From the NCBI GenBank assembly GCA_016214265.1, contig JACROU010000008.1, forward strand, positions 1 to 57,688: a stretch of 57,688 nucleotides of DNA. The letters are read 5' to 3'. The first letter of the stretch is position 1. The number at the start of each line of letters is the position of its first letter. The stretch comes from Candidatus Omnitrophota bacterium. GTDB lineage: Bacteria; Omnitrophota; Omnitrophia; Omnitrophales; JACROU01. Below, in pieces: positions 1 through 57,688 of this stretch. Under the pieces are notes generated by a model, which worked only from the letters and a program-made list of their open reading frames with translations, had not been told where the DNA came from and did no database searches. Made by a program: the position numbers and the translations under genes.

Positions 1-608
1 AGGGTGGAATTTATAATTTTGTCACCAAACGTGGGCGTTGTGTGGGCGAGCATTCCAAAATTTCCTGGACTCAGGTCGAGACCGGATCGGCGATTACGTG
101 GAAATATCCGAGCGTGATTTTGCAGGGGGACCATTCGGTTGGGGAATTTTATTCGGTGGCACTGACGAACAATTATCAGCAGGCGGATACTGGCACGAAA
201 ATGATTCATATCGGCAAGAACACCAAAAGCACGATTATTTCGAAAGGCATCGCGGCACGGCATGGCAGCAACACGTACCGGGGCCTGGTGAATGTGCTGG
301 GACGGGCGGCGAACGCGCAAAATTATTCGCAGTGCGATTCGCTGATGATCGGCGACAAATGTAGCGCCGACACGTTTCCGTATTTGGAGGTGGACAACAA
401 CACGGCGAAAGTCGAGCACGAGGCGTCGACCTCAAAAATCAGCGAGGATCAGCTTTTCTATTGCCGCCAGCGCGGCATTTCCGACGAGAACGCGATCTCG
501 ATGATTGTGAGCGGATTTTGCAAGCAAGTGTTCAAAAATTTGCCGATGGAATTTGCGGTGGAAGCGACGAAGTTGATGGGAGTGAGTTTAGAGGGCAGTG
601 TGGGGTGA
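1..608 (+). CDS. sufB: SufB, Fe-S cluster scaffold subunit (3' part only)
   Basis: This is the C-terminal part of SufB, the scaffold of the SufBCD complex that assembles Fe-S clusters in the cytoplasm. The frame is open from base 3 and runs off the left edge, so no start is visible. Recognisable SufB blocks are [56 protein letters not shown] and the late [15 protein letters not shown]. About 200 residues are present, against roughly 470 for full SufB. It heads the suf run sufB-C-D-S-U-T on the same strand. The gap to sufC is 122 bases and holds a 32-base perfect palindrome. Identity is firm; only the length is limited by the window. Confidence 0.96.
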
Positions 609-638
609 GAACGAAAAGTTGTCCGGGATCCAGTTGGA

Positions 639-670
639 TTAGGTGCCAGGTTCATGAACCTGGCACCTAA
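639..670. repeat. Perfect 32-bp palindrome, type A element
   Basis: The left half TTAGGTGCCAGGTTCA is followed immediately by its exact reverse complement, with no loop. It lies 30 bases after the sufB stop. A longer copy of the same core occurs at 41315-41358. There is no T-run after it, so it is not a standard intrinsic terminator. It may be a dispersed palindromic element or an mRNA 3'-end stabiliser. Confidence 0.9.
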
Positions 671-730
671 TTTCCGTTGTTTTGAATTTTGACTTTTGCA
701 TTTTGAATTAGGTCAAAGGGAGATTTATCA

Positions 731-1471
731 ATGCTAGAAATTCGCAATTTACACGTATCCGTCAATGATGTGGAAATCCTGAAAGGGATTAATCTGAAAA
801 TCAAAGCGGGCGAAATTCACGCCATCATGGGACCGAACGGTTCCGGTAAAAGTACGCTGACGAAAGTGCTCGCCGGACATCCGGCGTTCGTGGTGACGAA
901 AGGCGAAGTGTTATACGAAGGAAAAAATCTGCTGCCGCTCGCACCCGAAGACCGGGCGCGCGAAGGCATATTTCTGGCGTTTCAGTATCCGGTCGAAATT
1001 CCGGGTGTGAATAATGCCTACTTTTTGCGCGCGGCGCTTAATGAAATTCGTGCGCATAAGGGATTGGAAGAATTCGACGCCGTCGATTTTCTGGAATTCC
1101 TGAAAGAAAAATTGAAAGTGGTGGATATGGATCCAAGTTTTATCAATCGTCCGGTGAACGTAGGGTTTTCGGGCGGTGAGAAAAAAAGGAACGAAATTCT
1201 TCAAATGGCCGTGCTCGAGCCGAAGCTCGCGATTTTGGACGAAACCGATTCCGGACTCGACATCGATGCGCTTCGTGTTGTGTCGGAAGGTGTGAACAAA
1301 TTGAAGCGTCCGGACCGGGCGATTCTTTTGGTGACGCATTATCAGCGCCTCCTCAACTACATTATTCCGGATCATGTGCACGTACTGGTGGGTGGAAAAA
1401 TTGTGCGAAGCGGGTTGAAGGATTTGGCGTTTCAGCTGGAAGAAAAAGGCTACGATTGGGTTAGGGGTTGA
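731..1471 (+). CDS. sufC: SufC, ATPase of the SUF Fe-S assembly complex
   Basis: SufC is the ABC-type ATPase that drives conformational change in SufBCD during Fe-S cluster assembly. At 246 residues it has the usual family length. Walker A is GPNGSGKST near residue 35. The SufC-specific signature is [11 protein letters not shown], followed by Walker [13 protein letters not shown] with the DETDSGLD form typical of SufC rather than transporters, and the H-loop VTHYQRLL. The ATG follows a purine stretch (AAAGGGAGA) about 7 bases upstream. The stop TGA lies just before sufD, so the two are almost certainly co-translated. No membrane segment is present, as expected for a cytosolic ATPase. Confidence 0.97.
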
Positions 1472-1476
1472 TTACG

Positions 1477-2781
1477 ATGATGGTTCAGGCTGTGGAAAAA
1501 ACAAATTATCTCGCGGAATTCCAGAAACGGAAAAGCCGAGACGCGTTTTCCGCGCTTCGACAGGCGGCCATGGCGGCGTTCGGCGAGCTGGGATTTCCGA
1601 CCCGTGATCATGAGGATTGGAAATACACCAACGTAGAGCCGATCGCGGCGAGTCTTTTTCAATTGAATGCGCCGGCGGCCGATCCCATCGCGCTTCAAAA
1701 ACTGGAAATCGGAAATCCCCAGTGGCATCGTCTTGTTTTCGTGAATGGAGTGCTGTCGAAAGAATTGTCTTCAACGGAAAATTTACCCGCCGGGGTGAAA
1801 GTGGAAAGCCTCGCCGGGGCGATACAATCCGATTCGATTATCGTTGAAGAATATTTGTCAAAGATTGCGGATTATCGCGTTGATGCCTTCACGGCGCTCA
1901 ACACTGCGTTTATTCACGACGGTGCTTTTGTTTTTATCCCCAAAAATGTGATTTTGGCAAAACCGGTTCATCTCATGTTTGTTTCCCATTCCTGGGAAGG
2001 CGGGATTGTTTCCCAGCCGCGCAATCTTCTTGTTGCCGGTGAGGGCAGTTCCGCGACGATTGTTGAAAGTTATGTGACGCCCGAGGATCATGCTTATTTC
2101 ACGAATTCGGTAACCGAAATCGTGCTGGGCAAAAATGCGCAGATGGATTATTACAAAGATCAAAAAGAAAGCGTGAACGCGTTTCATGTGGGTTCTTGCG
2201 CGGTGCGGCAGGAAAAGGCGAGCCGGTTTTATTCCACCTCGATCTCCCTCGGCGCCAAGTTGTCGCGCAGTAATCTCGTGATCGATCTTCAGGACGAAGG
2301 CGTGGAATGCGACCTGAAAGGAATTTATTTCGTGACGGGCACTCAGCATGTTGATCATCATTTATTCGTTGATCACAAAAAACCGCGCGGGACGAGCCGT
2401 CAGTTATACAAAGGCATTTTGGATGGGCATGCGACGGGGGCCTTCAGCGGAAAAATTCTGATTCATAAAGACGCGCAAAAAACCGATGCCGAACAGATCA
2501 ATAAAAATTTGCTGTTATCCGCGAGCGCGAAAGTTGATACCAAACCTCAGTTGGAGATTTTTGCCGATGATGTGAAGGCGACGCACGGCGCGGCGATCGG
2601 TCAGTTGGATGAGGACGAGATATTTTATTTGAAAAGCCGGGGCATGGGCGAAGAGACCGCTCGGGCGCTTCTGACGTTCGGATTCGCCAGCGAGTTGGTG
2701 GAGAAAGTGAAGCTGGACCCGATTCGCTGGGAACTTGATCGCATTTTCTGGACCCGCCTTCAAGAGGTTCCTGGAACCTAA
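1477..2781 (+). CDS. sufD: SufD, Fe-S assembly protein of SufBCD
   Basis: SufD pairs with SufB and SufC and is needed for iron acquisition by the scaffold. The protein has about 434 residues from ATG 1477; ATG 1480 is equally possible, and an in-frame TTG at 1468 overlaps the sufC stop. Family blocks include [14 protein letters not shown] near the N-terminus and, in the C-terminal beta-helix, [20 protein letters not shown] and [34 protein letters not shown] follows close to the end. The last codons (Q-E-V-P-G-T-stop) are encoded by a dispersed palindromic element that begins at 2765, so this repeat has replaced or extended the native C-terminus. Confidence 0.96.
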
Positions 2782-2792
2782 GTGCCACGTTG
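2765..2792 (+). repeat. Type B palindromic element, copy 1
   Basis: The element starts with AGGTTCCTGGAACCT, a 7-bp inverted repeat around one base, followed by AAGTGCCACGTTG. It overlaps the 3' end of sufD, supplying its stop codon, and ends just before the sufS ribosome-binding site. An identical 28-base copy lies at 4035, on the other side of sufS and in the same orientation. Confidence 0.92.
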
Positions 2793-2803
2793 CAGGAGAG
2801 GTT

Positions 2804-4033
2804 ATGATGACAACTGTGTTTGATGTTCAACAATATCGCAAGGATTTTCCCGCGCTCAGTCAAAAGGTGTACGGCAAGCCCCTGGTTTATCTCGACAACG
2901 CGGCGACGGCTCAAAAACCGCAGTGCGTGATCGACACGCTCGACCGGTACTATTCCGCCGAAAACGCGAATATTCATCGCGGCATTCATTATTTAAGTCA
3001 GAAAGCGACGGATGCCTTTGATGAGGCGCGTGACAAAGTCGCCCGCTTTATCAACGCCAAAGAATCCCGGGAAATTATTTTCGTCCGCGGAGCGACTGAG
3101 GGCATCAATCTGGTCGCGCAAAGTTACGTCCGGCCGCTATTGAAACCTGGCGACGAAATTTTGATTACCTGGATGGAGCATCACTCCAATATTGTTCCGT
3201 GGCAGATGGTGGCCGAGCAAACGGGCGCGAAGCTGAAGGTGACGCCGATCAACGATGCCGGTGAGCTCATCCTGCCGGAATTTGAAAAACTACTGTCGGA
3301 GAAAACTAAGCTGGTGAGCGTGACGCATATTTCCAACGCGCTCGGAACTATTAATCCGGTGAAAAAGATCATTCAGATGGCTCACGCGCTCTCGGTGCCG
3401 GTGCTCGTTGACGGCGCGCAGTCGGTGCCGCATCAGGCCGTGGACGTGCAGGATTTGGATGCGGACTTTTTCGTTTTCTCGGGGCATAAATTGTTTGGCC
3501 CGACCGGAATCGGGGTGGTGTACGGGAAGGCCGAGCATCTCGAGAAAATGCCTCCGTATCAGGGTGGCGGCGATATGATCAGCGCCGTGACGTTCGAGAA
3601 AACGCTCTATAATAAAATTCCGTATAAATTTGAGGCGGGAACGCCACACATCGCCGGCGTGATCGGGCTGGGCTCGGCGATCGATTACGTGAGCGCGATC
3701 GGCATGAGCCGGATTTCCGCGTACGAGCACGAGCTGTTGGAGTACGGCACCCGCGCGCTTTCGAAAATTCCCGGACTGCGCCTGATCGGCACCGCGAAAG
3801 AAAAGGCGAGTATTCTTTCGTTTGTTCTCGAGGCCGCGCATCCGCACGATATTGGAACGATTTTGGATCAGGAAGGGGTCGCGATTCGGGCCGGACATCA
3901 TTGCGCGATGCCGGTGATGGAGCGCTTCGGCGTGCCGGCGACGGTCCGCGCGTCGTTCGCGTTCTACAACACGCATGAGGACATCGACGCCCTCGTGCGG
4001 GCGATAAATAAAGTATTCGAGGTGTTCCGATAA
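2804..4033 (+). CDS. sufS: SufS-type cysteine desulfurase
   Basis: This PLP enzyme removes sulfur from cysteine as a persulfide for Fe-S assembly. From ATG 2804 it has 409 residues, normal for group II (SufS/CsdA) desulfurases. The PLP lysine is K229 in [14 protein letters not shown]. The catalytic cysteine is C367 in [11 protein letters not shown], in the short-loop arrangement of SufS. Other blocks are [11 protein letters not shown] and [10 protein letters not shown]. The start is chosen because GCAGGAGAG sits 4 bases upstream; reading further upstream would translate the repeat element. It lies between two direct copies of the type B element. SufU follows, the usual sulfur acceptor where SufE is absent. 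Confidence 0.97.
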
Positions 4034-4034
4034 T

Positions 4035-4062
4035 AGGTTCCTGGAACCTAAGTGCCACGTTG
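4035..4062 (+). repeat. Type B palindromic element, copy 2
   Basis: The copy is identical over 28 bases to the one at 2765-2792 and in the same orientation. It begins one base after the sufS stop codon (TAA 4031-4033) and ends just before the purine-rich ribosome-binding site of sufU. Together the two copies bracket sufS. Confidence 0.92.
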
Positions 4063-4074
4063 AAAGAGGGGAAA

Positions 4075-4521
4075 ATGAGCGAGATTAATGAACTCTATCA
4101 AGATCTGATTTTGGATCACACGAAAAAGCCGCGCAATTTCGAAGTGTTGGAAGGCGCGAGCCGGCATGTCGAAGGCTATAATCCGCTTTGCGGCGACCGG
4201 TACACGATTTATGTTCGGATGGAAGGCGATGTGATCCGGGACGTCAGCTTTCAGGGGTCGGGCTGCGCGATTTCGAAATCGTCGGCGTCCATGATGACAA
4301 CGATCGTGAAGGGGAAAACGAAATGCGAAGCCGAGGCGATTTTCGAGAATTTTCACAAAATGATTACCGGCCAATCCGGCGTCGACAAAAATAAAATTGG
4401 CAAACTGGAAGTCTTTCACGGAGTATCCGAATTTCCCGTGCGCGTGAAATGCGCGAGCCTCGCGTGGCATACGCTAAAAGCCGCGCTGGGCGGGGAAGAA
4501 AAAACAATAACGACGGAGTAA
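4075..4521 (+). CDS. sufU: SufU-type sulfur acceptor / Fe-S assembly protein
   Basis: SufU receives persulfide sulfur from SufS, classically through a zinc site. The 148-residue protein shows the SufU set of ligands: NPLCGDRY, then GSGCAISKSS, and VRVKCASLAW near the C-terminus. The longer insert typical of SufU compared with IscU is present (TKCEAEAIFENFHKMITGQ region). The start at ATG 4075 is preferred because GAAAGAGGGG lies just upstream; an in-frame TTG at 4060 is inside the repeat. With no sufE visible, this is the expected SufS partner. The stop is 4 bases before the next start, so it sits in the same operon. Confidence 0.94.
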   Translation: MSEINELYQDLILDHTKKPRNFEVLEGASRHVEGYNPLCGDRYTIYVRMEGDVIRDVSFQGSGCAISKSSASMMTTIVKGKTKCEAEAIFENFHKMITGQSGVDKNKIGKLEVFHGVSEFPVRVKCASLAWHTLKAALGGEEKTITTE

Positions 4522-4525
4522 AAAC

Positions 4526-5083
4526 ATGATGCAGCCCAACGAAGAAATTCAACTGTCGCGCGATGTCGAAGCCGTGCGCATTCCCGACGGAACACGCACG
4601 ACCCTAACGAAGGGAACTCGTCTGAAAATCACGCAATCCCTCGGAGATATGTACACCATTTTTACCGAACAGGGTTACATGTTCCGCATCGAAGGTAAAA
4701 ACGCGGACGCGATCGGAAAAGAAGTCGTGACTTCTTCCGCGGCGCCCGTCGCCGGTGCTCTCACCGACGTACCGCTTGAAAAGCTGGTGGAAAGCCAGCT
4801 CCGCACGTGCTACGACCCCGAAATTCCGGTAAATATTTTGGATCTCGGACTGATTTATTCTCAAGTGATCACGCCGCTCAAAGACGGGGGAAATCGCGTT
4901 GAAATTGAAATGACGCTCACCGCGCCCGGCTGCGGCATGGGCCCGGTGCTTCAAGATGAAGTGCGCGCCAAAGTCTCGAATCTCCCAGGAGTCACCGAGA
5001 CCGACGTCCGCCTGGTGTTCTCGCCGCCGTGGGGCCCCGACCGCATGTCCGACGCCGCCAAGCTACAGCTCGGCATGATGTAA
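4526..5083 (+). CDS. sufT: SufT-like protein (MIP18/DUF59 family)
   Basis: The protein has 185 residues and two parts. The N-terminal ~90 residues form a small beta-rich domain (PDGTRTTLTKGTRLKITQSL). The C-terminal DUF59/MIP18 domain contains YDPEIPVNILDLGLIY, the conserved TLTAPGCGMGPVL with the reactive cysteine, and LVFSPPWGPDRMSDAAK. This two-domain layout matches SufT, an auxiliary protein for maturation of Fe-S proteins that is often encoded last in suf operons. It follows sufU by 4 bases. The role is known from the family; its specific targets are unknown here. Confidence 0.92.
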   Translation: MMQPNEEIQLSRDVEAVRIPDGTRTTLTKGTRLKITQSLGDMYTIFTEQGYMFRIEGKNADAIGKEVVTSSAAPVAGALTDVPLEKLVESQLRTCYDPEIPVNILDLGLIYSQVITPLKDGGNRVEIEMTLTAPGCGMGPVLQDEVRAKVSNLPGVTETDVRLVFSPPWGPDRMSDAAKLQLGMM

Positions 5084-5122
5084 TTGCCTCCAAACCACCC
5101 CAAAAAACAATTGAAATAACTG

Positions 5123-5151
5123 TTGACAACCTGTGGTTATTCTTGTTTAAT
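5123..5151 (+). promoter_or_regulatory. Consensus sigma70-type promoter of the Rrf2 gene
   Basis: TTGACA (5123-5128), a 17-base spacer and TTTAAT (5146-5151) make a near-perfect housekeeping promoter. A transcript would start near 5158, leaving about 28 bases before the ATG. The flanking inverted repeat ATAAC (5116-5120) / GTTAT (5136-5140) straddles the -35 element and could be a regulator site. A further motif, TCCACAAATC...ACTAACTAGGGTGATAA, covers 5151-5183. Confidence 0.75.
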
Positions 5152-5185
5152 CCACAAATCCGCTAGACTAACTAGGGTGATAAAT

Positions 5186-5647
5186 ATGATCTCAAAACGC
5201 ACAAAATATGGTTTAAAAGCATTACTGTACTTGGGCAAGAAATACGAGAAGGGTCCGATTCTTGTTTCAGAGATAGCGACAGAAGAATCGATCCCCCAAA
5301 AATTTTTGGAAGCCATCCTGCTGGATCTCAAAAATCACGGGATTTTGCAGAGCAAGAAGGGCAAGGGCGGCGGGTACCTGCTGGGACGATCGCCGGATCT
5401 CATTACGTTTGGAGAGGTGATACGTATTCTGGATGGGCCTATCGCTCTTTTGCCATGCATCAGCCAAACCTCATATCAGAAATGTGAGGAATGTCATGAT
5501 GAAGAAACCTGCGGCCTTCGCATTCTGATGAAAGAGGTCCGGGACGTGACTTCGGGGATATTGGACGGAACCACCTTGGCAAGACTCATGGATAAAGTGA
5601 ATAATGCAAAAATGGAAGTGAATGGGGCAGTAATGTACACGATTTAG
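5186..5647 (+). CDS. Rrf2-family transcriptional regulator, probably Fe-S dependent
   Basis: The 153-residue protein begins with the Rrf2 winged-helix start MISKRTKYGLKALLYLGKK. The recognition region IPQKFLEAILLDLKNHGIL and the wing SKKGKGGGYLLGRSP follow. Four cysteines, in C-ISQTSYQK-C-EE-C-HDEET-C, lie near residues 90-110. This is the region where IscR, NsrR and RsrR-like members bind an Fe-S cluster, so cluster sensing is likely. ATG 5186 is chosen for AGGGTG 6 bases upstream. It lies between the suf genes and the sulfate-uptake operon, so it may regulate either or both. The shared motif upstream of this gene and of the next one (5671-5694) supports autoregulation plus control of sulfate uptake; this is inference. 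Confidence 0.9.
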   Translation: MISKRTKYGLKALLYLGKKYEKGPILVSEIATEESIPQKFLEAILLDLKNHGILQSKKGKGGGYLLGRSPDLITFGEVIRILDGPIALLPCISQTSYQKCEECHDEETCGLRILMKEVRDVTSGILDGTTLARLMDKVNNAKMEVNGAVMYTI

Positions 5648-5670
5648 CGATATATTTTTTTCTCTAATAG

Positions 5671-5694
5671 TCCACTAAATCTATAGGGTATATA
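5671..5694 (+). promoter_or_regulatory. Candidate Rrf2 operator upstream of the sulfate operon
   Basis: TCCACTAAATCTATAGGGTA continues into TATAA. It resembles the segment TCCACAAATC...ACTAACTAGGGTGATAA at 5151-5183 before the Rrf2 gene (shared ACTAA...TAGGGT, then an ATAA). Both lie just upstream of the first gene of a transcription unit. Rrf2-family binding was not tested. Confidence 0.4.
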
Positions 5695-5785
5695 AGTTCG
5701 ATGAGTTTGTTTTGTTGTAACACAAAGAGCTAACCGGATAACCGGAAGTTCCCAGCAGAAATAAAAATAAAAAAGGAGAACTATC

Positions 5786-7384
5786 ATGTGGGACTTACGG
5801 TTAATTCTGTTTTATTGGACCTTAGCGGGCGCGTTGCTTGACATGGCGCGCATATTCAATGACATCACAAAAACAATCGGGAATACGCCGCTGGTCAAAA
5901 TTAATCGAATCATCGCAATATTTTCTCTAATCGCTGTTCTGTTTTCGACGCCGGTTTGGGCCGATGTCGATCCGGCGCAGGCGCTCATCAAAATCGTCGA
6001 AGAGTTGAAAAAAGAAGTCGGTGATTTAAAACAAACCGTGATTAACCAGGATCGAAAAATCCAGGATCTGTCAATTCGAGGACCGCGGAACTTGTCAGGC
6101 GGGGAAGTGGCTGCCAACAATTCCTCCTTGCCTACTCCGCCGATGAGTGATGCGGAATTCAACGACCGGCTGGATAAGGCGCTCACGGGTTCAAACAAAT
6201 GGTTGAAGGATTTGAAATTAAGCGGCGACCTTCGGCTTCGTTATGAAGGAATGGACGGAACCAGTGGAAATAGTCTTGAGACCGATCCCCGCAACCGTTT
6301 CCGTTTCCGGCTGCGTTACGGAGTTGAAAAAGGTTTCGGCGAAGAAATGAAGATCGGATTCTCGATGTCCTCTGCGGAACAGGTTACCGGACAGAGCGTG
6401 GATCCGACATCGACTAACGTGACGTTCACGAATTTGTTTGATTTCAAAAATATATTTATCGACAAGGCCTACGCGAGTTACACCCCGAATTGGGCAAAGG
6501 TGGGCCCGATCGAGAAATTGGAAGTAACTGCCGGCAAAGCCAATAATCCGTTCGAAATCGGTTCATCCGAATTGATTTGGGATCGTGACGTAAAACCCGA
6601 AGGTGTGTATGAAAAAATCAATTTTAATTTAATTGATTCAGATAGTTTTGACCTAAAAGGATATTTGCTGGGAGGTCAGTATATTTTGCAGGAAAGCGGT
6701 ACGCTCGCGGCACGAAATCCTTTAACCACCACCTTGACCGGAGACTCGGAGCTTTGGGCGGTTCAGGGCGCTCTGAATCCGGTGTTTTATATTCCCGTGC
6801 TGGAGAGGCCCGTGGATTTTTTGACGGCGTTTTCTTACTACAATTACATGAACTACGGACAGAACAATAACTTTTTTATTGGTGCCACCAGTCTTGCGCG
6901 TGGCAACCCCAATGTGAGCGGGCCATTTTCTCAATTGGACGCGCGTGAGTTTCAGGTTCTTGAAACTTATAACGAGGTGGCGATTTATCCCTACGGATTT
7001 CCGACGCGATTTTTCCTTGATGTTGCGGATAACGTGGGTGCCAATGCAATCGGAAATCAGGGCGGCACAGTCCTCCATAACAATCTGGCTTGGTCCATCG
7101 GAACTCGGTTGGGACAGCTCAAAAAAAAGGGGGATTGGGAAGCGCGTTATGAATACCGCTATTTGGGTGCCAATGCATTGGTTGGAGCTTTTTCCGATAG
7201 TGATTTTGGTTTAACGGGGGGAACGGGGAAAAAAGGAAGTGTGATCCGATTGGGCTACATGATTACAGATAGTTTGACGCTTGCGGGGAATACTTCTTTC
7301 GTATCAAACCTGAATTCCGGCACTGCGGGAATTATTGATGAAGCTCAACGACGTCTTTCTGTTGATTTGGTTTGGAAATTCTAA
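5786..7384 (+). CDS. Outer-membrane porin with a fused cysteine-synthase-like N-terminal stretch
   Basis: Most of this 532-residue protein looks like a large beta-barrel porin. It has a signal peptide ending STPVWA|DVDP and a short coiled coil (IVEELKKEVGDLKQTVINQD). After a Pro/Ser-rich spacer come alternating strands with many Asn, Gly and aromatic residues, and the C-terminus is VDLVWKF. Upstream of the signal peptide is an odd 36-residue stretch. From ATG 5843 it reads MARIFNDITKTIGNTPLV-KINRI, which matches the start of CysK-type cysteine synthases. Removing codons 5789-5896 (108 bases, in frame) would give M-KINRIIAIFSLIAVLFSTPVWA, a textbook Sec signal peptide directly behind AAGGAG. 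The gene heads the sulfate-uptake operon, so sulfate passage across the outer membrane is plausible. Whether the fused form is exported is unknown. Confidence 0.82.
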   Translation: MWDLRLILFYWTLAGALLDMARIFNDITKTIGNTPLVKINRIIAIFSLIAVLFSTPVWADVDPAQALIKIVEELKKEVGDLKQTVINQDRKIQDLSIRGPRNLSGGEVAANNSSLPTPPMSDAEFNDRLDKALTGSNKWLKDLKLSGDLRLRYEGMDGTSGNSLETDPRNRFRFRLRYGVEKGFGEEMKIGFSMSSAEQVTGQSVDPTSTNVTFTNLFDFKNIFIDKAYASYTPNWAKVGPIEKLEVTAGKANNPFEIGSSELIWDRDVKPEGVYEKINFNLIDSDSFDLKGYLLGGQYILQESGTLAARNPLTTTLTGDSELWAVQGALNPVFYIPVLERPVDFLTAFSYYNYMNYGQNNNFFIGATSLARGNPNVSGPFSQLDAREFQVLETYNEVAIYPYGFPTRFFLDVADNVGANAIGNQGGTVLHNNLAWSIGTRLGQLKKKGDWEARYEYRYLGANALVGAFSDSDFGLTGGTGKKGSVIRLGYMITDSLTLAGNTSFVSNLNSGTAGIIDEAQRRLSVDLVWKF

Positions 7385-7406
7385 TGAAAGTGTTGAGGAG
7401 CAAACG

Positions 7407-7601
7407 ATGAATAAAAAACTGGAAAGTAATCACTATTTGGTCAACGACGCCATTTTGAAAGATATCCGGGATGTGTTGCGAGGAGTTCACTATGGCAACA
7501 TCGAGATCAAAGTGCATAACTCACGAGTGGTGCAAATCGATGTAACGCATCGCCAGCGTTTCGACGAAGTCTGGACGCTTGAAGGCGGCGGCGGGATTTG
7601 A
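7407..7601 (+). CDS. YezD-like small protein (DUF2292)
   Basis: The 64-residue protein carries the DUF2292/YezD core: [20 protein letters not shown] followed by [25 protein letters not shown] lies 6 bases before ATG 7407. YezD-type proteins are often encoded beside sulfate or cysteine metabolism genes, and here it sits between the porin and the sulfate-binding protein. Its biochemical role is not established. The C-terminus is Gly-rich (EGGGGI), and the end of the gene overlaps the earliest possible start of the next gene, which suggests translational coupling. Confidence 0.85.
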
Positions 7602-8634
7602 AAATTTAAAAATAAAATTGCTTGGAAAATGGATTCAAACGTTTGCGGTAACGGTTCTCAGTTTGGGACTGGTTTCAAACGCGTTTGCGGCGAAAGAGGT
7701 GAAGCTCTTGAACGCTTCTTACGATCCCACGCGCGAATTATATGAGGAATATAATCAGGCTTTCGCGAAATATTGGAAAGCGGAAACCGGTGAGATGGTC
7801 ACCGTTCAACAGTCTCACGGCGGCAGCGGCAAGCAGGCGCGCGCGGTGATCGACGGATTGGAAGCCGACGTGGTGACGCTGGCGCTGGCTTACGATATCG
7901 ATTCGCTGAACAAAAAGGGCGGTTTAGTGCCGTTCAAATGGCAGGAGCGTCTTCCTTATAATAGTTCGCCGTATACGTCCACCATCATTTTTTTGGTGCG
8001 CAAGGGCAATCCCAAAAATATCAAGGATTGGGATGATTTGGTGAAGCCCGGGATTTCTGTCATTACACCGAATCCTAAAACATCGGGCGGTGCCCGGTGG
8101 AATTTTCTGGCGGCTTGGGCTTACGCGCTGAAGAAAAATAACGGTGATGAGGCAGCCGCGAAGGATTTCGTCAAAAAACTTTTCAAAAACGCTCCCGTGC
8201 TGGATACGGGCGCCCGCGGATCAACAACAACTTTTGTTGAGCGGGGCATCGGCGATGTTTTGATCGCTTGGGAGAACGAAGCGTTTCTTGCGGTGAATGA
8301 GATTGGTCAGGGACAATTTGAAATTGTAGTGCCCTCGGTGAGCATCCTGGCAGAACCCCCGGTTTCCATCGTGGATTCTGTCACGAAAAAACGAGGCACT
8401 AAAAAGTTGGCAAACGCTTATCTGAAATATCTTTATTCCGATGAAGCACAGGAGGTTATCGCCAGGCATTATTTTCGTCCGCGGAACGAAAAAATTGCAG
8501 CGAAATATGCTGATAAATTTCCGAAATTGAATTTGGTGACGATTGATGATACTTTTGACGGCTGGCAAAAGGCTCAAAAGAAGTTCTTTGCCGACAAAGG
8601 TATTTTTGACGAAATTTATTCGCCGACGGCTTAA
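7579..8634 (+). CDS. sbp: Periplasmic sulfate-binding protein
   Basis: This is the substrate-binding protein of a CysTWA-type sulfate/thiosulfate importer. Family blocks include [71 protein letters not shown] and [10 protein letters not shown]. The Sec signal is [24 protein letters not shown]. The start is uncertain: TTG 7579 gives 351 residues, and TTG 7618 gives a shorter, more typical signal peptide. Neither has a clear ribosome-binding site, so coupling to the upstream YezD-like gene is likely. The stop is immediately followed by the cysT ATG. Confidence 0.93.
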
Positions 8635-9471
8635 ATGATATTCACACTCAAACAAAAAAATATATTACCCGGATTTGGATTGTCGATGGGGATCAGTTTG
8701 GTTTATCTGGTGCTTATCGTTCTGATTCCGTTGTCCATGCTGTTCCTGAAATCCGCTACGCTCAGTTGGGGCGAGTTTTTTTCTGCGGTGTTTTCTGGGC
8801 GAACACTTGCTGCGTACAAACTCACTTTTGGGGCGTCGTTTGCCGCGGCCCTGTTGAACGCGATTTTCGGATTTTTGGTGGCGTGGGTGCTTGTCCGTTA
8901 CCGTTTTCCGGGCAAGCGGCTGGTCGATGCGCTGGTGGATATGCCATTTGCGTTGCCGACGGCGGTGGCCGGCATTTCGCTGACGGCGATTTATTCTCAA
9001 AATGGATGGATCGGAAAATTGTTGGTGCCATTTGGAATCAAAGCGGCGTTTTCACCGCTTGGCGTTGTGATTGCGCTCACTTTTGTGGGGCTTCCTTTCG
9101 TGGTCCGAACGCTCGAGCCCGTGCTCACGGAAATTGACCAAGAAGTGGAAGAAGCCGCGGCCAGTCTTGGCGCGAATCGTTGGCAGACCTTTTGCCGGGT
9201 AATTTTTCCGGCGGTAGGGCCGGCGCTTTTCACCGGATTCGCACTCGCTTTTGCGCGGGCGCTCGGAGAATACGGATCGGTCGTTTTTATTTCCGGAAAT
9301 ATGCCGTTCCGGACGGAAATTGTTCCGCTCCTGATCATGACGAAATTGGAACAGTATGACTACGCGGGTGCGACCGCGATTGCGCTGGTGATGCTTGTGG
9401 CGGCATTTTCGCTCTTGCTCGTGATTAATTTACTTCAGGCTTGGACGCGAAAGCGGCAAGCCTTGAGATGA
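8635..9471 (+). CDS. cysT: Sulfate ABC transporter permease CysT
   Basis: This 278-residue inner-membrane permease has about six hydrophobic segments, beginning with [19 protein letters not shown]. CysT/CysU family blocks are [20 protein letters not shown], the EAA loop [19 protein letters not shown], and [19 protein letters not shown]. The EAA loop couples to the ATPase CysA. The ATG abuts the stop of the binding-protein gene, so it is translated from the same message. It forms the membrane channel together with CysW encoded next. Confidence 0.95.
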
Positions 9472-9489
9472 AGAAATGAAAAAGGTGTT

Positions 9490-10344
9490 ATGGCTAGAAC
9501 TTTGAACGAGCCTTTGTGGGTGCGTTTACTTTTGATTATCACGGTATTCCTTTTCCTTGGACTATTTCTTTTCTTGCCCATGGCGGCGGTATTCACGGGT
9601 GCGTTCAAAAAAGGAATCACTGTCTATTTGAAATCGCTCGCCGATCCGGAAACATTTGCCGCGATTCGCCTGACACTTCTGGTGGCGGCGATTACGGTTC
9701 CGCTTAACACCATTTTCGGGATTGCCGCTTCGTGGGCCATCGCCCGATTCGATTTTTACGGAAAAAATATTCTTCTGACACTCATCGATCTGCCATTTAC
9801 GGTATCGCCGGTTATTTCCGGTATGATTTTTGTCCTCCTATTTGGTGCGCAAAGCGCTTTCGGCGCGTGGCTGATTGCGCATGACATCAAAATTATTTTT
9901 GCGGTGCCGGGCATCGTGCTGGCGACGACTTTCGTCACATTTCCTTTTGTCGCGCGCGAGCTGATCCCTCTGATGCAGTCGCAAGGCAGCGATGAGGAAG
10001 AAGCTGCGCTGACGCTCGGCGCGAATGGGTGGCAGACGTTTTTCCGCGTTACGCTGCCAAATATCAAATGGGGACTTTTGTATGGCGTTATTTTGTGCAA
10101 CGCCCGTGCGATGGGCGAATTTGGCGCGGTATCCGTGGTGTCCGGCCACATTCGCGGGGCAACAAACACCATGCCGCTTCAGGTCGAAATTCTTTATAAT
10201 GAGTATAATTTTGCGGCTGCGTTCGCTGTTTCATCACTCCTGATGATGCTGGCCCTCGTGACGCTTGCGGTGAAAAGTTTTATTGAATGGAAATCTAAAT
10301 CGGTTTCCATCCGGCAAATGTTTGAAGGGGGAGAATCCGCATGA
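9490..10344 (+). CDS. cysW: Sulfate ABC transporter permease CysW
   Basis: This is the second permease of the sulfate importer, 284 residues with about six membrane segments. Typical CysW stretches are [20 protein letters not shown], the EAA loop [20 protein letters not shown] and [40 protein letters not shown] follows. GAAAAAGG lies a few bases before the ATG. The stop overlaps the cysA start in ATGA, indicating coupled translation. Confidence 0.95.
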
Positions 10345-11405
10345 GTATTGAAGTTCAGAATATCACAAAAATTTTCGGTAATTTTACCGCGCTCAAGGAT
10401 TTGAGTTTGCATGTGCCGACAGGTGAATTGGTTGCTTTGTTGGGGCCTTCGGGCTCCGGGAAAACAACGCTTTTGCGCATTATCGCCGGACTGGAGACCG
10501 CGGACGCGGGCACCGTTCTTTTTCACGGCGAAGACGTGGAAAACAAGCACGTCCGCAAGCGCAAAGTTGGATTTGTGTTTCAGCACTATGCGCTTTTTCG
10601 CCACATGAATGTGTTTGAAAATGTTGCGTTTGGTTTGCGGGTGCGCGCGCGCAAGAAAAGACCGTCTGAAAATGAAATTCGCGAGCGGGTTCATAAATTG
10701 CTGAATCTGGTTCAACTTGATCGAATGGCCGCACGGTTTCCCTCGCAGCTTTCCGGCGGTCAGCGCCAGCGCGTAGCTTTGGCGCGGGCGCTTGCGGTGG
10801 AGCCGAAAGTGTTGTTGCTCGATGAGCCGTTTGGCTCGCTCGATGCGCGAGTCCGGCGGGAACTGCGCCAGTGGCTCCGGCACTTGCATGATGAGTTGCA
10901 TATCACGAGTGTTTTTGTGACGCATGATCAGGAAGAGGCTCTTGAAGTTGCAGATCGCGTTGTGGTGATGAATGAGGGTCGGGTGGAACAGGTTGGAACT
11001 CCGGATGAGGTTTATCATCATCCTGCCACACCGTTTGTTTATAATTTTCTCGGAAACGTCAATTTATTCCACGCCCGTATTGAAAAGGGAAAAGCGTATA
11101 TCGGGGAACTTGCGATTGATTTACCGCACGCCCAGCCGGATTCGGAATCGGCGATGGTGTACGTCCGGCCGCATTTGCTCGATATTTCCCGCGCGCGCGG
11201 TGAAAATGGTGATTTGCGTGCCCGTGTGGTTCACATCAATTTGGCGGGTTCCATTGTGAAAGTGGAGCTGCTCAGCGAAAAGGGAGACACCATTCAGGTT
11301 GAAATCTCACAAGAGCGTTTCAGCCAGCTTCTGCTTAAGAAGCACGAAGATGTGTACGTGACTCCGAAAGAAGTCCGCATATTTCCTCAGGATTACTCGA
11401 TTTGA
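10341..11405 (+). CDS. cysA: Sulfate/thiosulfate ABC transporter ATPase CysA
   Basis: CysA hydrolyses ATP for the CysTW importer. The 354-residue protein carries Walker [10 protein letters not shown] near residue 36, Q-loop [12 protein letters not shown], signature [15 protein letters not shown], Walker [13 protein letters not shown] and H-loop VTHDQEEAL. The last ~110 residues form the TOBE-like regulatory domain ([13 protein letters not shown]). The intact [18 protein letters not shown] segment is characteristic of CysA. The start overlaps cysW by 4 bases. It ends the operon; the next gene has its own promoter. Confidence 0.96.
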
Positions 11406-11411
11406 TAAGCA

Positions 11412-11440
11412 TTGCGAAACAGTGTCGTTGCGCCTAAAAT
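11412..11440 (+). promoter_or_regulatory. Promoter with a -10 box next to the start codon
   Basis: TTGCGA (11412-11417), exactly 17 bases, then TAAAAT (11435-11440). The predicted start point (~11447) falls at the ATG at 11448. There is no ribosome-binding site before that ATG, so a leaderless transcript is likely. Confidence 0.55.
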
Positions 11441-11447
11441 ATCCCGC

Positions 11448-13370
11448 ATGAAATTTCTCCGCTTTTTTTTCATTTTTTATCTCGTTTCGCATTTTTCCTT
11501 TGCGCTCGCGGAAGAAAAAACCGAACCCATTCCTGCCGATCAAGTGAAAGCTTCATTCGAGAAAAGTCTTGAGGTGGTTCAAAAAACAATTAATTCAGAC
11601 AAAAACAAAAAAGACAGCGTCGATATTGCGGCGGAGAAGAAAGAATTTCTTAAACGTCTGACCGTGATTATTGAGCAAAAACTTTCGCTTCTCGGAAAAG
11701 CCGAGGTTCCGCTTCAGGTTCTGGATGGAGAAATTCAGAAAATTACTAAAAGATCCGCAACGCTTGAAGGCGAAAAAAATCGTACAACAGCCAAAATAGG
11801 CGTTTATGAGCAAAGAGCCAATTCGTTAGAGCAGGATATTTCGCTCAAAAAGCAGATTCTTCAGCTTGAAGAAGGCAAGAATGACTTGATCATCAAAGAG
11901 ATTGCTTCTGCCAATGAACAGTTGGATAAAGCCCGCTACCGGCTTGATTATCTGAATCAGCATTTGGAACTTGTGAATCTGAAAATTTCTTTGGTCCGGG
12001 ATTATGCCCAGCTGCTTCACAAAATGCGAAAGAGGGCGCTTAAAAAAGTTCTCTTGACGCCGTCCAAAATACATCTGGGCAAAAAGGAGGCGGCAGGGCT
12101 AGCCGTAGTTTTTCTGCTTTTTGTGGCAGGGCTTGTCTTTCGCCGCCGCGTAATTGATGCTCTGGAAAAAATTGCCCGCGGCAATCATGATTTTATTTGG
12201 CTGTCCCGAGTTCTTATCCTGGCGGGTTTTCTTTATTACACGGCTTATTGGGCGCTATCCTGTTTCGGCTATCATCTTCTTTTGCGCTATATCACAAAAC
12301 GGGTTTTGTTTTCGGCCGGTATTGTGGTTTTAGCCATTGCTACTTATGTGTTGGTCACGGCGTTAGTGCGGCATTTTTGGGTCAAGCCAACCATTTCGGA
12401 GTTGACGGGACAAAAATCGAAACATCCTTATTTTCATATTTTCTGTACGTTATTGGGTGTGGGGGCTTTGGTATTTGTGGTTTACTGGGTTTTTGAAATT
12501 TGGGGAGCCGGTTCAGTGGGCCGAAAGGCGCTTTGGCATTTAATGCAGAAACCTTTTTTTGAAGCAGGCGAAATGAGACTTTCTGTCTGGCTGATTATCA
12601 AAGTAATTATTCTCATGTGGCTATTTGTCACGCTCTCAAAAATGTTGGATAGTTTTCTTCACCGGCGAATTTATCCGGCCACCCATCTGGATAAAACGAT
12701 TCAATACGCGTTTTCAGTCGTCATTAAATATCTGGCGATTATTGTTGCCGCTTTCACGGCGTTGAAATTGCTGGGCGTGGAAATTGGCGCTTTGACCGTA
12801 TTGGCAGGAACTGTGGGGCTTGGTGTCGGCTTTGGACTTCAGGATTTGGCAAAAAATTTTATCAGTGGACTGGTGATGCTGGTTGAGCGTCCCGTGAAGA
12901 TCGGAGATCTCATCGAGGTCGGCGGATTGCCTGGCCGGGTCAGAAGCATTAATGCTCGCAGTACGGTTGTGGATACTTCTGATAATATCGCTGTTGTTGT
13001 TCCAAACGCAGAATTTATGAGCCGCAGTGTGATCAACTGGAGCTACAGTGATTGGATTACGAGAATGCCCCTCAAAGTTGCTGTGGCCTACGGGTCCGAT
13101 TTGGAATTCGTGAAGAAGACATTAATCGAAATTGCCCTTAGCCATTCGAAAGTGCTCAAAACCCCGCCGCCTGCAGTGACGCTCGAGGAATTTGGCGAAC
13201 ATGCGATCATTTTCAATCTGGAAGTTTGGACGGAAGACCCCGATGTTCGTAAGGAAGTACGCAGCGAGATCAATTTTATGATCGAAAAGGTGTTCCGGGA
13301 CAAAAATATCAAAATCCCTTTCCCTAAGCAGGACCCCCACGGCAAGGCTGCAACCGCTCCTTCTAACTAA
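11448..13370 (+). CDS. Large MscS-family mechanosensitive channel
   Basis: This is a 640-residue membrane channel with a signal peptide (MKFLRFFFIFYLVSHFSFAL|AEE). A long periplasmic coiled-coil region follows to about residue 190, then several membrane segments, and the conserved MscS core. The pore-lining helix reads LAGTVGLGVGFGLQDLAKNF, followed by the beta domain VERPVKIGDLIEVGGLPGRV and VVPNAEFMSRSVINWSY. The size and large periplasmic part resemble MscK/YbdG-like members more than the 286-residue E. coli MscS. Such channels release solutes on hypo-osmotic shock. The start at 11448 is preferred because it begins the signal peptide; a TTG at 11412 would add 12 residues that overlap the promoter. 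Confidence 0.9.
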   Translation: MKFLRFFFIFYLVSHFSFALAEEKTEPIPADQVKASFEKSLEVVQKTINSDKNKKDSVDIAAEKKEFLKRLTVIIEQKLSLLGKAEVPLQVLDGEIQKITKRSATLEGEKNRTTAKIGVYEQRANSLEQDISLKKQILQLEEGKNDLIIKEIASANEQLDKARYRLDYLNQHLELVNLKISLVRDYAQLLHKMRKRALKKVLLTPSKIHLGKKEAAGLAVVFLLFVAGLVFRRRVIDALEKIARGNHDFIWLSRVLILAGFLYYTAYWALSCFGYHLLLRYITKRVLFSAGIVVLAIATYVLVTALVRHFWVKPTISELTGQKSKHPYFHIFCTLLGVGALVFVVYWVFEIWGAGSVGRKALWHLMQKPFFEAGEMRLSVWLIIKVIILMWLFVTLSKMLDSFLHRRIYPATHLDKTIQYAFSVVIKYLAIIVAAFTALKLLGVEIGALTVLAGTVGLGVGFGLQDLAKNFISGLVMLVERPVKIGDLIEVGGLPGRVRSINARSTVVDTSDNIAVVVPNAEFMSRSVINWSYSDWITRMPLKVAVAYGSDLEFVKKTLIEIALSHSKVLKTPPPAVTLEEFGEHAIIFNLEVWTEDPDVRKEVRSEINFMIEKVFRDKNIKIPFPKQDPHGKAATAPSN

Positions 13371-13522
13371 TTGCTATTATTGAAGTTATGGATTGCCCCG
13401 TTTGGCATCCAAATAATTGCTTAAGTAATTGCCCAAAATAACGATATTCTCCAGTAATCTGAATCTATTCTGGAGTCAGTGTCCATATTTAGCTAAAATG
13501 CAGTTTAAGGAGGATTACACAC

Positions 13523-13777
13523 ATGGCAAAAGGAAACCCAGCATTAATGAAGCCTTTGACAGTTAGCGCGGATCTGGAAGCAGTTGTCGGTAAAGGACCC
13601 ATGGCTCGCGGTCAGGTTGTCAAGAAACTTTGGGAATACATCAAGAAGAACAATCTTCAAGATGCGAAAAACAAGCGCAATATCAACGCTGATGCAAAAC
13701 TTAAACCAATATTCGGCGGCAAAGCAACGGTCAATATGTTCGAAATGACCAAGCTTGTTTCAAAGCATCTTTCGTAA
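13523..13777 (+). CDS. SWIB/MDM2-domain protein
   Basis: The 84-residue protein is essentially a single SWIB domain: GQVVKKLWEYIKKNNLQDAK, NKRNINADAKLKPIFGGKAT and MFEMTKLVSKHLS. Bacterial SWIB proteins are found in chlamydiae and other PVC relatives and in some proteobacteria, where they are thought to be DNA- or chromatin-associated. The exact role is not known. AAGGAGG precedes the ATG by 8 bases. A strong intrinsic terminator follows, so it is a single-gene transcript. A possible -10 (TAAAAT at 13494-13499) lies upstream. Confidence 0.93.
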   Translation: MAKGNPALMKPLTVSADLEAVVGKGPMARGQVVKKLWEYIKKNNLQDAKNKRNINADAKLKPIFGGKATVNMFEMTKLVSKHLS

Positions 13778-13803
13778 ACAGTAGTTTCATCTAGGATTTC
13801 ATC

Positions 13804-13845
13804 AAGGCGCAAGTGGGTTTTAAGATCTGCTTGCGCCTTTTTTTT
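13804..13845 (+). terminator. Intrinsic terminator after the SWIB gene
   Basis: A 10-bp stem AAGGCGCAAG (13804-13813) / CTTGCGCCTT (13830-13839) with a 16-base loop is followed by a run of eight T. It lies 27 bases after the stop codon. Confidence 0.88.
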
Positions 13846-13867
13846 CCGTTCATGTGGTGATAAAACC

Positions 13868-14110
13868 ATGAATGATCAAACGCCCGCCTCAATATCTTGG
13901 TATTTTAAAACTTCAATTTTGATATTAGCCGTTTTGGTGATTGGGCCTTTTGCGCTTCCGCTTCTGTGGTTAAATCCGCGTTACACGATGTTAGCCAAAG
14001 TAATTTGGACCATCCTGATTATTATTGCCACGTATTTTCTGACGATCGCGATGATTGAATCGATAAAAACCATTCTTGAATATTACAAACTGGCTTTTGG
14101 TCCTCAATAA
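13868..14110 (+). CDS. Small two-helix membrane protein, unknown function
   Basis: The 80-residue protein has two hydrophobic segments, TSILILAVLVIGPFALPLLW and VIWTILIIIATYFLTIAMI, separated by LNPRYTMLAK, with a short C-terminal EYYKLAFGPQ. I do not recognise a named family. It precedes the methyltransferase gene by 6 bases and so may share its transcript. GTGGTGA near the ATG is a weak ribosome-binding site. Confidence 0.7.
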   Translation: MNDQTPASISWYFKTSILILAVLVIGPFALPLLWLNPRYTMLAKVIWTILIIIATYFLTIAMIESIKTILEYYKLAFGPQ

Positions 14111-14116
14111 TCCAGC

Positions 14117-14755
14117 ATGAATTGTTCGTTGTGTCAGGCATCGTCAGTTTCTGATTTCGACATCAAAAAATTAAAATATTGGCACTGCGCGGATTGCCGG
14201 CTTACTTTTTTAGATCCTGAATTTTATCTGAGTCCAGCCGAAGAAAAGGCCCGTTATGATTGTCACGAGAACAGTGCGGATGATCCGGAATATATCCGGT
14301 TTTTAAACCGCCTCGCGGATCCACTTTTGGCGAGGCTCAGGCCAGAAGATGAGGGGCTCGACTTTGGCTGTGGGCCAGGTCCGGCGATGAGTGTGATCCT
14401 GAAGAAAGAGGGGTTTTTAGTCGATAATTATGACCCTCATTATTTTTCGGACTTGTGCCTGCTTGGCCGGAAATATAATTTTGTAACTTGTACCGAAGTG
14501 GTTGAGCATTTTAAAAATCCGAGGAAGGATTTCGAATTGCTTGCAGGTTTGCTTAAACCCGGAGGCCGGATCGGGATTATGACCGAGATGCTGACTCCGG
14601 AAGTAAAGTTTGAACATTGGCATTACCGGCTGGATCCGACGCATGTTGCGTTTTACCGGCCGGAGACTTTTGACTGGATTTCCCGCTGGCAGGGTTTGTC
14701 TGCGGAATATCCGGTCAAGAACGTGGTAATTTTTCACAACAAGGAGGATGTATGA
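14117..14755 (+). CDS. Class I SAM-dependent methyltransferase with N-terminal zinc ribbon
   Basis: The 212-residue protein starts with a probable zinc ribbon, CSLC...CADC (residues 3-6 and ~24-27). A SAM-binding domain follows, with motif I GLDFGCGPGPAMS and motif II-IV region FVTCTEVVEHFKNPRKDF. LKPGGRIGIMTEML comes next, then HWHYRLDPTHVAFY. This pattern (zinc ribbon plus methyltransferase with TEVVEH) is common among predicted methyltransferases of unknown substrate. The stop overlaps the next start in ATGA. No substrate can be assigned. Confidence 0.85.
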   Translation: MNCSLCQASSVSDFDIKKLKYWHCADCRLTFLDPEFYLSPAEEKARYDCHENSADDPEYIRFLNRLADPLLARLRPEDEGLDFGCGPGPAMSVILKKEGFLVDNYDPHYFSDLCLLGRKYNFVTCTEVVEHFKNPRKDFELLAGLLKPGGRIGIMTEMLTPEVKFEHWHYRLDPTHVAFYRPETFDWISRWQGLSAEYPVKNVVIFHNKEDV

Positions 14756-15342
14756 AAAAAATGCTGATTGGCGGTTTGTTGGGTGGTGCCGTGATTTTTG
14801 CCTGGGGTATGTTTTCTTGGATGGTGCTTCCATTTCACATGCAGACGATGAATAATTTCAAAGATGAAGCGGCGGTTCAGACAACGATCATGCTGAATGT
14901 GTCGAAAGCCGGAGTTTATGGAATACCCGGATGTCCCCGTCATGAAACAGCCAGTGGTGAAGCTCAGAATGTATTGAAGAAGAAAGCAATGGAACAGATG
15001 GCCAAAGGCCCTGTAGCTTACGTTATTGTTAGTCCGAACGGAATTGCTTCGTTCCCGGTGTTAATGTTGCGCAGTCTTGCGATTCAAATTGTGGGACTTC
15101 TGCTGGTGATCTTGTTGTTTTCCCAAACCTCGATTTCGAGTTATTTAGGCAGAGTGTTGTTTTTCACTACGTTTGCGGCTGCTGCCAGTGTTGTAGGGAT
15201 TGTGCCTTGCTGGAACTGGTGGGGATTTCCAGTTGTCGATACGCTGTTGGAAGCAGCAGATTTATTGATCGGATATACGTTAGCCGGATTGTTAATTGCC
15301 AGATGTTCTGAATGCTGTCAGACATCCGGAAAGAAGAAATAA
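14752..15342 (+). CDS. Membrane protein of unknown function
   Basis: The 196-residue protein has an N-terminal hydrophobic segment (GGLLGGAVIFAWGMFSWMVL), then a ~80-residue extracytoplasmic-looking region. Three further membrane segments lie in the second half. AAGGAGG precedes the ATG. It overlaps the methyltransferase stop, so the two are co-expressed. The C-terminus is Cys- and Lys-rich (CSECCQTSGKKK). I do not recognise a family with a known role. A terminator follows directly. Confidence 0.7.
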   Translation: MKKMLIGGLLGGAVIFAWGMFSWMVLPFHMQTMNNFKDEAAVQTTIMLNVSKAGVYGIPGCPRHETASGEAQNVLKKKAMEQMAKGPVAYVIVSPNGIASFPVLMLRSLAIQIVGLLLVILLFSQTSISSYLGRVLFFTTFAAAASVVGIVPCWNWWGFPVVDTLLEAADLLIGYTLAGLLIARCSECCQTSGKKK

Positions 15343-15360
15343 TTTACATTATACATTATA

Positions 15361-15403
15361 AGTACCGGATATCTTTTGCTTAAAAGGTATCCGGTACTTT
15401 TTT
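15361..15403 (+). terminator. Strong intrinsic terminator
   Basis: A 17-bp stem, AGTACCGGATATCTTTT (15361-15377) and its near-perfect complement (15382-15398, one G-T pair), encloses a GCTT loop and is followed by a run of T. It ends the transcription unit 13868-15342. Confidence 0.9.
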
Positions 15404-15424
15404 GCAAAAAGGTGTCAGGTTGCC

Positions 15425-18064
15425 ATGACCAAACCCAATCCATTTCTTCTCAGTCGCGACATTGAACCGCTTCGTTACTCCATCGAGCTCGAGCCGGACC
15501 TGAATCATTTTACATTCCACGGAAAAGAAACAATCCGGATTCGCACTGATAAACCATTCTCAAAAATCGAACTGCATGCGATCGAGCTGAATATTACGCA
15601 AGCCATCGGATTGCGCGGCGATCTCGAGACCGGATCAAAATATTATGCCAAGTGCGTTTCGTTTAACGATAAGCGCGAGACGGTGATTATCGATTTCGGC
15701 GTTATGATCAAGCCCGGTCAAATTTCGAGTTTATATCTGGAGTTCGACGGAATTTTGAATGACAAGATGCACGGTTTCTACCGCACGTCGTATGAAGTGG
15801 ATGGCGTGAAGCGATGGGGCGCGGCTACGCAATTTGAGGCGACGGACGCACGGCGCGCATTTCCCTGCTGGGATGAGCCGGACCGCAAGGCCGAGTTCGA
15901 GATTGCGCTTCGTGTGCCGCAGCATTTGACAGCGCTTTCGAATATGCCGATTCTCGAAGAAGAAGTGCTTTCGGGAACGGGACTCAAATGTGTTGTCTAC
16001 GATGTTACGCCCAAAATGCCGACTTATCTTGTCGCGGTCGTGATTGCCGATCTCGAGTACCTGGAGGCTTGGGACAAAAATGGCGTCTTGGTCCGCGTGT
16101 ACACCACGCCCGGCAAACGCGAGCAAGGCCAATTCGCGCTCGACGTAGCGCTTCACACACTTCCTTATTTTACCGACTGGTTCGGCGTTCCGTACTGCCT
16201 GCCGAAATGCGACATGGTGGCACTTCCCGATTTCGCTGCGGGCGCCATGGAAAACTGGGGACTGGTGACGTACCGCGAAACCGCGCTTTTAGTCGATCCC
16301 GTCAATTCGTCCGCCGCGGCGCGCCAGCGCGTCGCCGAAGTCGTGGATCACGAGCTTGCGCATCAGTGGTTCGGCAATCTGGTCACGATGAAATGGTGGA
16401 CCGACTTGTGGCTCAATGAAGGATTTGCCTCCTACATGGGTCCGAAAGCAGTGGCGCATCAATTTCCGAAATGGAAAGTGTGGAATCAGTACATCGCCAA
16501 CGAATACCTATCGGCGCTTCACGCTGACGCGCTCAAAAATACGCATCCGATTGAAATTGAAGTGGAAGACCCGTGCGAAATCCGCGAAATTTTTGACACG
16601 ATTACCTACAGCAAAGGTTCCGTCGTCAACCGTATGCTTGAACATTACTTGACCGAGGAGAAATTCCGCGAAGGACTCGGCGTGTATCTGAAGCGGTATG
16701 AATTCGGCAATGCGCGCACCGAAGATTTGTGGAGCGCGCTGGAAGAAGTTTCGGGAAAGCCCGTGAAAGCGATTATGGCCAGCTTTACGAAACAGGGAGG
16801 CTACCCCATTCTTTCAGTCGAGGATAAATCAAAAAACGGCAAAATGGTTCTTTCGCTGGTTCAGAAAAGATTTTTATTTGACGGCAGCGCACCCAAGGCG
16901 AATGAAAAATGGAATATTCCTATCGGTGTGACCGCGGCCGGTTTGAAGGAACCGTATTTTTCCGTGATGAAAACGAGTCGCGAGTCGGTGAGTCTTCCGC
17001 TGAATGGCCGGTCCGGAAAAAGTTGGATCAAAATCAATCCGGGACAGAGCGGATTTTACCGGACCTCTTATTCCGCAAAACTTTTTGACCGTCTGACCCA
17101 GGCCCTCAATTCTCCGGCTATTTCTTCTATCGATTATCTTGGCATTCTGGACGACGCGTTCGCACTTACGCGGGCGGGGCATTTACGCACGTCGCGGGGC
17201 CTCGCGCTTTTGGAAAGTGCGAAATGCCATGCTGCCGACTATAACGTATGGGCGACGGCATCGGGTGTGCTGGCGCAAACCGAGACAATTTTTTGCGAAG
17301 GGAATAAAGCACTTTCAGACCGGTTATCCGCGTTTGCGCGTTCGCTGTTCTGGCCCATTCTCGCAAAAATGGGTTGGACGAAAAAACCGAAGGACTCGCA
17401 TCTTGATATTCTTCTGCGTTCCCTTGTGATTGGCAATTTGGGATTTTTTGGCGACTCGCGCGTGATCGAAGAAGCCAAAAAACGTTTCGCGAATTTTGTG
17501 AAAACTGGAAATCTCGATCCGGATTTGCGCGGGGTGGTGTACTCCCAGGCGGCGCGCTACGGCGGGCCCCGGGAATTTAAGGAACTGGTTGCGCTGTACA
17601 AAAAATCCCAGCTGCAGGAAGAAAAGGTGCGAGTGCTGCGCGCGTTGACGCGGTTTCGCGACACGGACATTATTAAACAGGTGCTCGACTTCTCTTTATC
17701 GGAGGACGTTAGATCGCAGGACACTTACGTGCTTCTGGCCGGTTTCGGATCCAATCCCGTCGCACGCAAAACGGCGTGGCATTTTGTGAAATCTAACTGG
17801 GAGATGTTAGTGAGCCGGTATTCTGGCGGTGGCGTGTCGATGTTGGGCCGCATTCTGGAAGGCTCGACTACGGGATTTGCCTCACCGGACGCACTCGCAG
17901 ATGTGAAGAAATTTTTCAAATCCAATCCGATTCCAGGTACCGAGCGCACGATGAAACAGTCGCTGGAAATTATCCAATCCAACATTGCCTGGTCTCGCCG
18001 TGACCGCGAAGATGTGAGCCGGTGGCTAGAGTTTTCGAAAAAAAAGTTTCTAGTCTTAAGGTGA
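15425..18064 (+). CDS. M1-family metallo-aminopeptidase (aminopeptidase N type)
   Basis: The 879-residue peptidase removes N-terminal residues from peptides. The exopeptidase motif GAMENWG lies near residue 273. The zinc site is [10 protein letters not shown] (H309, H313) with the third ligand in [10 protein letters not shown] about 19 residues later. An N-terminal saddle domain and a C-terminal ERAP1-like helical domain complete the usual layout. No signal peptide is seen, so it is probably cytoplasmic. Just before the ATG is AAGGTGTCAGGTTGCC, which partly resembles the type A repeat core and may also act as ribosome-binding site. The dnaJ-like gene follows 4 bases after the stop. Confidence 0.95.
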
Positions 18065-18068
18065 GGAC

Positions 18069-18761
18069 ATGAATAGTCAAAAAGATTATTACAAAATTCT
18101 TGAAGTGCCCGAAAGCGCGAGAGAAGAACAGATCAAAAAATCCTACCGCAAGCTCGCGGTTAAATATCACCCCGACAAAAATCCTGGCAACAAAGCGGCT
18201 GAGGAAAAATTCAAAGAACTTTCCGAGGCGTATTATGTCCTCAGTGATGCGAAAAAGCGCAGGGAATATGACATGTTCCGCAAAGGCGGTTTCGGCGGCG
18301 GCCGCGGACAGCAGTTCAGCGGGGCTCAGGGCTTCGACTTTGACGAGTTTCTGGGGGCGATGCGTGGCGGAAAAAGTTCTTTTGGCGGCATGAATCTGAA
18401 TGATTTGTTCGGTGATTTATTTCCCGGCGGGGGGCGAGGGGGTGCCCGGCGCGGCGGGCAGACGTTTTATTACCGGACTTCGGGTGGTGGCCGACCGTCG
18501 TTTGACGAAGACGTTGAGGAGCAGGAATTTGGCCAGCCACAGCAAGTCGACACGGACATTCACCTCACCGCAAAAATCTCCCGCGAGCAGGCTGTGAAGG
18601 GCGGGAAAATCATGATCAAATCCAAAGACGGAAAAACCATCGCCGTGACCATTCCGGAGAATGTCCGCGACGGCCAGGCGCTTCGCGTCAGCCGCCACGG
18701 GAAGATATGTCCCACGTGTTCGCACAAAGGCGATTTACTGGTTAAAATCCATATTCAATAA
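18069..18761 (+). CDS. Short DnaJ-like co-chaperone
   Basis: The 230-residue protein has an N-terminal J domain ([20 protein letters not shown]) with the HPD triad in [10 protein letters not shown] Gly/Phe-rich region spans about residues 75-140, followed by one C-terminal beta domain ([20 protein letters not shown]). The four CxxCxGxG zinc repeats of classical DnaJ are absent; a single CPTC near the end ([13 protein letters not shown]) remains. It is much shorter than DnaJ (~380) or CbpA (~300), which suggests a monomeric or truncated type. It shares a transcript with the aminopeptidase. It would stimulate a DnaK partner encoded elsewhere. Confidence 0.88.
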
Positions 18762-18842
18762 TTCTCTCCTTTAGTTTCGAATGAATCAGCCGAAAAAAAC
18801 AAATTAGACCGCTATGAATTAGTGGGAGTTTTTTGCCTTTTT

Positions 18843-18876
18843 CGCCCAGAAATCAGGGCGCTTTTGTTATTTTTGT
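18843..18876 (+). terminator. Possible weak terminator
   Basis: CGCCC (18843-18847) and GGGCG (18856-18860) form a 5-bp stem with an 8-base loop, followed by CTTTTGTTATTTTT. The surrounding 18762-18976 gap holds no gene that I can see, and probably contains the promoter of the peptide locus. Confidence 0.45.
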
Positions 18877-18976
18877 GCAAGTAACGGCTGAGACTAGTAT
18901 TTATCAATCATTCATTCTCATGTTGAAATACATTTATCGAATTTTCAGAAATTAGAAAATTGAGGGGGATGCATTC

Positions 18977-20533
18977 ATGCTCCAAAAATATTTCCGTTTG
19001 AAGGAATTGAAATTTCATTGGCATGTAACTTGTGCTTTGATTATTTCCGTTCTTTCATTTATTGCCGGATGTCACGAGAAAAATATTGAGCCGAAATCGA
19101 ATTCAAACAGCACGCTTTATCTCGGAACGTATCAAAAACCGGAGCCATTCATTTATCCTATGATTACTGGCGGAATTACCCAGCCCTTGATGGATGTCCT
19201 CTTTAACCGGTTGTTTTTACTCACCACAGACGGACGTCTCCTTCCAGAACTCGCGGAAAAATGGGAAATTTTAGATAGCGGAAAAAAATTCGTGATTCAT
19301 CTGCGAAGAAACGTTCAGTTTCATGACGGTGTGGCACTGACAAGCCGTGACGTGATTTTTACACTCAACTGGCTTCGAAATCCTCAGCTTTCAAACCGGT
19401 CTGGAAACTATGCCGAAATCGAAAGCATGATCGCGCCGGACGACTTCACGCTTGAGATCACGCTCACAAAACCCAATGTGAATTTCTTGTGGATGGCGCT
19501 TGGCGATGCCCGAATTTATCCGGCACATTTGTTTTCATCGCCCCCTGCTTCTCGTGAAATCGAACAATTTGGGAAACATCCGGTTGGCACCGGCTCTTAC
19601 CAGTTTTCGCGATGGGAGGAAGACAACACGATTGTTTTTTCGGCTAATCCAAATTATTTCGAAGGAGCCCCACTTATTCAAACAATCGTTGTCCGTCCTT
19701 ACTCCGGCAAACTTCATCTCTTTAACGCTTTCGTGCGCGGCGATGTGGATTTTTTGGAACGTCTGGATTCCGCGGATTATGAAACGATTAGAAAAGACGC
19801 CTTATTCCAGTCTGTTAAAGAGCTTGCTTCCGGCGGTTATGCGCTGATGTTTAATTTTAAGAATCCTGTTTTTAACGATGTGCGCGTCCGCCGCGCTGTT
19901 TCAATGGGACTGCGCCGCAACGAGATGATTGAGCTTCTTGAACAGGGAAACGGAAAGCCGGTGAAGGATGCGGATGTGTATGAGCCAGAAAAAGCTTTAG
20001 CGTTGATCCGCTCCGCCGGTTACAAGTCCCTGAGTTTGAAACTGATTGTTGAAGGATCCAGCGCACAGCACATGAGGCTTGCGAAAATTATCCGCAATCA
20101 GCTTGTGGAAATAGGGATTAATGTGGAAATCCAGCCCGTCAAAGGATTGGATTTTACCGTAAGACAACTCCGTGGGGGGACTGATTGGGGTGCAATTCTT
20201 TTTATTTTTCAGACAACCGTGGATCTCTATCATTTTAAATATTATTTGCGTTTAAACAGCGTGGCAAATATTGGAGGCTATGAGAACAAAAAGCTGGACT
20301 ATATTTTTGAAAAACTTGAAACGCAAGAAGATCAAAAATCGAGAAGAGAACTTTTTGATTCATTCAATGATGTGCTTGAAAAAGATATTCCCGTCTGCTT
20401 TCTCTATTCTTTTTACAATTTTACTTTGGCCTCAAAACGCTTGAACGGTTTTAATGATGATTTTACCCAATATGTAAACGCCTCATCATTTCATGATTTT
20501 AGGAGTTTCCAAAAAACAAATGAAGGGGGGTGA
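18977..20533 (+). CDS. SBP_bac_5 periplasmic solute-binding lipoprotein
   Basis: The 518-residue protein belongs to the oligopeptide-binding family 5. The lipoprotein signal ends LSFIAGC, giving lipidation at that Cys. Family blocks include GGITQPLMDVLFNRLFLLTT, LLPELAEKWEILDSGKKFVI, VQFHDGVALTSRDVIFTLNW, NPVFNDVRVRRAVSMGLRRN and ALALIRSAGYKS. No permease or importer ATPase is encoded nearby, which is unusual for this family. Its gene ends 4 bases before the Cys-Cys precursor peptide gene. An orphan SBP_bac_5 in a peptide locus recalls MbnE of methanobactin systems, so binding of the mature peptide (free or metal-loaded) is a reasonable guess. AGGGGGA lies before the ATG. Confidence 0.9.
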   Translation: MLQKYFRLKELKFHWHVTCALIISVLSFIAGCHEKNIEPKSNSNSTLYLGTYQKPEPFIYPMITGGITQPLMDVLFNRLFLLTTDGRLLPELAEKWEILDSGKKFVIHLRRNVQFHDGVALTSRDVIFTLNWLRNPQLSNRSGNYAEIESMIAPDDFTLEITLTKPNVNFLWMALGDARIYPAHLFSSPPASREIEQFGKHPVGTGSYQFSRWEEDNTIVFSANPNYFEGAPLIQTIVVRPYSGKLHLFNAFVRGDVDFLERLDSADYETIRKDALFQSVKELASGGYALMFNFKNPVFNDVRVRRAVSMGLRRNEMIELLEQGNGKPVKDADVYEPEKALALIRSAGYKSLSLKLIVEGSSAQHMRLAKIIRNQLVEIGINVEIQPVKGLDFTVRQLRGGTDWGAILFIFQTTVDLYHFKYYLRLNSVANIGGYENKKLDYIFEKLETQEDQKSRRELFDSFNDVLEKDIPVCFLYSFYNFTLASKRLNGFNDDFTQYVNASSFHDFRSFQKTNEGG

Positions 20534-20537
20534 GTTC

Positions 20538-20648
20538 ATGCAACTTGAAATTATTGTTGAAGGCGCCCAAGCAGCAGATGCGATTGAAATGGGTTGCTGT
20601 GGTTTTGATGTTTCCTTCCGCAGACCATACGTAGCAGATGAAGAATAA
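20538..20648 (+). CDS. Candidate RiPP precursor peptide with Cys-Cys core
   Basis: This 36-codon gene sits between the binding protein and the radical SAM maturase. The acidic, Ala-rich first half (start MQLEIIVEGAQAADAI) looks like a leader. The second half, GCCGFDVSFRRPYVADEE, holds adjacent cysteines (residues 20-21), Phe, Tyr, two Arg and an acidic tail. GAAGGGGGG lies 8 bases upstream of the ATG, a strong ribosome-binding site. Two hairpins separate it from the maturase gene, a common way to make more precursor than enzyme. No homologue could be checked. The reading as a precursor rests on size, position, Cys content and the maturase with its peptide-binding N-terminal region. Confidence 0.75.
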   Translation: MQLEIIVEGAQAADAIEMGCCGFDVSFRRPYVADEE

Positions 20649-20664
20649 ATAAAATAAATCAAAG

Positions 20665-20710
20665 AGACGGTCTCTCCCGCCCGGGAGAGAGAGATTGTCT
20701 TCCATTTTTT
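20665..20710 (+). terminator. Hairpin / attenuator after the precursor gene
   Basis: TCTCTCCCG (20671-20679) pairs with CGGGAGAGA (20682-20690) around a two-base loop. The outer arms AGAC (20665-20668) / GTCT (20697-20700) extend the stem, and TCCATTTTTT follows. Partial termination here would favour the precursor over the downstream enzymes. Confidence 0.6.
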
Positions 20711-20761
20711 GTAGAAAACCCAAAGCATCTCGCTTTGTGGAGTTGTGTTTTTCTTTTCTAC
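20711..20761 (+). promoter_or_regulatory. Second stem-loop ahead of the maturase ribosome-binding site
   Basis: GTAGAAAA (20711-20718) pairs with TTTTCTAC (20754-20761). Nested inside are CAAAGC (20721-20726) and GCTTTG (20732-20737). The structure ends 6 bases before the GGGGAG ribosome-binding site of the radical SAM gene, so it could control its translation or protect the message. Confidence 0.5.
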
Positions 20762-20780
20762 TACTCAGGGGAGATGATCT

Positions 20781-22157
20781 ATGAAACTGTCCAGATTTAC
20801 TTATATTGTCGACGACTATCCCGAACCGACTAAGTCTTTGGTGTTTAATGGGCGCACGGAAGCTCTTATCGTCCTAAATCACGACGTCCGCGAACTGCTC
20901 AGAAAACTTCCCACACCTACCGAGAGTTTAACTGAAATCGAACAGCAGGCTCTTCATCAGCTTGCCCAACAGGGCATTGTCAGTCCCCGCGAAATCGACG
21001 AAAACAAAATTATGGAAGATTGGTTCCATCAGTTTCGTTACAGCACCAAGCAAATGGAAGTGATGATTTTGACCACGTACAACTGCAATTTCGCCTGCCC
21101 GTATTGCTTCGAAGAGGGTGTGAAAGACAAAAAATATCTGCATGAGCCTAAGGCCGATCAGATTATCGAATGGATGCAGCAGAAGGCCCTCAAAAATAAT
21201 CCGAAAGAAATCCACATTATTTTCTACGGCGGCGAACCGTTGTTGAATATTCCCATCATCGAATATATTGGAAGCCGGATGAAATCCTGGTCTGGCGAGC
21301 ATGGTATCAAGTTTTTCTTCTCGCTCGTGACCAACGGGTCCGCCTTGACCGCGAAAGTGGCGGACCGGCTGGTTCCATGTGGCCTCAAAGTGGCGAAAAT
21401 CACGATCGATGGCCCCAAAGAAATCCACGATAAATTCCGCCCCTTCCTCAACGGTAAGGGGAGCTTCGACATCATCATGGAGAATATCAAAGCCGTTGCG
21501 GACAAACTCCAGGTGACGATCGGCGCCAATTTCAACTCGCATAGTTATCCTTACTTGTTCCAGTTGCTGGATTATCTGGAGCGGGAGGGGTTGCGTGAGA
21601 AAATTGCGCTCATTGATTTCAAACCGATTACGGACAGACCAAACCAGGTCATTGCGGATGTGACGGCCTGTCCCACGCACGAAACCGATCCTGAATATGC
21701 CGATCAGGTACTCAATATCAAACGGGAATTTATGAAGCGCGGTTTCAAAACTTCGGAGCCGATGGGAACCAATTTCTGCGAATTTAAAGCAGGCGAGATG
21801 AAAAGCATCGTCGATACCAACGGCATTATTTACAAGTGCCCTTCGATGGTGGGCCTGCCGCAATTTGGATGCGGCACTGTCGAGCAGGAATTGACACAAA
21901 ACGTGATGTTTCAAAACCTCATGAAAATGAAGATCGTGGATTTTGAAAAACAGTGCAAAACCTGCGAGTTCATTCCCATTTGTGCCGGCGGATGTAACTG
22001 GATGTCTTATCTGAGGAAAAAAGATTACACCAAAGTTTATTGTGAGAAGAAACTGTATAAAAAAACCATTCAAGATATGGTGAAATTAAAATACGAACAG
22101 GAAATGCTCCGTAAAAAAAGAAAAAATCAAAAGACAGAGCTCATCACAATCTCATGA
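20781..22157 (+). CDS. Radical SAM/SPASM peptide maturase
   Basis: The 458-residue enzyme has three parts. Residues 1-85 (KLSRFTYIVDDYPEPTKSLV onward) look like the substrate-recognition region typical of SPASM peptide maturases. The radical SAM domain binds its 4Fe-4S cluster through C-NFA-C-PY-C near residue 109, with YGGEPLLN and ITIDGPKEIHDKFR. The C-terminal SPASM part contains TNFCEFK, YKCPSM, GCGTV and CKTCEFIPICAGGCNWM, enough cysteines for two auxiliary clusters, ending near VYCEKKL. Such enzymes form thioether, C-C or epimerised residues in small peptides. The Cys-Cys precursor just upstream is the obvious substrate. The stop overlaps the first ABC gene (ATGA). I cannot tell which linkage it makes. 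Confidence 0.94.
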   Translation: MKLSRFTYIVDDYPEPTKSLVFNGRTEALIVLNHDVRELLRKLPTPTESLTEIEQQALHQLAQQGIVSPREIDENKIMEDWFHQFRYSTKQMEVMILTTYNCNFACPYCFEEGVKDKKYLHEPKADQIIEWMQQKALKNNPKEIHIIFYGGEPLLNIPIIEYIGSRMKSWSGEHGIKFFFSLVTNGSALTAKVADRLVPCGLKVAKITIDGPKEIHDKFRPFLNGKGSFDIIMENIKAVADKLQVTIGANFNSHSYPYLFQLLDYLEREGLREKIALIDFKPITDRPNQVIADVTACPTHETDPEYADQVLNIKREFMKRGFKTSEPMGTNFCEFKAGEMKSIVDTNGIIYKCPSMVGLPQFGCGTVEQELTQNVMFQNLMKMKIVDFEKQCKTCEFIPICAGGCNWMSYLRKKDYTKVYCEKKLYKKTIQDMVKLKYEQEMLRKKRKNQKTELITIS

Positions 22158-23587
22158 TTCGCAAGAATCTGTGGGCTGCCGCACCGGCCTTTCTTTTCTC
22201 GGCTTTTGCCGTTGCCAGTGCGCTTTGCCTGCCTAAAATCGTTCAAATCATCATCGACGAGATCCGCTGCGGGTTTTCGCCCCCCGCGCTTTCAAGGGGA
22301 ATAGCCCTCTTCGTCGCATCGGCTTTTCTTTCCGTTGCTTTCAAATTCGGAGCTCTTGGTGGATTTGCCTCCTTTGCCAAAAAAATGGGTGAGACCCTGC
22401 GTCTTGACTTGATCCGAAAAATTCTTGTCGATCCGGATTGTGGACAGGACAAGAAAAATTTTACGGTTCTGACGCATGATATTCGCTCGGTATCTGATTT
22501 TATCGAGAGCGGATTTCCGCGCATCTCGGGGGCCATCTGGCTTTATGGACTCGGCATTTGTTTTATTGCGGGACTGAATTGGAAATTCATGTTGCCGGCT
22601 CTGGCGGGAGTTGTGCTTAGTCTCGTGATCGCTGTCAGATGGCACGAGCGTCTGGAAAACTGGTATTACCTCGAAAGAGAAGAATATGCGAGGTATCAAC
22701 ATTCGATTACGGGCTGGTTTCACGAGTGGGAATTGATCAAGGGTCAGGCGCGTGAGGACGAGGTTTCGGAAGATTTTGAGGATAAAAGCCGGAATCATCT
22801 TCAGGTTTTGCTTAAAGCCAATATCAGTTCTGCAGGGCTGGTACCCGTGATCGCGTCGCTTTGGGGCCTAGTGGCGCTTGCGTTTATCACGATCGGTGCC
22901 CGCGAATTTCGAGCCGGGAATCTAACGGTAGGTGGCCTAGCGGCGGCTTTTCAATATCTGGTGTTCTTCTCCATGCCGACACTGGATTTGTGTTACGGCG
23001 GCGATTTGTGGCGGAAAGCCCGGGTCGCGTGGCGGCACATTGCATCGGTGTCTGATTCGCCCTTCAGGCTGTCGGGAGGAGGCGGTGGGGGCATAGCATG
23101 CTATGCCCCTACAAAAACCGGCACCATTGACGTGATTTATCCGAACGGTGTTCAGGCGGAGCAGTTAAGGAAGGAGTGCCCGGAACAGGGCGGCGTCTTT
23201 TTGCCGCGCCGAAGCCATTTTTTTTCACGGCCCCTCATCGAAAATTTCCGGCTCGCGGATCCTTGCCCTTCTTGGGGTGACATTGAAGAGTCTCTCGGCG
23301 CGGCGTGTCTCTTAAGTTCAGAGGAATCCGCGGGTTCGTGGCTCGAACGTGATCCGAATACGTTTTCGTCCGGAGAGAAAAAGCGCGCCGCTCTCGCGAG
23401 AATTTTTTTGCGCAAGGACGCGACTCTTTGGATTATGGATGACCCGACGGCCGGACTGAATCCGGAACTCGTCGAAAAACTTTTGGCGGAGCTTGCCCGC
23501 TGCCGCGAGGGTCGTGTGATGATCATTTTTTCTGAGGACAGCCGGGTGCATGAATGGGCGCAGAAAGAAAATAATTCGTATGCTTAA
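22154..23587 (+). CDS. ABC exporter half A, ATPase domain lacking Walker A
   Basis: The 477-residue protein has an exporter-type membrane domain (about residues 1-300, several hydrophobic segments) fused to a truncated ATPase domain. No P-loop GxxGxGKS/T exists. The membrane part runs through SVSDSPFRLSGGGGGG directly into a region equivalent to the part after Walker A (GTIDVIYPNGVQAEQLRKEC). The signature survives as NTFSSGEKKRAALARIFLRK (residues ~403-422). Walker B is LWIMDDPTAGL, with D429 and a second Asp (D430) where the catalytic Glu normally is. The H-loop is replaced by IIFSEDSRV. A 22-bp palindrome lies exactly at the gap. There is no C39 leader-peptidase domain. It probably forms a heterodimer with the next protein, which keeps what this one has lost. 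Confidence 0.88.
   Translation: MIRKNLWAAAPAFLFSAFAVASALCLPKIVQIIIDEIRCGFSPPALSRGIALFVASAFLSVAFKFGALGGFASFAKKMGETLRLDLIRKILVDPDCGQDKKNFTVLTHDIRSVSDFIESGFPRISGAIWLYGLGICFIAGLNWKFMLPALAGVVLSLVIAVRWHERLENWYYLEREEYARYQHSITGWFHEWELIKGQAREDEVSEDFEDKSRNHLQVLLKANISSAGLVPVIASLWGLVALAFITIGAREFRAGNLTVGGLAAAFQYLVFFSMPTLDLCYGGDLWRKARVAWRHIASVSDSPFRLSGGGGGGIACYAPTKTGTIDVIYPNGVQAEQLRKECPEQGGVFLPRRSHFFSRPLIENFRLADPCPSWGDIEESLGAACLLSSEESAGSWLERDPNTFSSGEKKRAALARIFLRKDATLWIMDDPTAGLNPELVEKLLAELARCREGRVMIIFSEDSRVHEWAQKENNSYA
23088..23109. repeat. 22-bp perfect palindrome inside a coding gene
   Basis: GGGGCATAGCA is followed by its exact reverse complement, then TACAAAAACC. The arrangement GGGGC...GCCCC-TAC resembles short dispersed GTAGGGGC-type palindromes found in many genomes. 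It is read in frame, around residues 312-319, at the place where the Walker A segment of this ABC protein is missing. Confidence 0.85.
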
Positions 23588-25034
23588 ACTTATTTTCAAA
23601 CACAAATCGGATTTCGCGGTGCTTATCGCGAGTGTGGTTTTTGCCGGAATTGTTGACATGGCACAGCCGTTATGGCTCAAGGCCATCATCGATCAATCTT
23701 TTCTCGGCGGGAAATGGAATTCACTCGCTTTTTTCAGCGTAATGTTTTTCATTTTTATTATCACGGCACAATCTTTAAGATTTCTCGAGATGCGGATTGT
23801 GGAATCGTTGAGTGTGCGGATTGGTTCTGAACTCAGAACCCGTCTGTGGACACGGCTTGCCGAAACCCAGATTTCTCAATTTGCGAAGAAAATGCCGGGC
23901 GAGTGGACATCGCTGATCTGTGAAGATGTCTCCGTCGTTCAAAATTATTTCGTCGAAGGCATCGCGTCATTGGCCAGCCACGGGATTTTTCTGGCCGGCA
24001 TTCTGATTTTCTCCGCCATTCTGGACTGGCGTATGCTTTTTATTTTTGCGTTGGCACCTATTCTTTTTCTTCTGACATCGCCGCTCAAGAAATTTTATGG
24101 AAACGCGGTGCGAGATTTTCTTCTGACTCAGGAAAAGCTGTACGGGTTTTTGGAGGAGATTTTAAGAGCCCGGTTCGAAATCCGCCAATTTCGAATGGAT
24201 CGGGCCCTCGTGAGGGAAGGTGAAACGTTGTCGGAGTCTTATCGAAAAGCGGCTTGGACTCAATCCCGCCTTGCCGCTACTTTTCCCGTCGTCACGGAAA
24301 GCCTTGGCATGCTGCTCACGGCTGTGGTGCTGGGGTTCGGAGGCTGGCTAATTCTCCGGGGAAATATGACGGTCGGCGTGCTCGTTGTTTTTCTGGAGTA
24401 TTCCCGTCGATTTTTTTCGCCGCTCCGGGAGTTGACGGAACGATGGAATTGTTTTCAGAACGCGGGGGCGGCTTACCGGCGCATTGAAGACGAGGAGAAA
24501 AAACTGGAAACTGAATCGACCCGGACGGAATCTTTCCCGGGTTTGTTTCAGCGCATTCAATTTTCAGGCGTGACCTTTGGTTATGAGCCAGAGCATTCTG
24601 TTATCGAAAATATGAACTTCCACATCGATGCGGGAGAAAAAGTTGCGATTGTCGGACCTTCGGGGGCAGGTAAAAGCACATTGTTCAAACTTTTGCTGTC
24701 ACTCTTCCATCCGTCTGAAGGGGATGTCCTGATCGATGGCATTCCTGTCAGACGGTGGAATCCGCGTTCGCTCCGGAAACATTTTCGATGGTACTCGGAG
24801 GGAAGCGCTGAGCGCGTTACTCCGGACTCGCGTGTGCTTTTGATCGATGAAATCGAAAAGCAAATGTCCGCTGGCATGCTTTCCAGTGTTCTTCAACATA
24901 TTTTATCCTATCCCGATCTTACCGTCCTGTGGATCAGTCATCAGGACAAAGTGATTCAATCTTTTCCGCGCGTAATTCGGCTTAATCAAGGCCGGGTATT
25001 GGACGATGTTTATGATCGTGTCTACCGAACTTGA
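23580..25034 (+). CDS. ABC exporter half B, ATPase domain lacking the signature motif
   Basis: The 484-residue protein has a six-helix-type exporter membrane domain (residues ~1-300) and an ATPase domain. Present are the A-loop aromatic (GVTFGYEPEH), Walker A GPSGAGKST (residues 359-367), Walker B with catalytic Glu VLLIDE (419-424) and H-loop WISHQD (H454). Only ~58 residues separate the Walker A Lys from the Walker B Asp, where exporters usually have about 120. The Q-loop, helical subdomain and LSGGQ signature are gone: RKHFRWYSEGS runs straight into AERVTPDSRVLLIDE. It overlaps half A (ATGCTTAA if ATG 23580 is used; ATG 23550 is an alternative). Its intact Walker A and Glu could pair with the signature of half A. 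Confidence 0.88.
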   Translation: MLKLIFKHKSDFAVLIASVVFAGIVDMAQPLWLKAIIDQSFLGGKWNSLAFFSVMFFIFIITAQSLRFLEMRIVESLSVRIGSELRTRLWTRLAETQISQFAKKMPGEWTSLICEDVSVVQNYFVEGIASLASHGIFLAGILIFSAILDWRMLFIFALAPILFLLTSPLKKFYGNAVRDFLLTQEKLYGFLEEILRARFEIRQFRMDRALVREGETLSESYRKAAWTQSRLAATFPVVTESLGMLLTAVVLGFGGWLILRGNMTVGVLVVFLEYSRRFFSPLRELTERWNCFQNAGAAYRRIEDEEKKLETESTRTESFPGLFQRIQFSGVTFGYEPEHSVIENMNFHIDAGEKVAIVGPSGAGKSTLFKLLLSLFHPSEGDVLIDGIPVRRWNPRSLRKHFRWYSEGSAERVTPDSRVLLIDEIEKQMSAGMLSSVLQHILSYPDLTVLWISHQDKVIQSFPRVIRLNQGRVLDDVYDRVYRT

Positions 25035-26853
25035 AGAAATAAAGCAAAACAGAACGTTTCGATTTTCTCCCTGGAATTGGTTCACATCGCATATTTCCGC
25101 GAAACTGGCGCTTGCCATGATTCTGGTGGTGGTGATTCCGCTTTCAGGCCTCGGGATTGTTCTTACGCTGGCGGCCGAGAAAGCGGTGAAGGCGTCCGTT
25201 CAGCGCGATCATCAGGAAATCGCGAAGCGCACGGCTCACGAGGTCGGCCTATTCGTCGAGAGGCCGCTGGAACTCCTCGAATCCACCGGTGCCATGATCG
25301 CGATTAATCAAACCGATCCGTGGAAGCAAGAGACTGTGTTGGTGGAACTTTCCGTCATGTTTCCCATTTTTGAGGAAGTTGTGTCTGTCGACGCTTCAGG
25401 AAAAGTTCTGGCTACTTCTAATCCGGGAAAAGAGCCTGTTTTCAACAAGAGAGCCGAAGCTCTGAAACGGGTGCTCCAAAAGGATACGTACACCTCCGAA
25501 GTTTATCTTTCGAACGATTATCTTCCATATCTTGATGTGGGCATTCCGTATTTTCAGCAGGGGAAAGTCAGCGGGGCTCTGCTTGCGCGCATCAATTTGC
25601 GGGGCATGTGGGATATTATCGATGGAATCCGGATTGGCGAAACAGGCCGCGCGTTTCTGGTGTCCAAAAATGGGATATTGATCGCTCATCCGGACAAGAA
25701 AAAAGTTCTGCTGAATTTGGATATTACCCAGAATGCGGCTGTGTCTCAAGTGTTGGCAAGAAAAACGGGCACCCTGGAGGAGGGCAAAGACAAAGAAGGC
25801 CAGTGGCTGGTTTCTTACGCGCCCATTTCCGGCGAATTTGAGTGGGGCATTGTGATCGAGCAGAAAACGGACGAGGCTTATGCGCTGCTCAAGGTCATGC
25901 TTTGGAGCACGGCGAGTGCTGGGTTTCTCGCAATTTTAGTGGCTGTCATCGTGAGTATTTTAGCCTCGCGACGGGTGGTGCAGCCAGTGCATGTTCTGGA
26001 ATTTTGGAGCCGGAGAATTTCTCTCGGCGATTTTGACTATCTGGCTATGCATCGCACCCGTGACGAGTTGGGACGGCTATTCATTGCTTTCAAGCGCATG
26101 AGAGACCGTTTGCGCGAAGCCCGCGAGCAGGAATATCTGGCGATGCTAGGAACGGCCTCTACGGCGCTGGCGCACAAAATCAAAAATTCCATCGTCAGTT
26201 TGAAAACTCTGGCCGATCTTTTTCCGTCCCGTCGTGCTGACTTGGAATTTTTGAATCAGTTCGAAGCGGAATTTCCAAATTCGGTGGGGCACCTGGAGAA
26301 AATTCTTAAACAGTTATCAAAAGTTGCCAGTGAATATGCGCTTACGCCCGCCCCGGTGGATCTTGCCGAGCTATTTGGAAAATTAGAGAAAAAATTCAGG
26401 GAAGTTTCAGAAAAAAAGAAAGTGAAGTTTCGGATTTTTTCCGAGGATGGTATGTCTTCGATCGATGGGGATGGTGAGAGGCTTGCGGATGTATTTGAGA
26501 ATTTGATTGTGAATGCCCTAGAAGCGATGCCGGATGGAGGGGAGCTGACATTTCATCTAAGAAAAAAGCATGGAAGAATTTTTCATCCCAAATTGATTAA
26601 TGAGACGGCGATCGATTATGTCGAGATTAAGGTGAAGGATTCTGGCGAAGGCATTCCGAAAGAAAAACTTGAGGAAGTGTTTCGTCCCTTTGTGACAACG
26701 AAGCGCGGTGGGATGGGCATCGGTCTTACTATTGTTAAAAAAATCATTCATCAACACGGAGGCACTATTCAGATAGAATCAGAGCCAGGACAAGGAACCA
26801 CATTTATCATTCTTCTTCCTCTTACAGCCTCTAAATACGGAATTTTTAAATAA
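25006..26853 (+). CDS. Membrane sensor histidine kinase (dCache-HAMP-HisKA-HATPase)
   Basis: This 615-residue kinase has a first membrane segment at about residues 32-55 and an extracytoplasmic sensor of ~230 residues with dCache-like features (GETGRAFLVSKNGILIAHPD). A second membrane segment (LWSTASAGFLAILVAVIVSI), a HAMP linker and the kinase core follow. The phospho-acceptor His is in STALAHKIKNSIVS. The ATP-binding boxes are FENLIVNALEAMPDGGEL, VKDSGEGIPKEKLEEVF and GGMGIGLTIVKKII. It overlaps ABC half B by about 29 bases, so it is translated with the peptide exporter. The NtrC-type regulator encoded convergently at 28888-30282 is its likely partner. Sensing of the peptide or its ligand is inference. 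Confidence 0.92.
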   Translation: MFMIVSTELEEIKQNRTFRFSPWNWFTSHISAKLALAMILVVVIPLSGLGIVLTLAAEKAVKASVQRDHQEIAKRTAHEVGLFVERPLELLESTGAMIAINQTDPWKQETVLVELSVMFPIFEEVVSVDASGKVLATSNPGKEPVFNKRAEALKRVLQKDTYTSEVYLSNDYLPYLDVGIPYFQQGKVSGALLARINLRGMWDIIDGIRIGETGRAFLVSKNGILIAHPDKKKVLLNLDITQNAAVSQVLARKTGTLEEGKDKEGQWLVSYAPISGEFEWGIVIEQKTDEAYALLKVMLWSTASAGFLAILVAVIVSILASRRVVQPVHVLEFWSRRISLGDFDYLAMHRTRDELGRLFIAFKRMRDRLREAREQEYLAMLGTASTALAHKIKNSIVSLKTLADLFPSRRADLEFLNQFEAEFPNSVGHLEKILKQLSKVASEYALTPAPVDLAELFGKLEKKFREVSEKKKVKFRIFSEDGMSSIDGDGERLADVFENLIVNALEAMPDGGELTFHLRKKHGRIFHPKLINETAIDYVEIKVKDSGEGIPKEKLEEVFRPFVTTKRGGMGIGLTIVKKIIHQHGGTIQIESEPGQGTTFIILLPLTASKYGIFK

Positions 26854-28869
26854 TTAAAATTCGTAGCGCAGACCAAATTCATATTGCCGGCCCGGATTGG
26901 GATTGAAGGTTTTGTCGAAAGAAAGTCCCGAGTTGAACATGTTTGTGATTTGAAAATACATCGAAAGATTGCCATAATAAATTTTGGGACAGCGCCAGAA
27001 AATTTTGGAATTAAACACGAATTGTCTGTCTTCCGGAATCGCGGTGGCGGTATCGCGGTTTGTCTCAATCCATTTCCCGCGCAGGGAGTAGTGAATGTCC
27101 ATCGGTAAATTCAGCGTGGCGCCAAGGTCCTGCGAAAGCACTGGCCTTTCTCTGACAACTTTCGAGTGAACCGTCCGGTCCGTCACTTTGACAAAATTAA
27201 TCGCGTAGAGAAAATCCAGAAATCCCCACGGTTTAAAGTTGAGCTCTCCATCCACGCCGTCGCGGCGTTCCCGTCCAATATTGGTAAACGTTCTGTTGCC
27301 TCCGGTCGTGTTCCGCACGACAATGCCGTCAGTGACAAAATTCTGAAAATAAGTGACCTCCGTCGATATCCACGAAAAGGGATTGGTTGCCAGGGCAAAA
27401 CTATAAGCCGTGCTGCGTTCGGCACGAATCCCCGGATTTGGCACCAATCTAAAAAGAGGATTGGTGACGAAGCGGTCAGCAAACGGCGGGGCGTTGAAGG
27501 CACGTTGAAAATTTACTTTAACGTTGGATTTGACGAATGGCAGGTGAATGACCGTTCCTGCGCTGGGGCTGTACTGATGACCAAACGCGTTGTTGTTGTC
27601 GTAGCGGCTTCCGAGAAGAATGTCCAGATTATGAAGTTCCAGCCGGTAATTTCCATAATAAGCCTCACTGTAGGCCGCGTCCCGTACATTAAATTGAGAA
27701 TTTCCCGGAGTGATTCTTCGGGCGATGATGATTTCCTTTTGAACGTCAATGCCGAGTGTCGCCGATTGACGCTCGGAAATTTTAAGATCTGTTTTGAGCG
27801 ATCCTTGGGGCAGATTGCTTACGCCGTTTGAATTGTCCACCAGATTGCCCATGGTCGCGGGCGTTAAATCATTAGAATCTAGATTAAAATGCCGCGAGTG
27901 AAATTTTGCGGCAGCTTCGATTGTTAACCAATCGGTGGGGATGAGCTCAAAACCAAAGCGTCCCAGCTGTGTGTTGACTTTACGTTTCTGCGAAGTCAGA
28001 TTGACGAGGTCGTTAAATTCGCTTTCCCGCTGGCCGAAATAGCCGTAGCTTCCTTTTAGTTTCAATCCTTCCGAAATCTGAATTTCTTCCTTTGTGTAAA
28101 TTCTTTTCTCGAGAATATCGCTGTTGGGCCGGAAATCGCCGGAGTCAATCAGGTCACCACCGAGAAAATATGCCACGGGGCCCACTTTTTGAGCGACATC
28201 AAAATAGCGGCGCTGGGTGCGGAATGTGCCCCATCCGTAAGTGGCTTCTCCGTGAGGCACGATACTTGTGCCGACTGGTTTGGTGAAAATGTTAATGACG
28301 CCGGATAATGATGAGCCCCAGGTGCTAGATGAGGGGCCTTCCACGACTTCTACTTTCCCCACGGATTCGATGGGAAACTGAGACAGGTCGGTCGTACCTT
28401 CAGATGTGGTGTTGAATGTGATGTCGTCAAAAATCACGCGCACTTGTCGCGCCAATCCGCCGCCGATCGTCGCTTGAGCGGGCTGGCCGATATTTCCGGT
28501 TTGCTCCACCGTGACTCCGGGAACGAAGGCGATGGCCTCGTCGAGATCGCGCGCCGGCATTTTCAGCATGTCGTCGTAGGTGAGCATTTCAACATGATCG
28601 GGTATATGCTCGGCATTTTCCGGACGACGTTGAGGCGTGTAAACCATGTCATGAGCGTAGATGACAGGCCACCGCATGTATTCGGGAAAATTTTCCTGCT
28701 GGGCGATAATAGATTCGTCTGCCTGATGATCTTGTGATTTGTTTTTGTCGGCGGTTTTTTGATCAGGAGGCGGAGGCCCGAAGGGTTTTGAGTTCGTGTC
28801 CGCAAATCCTTCACGAACGAGAACAAGAAATAAGGTTGCAAGAATGAAGAGGAGTTTTTTGATGCTCAT
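26854..28869 (-). CDS. TonB-dependent outer-membrane receptor
   Basis: The 671-residue receptor has a Sec signal (KLLFILATLFLVLVREGFA|D), then a Pro/Lys-rich stretch. The plug domain reads MPARDLDEAIAFVPGVTVEQ, and VEVVEGPSSSTWGSSLSGVI matches the plug consensus. About 20 beta strands follow, ending in GLRYEF with the terminal Phe needed for barrel insertion. Such receptors import metal chelates, peptides or vitamins using TonB energy. It is downstream of the NtrC-type regulator on the same strand (18-base gap). It converges on the kinase gene with no spacer: the two stop codons are adjacent. Uptake of the locus's own peptide, perhaps metal-bound, is the best guess. A B12 or siderophore ligand remains possible. 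Confidence 0.93.
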   Translation of the reverse strand: MSIKKLLFILATLFLVLVREGFADTNSKPFGPPPPDQKTADKNKSQDHQADESIIAQQENFPEYMRWPVIYAHDMVYTPQRRPENAEHIPDHVEMLTYDDMLKMPARDLDEAIAFVPGVTVEQTGNIGQPAQATIGGGLARQVRVIFDDITFNTTSEGTTDLSQFPIESVGKVEVVEGPSSSTWGSSLSGVINIFTKPVGTSIVPHGEATYGWGTFRTQRRYFDVAQKVGPVAYFLGGDLIDSGDFRPNSDILEKRIYTKEEIQISEGLKLKGSYGYFGQRESEFNDLVNLTSQKRKVNTQLGRFGFELIPTDWLTIEAAAKFHSRHFNLDSNDLTPATMGNLVDNSNGVSNLPQGSLKTDLKISERQSATLGIDVQKEIIIARRITPGNSQFNVRDAAYSEAYYGNYRLELHNLDILLGSRYDNNNAFGHQYSPSAGTVIHLPFVKSNVKVNFQRAFNAPPFADRFVTNPLFRLVPNPGIRAERSTAYSFALATNPFSWISTEVTYFQNFVTDGIVVRNTTGGNRTFTNIGRERRDGVDGELNFKPWGFLDFLYAINFVKVTDRTVHSKVVRERPVLSQDLGATLNLPMDIHYSLRGKWIETNRDTATAIPEDRQFVFNSKIFWRCPKIYYGNLSMYFQITNMFNSGLSFDKTFNPNPGRQYEFGLRYEF

Positions 28870-28887
28870 CCGCGCTCGAGTTTAATC

Positions 28888-30282
28888 TTATTGGCCTTCC
28901 GACTTTAATTCCTGGACTTTGATTCCAAGGCTTTGGAGTTTTACCAATAACGTGTTTCTGTGAATGCCCAGAATTTCGGCGACTTTAGTTTGATGCCATT
29001 TGTTGCGTTCAAGTAAATTGAGAATCAGATTTTTTTCGAATTTTTCCATTTCGGATTTTAGCGAAAAATTCACCGTGCTACTTTGAATCTCGGCGTGGAA
29101 AAGAGCCAGATCCATAGGCAAATCCCGTTTTCGTATCACCGGTCCGTCCGCTAGCACCACCGTCCGTTCAATTACATTCTTGATTTCCCGGACATTGCCT
29201 GGCCAGGCATAGTTTTTCAGAACTTCCAGGGCGTCGTTGTCAAATCCGCTGATATTCCTTGAAAATTGTGCGGCAAATTGGCGTAGAAAATGTTGGGCCA
29301 GGACGGGAATATCGTCGGTTCTTTCCCGAAGCGGTGGCAGATGAATGTGAATGACATTCAGCCGGTAATAAAGATCTTCCCGGAATTTGTTTTTGCGGAT
29401 CAAGTCTTGAAAATCAGAATTCGTCGCGGCAATTACGCGGATATTAATTTGGAAGGTTTTCGTGCTTCCAACGCGTTCAAATTCTTTCTCCTGGAGGACG
29501 CGAAGCAATTTTACTTGAAGGCGCTCTTCCATGCACGAAATTTCGTCCAGGAAAATAATGCCGTTGTTGGCAATTTCGAATTTTCCAATTCTGCGCTCAT
29601 GCGCGCCTGTGAAAGAGCCTTTCTCATGGCCAAATAATTCCGATTCCATCAAATTGTCTGGAATAGCCCCGCAATTGATAGCCACAAAGGGTTTGTCTTT
29701 ATAAGGGCCAATGGAACGGATGGCCCGCGCTACCAGTTCTTTTCCGGTACCAGTTTCTCCAGTAATTAAAACCGTACTTTCCACTGCCGCGGCTTTTCGG
29801 ATCTGATCAAAAATAATCCGCATTTTGGGATCATGCCCAACGATATCTTCAAATTGAGTGTTTCTGTTTTGTTCCTCTTCCAAGTAATCGAGTTGTGTCT
29901 GGAGCTGTTTTTTTTCAAGAGCACGTTTGACGAGAAGCTGTATTTCTTCCGCTTCGTAAGGTTTGGCAAGGTAGTCGTAAGCGCCCATCTTGAGTGCTTT
30001 GACCGCCGTTTTGGCTTGGTCGGTTGCGCTCAGCATAATCACGTCAATTTTTTCACTAAGACCCTGGATTTTTTCGAGCAGCCAGAAGCCGTCGTGATCG
30101 TCGGAGGGAAAGGTAAGATCCAGAAAGACCAGGTCAACGGGATTAGTCTCCAGGATATGCAACGCCTGTTTCGGGTCGTTGGCTTTCAAGATCTGATAGT
30201 CACGGCCCAAAATAATGTCCATGGACTTCTGAACGGACTCTTCATCATCGACGACAAGGATAGATTTTAGCTGGGAACCCAT
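28888..30282 (-). CDS. NtrC-family sigma54-dependent response regulator
   Basis: The 464-residue regulator has a receiver domain (residues 1-125; ILVVDDEES, phospho-Asp in LVFLDLTFPSDD, Lys in YDYLAKPY). The AAA+ domain carries Walker A GETGTGKE, the sigma54-contact loop written GSFTGA instead of GAFTGA, Walker B GIIFLDEIS and the arginine-finger region FREDLYYRLNVIHIHLPPLR. The C-terminal Fis-type HTH is KWHQTKVAEILGIHRNTLLV. It should activate sigma54 promoters when phosphorylated, most likely by the kinase at 25006. I found no convincing -24/-12 site upstream of the peptide operon or of this gene by eye. The Ala-to-Ser change in GAFTGA is tolerated in some activators. Confidence 0.94.
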   Translation of the reverse strand: MGSQLKSILVVDDEESVQKSMDIILGRDYQILKANDPKQALHILETNPVDLVFLDLTFPSDDHDGFWLLEKIQGLSEKIDVIMLSATDQAKTAVKALKMGAYDYLAKPYEAEEIQLLVKRALEKKQLQTQLDYLEEEQNRNTQFEDIVGHDPKMRIIFDQIRKAAAVESTVLITGETGTGKELVARAIRSIGPYKDKPFVAINCGAIPDNLMESELFGHEKGSFTGAHERRIGKFEIANNGIIFLDEISCMEERLQVKLLRVLQEKEFERVGSTKTFQINIRVIAATNSDFQDLIRKNKFREDLYYRLNVIHIHLPPLRERTDDIPVLAQHFLRQFAAQFSRNISGFDNDALEVLKNYAWPGNVREIKNVIERTVVLADGPVIRKRDLPMDLALFHAEIQSSTVNFSLKSEMEKFEKNLILNLLERNKWHQTKVAEILGIHRNTLLVKLQSLGIKVQELKSEGQ

Positions 30283-30553
30283 GGTAACTCCTATACTTAT
30301 GAATATTCGGCGGATTCAGCATTTACTATACATTTAATGTGAAAGCAAATGAATTTTTATAGAACGAGTCTGCACATAATTTTGGGCAATTTGTCAAATA
30401 GTTGCATTAATTGGCGATTACTTGAAAACCATAGCACTCGTAAGCAACGATGAGCATTCATATTGTGAATTAATGCCTTTTGGCACAAATAATGACCTAT
30501 GTATTATTGAGTTTGACGGTTTACAAACAAAACAATGAAACGCGGGGGGTTAT
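30283..30553. other. 271-base divergent intergenic region
   Basis: This AT-rich spacer separates the minus-strand regulator from the plus-strand HTH gene, so promoters for both should lie here. I see no gene. On the minus strand TTGACA is present (complement of TGTCAA near 30394-30399) but without a clear -10. TGGCAC at 30481-30486 resembles half of a sigma54 site but lacks a matching -12 TTGC. Confidence 0.5.
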
Positions 30554-30751
30554 ATGAACACTATCATGACGATGGATGAGGTAAGTGAATATTTGAAGAC
30601 CAGTAAATATACGGTTTATCGGATGATCAAAGAAAAGTCCATACCGGCATCGCGGGTCGGTGGTCAGTGGAGATTTCAGCGGAATCAGATTGATCAGTGG
30701 TTTTCGGATCAATGTATTACCCGATTCACAAGAATGCATAGTGAGGAATAA
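30554..30751 (+). CDS. Excisionase/MerR-type helix-turn-helix protein
   Basis: The 65-residue protein matches the short DNA-binding domain family often called HTH_17 or excisionase-type: TMDEVSEYLKTSKYTVYRMI, KEKSIPASRVGGQWRFQRNQ, IDQWF. CGGGGGGTT lies a few bases before the ATG. No integrase or phage gene is nearby, so it is more likely a small regulator than an excisionase. It is 12 bases from the following hybrid kinase gene and probably co-transcribed with it. Confidence 0.87.
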   Translation: MNTIMTMDEVSEYLKTSKYTVYRMIKEKSIPASRVGGQWRFQRNQIDQWFSDQCITRFTRMHSEE

Positions 30752-30763
30752 AGGAGAAGTAGG

Positions 30764-32725
30764 ATGAATAAATCGATTCACGTTCTTATTGTGGAAGATT
30801 CTAAGTTGTGGGCAAACCTTCTGGTAAGACAATTGGAAACAGAGGGGTATGAGGTTGATTATGACGTTGTTTCTTCGGAGAAAGAATTCCGGGATACTTT
30901 CGATCAAAAAAATTATGATCTGGTTTTGTCCGACTATAATCTTCCTGATTGGAGCGCAGAGGCGGCATATGCTCTGGTTCAAAGCTCGGGTAAAAACATT
31001 CCTTTTATTGTGGTCACCGGCGCTGTTGGGGAGGAAAAAGCCGTTGAGCTGCTAAAGATGGGCGTTCAGGATATGATTCTTAAGCAAAACATTTTTCGTT
31101 TGCCTCTGGCGGTTAAGACGGCAATTGTGAATAAGGAGCTTCATGAAAATCAACGGAAATTTCAGGAAAAACTGGAACAATCCGAACTGCGGTTCCGGGG
31201 TATTCTTGAGCAGTCCGAGTTTGCGATATTGGGTTATGACGGTGACGGAACAATTCTTTTTTCGAACGAACGATGCAAATATATTTTTAATGCTTTGTTT
31301 GAAAATGCGATGGGCAAGAACCTTATTTCGTTAAGTCCTACGATGGAACAGGAAAGAGTTAGGGAAAGGGTCAGGAAAATTTTTAATTCAGAAAGTGTTC
31401 CTGATGAAGATTGGAGCATTACGGATTCGGATAATAAGAAAAGACATTTTCATACGACTCATTATGGAGTTAAGGATAATAGCGGAAAAGTAATTCTTGG
31501 TGTTTCGGCTACTTTGGATGTTACGGAACGGATGTGTTTGGAAGAGCAATTAATACAGGCTCAAAAAATGGAGTCGCTGGGACAGCTGACGGGCGGTATT
31601 GCCCATGATTTCAATAATCAGCTGACCGTAATTTTATGCAATTTAAATTTTGCTTTAAAGGGACTGGATAAGAACCATCCTATTTATTCTTTGCTTGTGG
31701 ACATGAATAAATCTGCAGAACATTGCGCTTTGACCGTCAAGGAATTGCTGACTTTTGGTCATAAAACCGAAAAGATTCAGAAAACCACATTGGATTTTCA
31801 CACTATTTTGGAGGATTACGAAAAATTTATCTGCCATCTTCTGCCGTCCAATATCAAAATGGAAATCAAAAAGAGCGCGGATCGTTGTTTGGTTGAAGGA
31901 GACGCGACACGGATTCAGCAGGTATTGATGAATCTTTCTGTCAATGCCCGGGATGCTATGCCGGAAGGCGGGGATTTGTTTCTTGAAACGAAGAATGTTT
32001 ATTTCGATGAAAATTATGCCAAGAAAATTCCTGAAGCGCATCCGGGACAATTTTTCTGCGTGTCAGTGACTGACACGGGGTGCGGGATTCCTCCCGAAAT
32101 ATTACCCAAAATTTTCGAACCGTTTTTTACCACGAAAAAACCGGGGAAAGGTACCGGCCTGGGTCTTTCGTCTGCCTACGGTATAGTTAAAGAATTGGGC
32201 GGTTGGATTAGTGTTTACAGTGACGTTGGCCGTGGGACTACCTTCAAAGTTTATCTGCCGATTTCGTTAGGATCGATGAAGGCAGATCCGGCCGAGGAGT
32301 ATCGGAAGATTCGTGGCGGAAATGAGACGATTCTGATCGCAGATGATGAAGATGCCATTCGGAATTTGGCCAAAACAGTTTTGGAACGAAAAGGTTATCA
32401 CATTATTCTGGCAAAAGACGGTGAAGAGGCTATTGCTTCCTGCAAAGATCTTAGCTGGTTGATTGATCTTGTTCTTTTGGATCTGACGATGCCCAGATTT
32501 TCTGTGGATGAGGGATTGAAACATATTCTTTCCGTTCATCCTCATGCCCGTGTTGTTATTTCCAGCGGGTACAGTTTGACTGGAGAAACAGCACAGCAGC
32601 TTCTTTCTCAAGGTGCCATTGCTTTTGTTCAGAAACCATATCAGCCCGATGAGTTAGCCGGAATAGTCCGGCGCGTGTTGGATTTGAGGATACGCCCCGA
32701 GACTGCGAATAAGGAAGCGGCGTAA
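30764..32725 (+). CDS. Hybrid sensor kinase (REC-PAS-HisKA-HATPase-REC)
   Basis: The 653-residue protein is cytoplasmic; no membrane segment is visible. The first receiver domain (residues ~5-120; IVEDSK, Asp in LVLSDYNLP) is followed by a PAS-like region (~140-260). The kinase core has phospho-His in [16 protein letters not shown] and ATP-binding boxes [31 protein letters not shown] and [16 protein letters not shown] second receiver at the end has Asp in [22 protein letters not shown] precedes the ATG. Such proteins commonly feed phosphorelays; the first receiver suggests input from another kinase. No output domain is present, and the adjacent HTH protein lacks a receiver. Confidence 0.92.
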
Positions 32726-32749
32726 TAGTGTCCCGTTGCACACCTAGAG

Positions 32750-32797
32750 CCTGCATATCTGTTTTTTAGACTGCTCTCTCTTAAACAGATATGCAGG
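32750..32797. repeat. 15-bp inverted repeat (stem-loop) after the hybrid kinase gene
   Basis: CCTGCATATCTGTTT (32750-32764) is perfectly complementary to AAACAGATATGCAGG (32783-32797), with an 18-base loop. No T-run follows on the plus strand, so it is not a standard terminator. It may act as a 3'-end structure or be a remnant of a palindromic element. Confidence 0.75.
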
Positions 32798-32870
32798 TCC
32801 CTCCCAGATTAAGAAGTCCCAGTTATTTGCCGATTTACAAAGGCCGGCAATTACCAACCAAGGAGGGTTT

Positions 32871-32996
32871 ATGAAGCCAAAAGAAAATTCTATCGATACC
32901 ATTGTCTATGTCATCGCCTGCATTATCACGATCGGCGCTGTCTGGATTACGCGCATCATCATTTCGCAAGCCATCCGTAAATCCGTTCAGGAATAA
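32871..32996 (+). CDS. 41-residue single-helix membrane peptide
   Basis: A strong AAGGAGGG lies 4 bases before the ATG. The peptide has a charged N-terminus (MKPKENSID), one hydrophobic helix (TIVYVIACIITIGAVWITRI) and a basic amphipathic end (SQAIRKSVQE). The next gene starts 2 bases after its stop, so it is co-translated with the TMEM175-like channel. I do not recognise it. Small membrane peptides encoded with channels can be accessory subunits, but that is inference. Confidence 0.7.
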   Translation: MKPKENSIDTIVYVIACIITIGAVWITRIIISQAIRKSVQE

Positions 32997-32998
32997 AG

Positions 32999-33607
32999 AT
33001 GTCCGTGGCTAAAACCGCCAAACCCGAGCGTCTGTGCATTTTGACGGACGGCATTTACGCGATTGTCATCACTCTGCTAGTTCTGGATTTGAAACCGCCC
33101 GAGACCTCGGGTATTTCCAATCATCAGCTGATCGAAGATCTGATTAGGCAACTTGCGAATTTTAAGGCCTACATCGTCAGCTTCACGATTCTGGCGAAGT
33201 TTTGGCTCAAACATTACGATATTTTTAAATTCCTGAAGCGCTGCGACGGGACCGTGATGTTTTTAAATTTCATCCACATTCTGTTCATCTCGCTGATCCC
33301 GTTCACCTCATCGCTGGTCGGCCGGTACGCGAAAGACGAAGTGGCGGTGATCCCGTTTATCGTGGATTTGTGTCTTGCCGGATTTTTTCTCTCGCTCTTG
33401 AAACAGTACGTCGTCCGGAAGGACGATTATGTGGAGGCGGAGGCCCGCACGGTCTGGGCCGCGGAACCGTGGTACCGGAATTACACGTACACGGGGGTGA
33501 CGCTGGCCGCGCTTTTTGTTTCGTTTGTGAACCACGATGCGGCGTTTGCGATGTGTTTTTTGGCCCCGTTTATTGCAAGTTTTGTTTCAAAAAAATACGC
33601 GATTTAA
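32999..33607 (+). CDS. TMEM175-family membrane protein (putative potassium channel)
   Basis: The 202-residue protein carries the TMEM175/DUF1211 motif at its start: RLCILTDGIYAIVITLLVLD, where the usual FSDG is LTDG. It is followed by about five more hydrophobic segments (FKAYIVSFTILAKFWLKHYD; FIHILFISLIPFTSSLVG). Bacterial members form tetrameric potassium-permeable channels. It lies in a short cluster with a membrane peptide and an MscS-like channel, suggesting a role in ion or osmotic balance. Confidence 0.85.
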   Translation: MSVAKTAKPERLCILTDGIYAIVITLLVLDLKPPETSGISNHQLIEDLIRQLANFKAYIVSFTILAKFWLKHYDIFKFLKRCDGTVMFLNFIHILFISLIPFTSSLVGRYAKDEVAVIPFIVDLCLAGFFLSLLKQYVVRKDDYVEAEARTVWAAEPWYRNYTYTGVTLAALFVSFVNHDAAFAMCFLAPFIASFVSKKYAI

Positions 33608-33622
33608 TCACAAGGAGCGGAT

Positions 33623-34126
33623 ATGCCATTTCTTGAAGCGATGAAAAGTCATTTTTTGACGTTTGCGCCGAAAGTGGCCGTGGGCCTCGTCACGTTTCTT
33701 ATTTTCTGGCTGACCGCGTCGATTGCGCACCGAATTGTGCGGACGATCGCGGAAAAGACGAAGATTCAATCGAACGCTGTGACGCTCGTCGGCCGTCTTG
33801 TTTATTGGCTGATGCTCGTGATCGGAGCGGTGTTCGCGCTCGGATTTTCGGGGGTGAACGTCGGCTCGCTGATAGCGGGGTTCGGACTTGCCGGACTGGC
33901 GCTCGGCGTCGCGCTTCAGGCGACCGTGGCCAACATGTTTTCCGGAGCACTGATTATGTGTTATCAGCCGTTTGTGCAAGGCGACCGCATCCGGGTTCAA
34001 AATAATGAAGGCAATGTCGCCGAAATTAATCTGCGCTACACACTGCTCCGGGAGGGAACGTCCTCGATTTTCGTCCCCAACTCCTCCTTTTTCACCAATC
34101 CGTTCGTGGTTTTGCAAAAGGGATGA
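33623..34126 (+). CDS. Short MscS-like channel
   Basis: The 167-residue protein contains the MscS core: three hydrophobic helices, the last being SLIAGFGLAGLALGVALQAT. The beta-domain start NMFSGALIMCYQPFVQGDRI and VPNSSFFTNPFVVLQKG follow. The C-terminal alpha-beta domain that forms the cage in E. coli MscS is missing; the protein ends right after the beta domain. AAGGAGCG precedes the ATG. It is one of two MscS-like genes in this window; the other, at 11448, is about four times longer. Confidence 0.9.
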   Translation: MPFLEAMKSHFLTFAPKVAVGLVTFLIFWLTASIAHRIVRTIAEKTKIQSNAVTLVGRLVYWLMLVIGAVFALGFSGVNVGSLIAGFGLAGLALGVALQATVANMFSGALIMCYQPFVQGDRIRVQNNEGNVAEINLRYTLLREGTSSIFVPNSSFFTNPFVVLQKG

Positions 34127-34156
34127 CACAACAAAGTATCGAACGTATTCTTTTTT

Positions 34157-34165
34157 TGTTATAAT
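34157..34165 (+). promoter_or_regulatory. Extended -10 promoter next to the start codon
   Basis: TGTTATAAT is an extended -10 element ending 6 bases before ATG 34172. Transcription would start at or next to that ATG, which has no ribosome-binding site, so a leaderless message is expected. Confidence 0.55.
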
Positions 34166-34171
34166 CCATTC

Positions 34172-34927
34172 ATGCAACCACAGTCATCCAAAACACATTC
34201 TCCGGTCCCGGCCGAAGCCCTCGATATTTCCGAAAAGGGCGGCCCCAAAGACGGCAAACCGCAAACCAGTGACCGGCGGCTTTTCTGCCAGCTTCTGGTG
34301 TTTACGCGTGCCCGCGCCGGTGAAACCGCCAAGTTGATCGAGCTCTTGAAATCCAGCAAATTGGATGCGGTGGTATATGCCGATGTGAACGATCCCGAAG
34401 GCATCGGACTCTTGGTGATGTCGGAAAATCCGGACACGTTTGTGACGGAACTTCGCAATTTGCTTCTGAACGATCAGCTGACCAGATTAAAACTGAAACC
34501 CGAATTCACGATGCTGGGCCGCACGTACGCGATCGGATTTGAGCAGGATTTGGAAGACTGGCTGTTGAAACGGTCGAAACGTATCGCTCTCGACTCCGCG
34601 ACGCCGTGGGTGGTGTGGTATCCGCTCCGGCGCAAACCCGAATTTGAGCTTCTGTCGAAAGAAGAGCAGCGTCCCATTTTGATGGAACACGGCACGATTG
34701 GACGGCGTTTCGGTGAGGCCGGATTCGCCAGCGATATCCGCCTTGCGTGCCACGGCATTGATACTCACGATAATGAATTTGTTCTGGGCCTTGTCGGGAA
34801 AGACTTGTATCCGCTCTCGCGCCTCGTCCAGGACATGCGCAAAACCCAGCAAACCGCCAAATACATTCAGTCGCTCGGCCCCTTCTTCGTCGGCCGCGCC
34901 CTCTGGCAAAGCCCGATTAAATTATAA
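34172..34927 (+). CDS. Chlorite dismutase / HemQ-family haem protein
   Basis: The 251-residue protein matches the chlorite-dismutase superfamily: VVWYPLRRKPEFELLSKEEQ, PILMEHGTIGRRFGEAGFAS, DIRLACHGIDTHDNEFVLGL and a C-terminal YIQSLGPFFVGRAL. The N-terminal ferredoxin-like half begins RRLFCQLLVFTRARAGETAK. Members are chlorite dismutases, coproheme decarboxylases (HemQ) or proteins of unknown activity. HemW and no other haem gene is nearby, so I do not assign a reaction. The first ~35 residues are polar and poorly conserved in appearance. The start follows an extended -10 promoter directly. Confidence 0.87.
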   Translation: MQPQSSKTHSPVPAEALDISEKGGPKDGKPQTSDRRLFCQLLVFTRARAGETAKLIELLKSSKLDAVVYADVNDPEGIGLLVMSENPDTFVTELRNLLLNDQLTRLKLKPEFTMLGRTYAIGFEQDLEDWLLKRSKRIALDSATPWVVWYPLRRKPEFELLSKEEQRPILMEHGTIGRRFGEAGFASDIRLACHGIDTHDNEFVLGLVGKDLYPLSRLVQDMRKTQQTAKYIQSLGPFFVGRALWQSPIKL

Positions 34928-34937
34928 GATCTGAAGA

Positions 34938-35453
34938 TTAACGGAAGAGCGTGCTCTCGAAGGTTTGATCGTTGAGGGCGATGCCGATGACGTTTTCCAT
35001 GACATCGTACAGTGTGAAGTGATTGGTTCGCTCGAGCGCGTTTGCGACCGACTCCACAAACCCCGCGTCGAAAGCCAGATATTCCAGCCGCTCGAAATAC
35101 TCCACTTTTTTCTCAAGCAGCTTCTTGAAAATCCCGAGCTCGCGTTCGGTCTCTTTCACGAAAATCACCCGCGTGTGCCGCAGTTTTGCGGCCAGGCTTT
35201 CCACTTTTTTCAGCGTTACTTTGCCGCAGTCGATCCACAGTTTGGGCACCCCGTGGTCGCCGGGGATGATCAGGTCGGGCTGGTAATGCATGTCGGCCGA
35301 GACATCCACCTTCAGTTCCGGGTCATAAAAGAGGACGTAGGCCAGGAGCTTCAGCACCACGTGATTCCGCAATTCGACCTCGTCTTTGACCAAAACGATC
35401 TTTTTGTGGTTTATTTTCGGGGCATGCAGTTCGAACGTAAACTTCTCTACCAT
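34938..35453 (-). CDS. YaeQ-family protein
   Basis: The 171-residue protein resembles YaeQ, a compact fold related to PD-(D/E)XK nucleases but without shown nuclease activity. Typical blocks are ELRNHVVLKLLAYVLFYDPE, QPDLIIPGDHGVPKLWIDCG and KVTLKKVESLAAKLRHTRVI. It is transcribed opposite to the cld-like gene, and its 3' end is 10 bases from that gene's stop. A -10 (TATAAT on the minus strand at 35492-35497) lies upstream, overlapping the region of the cold-shock promoter. Confidence 0.85.
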   Translation of the reverse strand: MVEKFTFELHAPKINHKKIVLVKDEVELRNHVVLKLLAYVLFYDPELKVDVSADMHYQPDLIIPGDHGVPKLWIDCGKVTLKKVESLAAKLRHTRVIFVKETERELGIFKKLLEKKVEYFERLEYLAFDAGFVESVANALERTNHFTLYDVMENVIGIALNDQTFESTLFR

Positions 35454-35498
35454 TGGGGTTAGGTCTCCTTCGGGCTCGTAGAAAAAAGGGTATTATAC

Positions 35499-35527
35499 TT
35501 GACAAACGCACCTGAACAGGCGATTAT
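35499..35527 (+). promoter_or_regulatory. Promoter of the cold-shock gene
   Basis: TTGACA (35499-35504), 17 bases, GATTAT (35522-35527). This would give a ~125-base 5' leader before the ATG at 35659, as is usual for csp genes, whose leaders fold in a temperature-dependent way. The divergent YaeQ gene has a -10 at 35492-35497 on the other strand. Confidence 0.65.
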
Positions 35528-35658
35528 TCGCTCAGTTGTCCGCATATGAAAATCTCCGATTGACCAGTTTTTCTTTCGAAATTTTTATCCCTGCTGTGAC
35601 TCGCCTATAAAAGCAATTCAAGTTTATGGGTGATTTTTGTGAAAGGAGGAAAATACAA

Positions 35659-35862
35659 ATGGAACAAGGTACTGTAAAGTGGTTTGACAATGCCAAAGGT
35701 TATGGTTTCGTATCCCGTGAAAACGGCGGAAAAGATGTATTCGTACATCATTCTGTCATTCAGGGAACAGGCTTTAAATCGTTGGAAGAAGGTCAGAAAG
35801 TCCAATTCGAAGTGACTCAAGGCCCCAAAGGTGATCAAGCTACCAACGTAACAAAGATCTAA
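35659..35862 (+). CDS. Cold-shock protein (CspA family)
   Basis: This 67-residue single cold-shock domain shows RNP1 KGYGFVSR and RNP2 VFVHHSVI, beginning [17 protein letters not shown]. It binds single-stranded nucleic acid and can act as an RNA chaperone. AAAGGAGGAAA precedes the ATG; the start choice is set by that site and by the domain's usual N-terminus. A strong terminator follows 19 bases after the stop, so the gene is monocistronic. Confidence 0.97.
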
Positions 35863-35881
35863 CAAGATCCGAATCAGTAAG

Positions 35882-35912
35882 AATAGCGGGGCCGAAAACC
35901 CCGCTATTTTTA
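35882..35912 (+). terminator. Intrinsic terminator after the cold-shock gene
   Basis: The 10-bp stem AATAGCGGGG (35882-35891) / CCCCGCTATT (35899-35908), with loop CCGAAAA, is followed by T-rich sequence. Confidence 0.9.
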
Positions 35913-35936
35913 TGTCTGAAATAGTTTAATTATCGC

Positions 35937-35965
35937 TTGCACGTTATCCGTTAAAGTGTTAGTAT
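35937..35965 (+). promoter_or_regulatory. Promoter of the higBA-like operon
   Basis: TTGCAC (35937-35942), 17 bases, TAGTAT (35960-35965). It lies 28 bases before the toxin start, the usual place for autoregulation by the antitoxin. Confidence 0.6.
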
Positions 35966-35992
35966 TCTGCTTGTCAAGGAATGGGGAAAAGG

Positions 35993-36283
35993 ATGATCAA
36001 AAGCTTTGGCACCAAGGGCACGGAAGATACTTATCATGGCATCGACTCAAAAGAGGCCAGGAAAATTCCGCAGACGTTATGGAAGCCGGTGTGCCGCAAA
36101 TTGGATATGATCAACGCGGCGGTTGACCCGAATGATTTGCGCGTTCCGCCCGGAAATCGGCTGGAACCGCTTAAGGGGAATTTGAAAGGGAAGTACAGCA
36201 TTCGGGTCAATGATCAATACCGAATAGTATTTGAATTTCGCGAAGGCAATGCATTTCGCATCGAAATAACAGATTATCATTAA
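35993..36283 (+). CDS. higB: HigB-like toxin (RelE superfamily mRNA interferase)
   Basis: The 96-residue protein matches the HigB/RelE host-inhibition family: IKSFGTKGTEDTYHG at the start, then VPPGNRLEPLKGNLKGKYSI, RVNDQYRIVFEFREG and the end RIEITDYH. These toxins cleave mRNA at the ribosome. ATG 35993 is preferred over ATG 35981 because of GGGGAAAAGG upstream and the family's N-terminus. The toxin gene comes before the antitoxin gene, as in other higBA loci, with an 11-base gap. Confidence 0.93.
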   Translation: MIKSFGTKGTEDTYHGIDSKEARKIPQTLWKPVCRKLDMINAAVDPNDLRVPPGNRLEPLKGNLKGKYSIRVNDQYRIVFEFREGNAFRIEITDYH

Positions 36284-36294
36284 GGAGGAACAAT

Positions 36295-36570
36295 ATGCTT
36301 CCTAAACATCGTAAACCTACACATCCCGGTGAGGTGCTCCTTGAAGAGTTTCTGAAGCCCGGAAAAATGACTCAGCTTGAGCTGGCCGGAAAAATGGGTG
36401 TGTCGGTTCAAAGAATTAACACGCTGATCAACGGAAAACGGGATATGACGCCCGAGACGGCCATTCTCCTTTCCCGCGTCTTCGGCACCAGTCCCGAATT
36501 TTGGATGAATTTACAAACGTGTCATGATTTGTTTAGCTGCCAGGAAAAAATGAAATCAAAAGCAGCATAA
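36295..36570 (+). CDS. higA: HigA-like antitoxin (XRE-type HTH)
   Basis: The 91-residue protein matches HigA: THPGEVLLEEFLKPGKMTQL, ELAGKMGVSVQRINTLINGK, TPETAILLSRVFGTSPEFWM. It would bind and neutralise the toxin encoded upstream and repress the operon. AAGGAGGA precedes the ATG by 6 bases, a stronger site than that of the toxin, consistent with antitoxin excess. The next gene starts 9 bases later and may be co-transcribed. Confidence 0.95.
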   Translation: MLPKHRKPTHPGEVLLEEFLKPGKMTQLELAGKMGVSVQRINTLINGKRDMTPETAILLSRVFGTSPEFWMNLQTCHDLFSCQEKMKSKAA

Positions 36571-36579
36571 GGAAACCCT

Positions 36580-37209
36580 ATGAACTCCTCAAGACCCGAA
36601 GGTTCACCGAAAGAAGCTTCACAAACCGGATTCAACGACTCGTACGCCGGCACGCCGCCGTGGGATATCGCTCGTCCACAGAAAGAAATTTTGGCGCTGG
36701 ACGACGCGGGACTGATTACCGGCCGCGTTCTGGACGCCGGCTGCGGCACGGGGGCGCATTCCCTTTATTTCGCCAAACGCGGACATGAATCGTGGGGCAT
36801 CGATTACGCCCCGGCCGCCATCGAAAAAGCCAGAAAGAAAGCCGCAGAGCAAAAAATCCAGGCCGCTTTCCGCGTGGCCGACGCCCTGGAATTGACCGCG
36901 CTGGGCCGGCAGTTCAACACCATCATCGACTGCGGCCTCTTCCATTGTCTTTCCGACGCCGACCGAGTGCGCTACGCCAAAAGCCTGTCACAGGCGCTCG
37001 CCACCGGAGGCCATTATTTCATGCTCTGCTTCAGCGAGCACGAACCCGCCGAGTGGGGAGGCCCCCGGCGCGTCACTCAGCAGGAAATCCGTGACACCTT
37101 CCCGGCCGCCGACGGTTGGTGCGTCGACTTCATCCGAGAAGCCGTCTTCGAAACCAACTTTCATCCGCAAGGCGGCAAGGCGTGGATGACTAAAATCACG
37201 AAAGAATAA
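36580..37209 (+). CDS. Class I SAM-dependent methyltransferase
   Basis: The 209-residue enzyme has SAM motif I RVLDAGCGTGAHSLYFAKRG, acidic motif II GIDYAPAAIEKA, the region ADALELTALGRQFNTIIDCG and FHCLSDADRVRYAKSL. The N-terminal PWDIARPQKEIL is typical of the TehB/thiopurine-methyltransferase-like group that modifies small molecules. The substrate is unknown. It lies directly after the higBA pair. Confidence 0.88.
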   Translation: MNSSRPEGSPKEASQTGFNDSYAGTPPWDIARPQKEILALDDAGLITGRVLDAGCGTGAHSLYFAKRGHESWGIDYAPAAIEKARKKAAEQKIQAAFRVADALELTALGRQFNTIIDCGLFHCLSDADRVRYAKSLSQALATGGHYFMLCFSEHEPAEWGGPRRVTQQEIRDTFPAADGWCVDFIREAVFETNFHPQGGKAWMTKITKE

Positions 37210-37224
37210 GAAGAGGGATTCGCC

Positions 37225-37344
37225 ATGTCTAAATCACAACCGACACGCCGGCAAAAAGATATCTCGAGACTGGTCCGCGAGAAGAAGAATCATCTCAAGG
37301 CCAAGCTGGAGCGGAACCGGTGGAGCCCCCGGAAGGGGAAGTGA
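37225..37344 (+). CDS. Small basic protein, unknown
   Basis: This 39-codon reading frame has an AAGAAGAGGGA ribosome-binding-like stretch 4 bases upstream. About a third of its residues are Lys or Arg (ISRLVREKKNHLKAKLERNR), probably one long helix. It resembles no family I know. It could be a nucleic-acid-binding peptide or a chance frame; the good ribosome-binding site and its placement after the methyltransferase favour a gene. Confidence 0.45.
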   Translation: MSKSQPTRRQKDISRLVREKKNHLKAKLERNRWSPRKGK

Positions 37345-37411
37345 CAGAACTGGGCCTCGGAATGCCCTGAATTGACGGCCTATTCGGGCTGATGTTTCTT
37401 CATCCTGCCTG

Positions 37412-37420
37412 TGCTAAAAT
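37412..37420 (+). promoter_or_regulatory. Extended -10 element directly before miaB
   Basis: TGCTAAAAT fits an extended -10. It ends 8 bases before ATG 37429, which has no ribosome-binding site, suggesting a leaderless or near-leaderless transcript. Confidence 0.45.
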
Positions 37421-37428
37421 GCCCCGTT

Positions 37429-38772
37429 ATGCAACAAACTCTAAATAATCCTCTAAAAATCGTCCTGAAAACTTTCGGCTGCCAGATGAATGAGTACGAC
37501 ACCGAGCTCGCGGCGGGGCTCTTGGTTAAAGAAGGCTATCAGCTCACGACTGAGGACTCCAAGGCGGACGCGGTGATTTTCAACACGTGCAGTGTGCGTG
37601 AACACGCGGAGGACCGGGTGTTCGGCCAGCTGGGCTCGTTTTCGCATCAGAAGTCGGTGGACGGGCGGAAGCTGATTTTGGGGGTGATGGGCTGCATGTC
37701 CGAGAATTACAAGACGGGGCTTTTCAAACGCTTTCCGGAGCTGGATTTTATCGTGGGAACGCGCAACGTCAAAGATGTGCCGCGCGTCTTGAGCCGTGTG
37801 ATTGATGGGAAGAAGCGGCAGGTCGCGCTGGACGAGGAGGGGCTCGGCATCGAGTATTCCGAATTCACGCGCCGCGGGAGCGCGTATCACGCCTGGCTTC
37901 CGATCATGACCGGCTGCGACAAAGTTTGCACGTTCTGTATCGTTCCGAAAACGCGCGGGCGCGAAATCTCGAAGCCGGCCGCGGAGGTCACCCGCGAAGT
38001 GAAGCGTCTCGCCGGCGAGGGATTCAAGGCCGTCACACTCCTCGGACAAAACGTGAATTCGTACGGCAAAGATTTTGCGGCCACGGCGGTGACGTTCCCC
38101 AAACTCCTCGCGGAACTTTCAAAAATTTCCGGAATCGAAATGATCTCGTTCACCACCTCGCATCCGTCTGACGCGGTGCCGGAACTCTTCGAGGTGATTC
38201 GCGATAATCCAAAAATTACGCGGCGATTCCATTTGCCGCTTCAATCCGGCTCCGACAAAATTTTGAAGCGCATGAAACGTTTGCACACGCTCTCCGAGTA
38301 CCGCGCGAAAGTGGATTTGCTGCGGACGATGATTCCCGAAATCGCGCTCACGACCGACATTATCGTGGGGTTTCCCGGCGAAACGCCCGAGGATTTTGAC
38401 GCCACGCGCCACGCGCTGGAACAAATTGGATTCGATTCTGCGTTCATTTATAAATATTCTGCGCGGCCCGGAACGCCCGCCGAGGCGCTCGTCGACGATG
38501 TGCCGCTCGAGGAAAAGAAGCGTCGCAACTCGGAGCTTCTGGATCTTCAGGAGCGGATTACCGAATCCCGGAATTTGAAATTGATTGGTTCTGTTCAAAA
38601 GGGGATCGCGGGAAAAGAAAATGTCCGCGTGTCGGGTGAAATTGTGCTCCGGACGTGGACGGACAAAAAGATTGTTGTGCCGGGGGCGGCGGCCGATCTT
38701 GGGAAAATTATGTCTGCCCGTATCACAAAACTGGTTAACGAAACATTTCTGGGGGAGGTTTACTGTGCGTAA
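37429..38772 (+). CDS. miaB: MiaB, tRNA A37 methylthiotransferase
   Basis: MiaB adds the 2-methylthio group to i6A37 in tRNAs. The 447-residue protein has the N-terminal UPF0004 domain with three cluster cysteines (TFGCQMNEYD, FNTCSVREHAEDR, MGCMSENYK). The radical SAM site is GCDKVCTFCIVPKTRGRE, with LGQNVNSYG and PLQSGSDKILKRMKR, and a C-terminal TRAM domain follows. ATG 37429 gives the usual MiaB start; GTG 37411 would lie inside the -10 element. It is the MiaB rather than MtaB or RimO branch by TFGCQMN and LGQNVNSYG. Confidence 0.96.
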   Translation: MQQTLNNPLKIVLKTFGCQMNEYDTELAAGLLVKEGYQLTTEDSKADAVIFNTCSVREHAEDRVFGQLGSFSHQKSVDGRKLILGVMGCMSENYKTGLFKRFPELDFIVGTRNVKDVPRVLSRVIDGKKRQVALDEEGLGIEYSEFTRRGSAYHAWLPIMTGCDKVCTFCIVPKTRGREISKPAAEVTREVKRLAGEGFKAVTLLGQNVNSYGKDFAATAVTFPKLLAELSKISGIEMISFTTSHPSDAVPELFEVIRDNPKITRRFHLPLQSGSDKILKRMKRLHTLSEYRAKVDLLRTMIPEIALTTDIIVGFPGETPEDFDATRHALEQIGFDSAFIYKYSARPGTPAEALVDDVPLEEKKRRNSELLDLQERITESRNLKLIGSVQKGIAGKENVRVSGEIVLRTWTDKKIVVPGAAADLGKIMSARITKLVNETFLGEVYCA

Positions 38773-39283
38773 ATTTTTTGGTTCTATTTGGTGGGTGCTC
38801 TTTTTTGGCGCAACTTATCTTGTGTCGCAGGCGGTGATTATTCATCTGCTTCAACCGATTGGAGCAAAAGATTTTCTCTCGCTGCAGCTGTGTTTTTCCA
38901 AAAAGTTTTATCTTCACATGATTCAGGCGTGGCAGGCGTCCGGACAAATCGTCGCGTACAAAGCGCATTTTCTGATCGACTGGTTTCATCCGATTTGGTA
39001 CACGCTGTTTCTTACTTCCGCGCTGGCCACGGTGTTTAACGCGAAATCGGTTCCGGCTGAGTGGAACAAACTTTTGTTTTTGCCGTTGATTGCCGGTATT
39101 GCCGATGAACTGGAAAATCTGATGCAGATATTTCTTTTATCCGGAATAAAAGTCACGCAAGGGTTCGTGAATATCAGCAGCGGCTGTTCGCTGGTGAAGT
39201 GGACGCTCGCGCTCGGTTCGCTGCTTATCGTTATCTCGCTTTTATTTTCCAAAAAACATGAAGCTCGTCACCTTTCAGCCTAA
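38765..39283 (+). CDS. Membrane protein of unknown function
   Basis: The start GTG 38765 overlaps the miaB stop and has GGGGGAGG 6 bases upstream, a strong site that fixes the start. The 172-residue product has about four hydrophobic segments (SIWWVLFFGATYLVSQAVII first; WTLALGSLLIVISLLF last). I do not recognise a family. Its end overlaps the next gene's start, so miaB, this gene, the FAH gene and hemW form one coupled operon. Confidence 0.75.
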   Translation: MRKFFGSIWWVLFFGATYLVSQAVIIHLLQPIGAKDFLSLQLCFSKKFYLHMIQAWQASGQIVAYKAHFLIDWFHPIWYTLFLTSALATVFNAKSVPAEWNKLLFLPLIAGIADELENLMQIFLLSGIKVTQGFVNISSGCSLVKWTLALGSLLIVISLLFSKKHEARHLSA

Positions 39284-40196
39284 AAAAGGCGGGATGTCCC
39301 GCTTCGGTTATATAGAAGGAAGCTCCGTCTTCGCGTTTCGCGAGTTTCCGACCGCGGCGGATTATCTCTTCGCGTTTCCGAAAAGCGAAAAGCTTGCGCG
39401 CGAAATTTTCCGGTCCGGAAAAGGCGAAGGCGAAATGTCGATCGCCGAGGTTCGTTTTCTCGCGCCAATTCCTCATCCGAGCGCGCTGTTGGATTTTTCT
39501 CTGGCGTCCCGTCATTTAAGTCAGGCGGTGGAGACGCTTTTGAAACACGAGTACGGCTGGCTCGAGCGGCAATTGGTAAAAATGTCGATTCGGGCGAATG
39601 CGAAGAAAAAACGCCAAGCGGGCATGCTCGAGTATTACAAGGCCAATCATCATGCCGTGAGCGGAGACGGCGATGAAGTCGAGTGGCCGGACTACACGGC
39701 GTATCTGGATGTCGAAGCCGAGCTCGGCGTGGTGGTCGGAACGAAGGAGCATCCGGTCGCGGGCTACCTGATTTTGAATGACTGGTCGGCGCGCGACGTG
39801 CAGATGCCGGAAATGTTCGCGCTGTCGCTGACGCGTTCCAAAGATTTCAACAAAAGTTACGGGCTCGGGCCGTATTGGGTGACGCCCGACGAAATTCCGA
39901 ATCCGCTCGCGCTTAAGGCCGATGTGTTCGTGGGTGATCGCTGGCATTGGCAGGGAAGCACATCGGAATATTCCACGACTCCGGAAAAAGCGATTGAGTA
40001 TTTGCGCACTATTTTCGATCCCGTGCCCGGAACCGTGTTCGGCATGGGCACCATCACCAACTGCTGCGGGTTGGAGCACGATTTGTGGGTGAAGCCGGGT
40101 GACCAGATTCGTATCGCGATTGAAGGTCTCGGCGAACTCACTCAATTTGCGCCGCAAAAACACATCGATTTTTCACAATCGCGGTGGAAAAAGTAG
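39258..40196 (+). CDS. Fumarylacetoacetate hydrolase (FAH)-family protein
   Basis: The 312-residue protein has the FAH fold: DYTAYLDVEAELGVVVGTKE, VAGYLILNDWSARDVQMPEM, SKDFNKSYGLGPYWVTPDEI and FGMGTITNCCGLE. The metal-binding acidic residues are in the AYLDVEAELGVV block. Family members cleave C-C bonds in beta-diketo acids or hydrolyse or decarboxylate small acids (FAHD1-like). No neighbouring catabolic genes narrow the substrate. The start overlaps the previous gene by 26 bases, and its end overlaps hemW by 13. Confidence 0.9.
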   Translation: MKLVTFQPKKGGMSRFGYIEGSSVFAFREFPTAADYLFAFPKSEKLAREIFRSGKGEGEMSIAEVRFLAPIPHPSALLDFSLASRHLSQAVETLLKHEYGWLERQLVKMSIRANAKKKRQAGMLEYYKANHHAVSGDGDEVEWPDYTAYLDVEAELGVVVGTKEHPVAGYLILNDWSARDVQMPEMFALSLTRSKDFNKSYGLGPYWVTPDEIPNPLALKADVFVGDRWHWQGSTSEYSTTPEKAIEYLRTIFDPVPGTVFGMGTITNCCGLEHDLWVKPGDQIRIAIEGLGELTQFAPQKHIDFSQSRWKK

Positions 40197-41320
40197 TGCC
40201 CCGCGGACTGTACGTTCACATCCCTTTCTGCCATCAGAAATGTCATTACTGCAATTTTGTGATTGCTCTGGACAAAGCCGGCAATTTGCGCGAGAAATTT
40301 TTCGTGTCCATCCAACATGAGATTGCTGAGTCCGCCCGCCGTTACGGCCGCCTCAAATTCGACACACTTTATTTTGGCGGCGGTACACCGTCGATGCTGA
40401 CACCGATTGAAGCCGCACGGCTGCTCGATATGTTGTTCGGCGCGTTCGACTTTGAACCCGGCTTTGAGTTTACCTATGAAATGAATCCCGAAGATGCGGA
40501 CCCGGAACGATTAAAATCCTTCCGCAATTTGGGCGTGAATCGCGTGAGCCTCGGGGCTCAATCGTTCAGCAATGATTTGCTCAAAAATATGGGCCGCCGG
40601 CACACGGCCGAAGACACGGTGCGCGCCGTCGCGAACGCCCGTGCGGCCGGTTTCAACAATATCAGTCTTGATTTAATTATCAGTTTGCCTGATCAAACTC
40701 TTCGCGATGTTGAAGAGGCGCTGGCGCAGGCCGTCGAGTTGGGCCCGAATCAGATTTCGATTTACGATTTTGATCTTCATGAAAATTCGGTTTACGGTCT
40801 GCGCGCGAAACGCAGCGAATTGATTCTGCCGAGCGAAGACGAGCATCTAAAAATGGCCGAGCTCGTAGAATCGCGTTTGACGTCCGCGGGTTACGTTCAG
40901 CACGAACTTCTCAATTTCGCGAAACCGGGTTTTGAATCGAAACACAATTTCATTTATTGGCATAATCAGGAATATTTAGGTGTAGGGCCGGGCGCGTTTT
41001 CGTATTTGAACGAAGTCCGTTATCAATTCGCGACGAGCGTCAGCCGATATTTCGAGAAGTGTGTTGCGGGAAATTGGGCACGGGACATGGAAGATGCGAT
41101 TTCACCCCGCGAGAAGGAAATTGAGACGTTGCTGACCGGCCTCCGGCTGAAAGAAGGCGTTTCGCTCGCCCAATTTAATATGATTCGGAAGGCGCTCGAA
41201 GAAAAGATAGAAAAACTTGACGGATTGCTGGAAAAAAACGGCGACCGCTTCCGTTTAAGCCGCCGCGGCCGTTTCGTCGCCGAAACCGTTTTTGCTCAAC
41301 TGATCGAGTCGATACCATAA
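40184..41320 (+). CDS. hemW: HemW-like radical SAM haem chaperone
   Basis: The 378-residue protein belongs to the HemN/HemW radical SAM family. The start is GTG 40184. The cluster motif is FCHQKCHYCNF (C16, C20, C23), with YFGGGTPSML, NRVSLGAQSFSNDLL, DLIISLPDQTL, HNFIYWHNQEYLGVGPGAFS and a C-terminal winged-helix part (LLTGLRLKEGVS). HemW members lack the extra N-terminal residues of true coproporphyrinogen dehydrogenase (HemN), as here, and are thought to insert haem. A 44-bp perfect palindrome begins inside its last codons. Confidence 0.93.
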   Translation: MEKVVPRGLYVHIPFCHQKCHYCNFVIALDKAGNLREKFFVSIQHEIAESARRYGRLKFDTLYFGGGTPSMLTPIEAARLLDMLFGAFDFEPGFEFTYEMNPEDADPERLKSFRNLGVNRVSLGAQSFSNDLLKNMGRRHTAEDTVRAVANARAAGFNNISLDLIISLPDQTLRDVEEALAQAVELGPNQISIYDFDLHENSVYGLRAKRSELILPSEDEHLKMAELVESRLTSAGYVQHELLNFAKPGFESKHNFIYWHNQEYLGVGPGAFSYLNEVRYQFATSVSRYFEKCVAGNWARDMEDAISPREKEIETLLTGLRLKEGVSLAQFNMIRKALEEKIEKLDGLLEKNGDRFRLSRRGRFVAETVFAQLIESIP

Positions 41321-41358
41321 GCAGGTGCCAGGTTCATGAACCTGGCACCTGCTTATGG
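41315..41358. repeat. Perfect 44-bp palindrome, type A element
   Basis: CCATAAGCAGGTGCCAGGTT followed by CA, then the exact reverse complement of those 22 bases, with no loop. It starts within the Pro codon before the hemW stop TAA and ends 28 bases before the next gene. The central 26 bases (GGTGCCAGGTTCA and complement) are identical to the core at 639-670; the outer bases differ. No T-run follows. Confidence 0.92.
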
Positions 41359-41386
41359 CTAAACTAATACAAGAAGGCAGGCATTA

Positions 41387-42034
41387 ATGAAACACGCTGT
41401 TACCGCTGCACGGATGCGTGACTTGGACCGTCGGGCGATCGAGGAGTTCGGCATTCCGGGGCTGATTCTGATGGAGAACGCGGGCCGGAGCGTGGCCGAG
41501 GCCGCGCTTCGCATGCTCGCGAAACCGTGGTCCAAGCGGCAAGTCCATATTTTTTGCGGCAAAGGCAATAACGGAGGCGACGGATTTGTGGCCGGACGGC
41601 ATTTGATGAATCACGGAGTGAGCGTTACGTTTCATCTTTTGGCCCGCCCGTCCGACTTGAAGGGCGACGCGCTCGTCAATTTCCAGATCGTGAAAAAAAT
41701 GAAAGCTGAATGGAAAGGCGATATCCGAAAATCCGACCTCGTGATCGACGCGATTTTCGGCACGGGGCTCGCCAAAAATCTTGAGGAACCGTATCTTTCC
41801 GCCATTCGACTGATGAATCAGTCGCGGGTTCCGGTGCTTTCCATTGATATCCCGTCCGGCCTGAACGCGGACACCGGCAGGGTGATGGGGGACGCGGTTC
41901 GCGCGAGGCGAACCGTAACGCTGGCCATCCCGAAAAAGGGGCTTTTTATTGGCACTGGTCCGAAATATACTGGTGCGGTTGAAGTGGGATATATTGCGCT
42001 TCCCAGCTCAATATTTCCGCGCAAAAGTCGATAA
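41387..42034 (+). CDS. nnrE: NAD(P)H-hydrate epimerase
   Basis: The enzyme equilibrates the R and S forms of hydrated NAD(P)H so they can be repaired. The 215-residue protein covers the YjeF N-terminal domain: MRDLDRRAIEEFGIPGLILM, ENAGRSVAE, VHIFCGKGNNGGDGFVAGRH, VIDAIFGTGL and LSIDIPSGLNADTG. The C-terminal dehydratase domain of bifunctional Nnr is absent, so the ATP- or ADP-dependent dehydratase must be encoded elsewhere. The ATG follows the palindrome region with a purine-poor leader, so the ribosome-binding site is weak. Confidence 0.94.
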   Translation: MKHAVTAARMRDLDRRAIEEFGIPGLILMENAGRSVAEAALRMLAKPWSKRQVHIFCGKGNNGGDGFVAGRHLMNHGVSVTFHLLARPSDLKGDALVNFQIVKKMKAEWKGDIRKSDLVIDAIFGTGLAKNLEEPYLSAIRLMNQSRVPVLSIDIPSGLNADTGRVMGDAVRARRTVTLAIPKKGLFIGTGPKYTGAVEVGYIALPSSIFPRKSR

Positions 42035-42058
42035 GTAAACACTGCATTGGGAGAAATA

Positions 42059-42829
42059 ATGATGACTCTTTTTAAGAAAATTTTTTCGGTGTTTGCCGTT
42101 GTTTCCATCGTTTCTTTAGGCTTTCCTCTTACCACGCTTCGTGCTGAAGCCGCAAAAGCGGTGACTCCTTTTTATCTTGAGATTTACGAGGACAATGTTG
42201 ACAGTTTTCCCGTTGAGGGGAATACCGAGGGAATGGAAACTCTGGATCCTCCTTTCTGGATCGAGAATGGAAAAGTGTTTTTCGACCAGGGGCTTGGCCA
42301 GGCCATTGCGAGCGGGGAAGCCAAGCAAAATTACAATTTGCTGATCGCGCCCGCTCAATTTAATGAAGGTTCGGTAAAACTTCTCGTGAAGCATTTGATT
42401 CATTATGAAGGTAAGGGCCGGAATATGGACATTACGCATTATTATTTATTTGATAGCTGGCCCGCGGTAATTACGTTCGCGCCGATGAATGTGGACCGCG
42501 AGAAAATCAATATCGATTTGGAAGAAAATGAAGGCAAGTTGCTGAACATTCGTCTGACCGAGGAAACGCTGGCGGTGGATTTTGATAATTTGACCGGCAA
42601 GCTTCGCTGTAAATACGGTCAGCTGGTGACCGAGATTCCGAAAGACCGCGCCTGGCAAATCAGCGAAAAAAGCCAAAAGATTTCTGTGAGTCGTGAGATG
42701 ACTACCAAACACCAAATCAAAGATCCAAAAGGCGCCGGCGTACCCGAGACGACACGGCATGAATTTGGTGAGGTGGAATTTAAAACGAAGCTCACCCTCA
42801 AAAATCTCGGAAACATCGTTCTCGCGTAA
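42059..42829 (+). CDS. Exported protein of unknown function
   Basis: The 256-residue protein starts with a Sec signal (LFKKIFSVFAVVSIVSLGFP then TTLRAEA|AKAV). GGGAGAAA precedes ATG 42059. The mature part is rich in beta-strand-like stretches and acidic residues (FYLEIYEDNVDSFPVEGNTE; INIDLEENEGKLLNIRLTEE), with no motif I recognise and no cysteines except one in KLRCKYGQ. It is probably periplasmic. It ends 4 bases before the dihydrolipoamide dehydrogenase gene. Confidence 0.75.
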   Translation: MMTLFKKIFSVFAVVSIVSLGFPLTTLRAEAAKAVTPFYLEIYEDNVDSFPVEGNTEGMETLDPPFWIENGKVFFDQGLGQAIASGEAKQNYNLLIAPAQFNEGSVKLLVKHLIHYEGKGRNMDITHYYLFDSWPAVITFAPMNVDREKINIDLEENEGKLLNIRLTEETLAVDFDNLTGKLRCKYGQLVTEIPKDRAWQISEKSQKISVSREMTTKHQIKDPKGAGVPETTRHEFGEVEFKTKLTLKNLGNIVLA

Positions 42830-42833
42830 CATA

Positions 42834-44171
42834 ATGAGCAACGTGGCACTTAGGTTCCAGGAACCTTTAATATTTGATGTCACGATTATTGGCGCGGGGC
42901 CCGGCGGTGTTAGTGCCGCTCTGGAAGCCGCGCGTTTGGGCTACAAAACGTGTCTCGTCGAGGCCTCACGTCTCGGTGGTACCTGTCTTCAAGTCGGGTG
43001 TATTCCCTCAAAAACATTACTGCACGCGGCGTCGCTTCTGGATGAATTCAAATCTGCGAAAAAATTTGGTGTTCAGACCGGGGCGACTTCCCTGAACGTT
43101 CAGGAATTAATTCAAAAAAAACAGGCTGTAATCGCGATTCTCGAGAAGGGGATCAAAGCTCAGCTGGACAAGGCCGGGGTTGCGGTGATGACCGGCCGTG
43201 CGCGTTTCGCCTCGCCGCGCGAAGTGACAGTCGGCGCCGAGACGGTGCAGTCGAAATATTTTATTCTGGCCACGGGCTCTCGGCCGCGCGCGCTCAAGCC
43301 GCTTCCTTTTGACGGGAAGAAAATTATTTCGTCCACCGAAGCGCTGGCGCCCGAAAAAATTCCGGCGAGTTTGATGATTATCGGCGGCGGTGTGATCGGC
43401 GCGGAATTTGCCTCGATGTACGCGTCGTTCGGAACGAAGGTGACGATTGTGGAAATGCTGGACCGGCTGATTGCTACGGAAGATCCTGAAATTTCGAAGC
43501 GGCTCGAGATTTCGTTCAAAAAACGGGGCATCGAAGTGCTGCTGAATAAAACGTTGCACGGTCCGGATGAAATAAAATCCGAGCAGATTTTGGTCGCGGT
43601 TGGCCGCAGCCGCAATACCGAAGATCTAGGTTTGGAAGAGGCCGGTGTTCGGGTGGGGGAAGACGGAGCGGTGGACGTGAATGAATATCTCGAAACCACT
43701 CAGCCCGGAATTTTCGCGATCGGTGATTTGATTCGCGCCCCTCAGCTGGCGCACGCGGCAAGTTATGAAGGTGAAGCGGCGGTCCGGAATTTAAAAGAGA
43801 AGAAGCATCCGGTGGATTTAAGTTTGATTCCGTCCGCGATTTATACGCATCCCGAGGCGGCCTCGGTGGGCTTGACGGTCGAGAAGGCGCTCGCTCAGGG
43901 GCATGAATTTCCGGCGGAAGTAAAACTTTTGTTCGGCGCGATTGGCCGCAGTCATACTGAAGGCTCGGAAGAAGGCATCGCAAAACTGGTGTTTGACGCT
44001 AAGTCGAAGCGGCTTTTGGGCGCTCATCTCTTCGGCCCCCATGTCACCGAATTTATTTCCGAAATGACACTGGCGATTAAGGCGAAACTCACGGTCACCG
44101 ATTTGGCCGGCGTGATTCATCCGCATCCCACCCTCTCCGAAATTTATCAAGAACTTGCAAAGCAGGTTTAA
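42834..44171 (+). CDS. lpdA: Dihydrolipoamide dehydrogenase-like flavoprotein
   Basis: The 445-residue enzyme reoxidises dihydrolipoamide in 2-oxo-acid dehydrogenase or glycine cleavage complexes. FAD-binding VTIIGAGPGGVSAALEAARL, redox disulfide GGTCLQVGCIPSK (C51, C56), NAD-binding IIGGGVIGAEFASMYASFG, FAD contact IFAIGDLIRAPQLAHAAS and the catalytic His-Glu pair HPHPTLSE are all present. The first residues [11 protein letters not shown] are encoded by a type B repeat. Native family members usually begin a few residues before the VTIIGAG strand, so the repeat has supplied a new start or leader. A direct copy of the repeat follows the stop. No partner E1 or E2 gene is nearby. Confidence 0.94.
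   Translation: MSNVALRFQEPLIFDVTIIGAGPGGVSAALEAARLGYKTCLVEASRLGGTCLQVGCIPSKTLLHAASLLDEFKSAKKFGVQTGATSLNVQELIQKKQAVIAILEKGIKAQLDKAGVAVMTGRARFASPREVTVGAETVQSKYFILATGSRPRALKPLPFDGKKIISSTEALAPEKIPASLMIIGGGVIGAEFASMYASFGTKVTIVEMLDRLIATEDPEISKRLEISFKKRGIEVLLNKTLHGPDEIKSEQILVAVGRSRNTEDLGLEEAGVRVGEDGAVDVNEYLETTQPGIFAIGDLIRAPQLAHAASYEGEAAVRNLKEKKHPVDLSLIPSAIYTHPEAASVGLTVEKALAQGHEFPAEVKLLFGAIGRSHTEGSEEGIAKLVFDAKSKRLLGAHLFGPHVTEFISEMTLAIKAKLTVTDLAGVIHPHPTLSEIYQELAKQV
42839..42866 (-). repeat. Type B palindromic element, copy 3
   Basis: This is the reverse-orientation copy CAACGTGGCACTTAGG continuing TTCCAGGAACCT, identical over 28 bases to the copies at 2765 and 4035. It lies inside the coding sequence of lpdA and encodes residues 3-11 (N-V-A-L-R-F-Q-E-P). 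Confidence 0.92.
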
Positions 44172-44172
44172 G

Positions 44173-44199
44173 CAACGTGGCACTTAGGTTCCAGGAACC
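44173..44199 (-). repeat. Type B palindromic element, copy 4
   Basis: It has the same orientation and sequence as the copy at 42839, over 27 bases. It starts one base after the lpdA stop codon. The remaining gap up to 44298 shows no gene. Confidence 0.9.
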
Positions 44200-44298
44200 G
44201 TTTTATTTGCCGTTGAAAGGCCCTGGTCCATTTGCTAACATGGCACGATTTTGCTCGAGGTGAAACCCCCCTACTAAAGAGGAGCTTTTCCTTCTATA

Positions 44299-44991
44299 AT
44301 GGTTATTCTGACGGATTTTGACGGTACCATCACAACCAAGGACGTTATCGACGGGATTTTAGAGCGATTTGCCGGTCCCGAGTGGCTCGAAATCGAGAAC
44401 CAATGGCTTTCGGGCGAAATCGGATCGAAGGAATGCCTGAGGCGGCAAATGGCCTTGATTACCGTGGAGGCCTCCGCACTGGAGCAAGTGCTCAACTCCG
44501 TTGAAATTGACTCCACGTTTGCTTCTTTTCTTCAATACTGTTTCGCCCAGGAAATCCCTCTTCGTATTGTGAGTGACAATTTTGAGTGGTTTATCCGTCA
44601 CATTCTCCGCAACAATTTGCCCGAGCACACACACATTTTGGACCGGACTCCTATTTTCGCCAACGAGGTGAAACTGCTCGGGACGCGCCTCGAATTTTCA
44701 TTTCCGCATTCGGGTCCCGAGTGCACACACGGCTGTGCGACGTGCAAAGCTTCGCTTGTAAAAAAAATCCGCGCGAACGATAAAGACGAAATTATTTTTA
44801 TCGGTGACGGCATGTCCGACCGCTTCGGCGCGCGCGAGGCCGATTTGGTGTTCGCCAAATCGACGCTCCTGGAATATTGCCGCAAAGAGGGGATTGAAGC
44901 GATTCCGTTTGATCAATTTTCTAAAATCCAAGGATGGGTTGAAAGCAAAAGAAAGGTACCTGCTCCGTCATGGCAACCACGAAAGAGTTAA
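44299..44991 (+). CDS. HAD-superfamily phosphatase (MtnX/SerB-like)
   Basis: The 230-residue protein has HAD motif I LTDFDGTITTKD, motif II LRIVSDNFEWF, and the motif III/IV region IIFIGDGMSDRFGAREADLV. The all-helical cap and length fit the HAD-IB group (MtnX, phosphoserine phosphatase). A CTHGCATCKA segment in the middle adds possible metal ligands. In this neighbourhood it could remove phosphate from an intermediate of the phosphonate-type pathway; no substrate is proven. AGAGGAG lies ~13 bases upstream, a long spacing. Its end overlaps the aminotransferase start by 22 bases. Confidence 0.85.
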   Translation: MVILTDFDGTITTKDVIDGILERFAGPEWLEIENQWLSGEIGSKECLRRQMALITVEASALEQVLNSVEIDSTFASFLQYCFAQEIPLRIVSDNFEWFIRHILRNNLPEHTHILDRTPIFANEVKLLGTRLEFSFPHSGPECTHGCATCKASLVKKIRANDKDEIIFIGDGMSDRFGAREADLVFAKSTLLEYCRKEGIEAIPFDQFSKIQGWVESKRKVPAPSWQPRKS

Positions 44992-46385
44992 AGAAAAAAT
45001 CCGGCGCTAACGCCGAACTGTCCACCGAAGAACTGCTGCGTCTTGAATCGGAATATTGCTCGTGGGGCGACACGGTGCATTATGCCGAAAAGCCTCAAAT
45101 TTTCGAGCGATGTGAGGGTGCCTTCCTGTACGACAACGAAGATAGGCCGTATCTCGATCTTCAAATGTGGTATTCGGCCGCGAATTTTGGTTACAACAAC
45201 AAGCGGCTTGCCGGAGCGCTGAAAAAACAAATCGACGCGCTGCCTCAGCTGGCGTGTCAGTATCTTCACAAAGAAAAAATTGAGCTGGCCGCGAAAATTT
45301 CTCAGGCGAACGAAGAGCGTTTTCAGGAAAAAGGCCGCGTGCATTTCAATGTGGGCGGTTCTCAGGCCGTGGAAGATTCGCTGAAACTGGTGCGCAACGC
45401 CACGCACCGCAATCTCGTGTTCGCGTTTCAGGGCGGCTATCACGGCCGCACACTGGGCGCGACCTCGATTACGTCCAGCTATCGGTATCGCCGCCGGTTC
45501 GGACACTTTTCGGACCGCGCGCAATTTGTTCCGTATCCGTACTGCTTCCGCTGCCCGTATCAGAAAAAATATTCCGATTGCGGCATGTACTGCGTCAAAC
45601 AATTTGAGAAACAATTCGAAACCGAGTACAACGGCGTGTGGGATCCAAAAGCGAAAGAAAGTGAATTCGCCGCGTTTTACGTCGAGTGCGTTCAGGGAAC
45701 CGGCGGCTATGTGGTTCCGCCGAAAGAATATTTCCCCGAGCTGAAAAAAGTGCTCGACCGCCACAACGTGCTTTTGGTCGACGACGAAATTCAGATGGGT
45801 TTTTACCGCACCGGAAAATTGTGGGGCATCGAGAATTTCGGCGTGACGCCCGACATTATTGTGTTCGGCAAGGCGATGACGAACGGACTGAATCCGCTCT
45901 CCGGCATGTGGGCCAAGGAAAAGCTGATCAATCCGAAAGTGTGGCCGGCCGGGATGACGCATTCCACCTTTTCCTCCAATTCACTGGGGACGGCGGTGGC
46001 GCTTGAAGTGATGAAGATGACCGAGGAAGAAAATTACGGTAAAAAAGTCACGGAGAAGGGCAAATATTTCCTCGATGCCATCAAGGGCCTTCAGAAAAAA
46101 TATAAAGGGTATATCGGTGACGTCGGCGGCCTTGGTATGGCACTTCGCATCGAAGTTTGCGAAAAGGACGGATACACGCCCAGTCGCGAAATAACTGATC
46201 GTATGTTCCAGCTGGGGATGGAAGGCAATATTCAGGTAGGCAAGAAAAAATACGGCCTGATTCTGGACGTTGGCGGCTATTACAAAAACGTCTTCACGCT
46301 GGCGCCGAGTTTCGACATCACCAAAGAAGAAATCGCGCTTGCGATTGAACTGCTCGACCAACTTTTCCAGAAAGCGATTTCGTAG
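44970..46385 (+). CDS. Class III PLP-dependent aminotransferase
   Basis: The 471-residue enzyme has class III features: YLDLQMWYSAANFGYNNKRL, FAFQGGYHGRTLGATSITSS, VDDEIQMGFYRTGKLWGIEN and the PLP lysine in DIIVFGKAMTNGLNPLSGMW. A segment YPYCFRCPYQKKYSDCGMYC carries several cysteines, as in some larger members of the class. It sits between a phosphatase and an acyl-adenylate-type ligase in a cluster with a PEP-mutase-like protein. Amination of a phosphonate aldehyde or keto acid is therefore plausible; this is inference. Confidence 0.92.
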   Translation: MATTKELKKKSGANAELSTEELLRLESEYCSWGDTVHYAEKPQIFERCEGAFLYDNEDRPYLDLQMWYSAANFGYNNKRLAGALKKQIDALPQLACQYLHKEKIELAAKISQANEERFQEKGRVHFNVGGSQAVEDSLKLVRNATHRNLVFAFQGGYHGRTLGATSITSSYRYRRRFGHFSDRAQFVPYPYCFRCPYQKKYSDCGMYCVKQFEKQFETEYNGVWDPKAKESEFAAFYVECVQGTGGYVVPPKEYFPELKKVLDRHNVLLVDDEIQMGFYRTGKLWGIENFGVTPDIIVFGKAMTNGLNPLSGMWAKEKLINPKVWPAGMTHSTFSSNSLGTAVALEVMKMTEEENYGKKVTEKGKYFLDAIKGLQKKYKGYIGDVGGLGMALRIEVCEKDGYTPSREITDRMFQLGMEGNIQVGKKKYGLILDVGGYYKNVFTLAPSFDITKEEIALAIELLDQLFQKAIS

Positions 46386-46389
46386 TTTC

Positions 46390-47757
46390 ATGGAAAATTT
46401 CATCTCGAAGTCTCTGGAACTGGTTATTTTTGGCAATTCGCCGGCGTGGACGATGCGTCTTTTGAGCATCATTCCGGAAGAAAAATTATTGCCGGCGGCA
46501 CAGTCTGTTTTGTTCGGCATTACCACACGGTATGCTTATCACCATTCGCGTTTCTATCGTCAGCTTTTCGATCAGTACAACGTGAATGTAAAAAAAATCA
46601 GAAAACCTGAAGATTTGGGCGCGATTTTTACGACTGGAGAAGATCTGAGGAAAACGCCGGTCGAAGATTTTGTTTGCTCAAAACCCATCACGGCTTACCA
46701 GACCACTGGAACCACATCGCCGCTTCCCAAACGTATATTTTTCTCAGATTCTGAAGTCCGTAAATATGGCAAAACAGGGGCTACGGGGCTTTGGAAAATG
46801 GGTATTCGTCCGGAAGACCGGGTGGCTAGCGCGTTTGATTATTCCTTCTGGATTTCCGGCCCGACGCTTAAGGCATCTCTGAACTGGCTCGGTGCGTTTC
46901 ATATCGAAGCTGGAAAAATCGATCCGAAAGATTTTTATGATCAGATCAAGCCCTACCAGTGCAATGTATTTGTGGGTGATCCTTCATGGCTCCTCCGTCT
47001 TTCGGAAGTCGCCGAGAAGCGCGGCGCCTGGCCGGTGAAAATGATTTTGGCCGGCGGTGAAAATATGACCGAAAAAACCCGGGCCTACATCGAATCCGTT
47101 TGGAAAACCGATGTGCTGCTCACTTACGGTCAAACGGAAGGATACGGTAATCTGGGCGTGGAATGCCGGCAAAAAGACGGATATCACGTCAACGATTTCA
47201 TGTTTAAATTCGAAATTATCAATCCGGATCAGGATGGTTATGGCGAAATCGTCTATACCACATTCAGCAGGAATTGCATGCCGTTGATTCGCTACCGGTC
47301 GGGCGATGTGGCGAAATTCGTAAAAGGTCACTGTAGCTGCGGATTTGGCACTACGAAAATCTCGAAACTGCGCGGCCGCGTAGATGAAATGATTGCCTGC
47401 GGGATGGGCAATATCAGCCCTTGGATGTTCGAGCAAATCTTGAAGCCGCTGGCGCTGGCCTCTGAAGACTGGCAAATCGGGGTGGTGCGTCCGGGAAATA
47501 AAGATGTGCTCGAATTTCGAATCGAACTGGACGATCCAAAAGGCCGCGGCGAGCAAGTCGAAAAGTCGATCTTGCGCATTCTCGAACAGGATTTTCCGGA
47601 TTATTGGAAAAGTTACACGATGGGACTTTTTGAAATCCAATTCCGCTTTTTCGACCGCGGGCGCCTCCGTACGGGCCGCAAGCTCAAACATCTTGTGGAT
47701 GAACGAACAGAATTAATCAGAAACGGGAAGCCGACAATTTCAGCGGCAGGGGTTTAA
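46390..47757 (+). CDS. PaaK-like AMP-forming ligase
   Basis: The 455-residue protein resembles phenylacetate-CoA ligase-type adenylating enzymes. The P-loop-like region is AYQTTGTTSPLPKRIFFS. The adenylate-binding segments are ILAGGENMTEKTRAYIES and LTYGQTEGYGNLGVEC. RYRSGDVAKFVKGHCSCGFG carries the cysteines usual in this group, and a C-terminal LRTGRKLKHLVD follows. ATG 46390 starts 4 bases after the aminotransferase stop region. It would activate a carboxylate as acyl-AMP and perhaps pass it to an amine or CoA. The substrate is unknown. Confidence 0.87.
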   Translation: MENFISKSLELVIFGNSPAWTMRLLSIIPEEKLLPAAQSVLFGITTRYAYHHSRFYRQLFDQYNVNVKKIRKPEDLGAIFTTGEDLRKTPVEDFVCSKPITAYQTTGTTSPLPKRIFFSDSEVRKYGKTGATGLWKMGIRPEDRVASAFDYSFWISGPTLKASLNWLGAFHIEAGKIDPKDFYDQIKPYQCNVFVGDPSWLLRLSEVAEKRGAWPVKMILAGGENMTEKTRAYIESVWKTDVLLTYGQTEGYGNLGVECRQKDGYHVNDFMFKFEIINPDQDGYGEIVYTTFSRNCMPLIRYRSGDVAKFVKGHCSCGFGTTKISKLRGRVDEMIACGMGNISPWMFEQILKPLALASEDWQIGVVRPGNKDVLEFRIELDDPKGRGEQVEKSILRILEQDFPDYWKSYTMGLFEIQFRFFDRGRLRTGRKLKHLVDERTELIRNGKPTISAAGV

Positions 47758-47762
47758 CAGCA

Positions 47763-49451
47763 ATGAATCGACGAACTACACAGCTTCGAAAATTACTCAA
47801 CTCAAAAAAATCCATCACAATTGTCGGCGCTCATGACGCTATCAGCGCGAAATTGGTGGAAGAAGCCGGGTTCGACGGCGTTTGGGTTTCCAGTTTCGGG
47901 ACTTCCGCGGCGCAAAAATGTATGCCGGACGCGAATGTGCTGACGATGACCGAAAGTTTGCAGGCCGCCAGCGACATCAATCAGGCGGTATCCATTCCCG
48001 TCATCGCAGACTGCGACAACGGCTACGGCAACGCCGTCAACGTGATCCGCGTGGTGAAAGAATTCGAGAAGGCGGGAATTGCCGGCATCTCGATCGAAGA
48101 TAATCCGTTTCCGAAGCGCTGCAGTTTGTATCCGGGGGATGGACGGGATTTGGTGTCCATCGAGGAAATGGCGGGCCGCATTCGTGCCGGAAAAAAAGCG
48201 CAAACCGATCCGGATTTTTTCATCATCGCCCGCACCGAGGCGTTTATCGCCGGTCTGGGTATTGAAGAAGCGCTGAAACGCGCGAACGCGTACGCCGACG
48301 CCGGTGCCGACGCGATTTTGATTCACTCGAAAGCCAAATCTGCGGATGAAGTGAAAAAGTTTACGACGATGTGGAAGCGGGACGTTCCTCTGGTCGCGGT
48401 TCCCACCAAATATGGTTCCGTCACGAGTGACGAGCTGGAATCGATGGGGTATCGGATTATTATTTTCGCCAATCAGCCGCTTCGCGCCAGTATCAAGGCG
48501 ATGCAGGAAACGCTGGCCATTTTGAAGCAGAAACGTTTTCCGGACGCGGCGAATGACAAAATCGTGACGCTCGAGGAAGTGTTTCGCCTCGTGGGGCAGA
48601 AGCAGATGGATGAAATTCAAAAAGAATTTATCTCAAGCGCCGAAGAAGTGCCGACAACGGCCGTGATTCTTGCCGCCGGCTATGAAAAAGATTTAATGCC
48701 GCTTGTGGCCGACCGGCCGAAGACCATGCTCGAGATTAAAGGTAAAAGCATTCTCGAACGTCAGATTTCCGGCCTGAAAAACTCTGGCGTCGGACGCGTG
48801 GCCGTGGTGCGCGGATATCAAAGTCAAAAAATTAATATTCCGAACGTGCAGTATTTTGAGAACGAACGGTTTCAAGACACGTACATTCTTCATTCGCTCT
48901 TTTGCGCGGAAAAAGTGATGGAAGGGCCGCTCCTCGTGATCTACGGCGATATTTTGTTTGATGACAGCATTATCACGAAATTACTGAAGGCTCAGGGCGA
49001 CATTCGATTAGTGGTGGACCGTGCTTGGCGCGATCATTATTTCGGGAACGGTAATGGTGGCAAAGCAATCCCGAAGGGAAGTGAATTGGTGGTTACGTCC
49101 TCGATGCATGCCAATAATCAGCGGTTTATGTCGCCGGAAGAGCCGGATCAAATCACGCAGATCGGACTTCAACGTATCGATACTGACAAAGCGACCGGCG
49201 AGTTTGTGGGCATCGCGTATTTTTCCAAAAAAGGCGTTCAAATTCTGAAGGAAGTTTATCACCAAGCGCTGAAACGGCACGCGTCCGGCCCGTTTCAAGA
49301 GGCGGGTTCCATCGAAAAAGCTTCGCTGGCGGATATTATTCAGGAAATCATCGATCTCGGTCACAAGGTCAATTCCGTGGATATTTACAAAGGCTGGCTT
49401 GAGATTGACACTTTCGAGGATTACAAACGCGCCTGGGAAAAGGTCCATTAA
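47763..49451 (+). CDS. PEP mutase-like / nucleotidyltransferase fusion protein
   Basis: The 562-residue protein has two domains. Residues 1-~285 belong to the PEP mutase/isocitrate lyase superfamily: VGAHDAISAKLVEEAGFDGV, ADCDNGYGNAVNVIRVVKEF (D83, D85), IIARTEAFIAGLG, AYADAGADAILIHSK. The usual PEP-mutase loop EDKxFPKxNS appears as EDNPFPKRCS (112-121). Residues ~295-562 are a MobA/RfbA-like nucleotidyltransferase, starting TAVILAAGYEKDLMPL with VADRPKTMLEI. PEP mutase makes phosphonopyruvate, and fused cytidylyltransferases activate phosphonates as CMP esters. The CDP-alcohol phosphotransferase downstream fits that scheme. The loop substitutions leave the first reaction uncertain (mutase, phosphonopyruvate hydrolase or another lyase). 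Confidence 0.88.
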   Translation: MNRRTTQLRKLLNSKKSITIVGAHDAISAKLVEEAGFDGVWVSSFGTSAAQKCMPDANVLTMTESLQAASDINQAVSIPVIADCDNGYGNAVNVIRVVKEFEKAGIAGISIEDNPFPKRCSLYPGDGRDLVSIEEMAGRIRAGKKAQTDPDFFIIARTEAFIAGLGIEEALKRANAYADAGADAILIHSKAKSADEVKKFTTMWKRDVPLVAVPTKYGSVTSDELESMGYRIIIFANQPLRASIKAMQETLAILKQKRFPDAANDKIVTLEEVFRLVGQKQMDEIQKEFISSAEEVPTTAVILAAGYEKDLMPLVADRPKTMLEIKGKSILERQISGLKNSGVGRVAVVRGYQSQKINIPNVQYFENERFQDTYILHSLFCAEKVMEGPLLVIYGDILFDDSIITKLLKAQGDIRLVVDRAWRDHYFGNGNGGKAIPKGSELVVTSSMHANNQRFMSPEEPDQITQIGLQRIDTDKATGEFVGIAYFSKKGVQILKEVYHQALKRHASGPFQEAGSIEKASLADIIQEIIDLGHKVNSVDIYKGWLEIDTFEDYKRAWEKVH

Positions 49452-49452
49452 C

Positions 49453-49479
49453 AGGTTCCTGGAACCTAGGTGCCACCTT
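49453..49479 (+). repeat. Type B palindromic element, divergent copy 5
   Basis: AGGTTCCTGGAACCT is followed by AGGTGCCACCTT, a variant of the tail seen in the other copies. It fills the gap between the convergent stops of the fusion gene (49451) and the minus-strand nucleotidyltransferase, overlapping the latter's stop codon (49478-49480). Confidence 0.85.
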
Positions 49480-50194
49480 ATACCTTGTTTGCTATTGCTT
49501 CCGCTTTAATCACGTCTTCCATCGAATCAATTTCGGTCCACTTCAAATCATGCACCGGCTCGAACCCGACATGAACGCGTTCCATCAACACCGGATACGT
49601 ATCTTCATGCTCGATGCCTTTTTTTCCGGCCGCGACAAAGTCTTCTAAAATCTGTTTCAATTCTATCGCGGCGGATTTTGAAATTTTCAGGAATCCCACC
49701 GATTCCCCGATAGGTTTGTGTTTGGTGTACGATTTCTTAGAGATAAAAAACACGCGGTCGTTTTCGGCGTAAAGTACTTGTTCTTCGCCGGTGTTGGGGG
49801 AGGAAGAGTCGGCCAGGAGGCAATTCGGTTTTTTGGAAGTTATCAAACGTTTCAGCAGCATTTCCGGGTACAGGACGTCGGCGTCCATGACCAGGACATC
49901 ATCATCCATTTCACCGCGCGCAGACCAGAGTGACAAGAGACTCCCTCCTTGAGTATCCGGACTTTGGTAGTAGCGCACCGGAACACCGTGCCAGGATGTG
50001 CCTGCGTAATCTTCAATTTTTTCCCGCAAATGACCTACGACCAGTACGACGGCATCGATGCCTGAATTTTTCAGATAATCCAGATGGTATCCAAGCAGAG
50101 GCTTCCCATTGAAGGGAATCATGCATTTGGGAGTTTGTTGTGTTAGCGGAAAGAGCCGTTTACCGACGCCAGCCGCTAGAATAATGGCTTTCAT
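49478..50194 (-). CDS. Stand-alone sugar/alcohol-phosphate nucleotidyltransferase
   Basis: The 238-residue protein begins MKAIILAAGVGKRLFPLTQQ with TPKCMIPFNGKPLL, the canonical glycine-rich and PK nucleotide-binding motifs. VLVMDADVLYPEMLLKRLI supplies the metal-binding Asp. It ends with WTEIDSMEDVIKAEAI, a motif common in phosphocholine or phosphonate cytidylyltransferases (LicC-like). The start at 50194 is set by this motif; a longer start at 50236 overlaps the Rieske gene. It is the last gene of a three-gene minus-strand set. It could make a CDP- or CMP-activated head group for the phosphotransferase at 51657. Confidence 0.88.
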   Translation of the reverse strand: MKAIILAAGVGKRLFPLTQQTPKCMIPFNGKPLLGYHLDYLKNSGIDAVVLVVGHLREKIEDYAGTSWHGVPVRYYQSPDTQGGSLLSLWSARGEMDDDVLVMDADVLYPEMLLKRLITSKKPNCLLADSSSPNTGEEQVLYAENDRVFFISKKSYTKHKPIGESVGFLKISKSAAIELKQILEDFVAAGKKGIEHEDTYPVLMERVHVGFEPVHDLKWTEIDSMEDVIKAEAIANKV

Positions 50195-50198
50195 AAAT

Positions 50199-50519
50199 TT
50201 ATATGTGAACGAAAACTTCTTCGCCCCGTATTTCAACGGGGTAGGTAGTGATTGTTGCCTGCGGCATATTCAACGATTGACCGGACTTCATATCGAAATT
50301 CCAACCGTGCAGGGGACAGCGAATATTCGGGCCTGGCTCAATATTGCCGCGGAAAAGCGGGCCACCACGATGCGGACAAAAATTGTCGGTAGCGTGAAAT
50401 TTCCCTTCCACGAAAAAGAGCGCGATTTCTTTGTTTCCCAAATCCACATATTTAGACTTGGCAGAATTGAAATCAGAAACTTTAGCCAGAGAATGCCAGG
50501 AGCGGGTCATGGAGCTCAA
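50199..50519 (-). CDS. Rieske-type 2Fe-2S ferredoxin
   Basis: The 106-residue protein is a single Rieske domain with both cluster-binding motifs, NFCPHRGGPLF and IRCPLHGWNFD. It resembles the small Rieske proteins (NirD/BphF-like) that pass electrons to oxygenases. Its start overlaps the stop of the upstream cyclase-like gene in ATGA, so the two are coupled. No oxygenase partner is encoded next to it. Confidence 0.94.
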   Translation of the reverse strand: MSSMTRSWHSLAKVSDFNSAKSKYVDLGNKEIALFFVEGKFHATDNFCPHRGGPLFRGNIEPGPNIRCPLHGWNFDMKSGQSLNMPQATITTYPVEIRGEEVFVHI

Positions 50520-51568
50520 ACTTTTGCCCTCGAGAGCTGCTTTGTTTTCGGCCGCCTCAACCCTTTAAATGAAGGGATCCCGGTGACGTAGCCCCAGCGG
50601 CGCACGGCCTGTTTCCAATCTTTTTCGCGCCACACCATATATTTTAATAGCACGTCAAGTCCGTCGCAGGTTCTTTCCAAATTTACTTTCATCCCGGGAA
50701 AATCGGGCCAGCCTTGAGCGCATTTATATTCCAAAATCCAGTCCAATGCCTTTTCAATGACGGGCGTACATTTCTTTTCCTCACGCAGAACGCGGGAAAT
50801 AATAACCAGCGAACGCATCGAATCCATCGTGTGATCCATATTGTCATTATCGTAGGAACCGTTCTCTGCCTGGAAAGAAATCAATTTTTCCATGCCCTTC
50901 GCGCAGACTTTCTTTAACTCATCCTGATTTGGAGCCACTTCTTTCCGGTCAGGGAAGCAAAGCGAGGCGATGACGGAATCTTGAACCAAATGCGCCGTGG
51001 TTTCGACGCCAGTCGGGTGGAAATCTTTATCGACCCACGAACCGTCGGGATTTTGATTGTCAGTAATAAATTTCAGTCCGGCCCGCCACGATTTCAGGAC
51101 TTTCTTTTTCCACTTGGGTTCACCGATGGCCAGTACGACGTTGAAGAAACTGACGGGGTGCGAGGTGGTATCCAAATCCGCCCAAGCCGGATCGATCCAA
51201 CGGCCATCCGCTTTTTGATCTTTGATAAAGAAGTCGATCGATTTTTCAATCGAGGCGGTGATTTTCTTATTTTTCAAAATGGCGTTTGCGCGAATCAGCA
51301 TGAGTGCGAGAAACGCGGAAGCCCACGGTGCGCTTTTGGGATTATCGGATTCTCCGCCCCAGGCGCCTTCTTCGTTTTGGCAATCGACAACCGCAAGCCA
51401 TTCGGCTTCATGGTGCTTCACGTCGCCGGCATGCAGGATGACACGAAGGGCGTGAGCGACGATCTCCATATTTTTGGACCCAGAAACGAGACTCCAATTG
51501 TCGTGTTCTGCCATTAAATAGGCATATTCACTGTTGATTAGGTTCTTGATTTTGTTTATATTTTGCAT
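50516..51568 (-). CDS. Half-size terpene-cyclase-like alpha-toroid protein
   Basis: The 350-residue protein is built from prenyltransferase/squalene-cyclase repeats with QW-like motifs: QNEEGAWGGE, KADGRWIDP, QNPDGSWVD, QAENGSYDN. Near residues 150-160 the sequence DLDTTSH occupies the place of the DxDD acid motif of squalene-hopene cyclases, keeping D-x-D but not the last Asp. It is about half the size of a full cyclase, so only one toroid domain is present. ATG 51568 is chosen for GAGGAG 8 bases upstream; an in-frame ATG at 51628 adds 20 basic residues. It is coupled to the Rieske gene. The product is unknown. An alternative is a non-enzymatic toroid. Confidence 0.8.
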   Translation of the reverse strand: MQNINKIKNLINSEYAYLMAEHDNWSLVSGSKNMEIVAHALRVILHAGDVKHHEAEWLAVVDCQNEEGAWGGESDNPKSAPWASAFLALMLIRANAILKNKKITASIEKSIDFFIKDQKADGRWIDPAWADLDTTSHPVSFFNVVLAIGEPKWKKKVLKSWRAGLKFITDNQNPDGSWVDKDFHPTGVETTAHLVQDSVIASLCFPDRKEVAPNQDELKKVCAKGMEKLISFQAENGSYDNDNMDHTMDSMRSLVIISRVLREEKKCTPVIEKALDWILEYKCAQGWPDFPGMKVNLERTCDGLDVLLKYMVWREKDWKQAVRRWGYVTGIPSFKGLRRPKTKQLSRAKV

Positions 51569-51656
51569 CGCATTTCTCCTCAACGGGATTTTGCGTACGG
51601 CAAGTAGTTGGGTAAAAAGCCGGCGCATATTACCACAGGAATTTTGAAAAGAAAAT

Positions 51657-52373
51657 ATGGATCAAAATCTTACCACGAAGGAAATTTTATCCCTGGATAC
51701 GCCGTGGGACCGGTTGGTGCACCGGCCTCCCGCGCGCCTCATTGCCACATTTTTATCCAGGACGTCGATTACTCCCAATCAGGTCACTCTGTTAACTCTT
51801 ATTCCCGCGGCCCTTTGCGCCTTATTTTTCATTCAATCCAATCTTGTTTCGGGGTTTTGGGCTCTATTATCTTTTTATTTATGGGCGATGCTAGATCATG
51901 TGGACGGGGAGCTTGCCCGCCGCACGGGCCGATGTTCACCCTTTGGCCGTAAATTGGACGATGTCTGTGATAACGTGGGATCCCTCGCTATTTTGTCCGG
52001 CATATTTGGGGGAACGCTGCGTCTGCTGGAGGGAAAACATCAGCTGATTGTGAGCCTGATTTTTTTGATTGGCCTTGTGCTCAATTTAATTTCAGGCGTG
52101 CTGGTGTTGTCGGCTAAACGCGCGGCCCGCGAAGAGGCTGTAAAACATCAGACTGCGACTCAAAAATTTATGTTTTTTCAAAAATTATTGGATCACATGA
52201 CTGGCCGCGATCCATTTTATCTGTTGGTCAGTGCCGCGCTTTGGGCACTTTATTGGCGTGGAAATTGGGGGTTGCTACTCATAACTTGTTTATTAATAGG
52301 CCTTTACGCAATTTCTTTTGGCGCTTTCGCTGCATGGTGGAGGATGAAAATAAAACCTGTTGTCACACCTTGA
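51657..52373 (+). CDS. CDP-alcohol phosphotransferase (membrane)
   Basis: The 238-residue enzyme has the full family motif DG-x2-AR-x8-G-x3-D-x3-D as DGELARRTGRCSPFGRKLDD followed by VCD, near residues 82-104. About six hydrophobic segments surround it. These enzymes move a phosphoryl-alcohol group from a CDP-linked donor to an acceptor, forming phospholipids or related lipids in the inner membrane. It is divergent from the cyclase-like gene and follows two nucleotidyltransferases, so it could attach a CMP-activated phosphonate head group to a lipid. Ordinary phospholipid synthesis is the alternative. Confidence 0.9.
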   Translation: MDQNLTTKEILSLDTPWDRLVHRPPARLIATFLSRTSITPNQVTLLTLIPAALCALFFIQSNLVSGFWALLSFYLWAMLDHVDGELARRTGRCSPFGRKLDDVCDNVGSLAILSGIFGGTLRLLEGKHQLIVSLIFLIGLVLNLISGVLVLSAKRAAREEAVKHQTATQKFMFFQKLLDHMTGRDPFYLLVSAALWALYWRGNWGLLLITCLLIGLYAISFGAFAAWWRMKIKPVVTP

Positions 52374-52439
52374 TTTTTACTGCCGCCTGTGGTTTACTTG
52401 TGAGGCTTTGCTCAAATTCACACGCCGCACCCATTTAAA

Positions 52440-55400
52440 ATGAAAATACTAAAAACATTTCGAAAAATAGTCAAATTTACTGCCTTTTTTTTCTCGATTT
52501 ATTTTACTCTTTTCTCAAGCATTTCTTATGCTCAAAACGTTAATGACAGAGTCAATGCTCCGGCATATGTTCAAGTAACCATCCCGCAGGAATTAGGCAC
52601 AATTAGTAATTCTTATTTCACCTCGGTAGCTAAATCCGACCTGGATAAAGCGCCTCGACCGTCTGCTGGACTGATTATTCACATTCAGGACGCGCACGGT
52701 CAGCTTGCCGCTCAGAAGAATATCGATCAAATTCTTGAGTATTTGGTGAAGAAATACGGATTTCAGACGGTCTTCCTTGAAGGAGAGCTTAATGGAAAAA
52801 TTTCTCCGGACCTTTTGCGGTTTTTTAAGGATGAAACGAAGAATGAAAAAGTCGCCAATCAACTGTTGGAAGACGGGCGTATTGAGGGGGCGGATGTTTT
52901 CCTTCTGAAATCCAAAGGAAAAGTTTCGGCCTACGGTTTGGAGTCGGCCAGTTTGTATCGCAGAAATATCCTGGCTTACCGGGAAGTGGTCAGTGAGAAA
53001 AAGAATTCCGAGAATTTTCTGGCACAGCTCAAAAAACAAATTTTTAGCTTCGGATCCAATTATTTTAATCCGGAATTGAATAAATTCACGAAAGAATGGC
53101 TTGAGTTTCAAGATAGTCATACTGAAGCGCTGAAGCACCTTATGATTTTGGATGAATATGCCCGGAAATATCTAAAAATCAATCTTCGTGAGGCAAAAAA
53201 GCAGTTTGATTATCCCCAGCTGGTCCGGTTTTTCTCAATTAAAGATATGGAGAGAAATTACGGCCGGGAAGAAATCAAACCGCGCATTCACAGTGATTTG
53301 AAACGGCTCAAGAAGTGGCTTGCCGAGAAAAAGTTGAATCCGGCATACGCTCAGATTTTTGAATCGCTCGTAAATTATTCCTATTCCTCGCTTAATCCCT
53401 CATTTCCGATCGATGTGCGCACGTTCCTTGAAAGTTTTTACGCGGAAGCGAAATTGAAAGGTTTTTCGTTCAGCGATTATTACGTTTTCATGAAATATCT
53501 GGGGTTGCTTCTTTTGGCGCAGGAGCTGGAATCGGACCGGCTATTCGATGAAATCAAAAAGATGAACGTGGAAATTCTGAAATCGCTTGCCAAAACGCCC
53601 GAGGAAAATAGCCTGGTGCGGCTCATCCGCGATTATTTTTTGTTCAAAAAGTTATTGGCTCTTGAACTGACGCGTGATGAATTTTCGGAAGTGATTGAGA
53701 AGGAGAAGGTCCTAACGCCTTATATTTTGACCAGCCGTCTGCGTATGTTGAACAACGCGAAAATTAAAGCTTCAATTGAAGCCCCTCGCGAACTTGGCGA
53801 TTTGTTCCAATCGGCGATGCGGTTTTACGCGCTGGCGGGTGAGCGTGAAGACCGGATGTTCAACAACATGCTTTCGGTTCTTGACGGGAAGCCTGAAAAG
53901 CGGATTATCCTGATTACGGGCGGGTTTCACTCACACGGCCTCGAGACTTTATTCCGCGGGCAGGGATTTTCATTTATTGGGGTCACTCCGCGTATGGCTG
54001 AAGTCGAGTCGAATAAAAAGTATGTTGAGCAAATGCTGGCGGGTGCTTCGACGGTGCCTGCCATTTCCGCGGGTAAAATTCCGCTTCTTGAAATCAAACG
54101 TTTTATGGGTGAGAAGGACTTTGAATTTCAAGAGCAGGCCATTCAACAAGCTATTGCGGCATCGCTAGGCGAGTTGATGCCAACGGACATGGATAAATTG
54201 ATTAACGATTTAATGGCCGAATACACGGTTCCCTCCAATCCGCCGGTAGAAATCGTTGCGAGTCCTGAACACTATCGGGTAGGTCCGTATCAATTCAAAG
54301 AAAATTCCGAACGCCTCACGCAGCATTTTCAGGATTATTTGGGATATGCTTCGAGGAATTTGAAGCCGGACCAACGCGTGTTTGCGCAACAGGCTTTGAA
54401 AAAATTAATCGCCCGTGAGGATTTCAGAGATCTCGCGGCTCGCGCCGCCGAAGAAATTATTTACGAATTTATTAAAAGGATTACGGGCAATCCAGAACCT
54501 TTACGTAGCCTTAAAAGTATGGCTACGGAAGTGGCGGCGGATGAATTAGGTCAAATGAATACTTCACCTGCTTATCTGAACAACTTTTTTTTGCAGGGCA
54601 AGTTAATGATTGGATATGCCGTTGGCGGCAATCGGGCCACTTCGGTCACTTTTCGCGAACAGGCTATTCAGGGTCGTGAGGCGCTTAGCAATTATATGGC
54701 TTCACTGGAACAGCTTCCCCAGATATCTGTCAATCAAAGTAATTCACTGCTTCAGCAGATGAACGGTGAGCCGAAACGTGTGTTGTATTTTCTCGATAAT
54801 GTGATGGAAAATGTGTTTGATTTGATTTTGATTCGATGGCTTTTGATCCGAGGTCACGAAGTGACTTTGGTGGCGAAGTCGAAAGAGGCGGATAACGACG
54901 TAACTTTGGAAGACCTCAAATATCTTTTTGCTTTGCCCGCGATTAAAAAATATATGGAAAGTTTTGTCGGTTCCGACAAGCTGCGTATGATCGCGAGCGG
55001 ATCCGCAGCACGCGGCACCGATCTTCGCCGGGCGACACCAGAACTAATTGAAGCCTGGAAGCGCGCGGAAGTGATTATTTCGAAGGGGGAAGGAAACCGA
55101 ATCACGCTCGAGGGCGTGAATAAAGATGTCTTCCATTTATTAGTGGCCAAGTCGACGATCGAAGTGCCGGCGCATTTGCCGAAAGGGTTTGGTGCCATTG
55201 AATTGGTTCCCGCGACCAAGGCCGCCAGTTTGGGTGCTGAGAAAAAGGAAAAGCAATCTTTAGTTGTGGACTCGAATGCAGTGCGGTCGCTTCTGTTTCA
55301 GCATATCAATAGTTTGGTAACTATTCCGACGCTTCACGTTTTGGCACACAAAAAAGTGTTTGAGCTTTTCGGGAACAAGGAAGAACCGAAAAGAGTGGGG

Positions 55401-57688
55401 TTGATGACCATCGCAAAACAATTCAACGATGATGATCCTTTACGGAATTTAGGCAATCTTTACGGAGCGATGCGCACGCTCGCCCTTCAGGGATGGGTCA
55501 AAATCAGCGGTGTGGATGAAATCACGCAATATGAATTAACGGAGGAAGGCTGGAAAGTGGTGATGCTGGCGGAGCTGGGATATTTTCGCGAAACCGTTGA
55601 TGCGATTTCGAATATGAGACATTATCACACCTATTTTCGCGGCCCCCCAACGGATTCTAGTCAGTACGCCCTCCTGGAATTCAAGAAATTAGCGGCTCTC
55701 AGCAAGTCCAGGTCCGAAATTGCCGATCTTCTGATGTCTCCAGTCATGGTCGCTCTGGGAATGCCGCTTTTTGAGGAGCAAAAAGACGGCAGTATCAAAG
55801 AAAAAGATCCTTCATTTTTCAAAGTGTTCGACAAAGAAACTCAGACGCTAAATTTAGATTCCATCGGAATCGGGCACGACAGAAAATTTCTGGATGCCGC
55901 GTTTCAATTGCTTGCCTCAAAAGGCCTCGCGGAATTTGTCGACGGCTGTGAAAATCTGGTTCGTTTAACCCCGCTTGGCGCAGCGCTCAAAGACATGGTG
56001 GTCAGTTACGGAGTTACCAACTCATATTTGAATTTCTACGCGAAACTTGATGACGCGCTTTTCGTCAATCCTGAACCATTAAAAATTGCCGACGATGAGC
56101 ATATCGACCGCGTGATGGACATTTGGGGATCGAGCGGTTCCCACAAACCTTATCTGAAAAATAAAAAGGATGAGGGCATTTTGGCGATGGTGGAAAAAAT
56201 ATTCAATCTGCCATTGGATCAGCAGCCGAAAGGCATTGCCGATATGGGCTGCGGCGACGGAAAAATGCTGGCCGAGATAGTCGAATACATCATTCATCAC
56301 ACCAAGCGCGGGAAGCATTTGGACACACATCCTCTGGCTGTTGTCGCAGCGGATCACAGTTCTAAATCGCAGGGAAGGGCCAAGGCGACGCTCAAAAAAA
56401 TCGCAGCAATTCCGGGAGTTTCAGTCGAAGTGTTATTTGGGGATGTCACCAATCCGGGGCAATATGATCGGGATATTCAGGAGCGGTTTACCGCGCGCGG
56501 ATTTCAGGTGGGGGCCAAAGATTTGCTTCACACGCAAATGTTTTTGCCGCATGAACGGCGTCTTCAGGTGAAAACCCGGGAAGCAGCGCGGCGGATTATT
56601 CGTGAACATTTGAAGACGGTGAATCGCGACGCGCTCAAAAAAATATTAAAAATCTCGTTTCTGCCGGATTCGGAAAATGATCTTCTGGCATTAATCGAAA
56701 GACAGTTGACAGTTTCTTATTCTGATCGCGGACGCCTGATTCCGGGCATTGTCGCGGCGGCGGACCTCATTCAATTTGTCGGCCGCTGGACTCGATACGC
56801 GAGCCGGGGATTAATTATTCTGGATCTGCACACGCCGCGTCCTGAAGAGCTCGGCGCGGATAAACTGGCCGCTCCGGCTTATTGGGGTACGCATTGGATT
56901 TCCCAGCACATCATGCCATATCAGGAACACAATCTCTGCCTTTTACTCGCGGGTCTGGAACCGCAAGAAACCGTTTTTTATCCCTCAAAGTCGCCGCACA
57001 CGGTGAGTCTTTCCAATTATCTTCCGTCTCAAATCGCGAAAGCCGCCAGTTTGGGTAGTGAACGAGACCAGGAAGCTCAATTGAGGGGATTGAAAGGAAG
57101 AATCAAAGCAATTGAATTCGATCTTCAATTTTTTGAAGATTTGCTGGAGGTAACACCATTTGAATTTGAAACCTATTTGGAATCCCTCGAAGCCAAACAA
57201 ATTTCTGTGAAGCCGGCCGACTTGAAAGAAATCGGTGAGGAAATAGCCGCCGTGAATTTAGAGCAAACTCTCGAGTTACGCCAATTTACGGAATCTGAAA
57301 TCAAAAAATTGAAAGCCCGATTCAATAAAATTAGCGCCAACAATATTTTCAGAAAAAAGGTGGAAGAATTTTCAGAACGGCTTTCGACCCTTAAAGGCAT
57401 TACAAAAGAAAAGGGGATTGAGATGATGGTGTTTGTGCAAGATCATTATCGAAAAGAACGGAAGCTTGGGCACGGTGAGATTGCCGGTTTGCTTTCCCGG
57501 AAAGATAAGCGGCCTCTCAGAGTTGCTGTAATTTCTGATTGGATAAGAGGAACGAAACGGATTCCGTTCAAATATTTATTCCGCGTCAAGCAGGTGTATG
57601 ACGCGATAGCGGCTTCTTCGGGTTCTCAGGCTGCCGGTGCGAGTTTGGGTGCCGATGAAAATCGTGGGGGATCGTCAAATGGCGGAAA
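52440..57688 (+). CDS. Giant modular secreted protein, 3' end beyond the window
   Basis: This frame stays open for 1749 codons to the right edge. A Sec signal covers residues 1-30 (FFFSIYFTLFSSISYA|QNV). Part 1 (to ~570) has HIQDAHG (81-87), VFLEGELNG and TGGFHSHGL (493-501), reminiscent of TraB/ChaN-like proteins. Part 2 (to ~925) contains a DUF89/ARMT1-like phosphatase core: VLYFLDNVMENVFDLILIRW (from 781), SGSAARGTDLRRATPELIEA, VIISKGEGN. Part 3 (to ~1530) has a winged helix (NLGNLYGAMRTLALQGWVKI) and a SAM methyltransferase (DMGCGDG, 1268-1274). Part 4 is helical and charged. A-S-L-G motifs at about 574, 929, 1536 and 1734 mark the joints. Giant genes are reported in Omnitrophota. The overall role is unknown. 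Confidence 0.9.
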   Translation, partial: MKILKTFRKIVKFTAFFFSIYFTLFSSISYAQNVNDRVNAPAYVQVTIPQELGTISNSYFTSVAKSDLDKAPRPSAGLIIHIQDAHGQLAAQKNIDQILEYLVKKYGFQTVFLEGELNGKISPDLLRFFKDETKNEKVANQLLEDGRIEGADVFLLKSKGKVSAYGLESASLYRRNILAYREVVSEKKNSENFLAQLKKQIFSFGSNYFNPELNKFTKEWLEFQDSHTEALKHLMILDEYARKYLKINLREAKKQFDYPQLVRFFSIKDMERNYGREEIKPRIHSDLKRLKKWLAEKKLNPAYAQIFESLVNYSYSSLNPSFPIDVRTFLESFYAEAKLKGFSFSDYYVFMKYLGLLLLAQELESDRLFDEIKKMNVEILKSLAKTPEENSLVRLIRDYFLFKKLLALELTRDEFSEVIEKEKVLTPYILTSRLRMLNNAKIKASIEAPRELGDLFQSAMRFYALAGEREDRMFNNMLSVLDGKPEKRIILITGGFHSHGLETLFRGQGFSFIGVTPRMAEVESNKKYVEQMLAGASTVPAISAGKIPLLEIKRFMGEKDFEFQEQAIQQAIAASLGELMPTDMDKLINDLMAEYTVPSNPPVEIVASPEHYRVGPYQFKENSERLTQHFQDYLGYASRNLKPDQRVFAQQALKKLIAREDFRDLAARAAEEIIYEFIKRITGNPEPLRSLKSMATEVAADELGQMNTSPAYLNNFFLQGKLMIGYAVGGNRATSVTFREQAIQGREALSNYMASLEQLPQISVNQSNSLLQQMNGEPKRVLYFLDNVMENVFDLILIRWLLIRGHEVTLVAKSKEADNDVTLEDLKYLFALPAIKKYMESFVGSDKLRMIASGSAARGTDLRRATPELIEAWKRAEVIISKGEGNRITLEGVNKDVFHLLVAKSTIEVPAHLPKGFGAIELVPATKAASLGAEKKEKQSLVVDSNAVRSLLFQHINSLVTIPTLHVLAHKKVFELFGNKEEPKRVGLMTIAKQFNDDDPLRNLGNLYGAMRTLALQGWVKISGVDEITQYELTEEGWKVVMLAELGYFRETVDAISNMRHYHTYFRGPPTDSSQYALLEFKKLAALSKSRSEIADLLMSPVMVALGMPLFEEQKDGSIKEKDPSFFKVFDKETQTLNLDSIGIGHDRKFLDAAFQLLASKGLAEFVDGCENLVRLTPLGAALKDMVVSYGVTNSYLNFYAKLDDALFVNPEPLKIADDEHIDRVMDIWGSSGSHKPYLKNKKDEGILAMVEKIFNLPLDQQPKGIADMGCGDGKMLAEIVEYIIHHTKRGKHLDTHPLAVVAADHSSKSQGRAKATLKKIAAIPGVSVEVLFGDVTNPGQYDRDIQERFTARGFQVGAKDLLHTQMFLPHERRLQVKTREAARRIIREHLKTVNRDALKKILKISFLPDSENDLLALIERQLTVSYSDRGRLIPGIVAAADLIQFVGRWTRYASRGLIILDLHTPRPEELGADKLAAPAYWGTHWISQHIMPYQEHNLCLLLAGLEPQETVFYPSKSPHTVSLSNYLPSQIAKAASLGSERDQEAQLRGLKGRIKAIEFDLQFFEDLLEVTPFEFETYLESLEAKQISVKPADLKEIGEEIAAVNLEQTLELRQFTESEIKKLKARFNKISANNIFRKKVEEFSERLSTLKGITKEKGIEMMVFVQDHYRKERKLGHGEIAGLLSRKDKRPLRVAVISDWIRGTKRIPFKYLFRVKQVYDAIAASSGSQAAGASLGADENRGGSSNGG

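Follow-up and report, generated by a model that had tools for sequence, protein, structure and literature searches.

Adjacent half ABC exporters with apparently complementary ATPase-domain losses in a CC-peptide gene cluster of an Omnitrophota genome

It is an open question why an ATP site without hydrolytic activity persists in so many ABC exporters. Altered as it is, the degenerate site of TM287/288, TmrAB, TAP, and others is still there, and the view held is that ATP bound there serves as a glue that keeps the domains together (PMC7756269). A natural pair of half exporters lacking this second site would, if real, put the domain-glue view to a direct test. A candidate for such a pair lies in a stretch of 57,688 nucleotides from Candidatus Omnitrophota bacterium (contig JACROU010000008.1; hereafter the window), where a preliminary description had reported two half exporters, here called A and B, with complementary deletions that leave exactly one ATP site. 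Re-reading the sequence upheld its coordinates and motif calls for both genes. All genes and protein motifs given below with coordinates of the window lie on the forward strand unless stated otherwise.

Half-exporter A (22154..23587) is 477 residues long and consists of a transmembrane domain (TMD) with six hydrophobic segments (PF00664, ABC_membrane, 49 bits against a cut-off of 28) and a reduced nucleotide-binding domain (NBD) that contains the helical subdomain and the signature. Pfam ABC_tran matched it over profile positions 100–137 only and, at 22.6 bits, did not reach the cut-off of 25. The losses named in the preliminary description are all there: in place of Walker A we found the remnant YPNGVQAEQL (23138..23167), which lacks the Lys; Walker B (LWIMDD, 23426..23443) carries Asp instead of the catalytic Glu; and in the H-loop (FSEDS, 23528..23542) His is replaced by Glu, while the signature is intact (FSSGEKKR, 23363..23386). 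The Q-loop is degenerate as well (FLPRRSHFF, 23198..23224, Gln to Arg) and the A-loop is absent; the D-loop is retained (AGLNPE). Measured against the full NBD motif set, A thus lacks the Walker A Lys, the Q-loop Gln, the catalytic Glu, and the H-loop His. In an alignment with the exporters of related clusters (see below), several blocks are missing between the TMD and the Q-loop, and the protein terminates shortly past the H-loop strand, without the usual C-terminal tail. AlphaFold2 predicted the TMD with confidence (pLDDT about 88 over most of it) and gave a plausible helical subdomain; the model has no confident P-loop part, with residues 317–345 below a pLDDT of 50. At the first deletion of A, in frame in the linker between TMD and NBD, lies a 28-nt palindrome (23085..23112). 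It is an interspersed repeat centred on GGGGCWTAGCATGCTAWRCCC, with three copies in the genome, the other two being near-copies at G000 C72:8510-8529 and C27:12621-12640. The idea that it is a phage-borne repeat was dropped, as viral contigs held no exact match.

Half-exporter B complements this picture. It most likely starts at the ATG at 23580 and ends at 25034 (484 residues); the ATG at 23550 would give 494 residues. Like A it has six hydrophobic transmembrane segments (PF00664, 110 bits, cut-off 28), here followed by a RecA-like core without the helical subdomain, and ABC_tran matched over profile positions 2–75 only (62.9 bits). The A-loop (FGYEP), Walker A (GPSGAGKST, 24654..24680), Walker B with its Glu (VLLIDE, 24834..24851), and the H-loop His (WISHQ, 24930..24944) are all kept, as the preliminary description had stated. 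It was also right about what B has lost from the full motif set, namely the Q-loop, the helical subdomain, and a proper signature; a degenerate remnant, YSEGSAERV, persists at the deletion junction directly before Walker B (24792..24818). The D-loop and the usual C-terminal tail are gone, too. The distance from the Walker A Lys to the Walker B Asp, earlier put at about 58 residues, is indeed 58, versus 116–129 (usually 122) in 26 other type IV exporters of the phylum. Aligned with the exporters of related clusters, B is missing 58 core columns ahead of the YSEG remnant and six behind it. Nor can another frame hide the missing part, as too little DNA lies between the codons of Walker A and Walker B to encode it. 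In the AlphaFold2 model of B (mean pLDDT 81), the strands of the RecA-like core are intact, with core values mostly of 82–90, and a short uncertain loop (residues 408–413, pLDDT below 50) replaces the helical subdomain. Confident folds were predicted for both TMDs and for the core of B.

We wondered how these losses are distributed over the two ATP sites that an A/B dimer would form. In the published layout, the Q-loop, Walker A, Walker B, switch, and A-loop of a site come from one chain, and the signature, D-loop, and X-loop from its partner (PMC12038006). Following this layout, we assigned fourteen elements ourselves: site 1 combines the ATP side of A with the signature and D-loop of B, and site 2 the ATP side of B with the signature and D-loop of A. 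Site 1 has lost seven of its seven elements (A-loop, Walker A, Q-loop, Walker B, and H-loop of A; signature and D-loop of B). Site 2 has kept six of seven, the deleted one being the Q-loop Gln of B. Eight losses placed at random among the 14 elements would strike the whole of site 1 with a probability of 0.002, and the four losses by substitution alone, all of them in site 1, give 0.005; both values are rough, because the motif calls are our own and some losses share one deletion. This distribution supports losses that are asymmetric and concentrated on one of the two sites. Judged from their ABC_tran matches and motifs, A and B carry complementary parts of one ATPase domain, and what is left would make up no more than one composite ATP site. 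Because A lacks the Walker A Lys, and B the helical subdomain and a proper signature, site 1 should be unable to form. The claim that one site is complete and the other removed therefore stands for the removed site; "complete" is too strong for the other, since the Q-loop and helical subdomain of B are missing from it. The absent helical subdomain is also where the coupling helix of the partner would dock.

Which known exporters does this pair resemble? The best solved relative by sequence was TM287, the chain with the Walker B Asp, for A, and TM288, the catalytic chain, for B. Foldseek searches with the AlphaFold2 models placed 3qf4_A (TM287), TmrB, and MsRv1273c first for A, and TmrA and TM288 first for B. 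In a tree of TMDs, B grouped weakly with TM288, TM287, and TmrA, A had no secure place, and both branches were very long (5.1 changes per site for A and 3.4 for B, versus 0.1–1.2 in most exporters of related clusters). The genes have the arrangement of a degenerate-site heterodimer: they are adjacent, A shows the Glu to Asp change in Walker B together with a changed H-loop, and B is a catalytic chain with an altered signature. Since A matches TM287, and B matches TM288 or TmrA, both by sequence and by predicted fold, the pair looks like a heterodimer of the TM287/288–TmrAB kind, by descent or by convergence, that has eroded further. TM287/288 of Thermotoga maritima, TmrAB, and MsRv1273c/72c are likewise heterodimeric type IV exporters encoded by adjacent genes, with the same site assignment (PMC12038006), A corresponding to their Walker B Asp chain and B to their catalytic chain with its degenerate signature. 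Their degenerate site, however, is present and binds ATP, whereas such a site would no longer form from A, which has no P-loop Lys, and B, which has neither a proper signature nor a helical subdomain and lacks the Q-loop in addition. As far as sequence can tell, the pair thus goes beyond TM287/288, as had been proposed. In human ABCG5/G8, degeneracy also reaches Walker A (Lys to Arg) and the signature (PMC7756269), but by substitutions only, in complete domains and in another class of ABC exporter. We found no paper on complementary NBD truncation, or on pairs in which both chains have lost site 1 by deletion, in the open-access literature, a search that amounts to weak evidence; the word "deletion" was not found in the review PMC7756269. 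An origin by recent duplication of the cluster's own exporter was rejected, as the TMDs of A and B are only ~21% identical and did not group together in the tree.

Could the missing parts have been lost from the data rather than from the genes? Assembly or binning might have produced the deletions from genes with full ATPase domains: the assembly is fragmented (102 contigs), an internal deletion breaks the frame of the one other type IV exporter in it, and the palindrome coincides with the first deletion of A. Collapse, however, could not produce the substitutions seen at degenerate positions (E to D, H to E, Q to R, and the D-loops). The deletions are several, separate, and all in frame; their junctions lack long direct repeats; and ten other open reading frames of the window show no domain split between frames, the other cluster genes being of normal length. 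We consider such an artefact very unlikely. The other exporter of the assembly, an MsbA-like gene (L097:1393-2930, on G000 C18), has lost TM5–6 out of frame, and its break may be either an assembly error or real.

The open frames instead favour a translated product, as do codon usage and the in-frame deletions. The 961 codons of A and B contain no stop or frameshift, where the chance of 477 random codons without a stop is about 4e-11, and the codon usage of both genes resembles that of their neighbours, with TMD and NBD parts alike. Four clear deletions (two in A, one in B, and one in a solute-binding protein gene of the cluster) are in frame, which would have a probability of about 0.01 if unselected (~1/3 each), a figure weakened by the fact that the pair was picked for its open frames.

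The genes around the pair suggest what it may carry. The first gene of the cluster encodes an SBP_5 solute-binding lipoprotein (18977..20533; PF00496, 221 bits; lipobox FIAGC). Around its residue 326, a conserved loop of 14 residues (GPxxPxS), present in aligned relatives, is missing in frame. Next come a putative RiPP precursor of 36 residues, MQLEIIVEGAQAADAIEMGCCGFDVSFRRPYVADEE (20538..20648), recognized from its translation and from a short CC-containing open reading frame at the matching place in relatives, and a radical SAM/SPASM peptide maturase (20781..22157) directly ahead of A. B is followed by a dCache-HAMP sensor histidine kinase (25006..26853; Pfam domains) and, on the reverse strand, by a TonB-dependent receptor (26854..28869; plug domain PF07715, 58 bits) and an NtrC-type sigma-54 response regulator (28888..30282; PF00158, PF00072), all three of which also occur in relatives. 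The maturase came closest to the geopeptide maturase family TIGR04280, but its 334 bits fall short of the curated cut-off of 400; all maturases found scored below that value, and the phylum samples contained no member above it. The system thus resembles geopeptide systems in the best family match of its maturase and in the short precursor gene upstream, and differs in the low maturase scores and in precursors that match no NCBIfam or Pfam model. The CC peptides tested matched no known precursor family. The term "geopeptide" itself was not found in the open-access literature searched.

Searching the phylum sample with TIGR04280 recovered the maturase from 18 further genomes, to which two more were added later. 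Taking SBP_5 protein, CC peptide, radical SAM/SPASM maturase, dCache kinase, and TonB receptor together as the mark of the cluster, it is present in the window and, counting this one, in 21 genomes; matching neighbours flank the maturase in most relatives. A CC-containing short open reading frame lies upstream of the maturase in 17 of the 18 relatives examined, L040 being the exception. The core is CC[WFY]PPGT-like in most relatives, CCGFDVSF in the window, and CCVSDIWF in L035, a relative from the same order. This CC-peptide RiPP cluster, apparently undescribed, is of interest in its own right. Its likely role is that the CC peptide is modified, exported, and then sensed or re-imported.

If the peptide is exported, what stands in the place of A and B elsewhere? 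Among the 20 relatives with the cluster, the slot between the radical SAM and kinase genes could be read in 17 (L038, L050, and L093 are cut off by contig ends). One full-length exporter of type IV fold occupies it in 13 of these (L036, L037, L039–L045, L047, L049, L052, and L094). Unlike A and B, each of these exporters is a single gene, mostly of 570–600 residues, with near-canonical motifs, presumably acting as a homodimer; they are ~17–25% identical to A and B. The slot is empty in the other four (L035, L046, L048, and L051). In L035, the only relative of the same order with the cluster and the only other carrier among all genomes of the order (47) and class (49), the kinase follows the maturase after 92 nt with no ABC gene between them. 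L046, L048, and L051 likewise have no ABC gene in the slot, and the route of peptide export is open in these genomes. None of the 17 has two truncated halves, and no second truncated pair turned up in any of the 47 genomes of the order or the 49 of the class, nor in three mutually overlapping samples, of up to 384 genomes, from other parts of the phylum. Compared with a collection of genome contigs, B gave only weak matches (31–41% identity over 54–64 residues around Walker A). So far, then, a single genome is known to carry the truncated pair.

The exporter can evidently be lost, being absent from four cluster relatives that include the only one of the same order. This makes decay a serious rival reading: the cluster in this order may no longer need a dedicated exporter, and random deletions, in frame so far by chance, may be stripping a former degenerate-site heterodimer of its ATPase domains. 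The empty slots fit such a course, as do the very long branches of A and B, the repeat inside A, the conserved parts deleted from both and from the SBP_5 gene (14 residues), and the damage to the retained site, which has no Q-loop. Decay sits less easily with two frames free of stops and frameshifts, with normal codon usage, and with losses that spared the signature of A and the catalytic motifs of B. That every clear internal deletion is in frame also speaks against it, though about a third would be expected to be so without selection. Overall we regard decay as a possibility to be taken seriously, held by us with something like a minority share of belief.

The reading that we prefer, at a little short of an even chance, is that A and B are translated and assemble into one heterodimeric type IV exporter, which works on the single remaining ATP site. 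Such a pair would have descended from, or converged with, exporters of the TM287/288–TmrAB kind with one degenerate site. Site 1, inactive already, would then have been physically removed in this lineage: from its core A would have lost the P-loop portion, and B the helical subdomain together with the signature. What remained would be at most one composite site, in which the Walker A, Walker B Glu, and H-loop His of B face the signature and D-loop of A. ATP would close this site and its hydrolysis, even without the Q-loop Gln of B, would drive the two domains of six transmembrane segments each, the probable cargo being the radical-SAM-modified CC peptide encoded directly upstream. In favour of this reading count the concentration of losses on site 1, the resemblance of A to degenerate and of B to catalytic chains, the well-folded core predicted for B, the open frames with neighbour-like codon usage, the in-frame deletions, the overlaps between the genes, and the full-length exporter that fills the slot in 13 relatives. 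Against a working pump stand the retained site without the Q-loop and helical subdomain of B, the core of A without a confident P-loop strand, the occurrence in a single genome, the very long TMD branches, and the absence of the exporter from four cluster relatives. The strongest form of the claim, a working exporter whose second site is deleted from both chains and whose catalytic chain does without Q-loop and helical subdomain, is accordingly one that we put forward only tentatively. If true, the pair would represent a minimal natural ABC motor that transports without need for a second nucleotide site or for coupling through the Q-loop in cis; lacking Q-loop and helical subdomain, it would also put to the test what share of an ATPase suffices to move the membrane part.

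Ordinary coupling between ATP and the TMDs would break without these two parts, and the pair might then be no pump at all but a membrane regulator or an ATP-gated channel. B would bind ATP and the remnant domain of A would serve for docking, the pair passing, for example, a peptide or envelope signal to the dCache kinase. A D-loop mutant of TAP that turned into a nucleotide-gated facilitator provides a precedent (reviewed in PMC7756269). Sensing genes abound in the cluster, and the genes of B and the kinase share 29 nt. Relatives, however, have the same kinase beside an ordinary exporter or beside none, so the kinase is independent of the A/B pair, and the catalytic Glu and His kept by B would be needless for a mere ATP gate. 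We think this role improbable.

Besides the overlap of B with the kinase gene, the maturase gene overlaps A by 4 nt and A overlaps B by 8 nt (counted from the ATG at 23580), all of which is consistent with translational coupling. Between the precursor and maturase genes, at 20660-20700, lies a terminator-like stem-loop (listed in the scan of the minus strand only), possibly an attenuator that favours expression of the precursor over that of the maturase.
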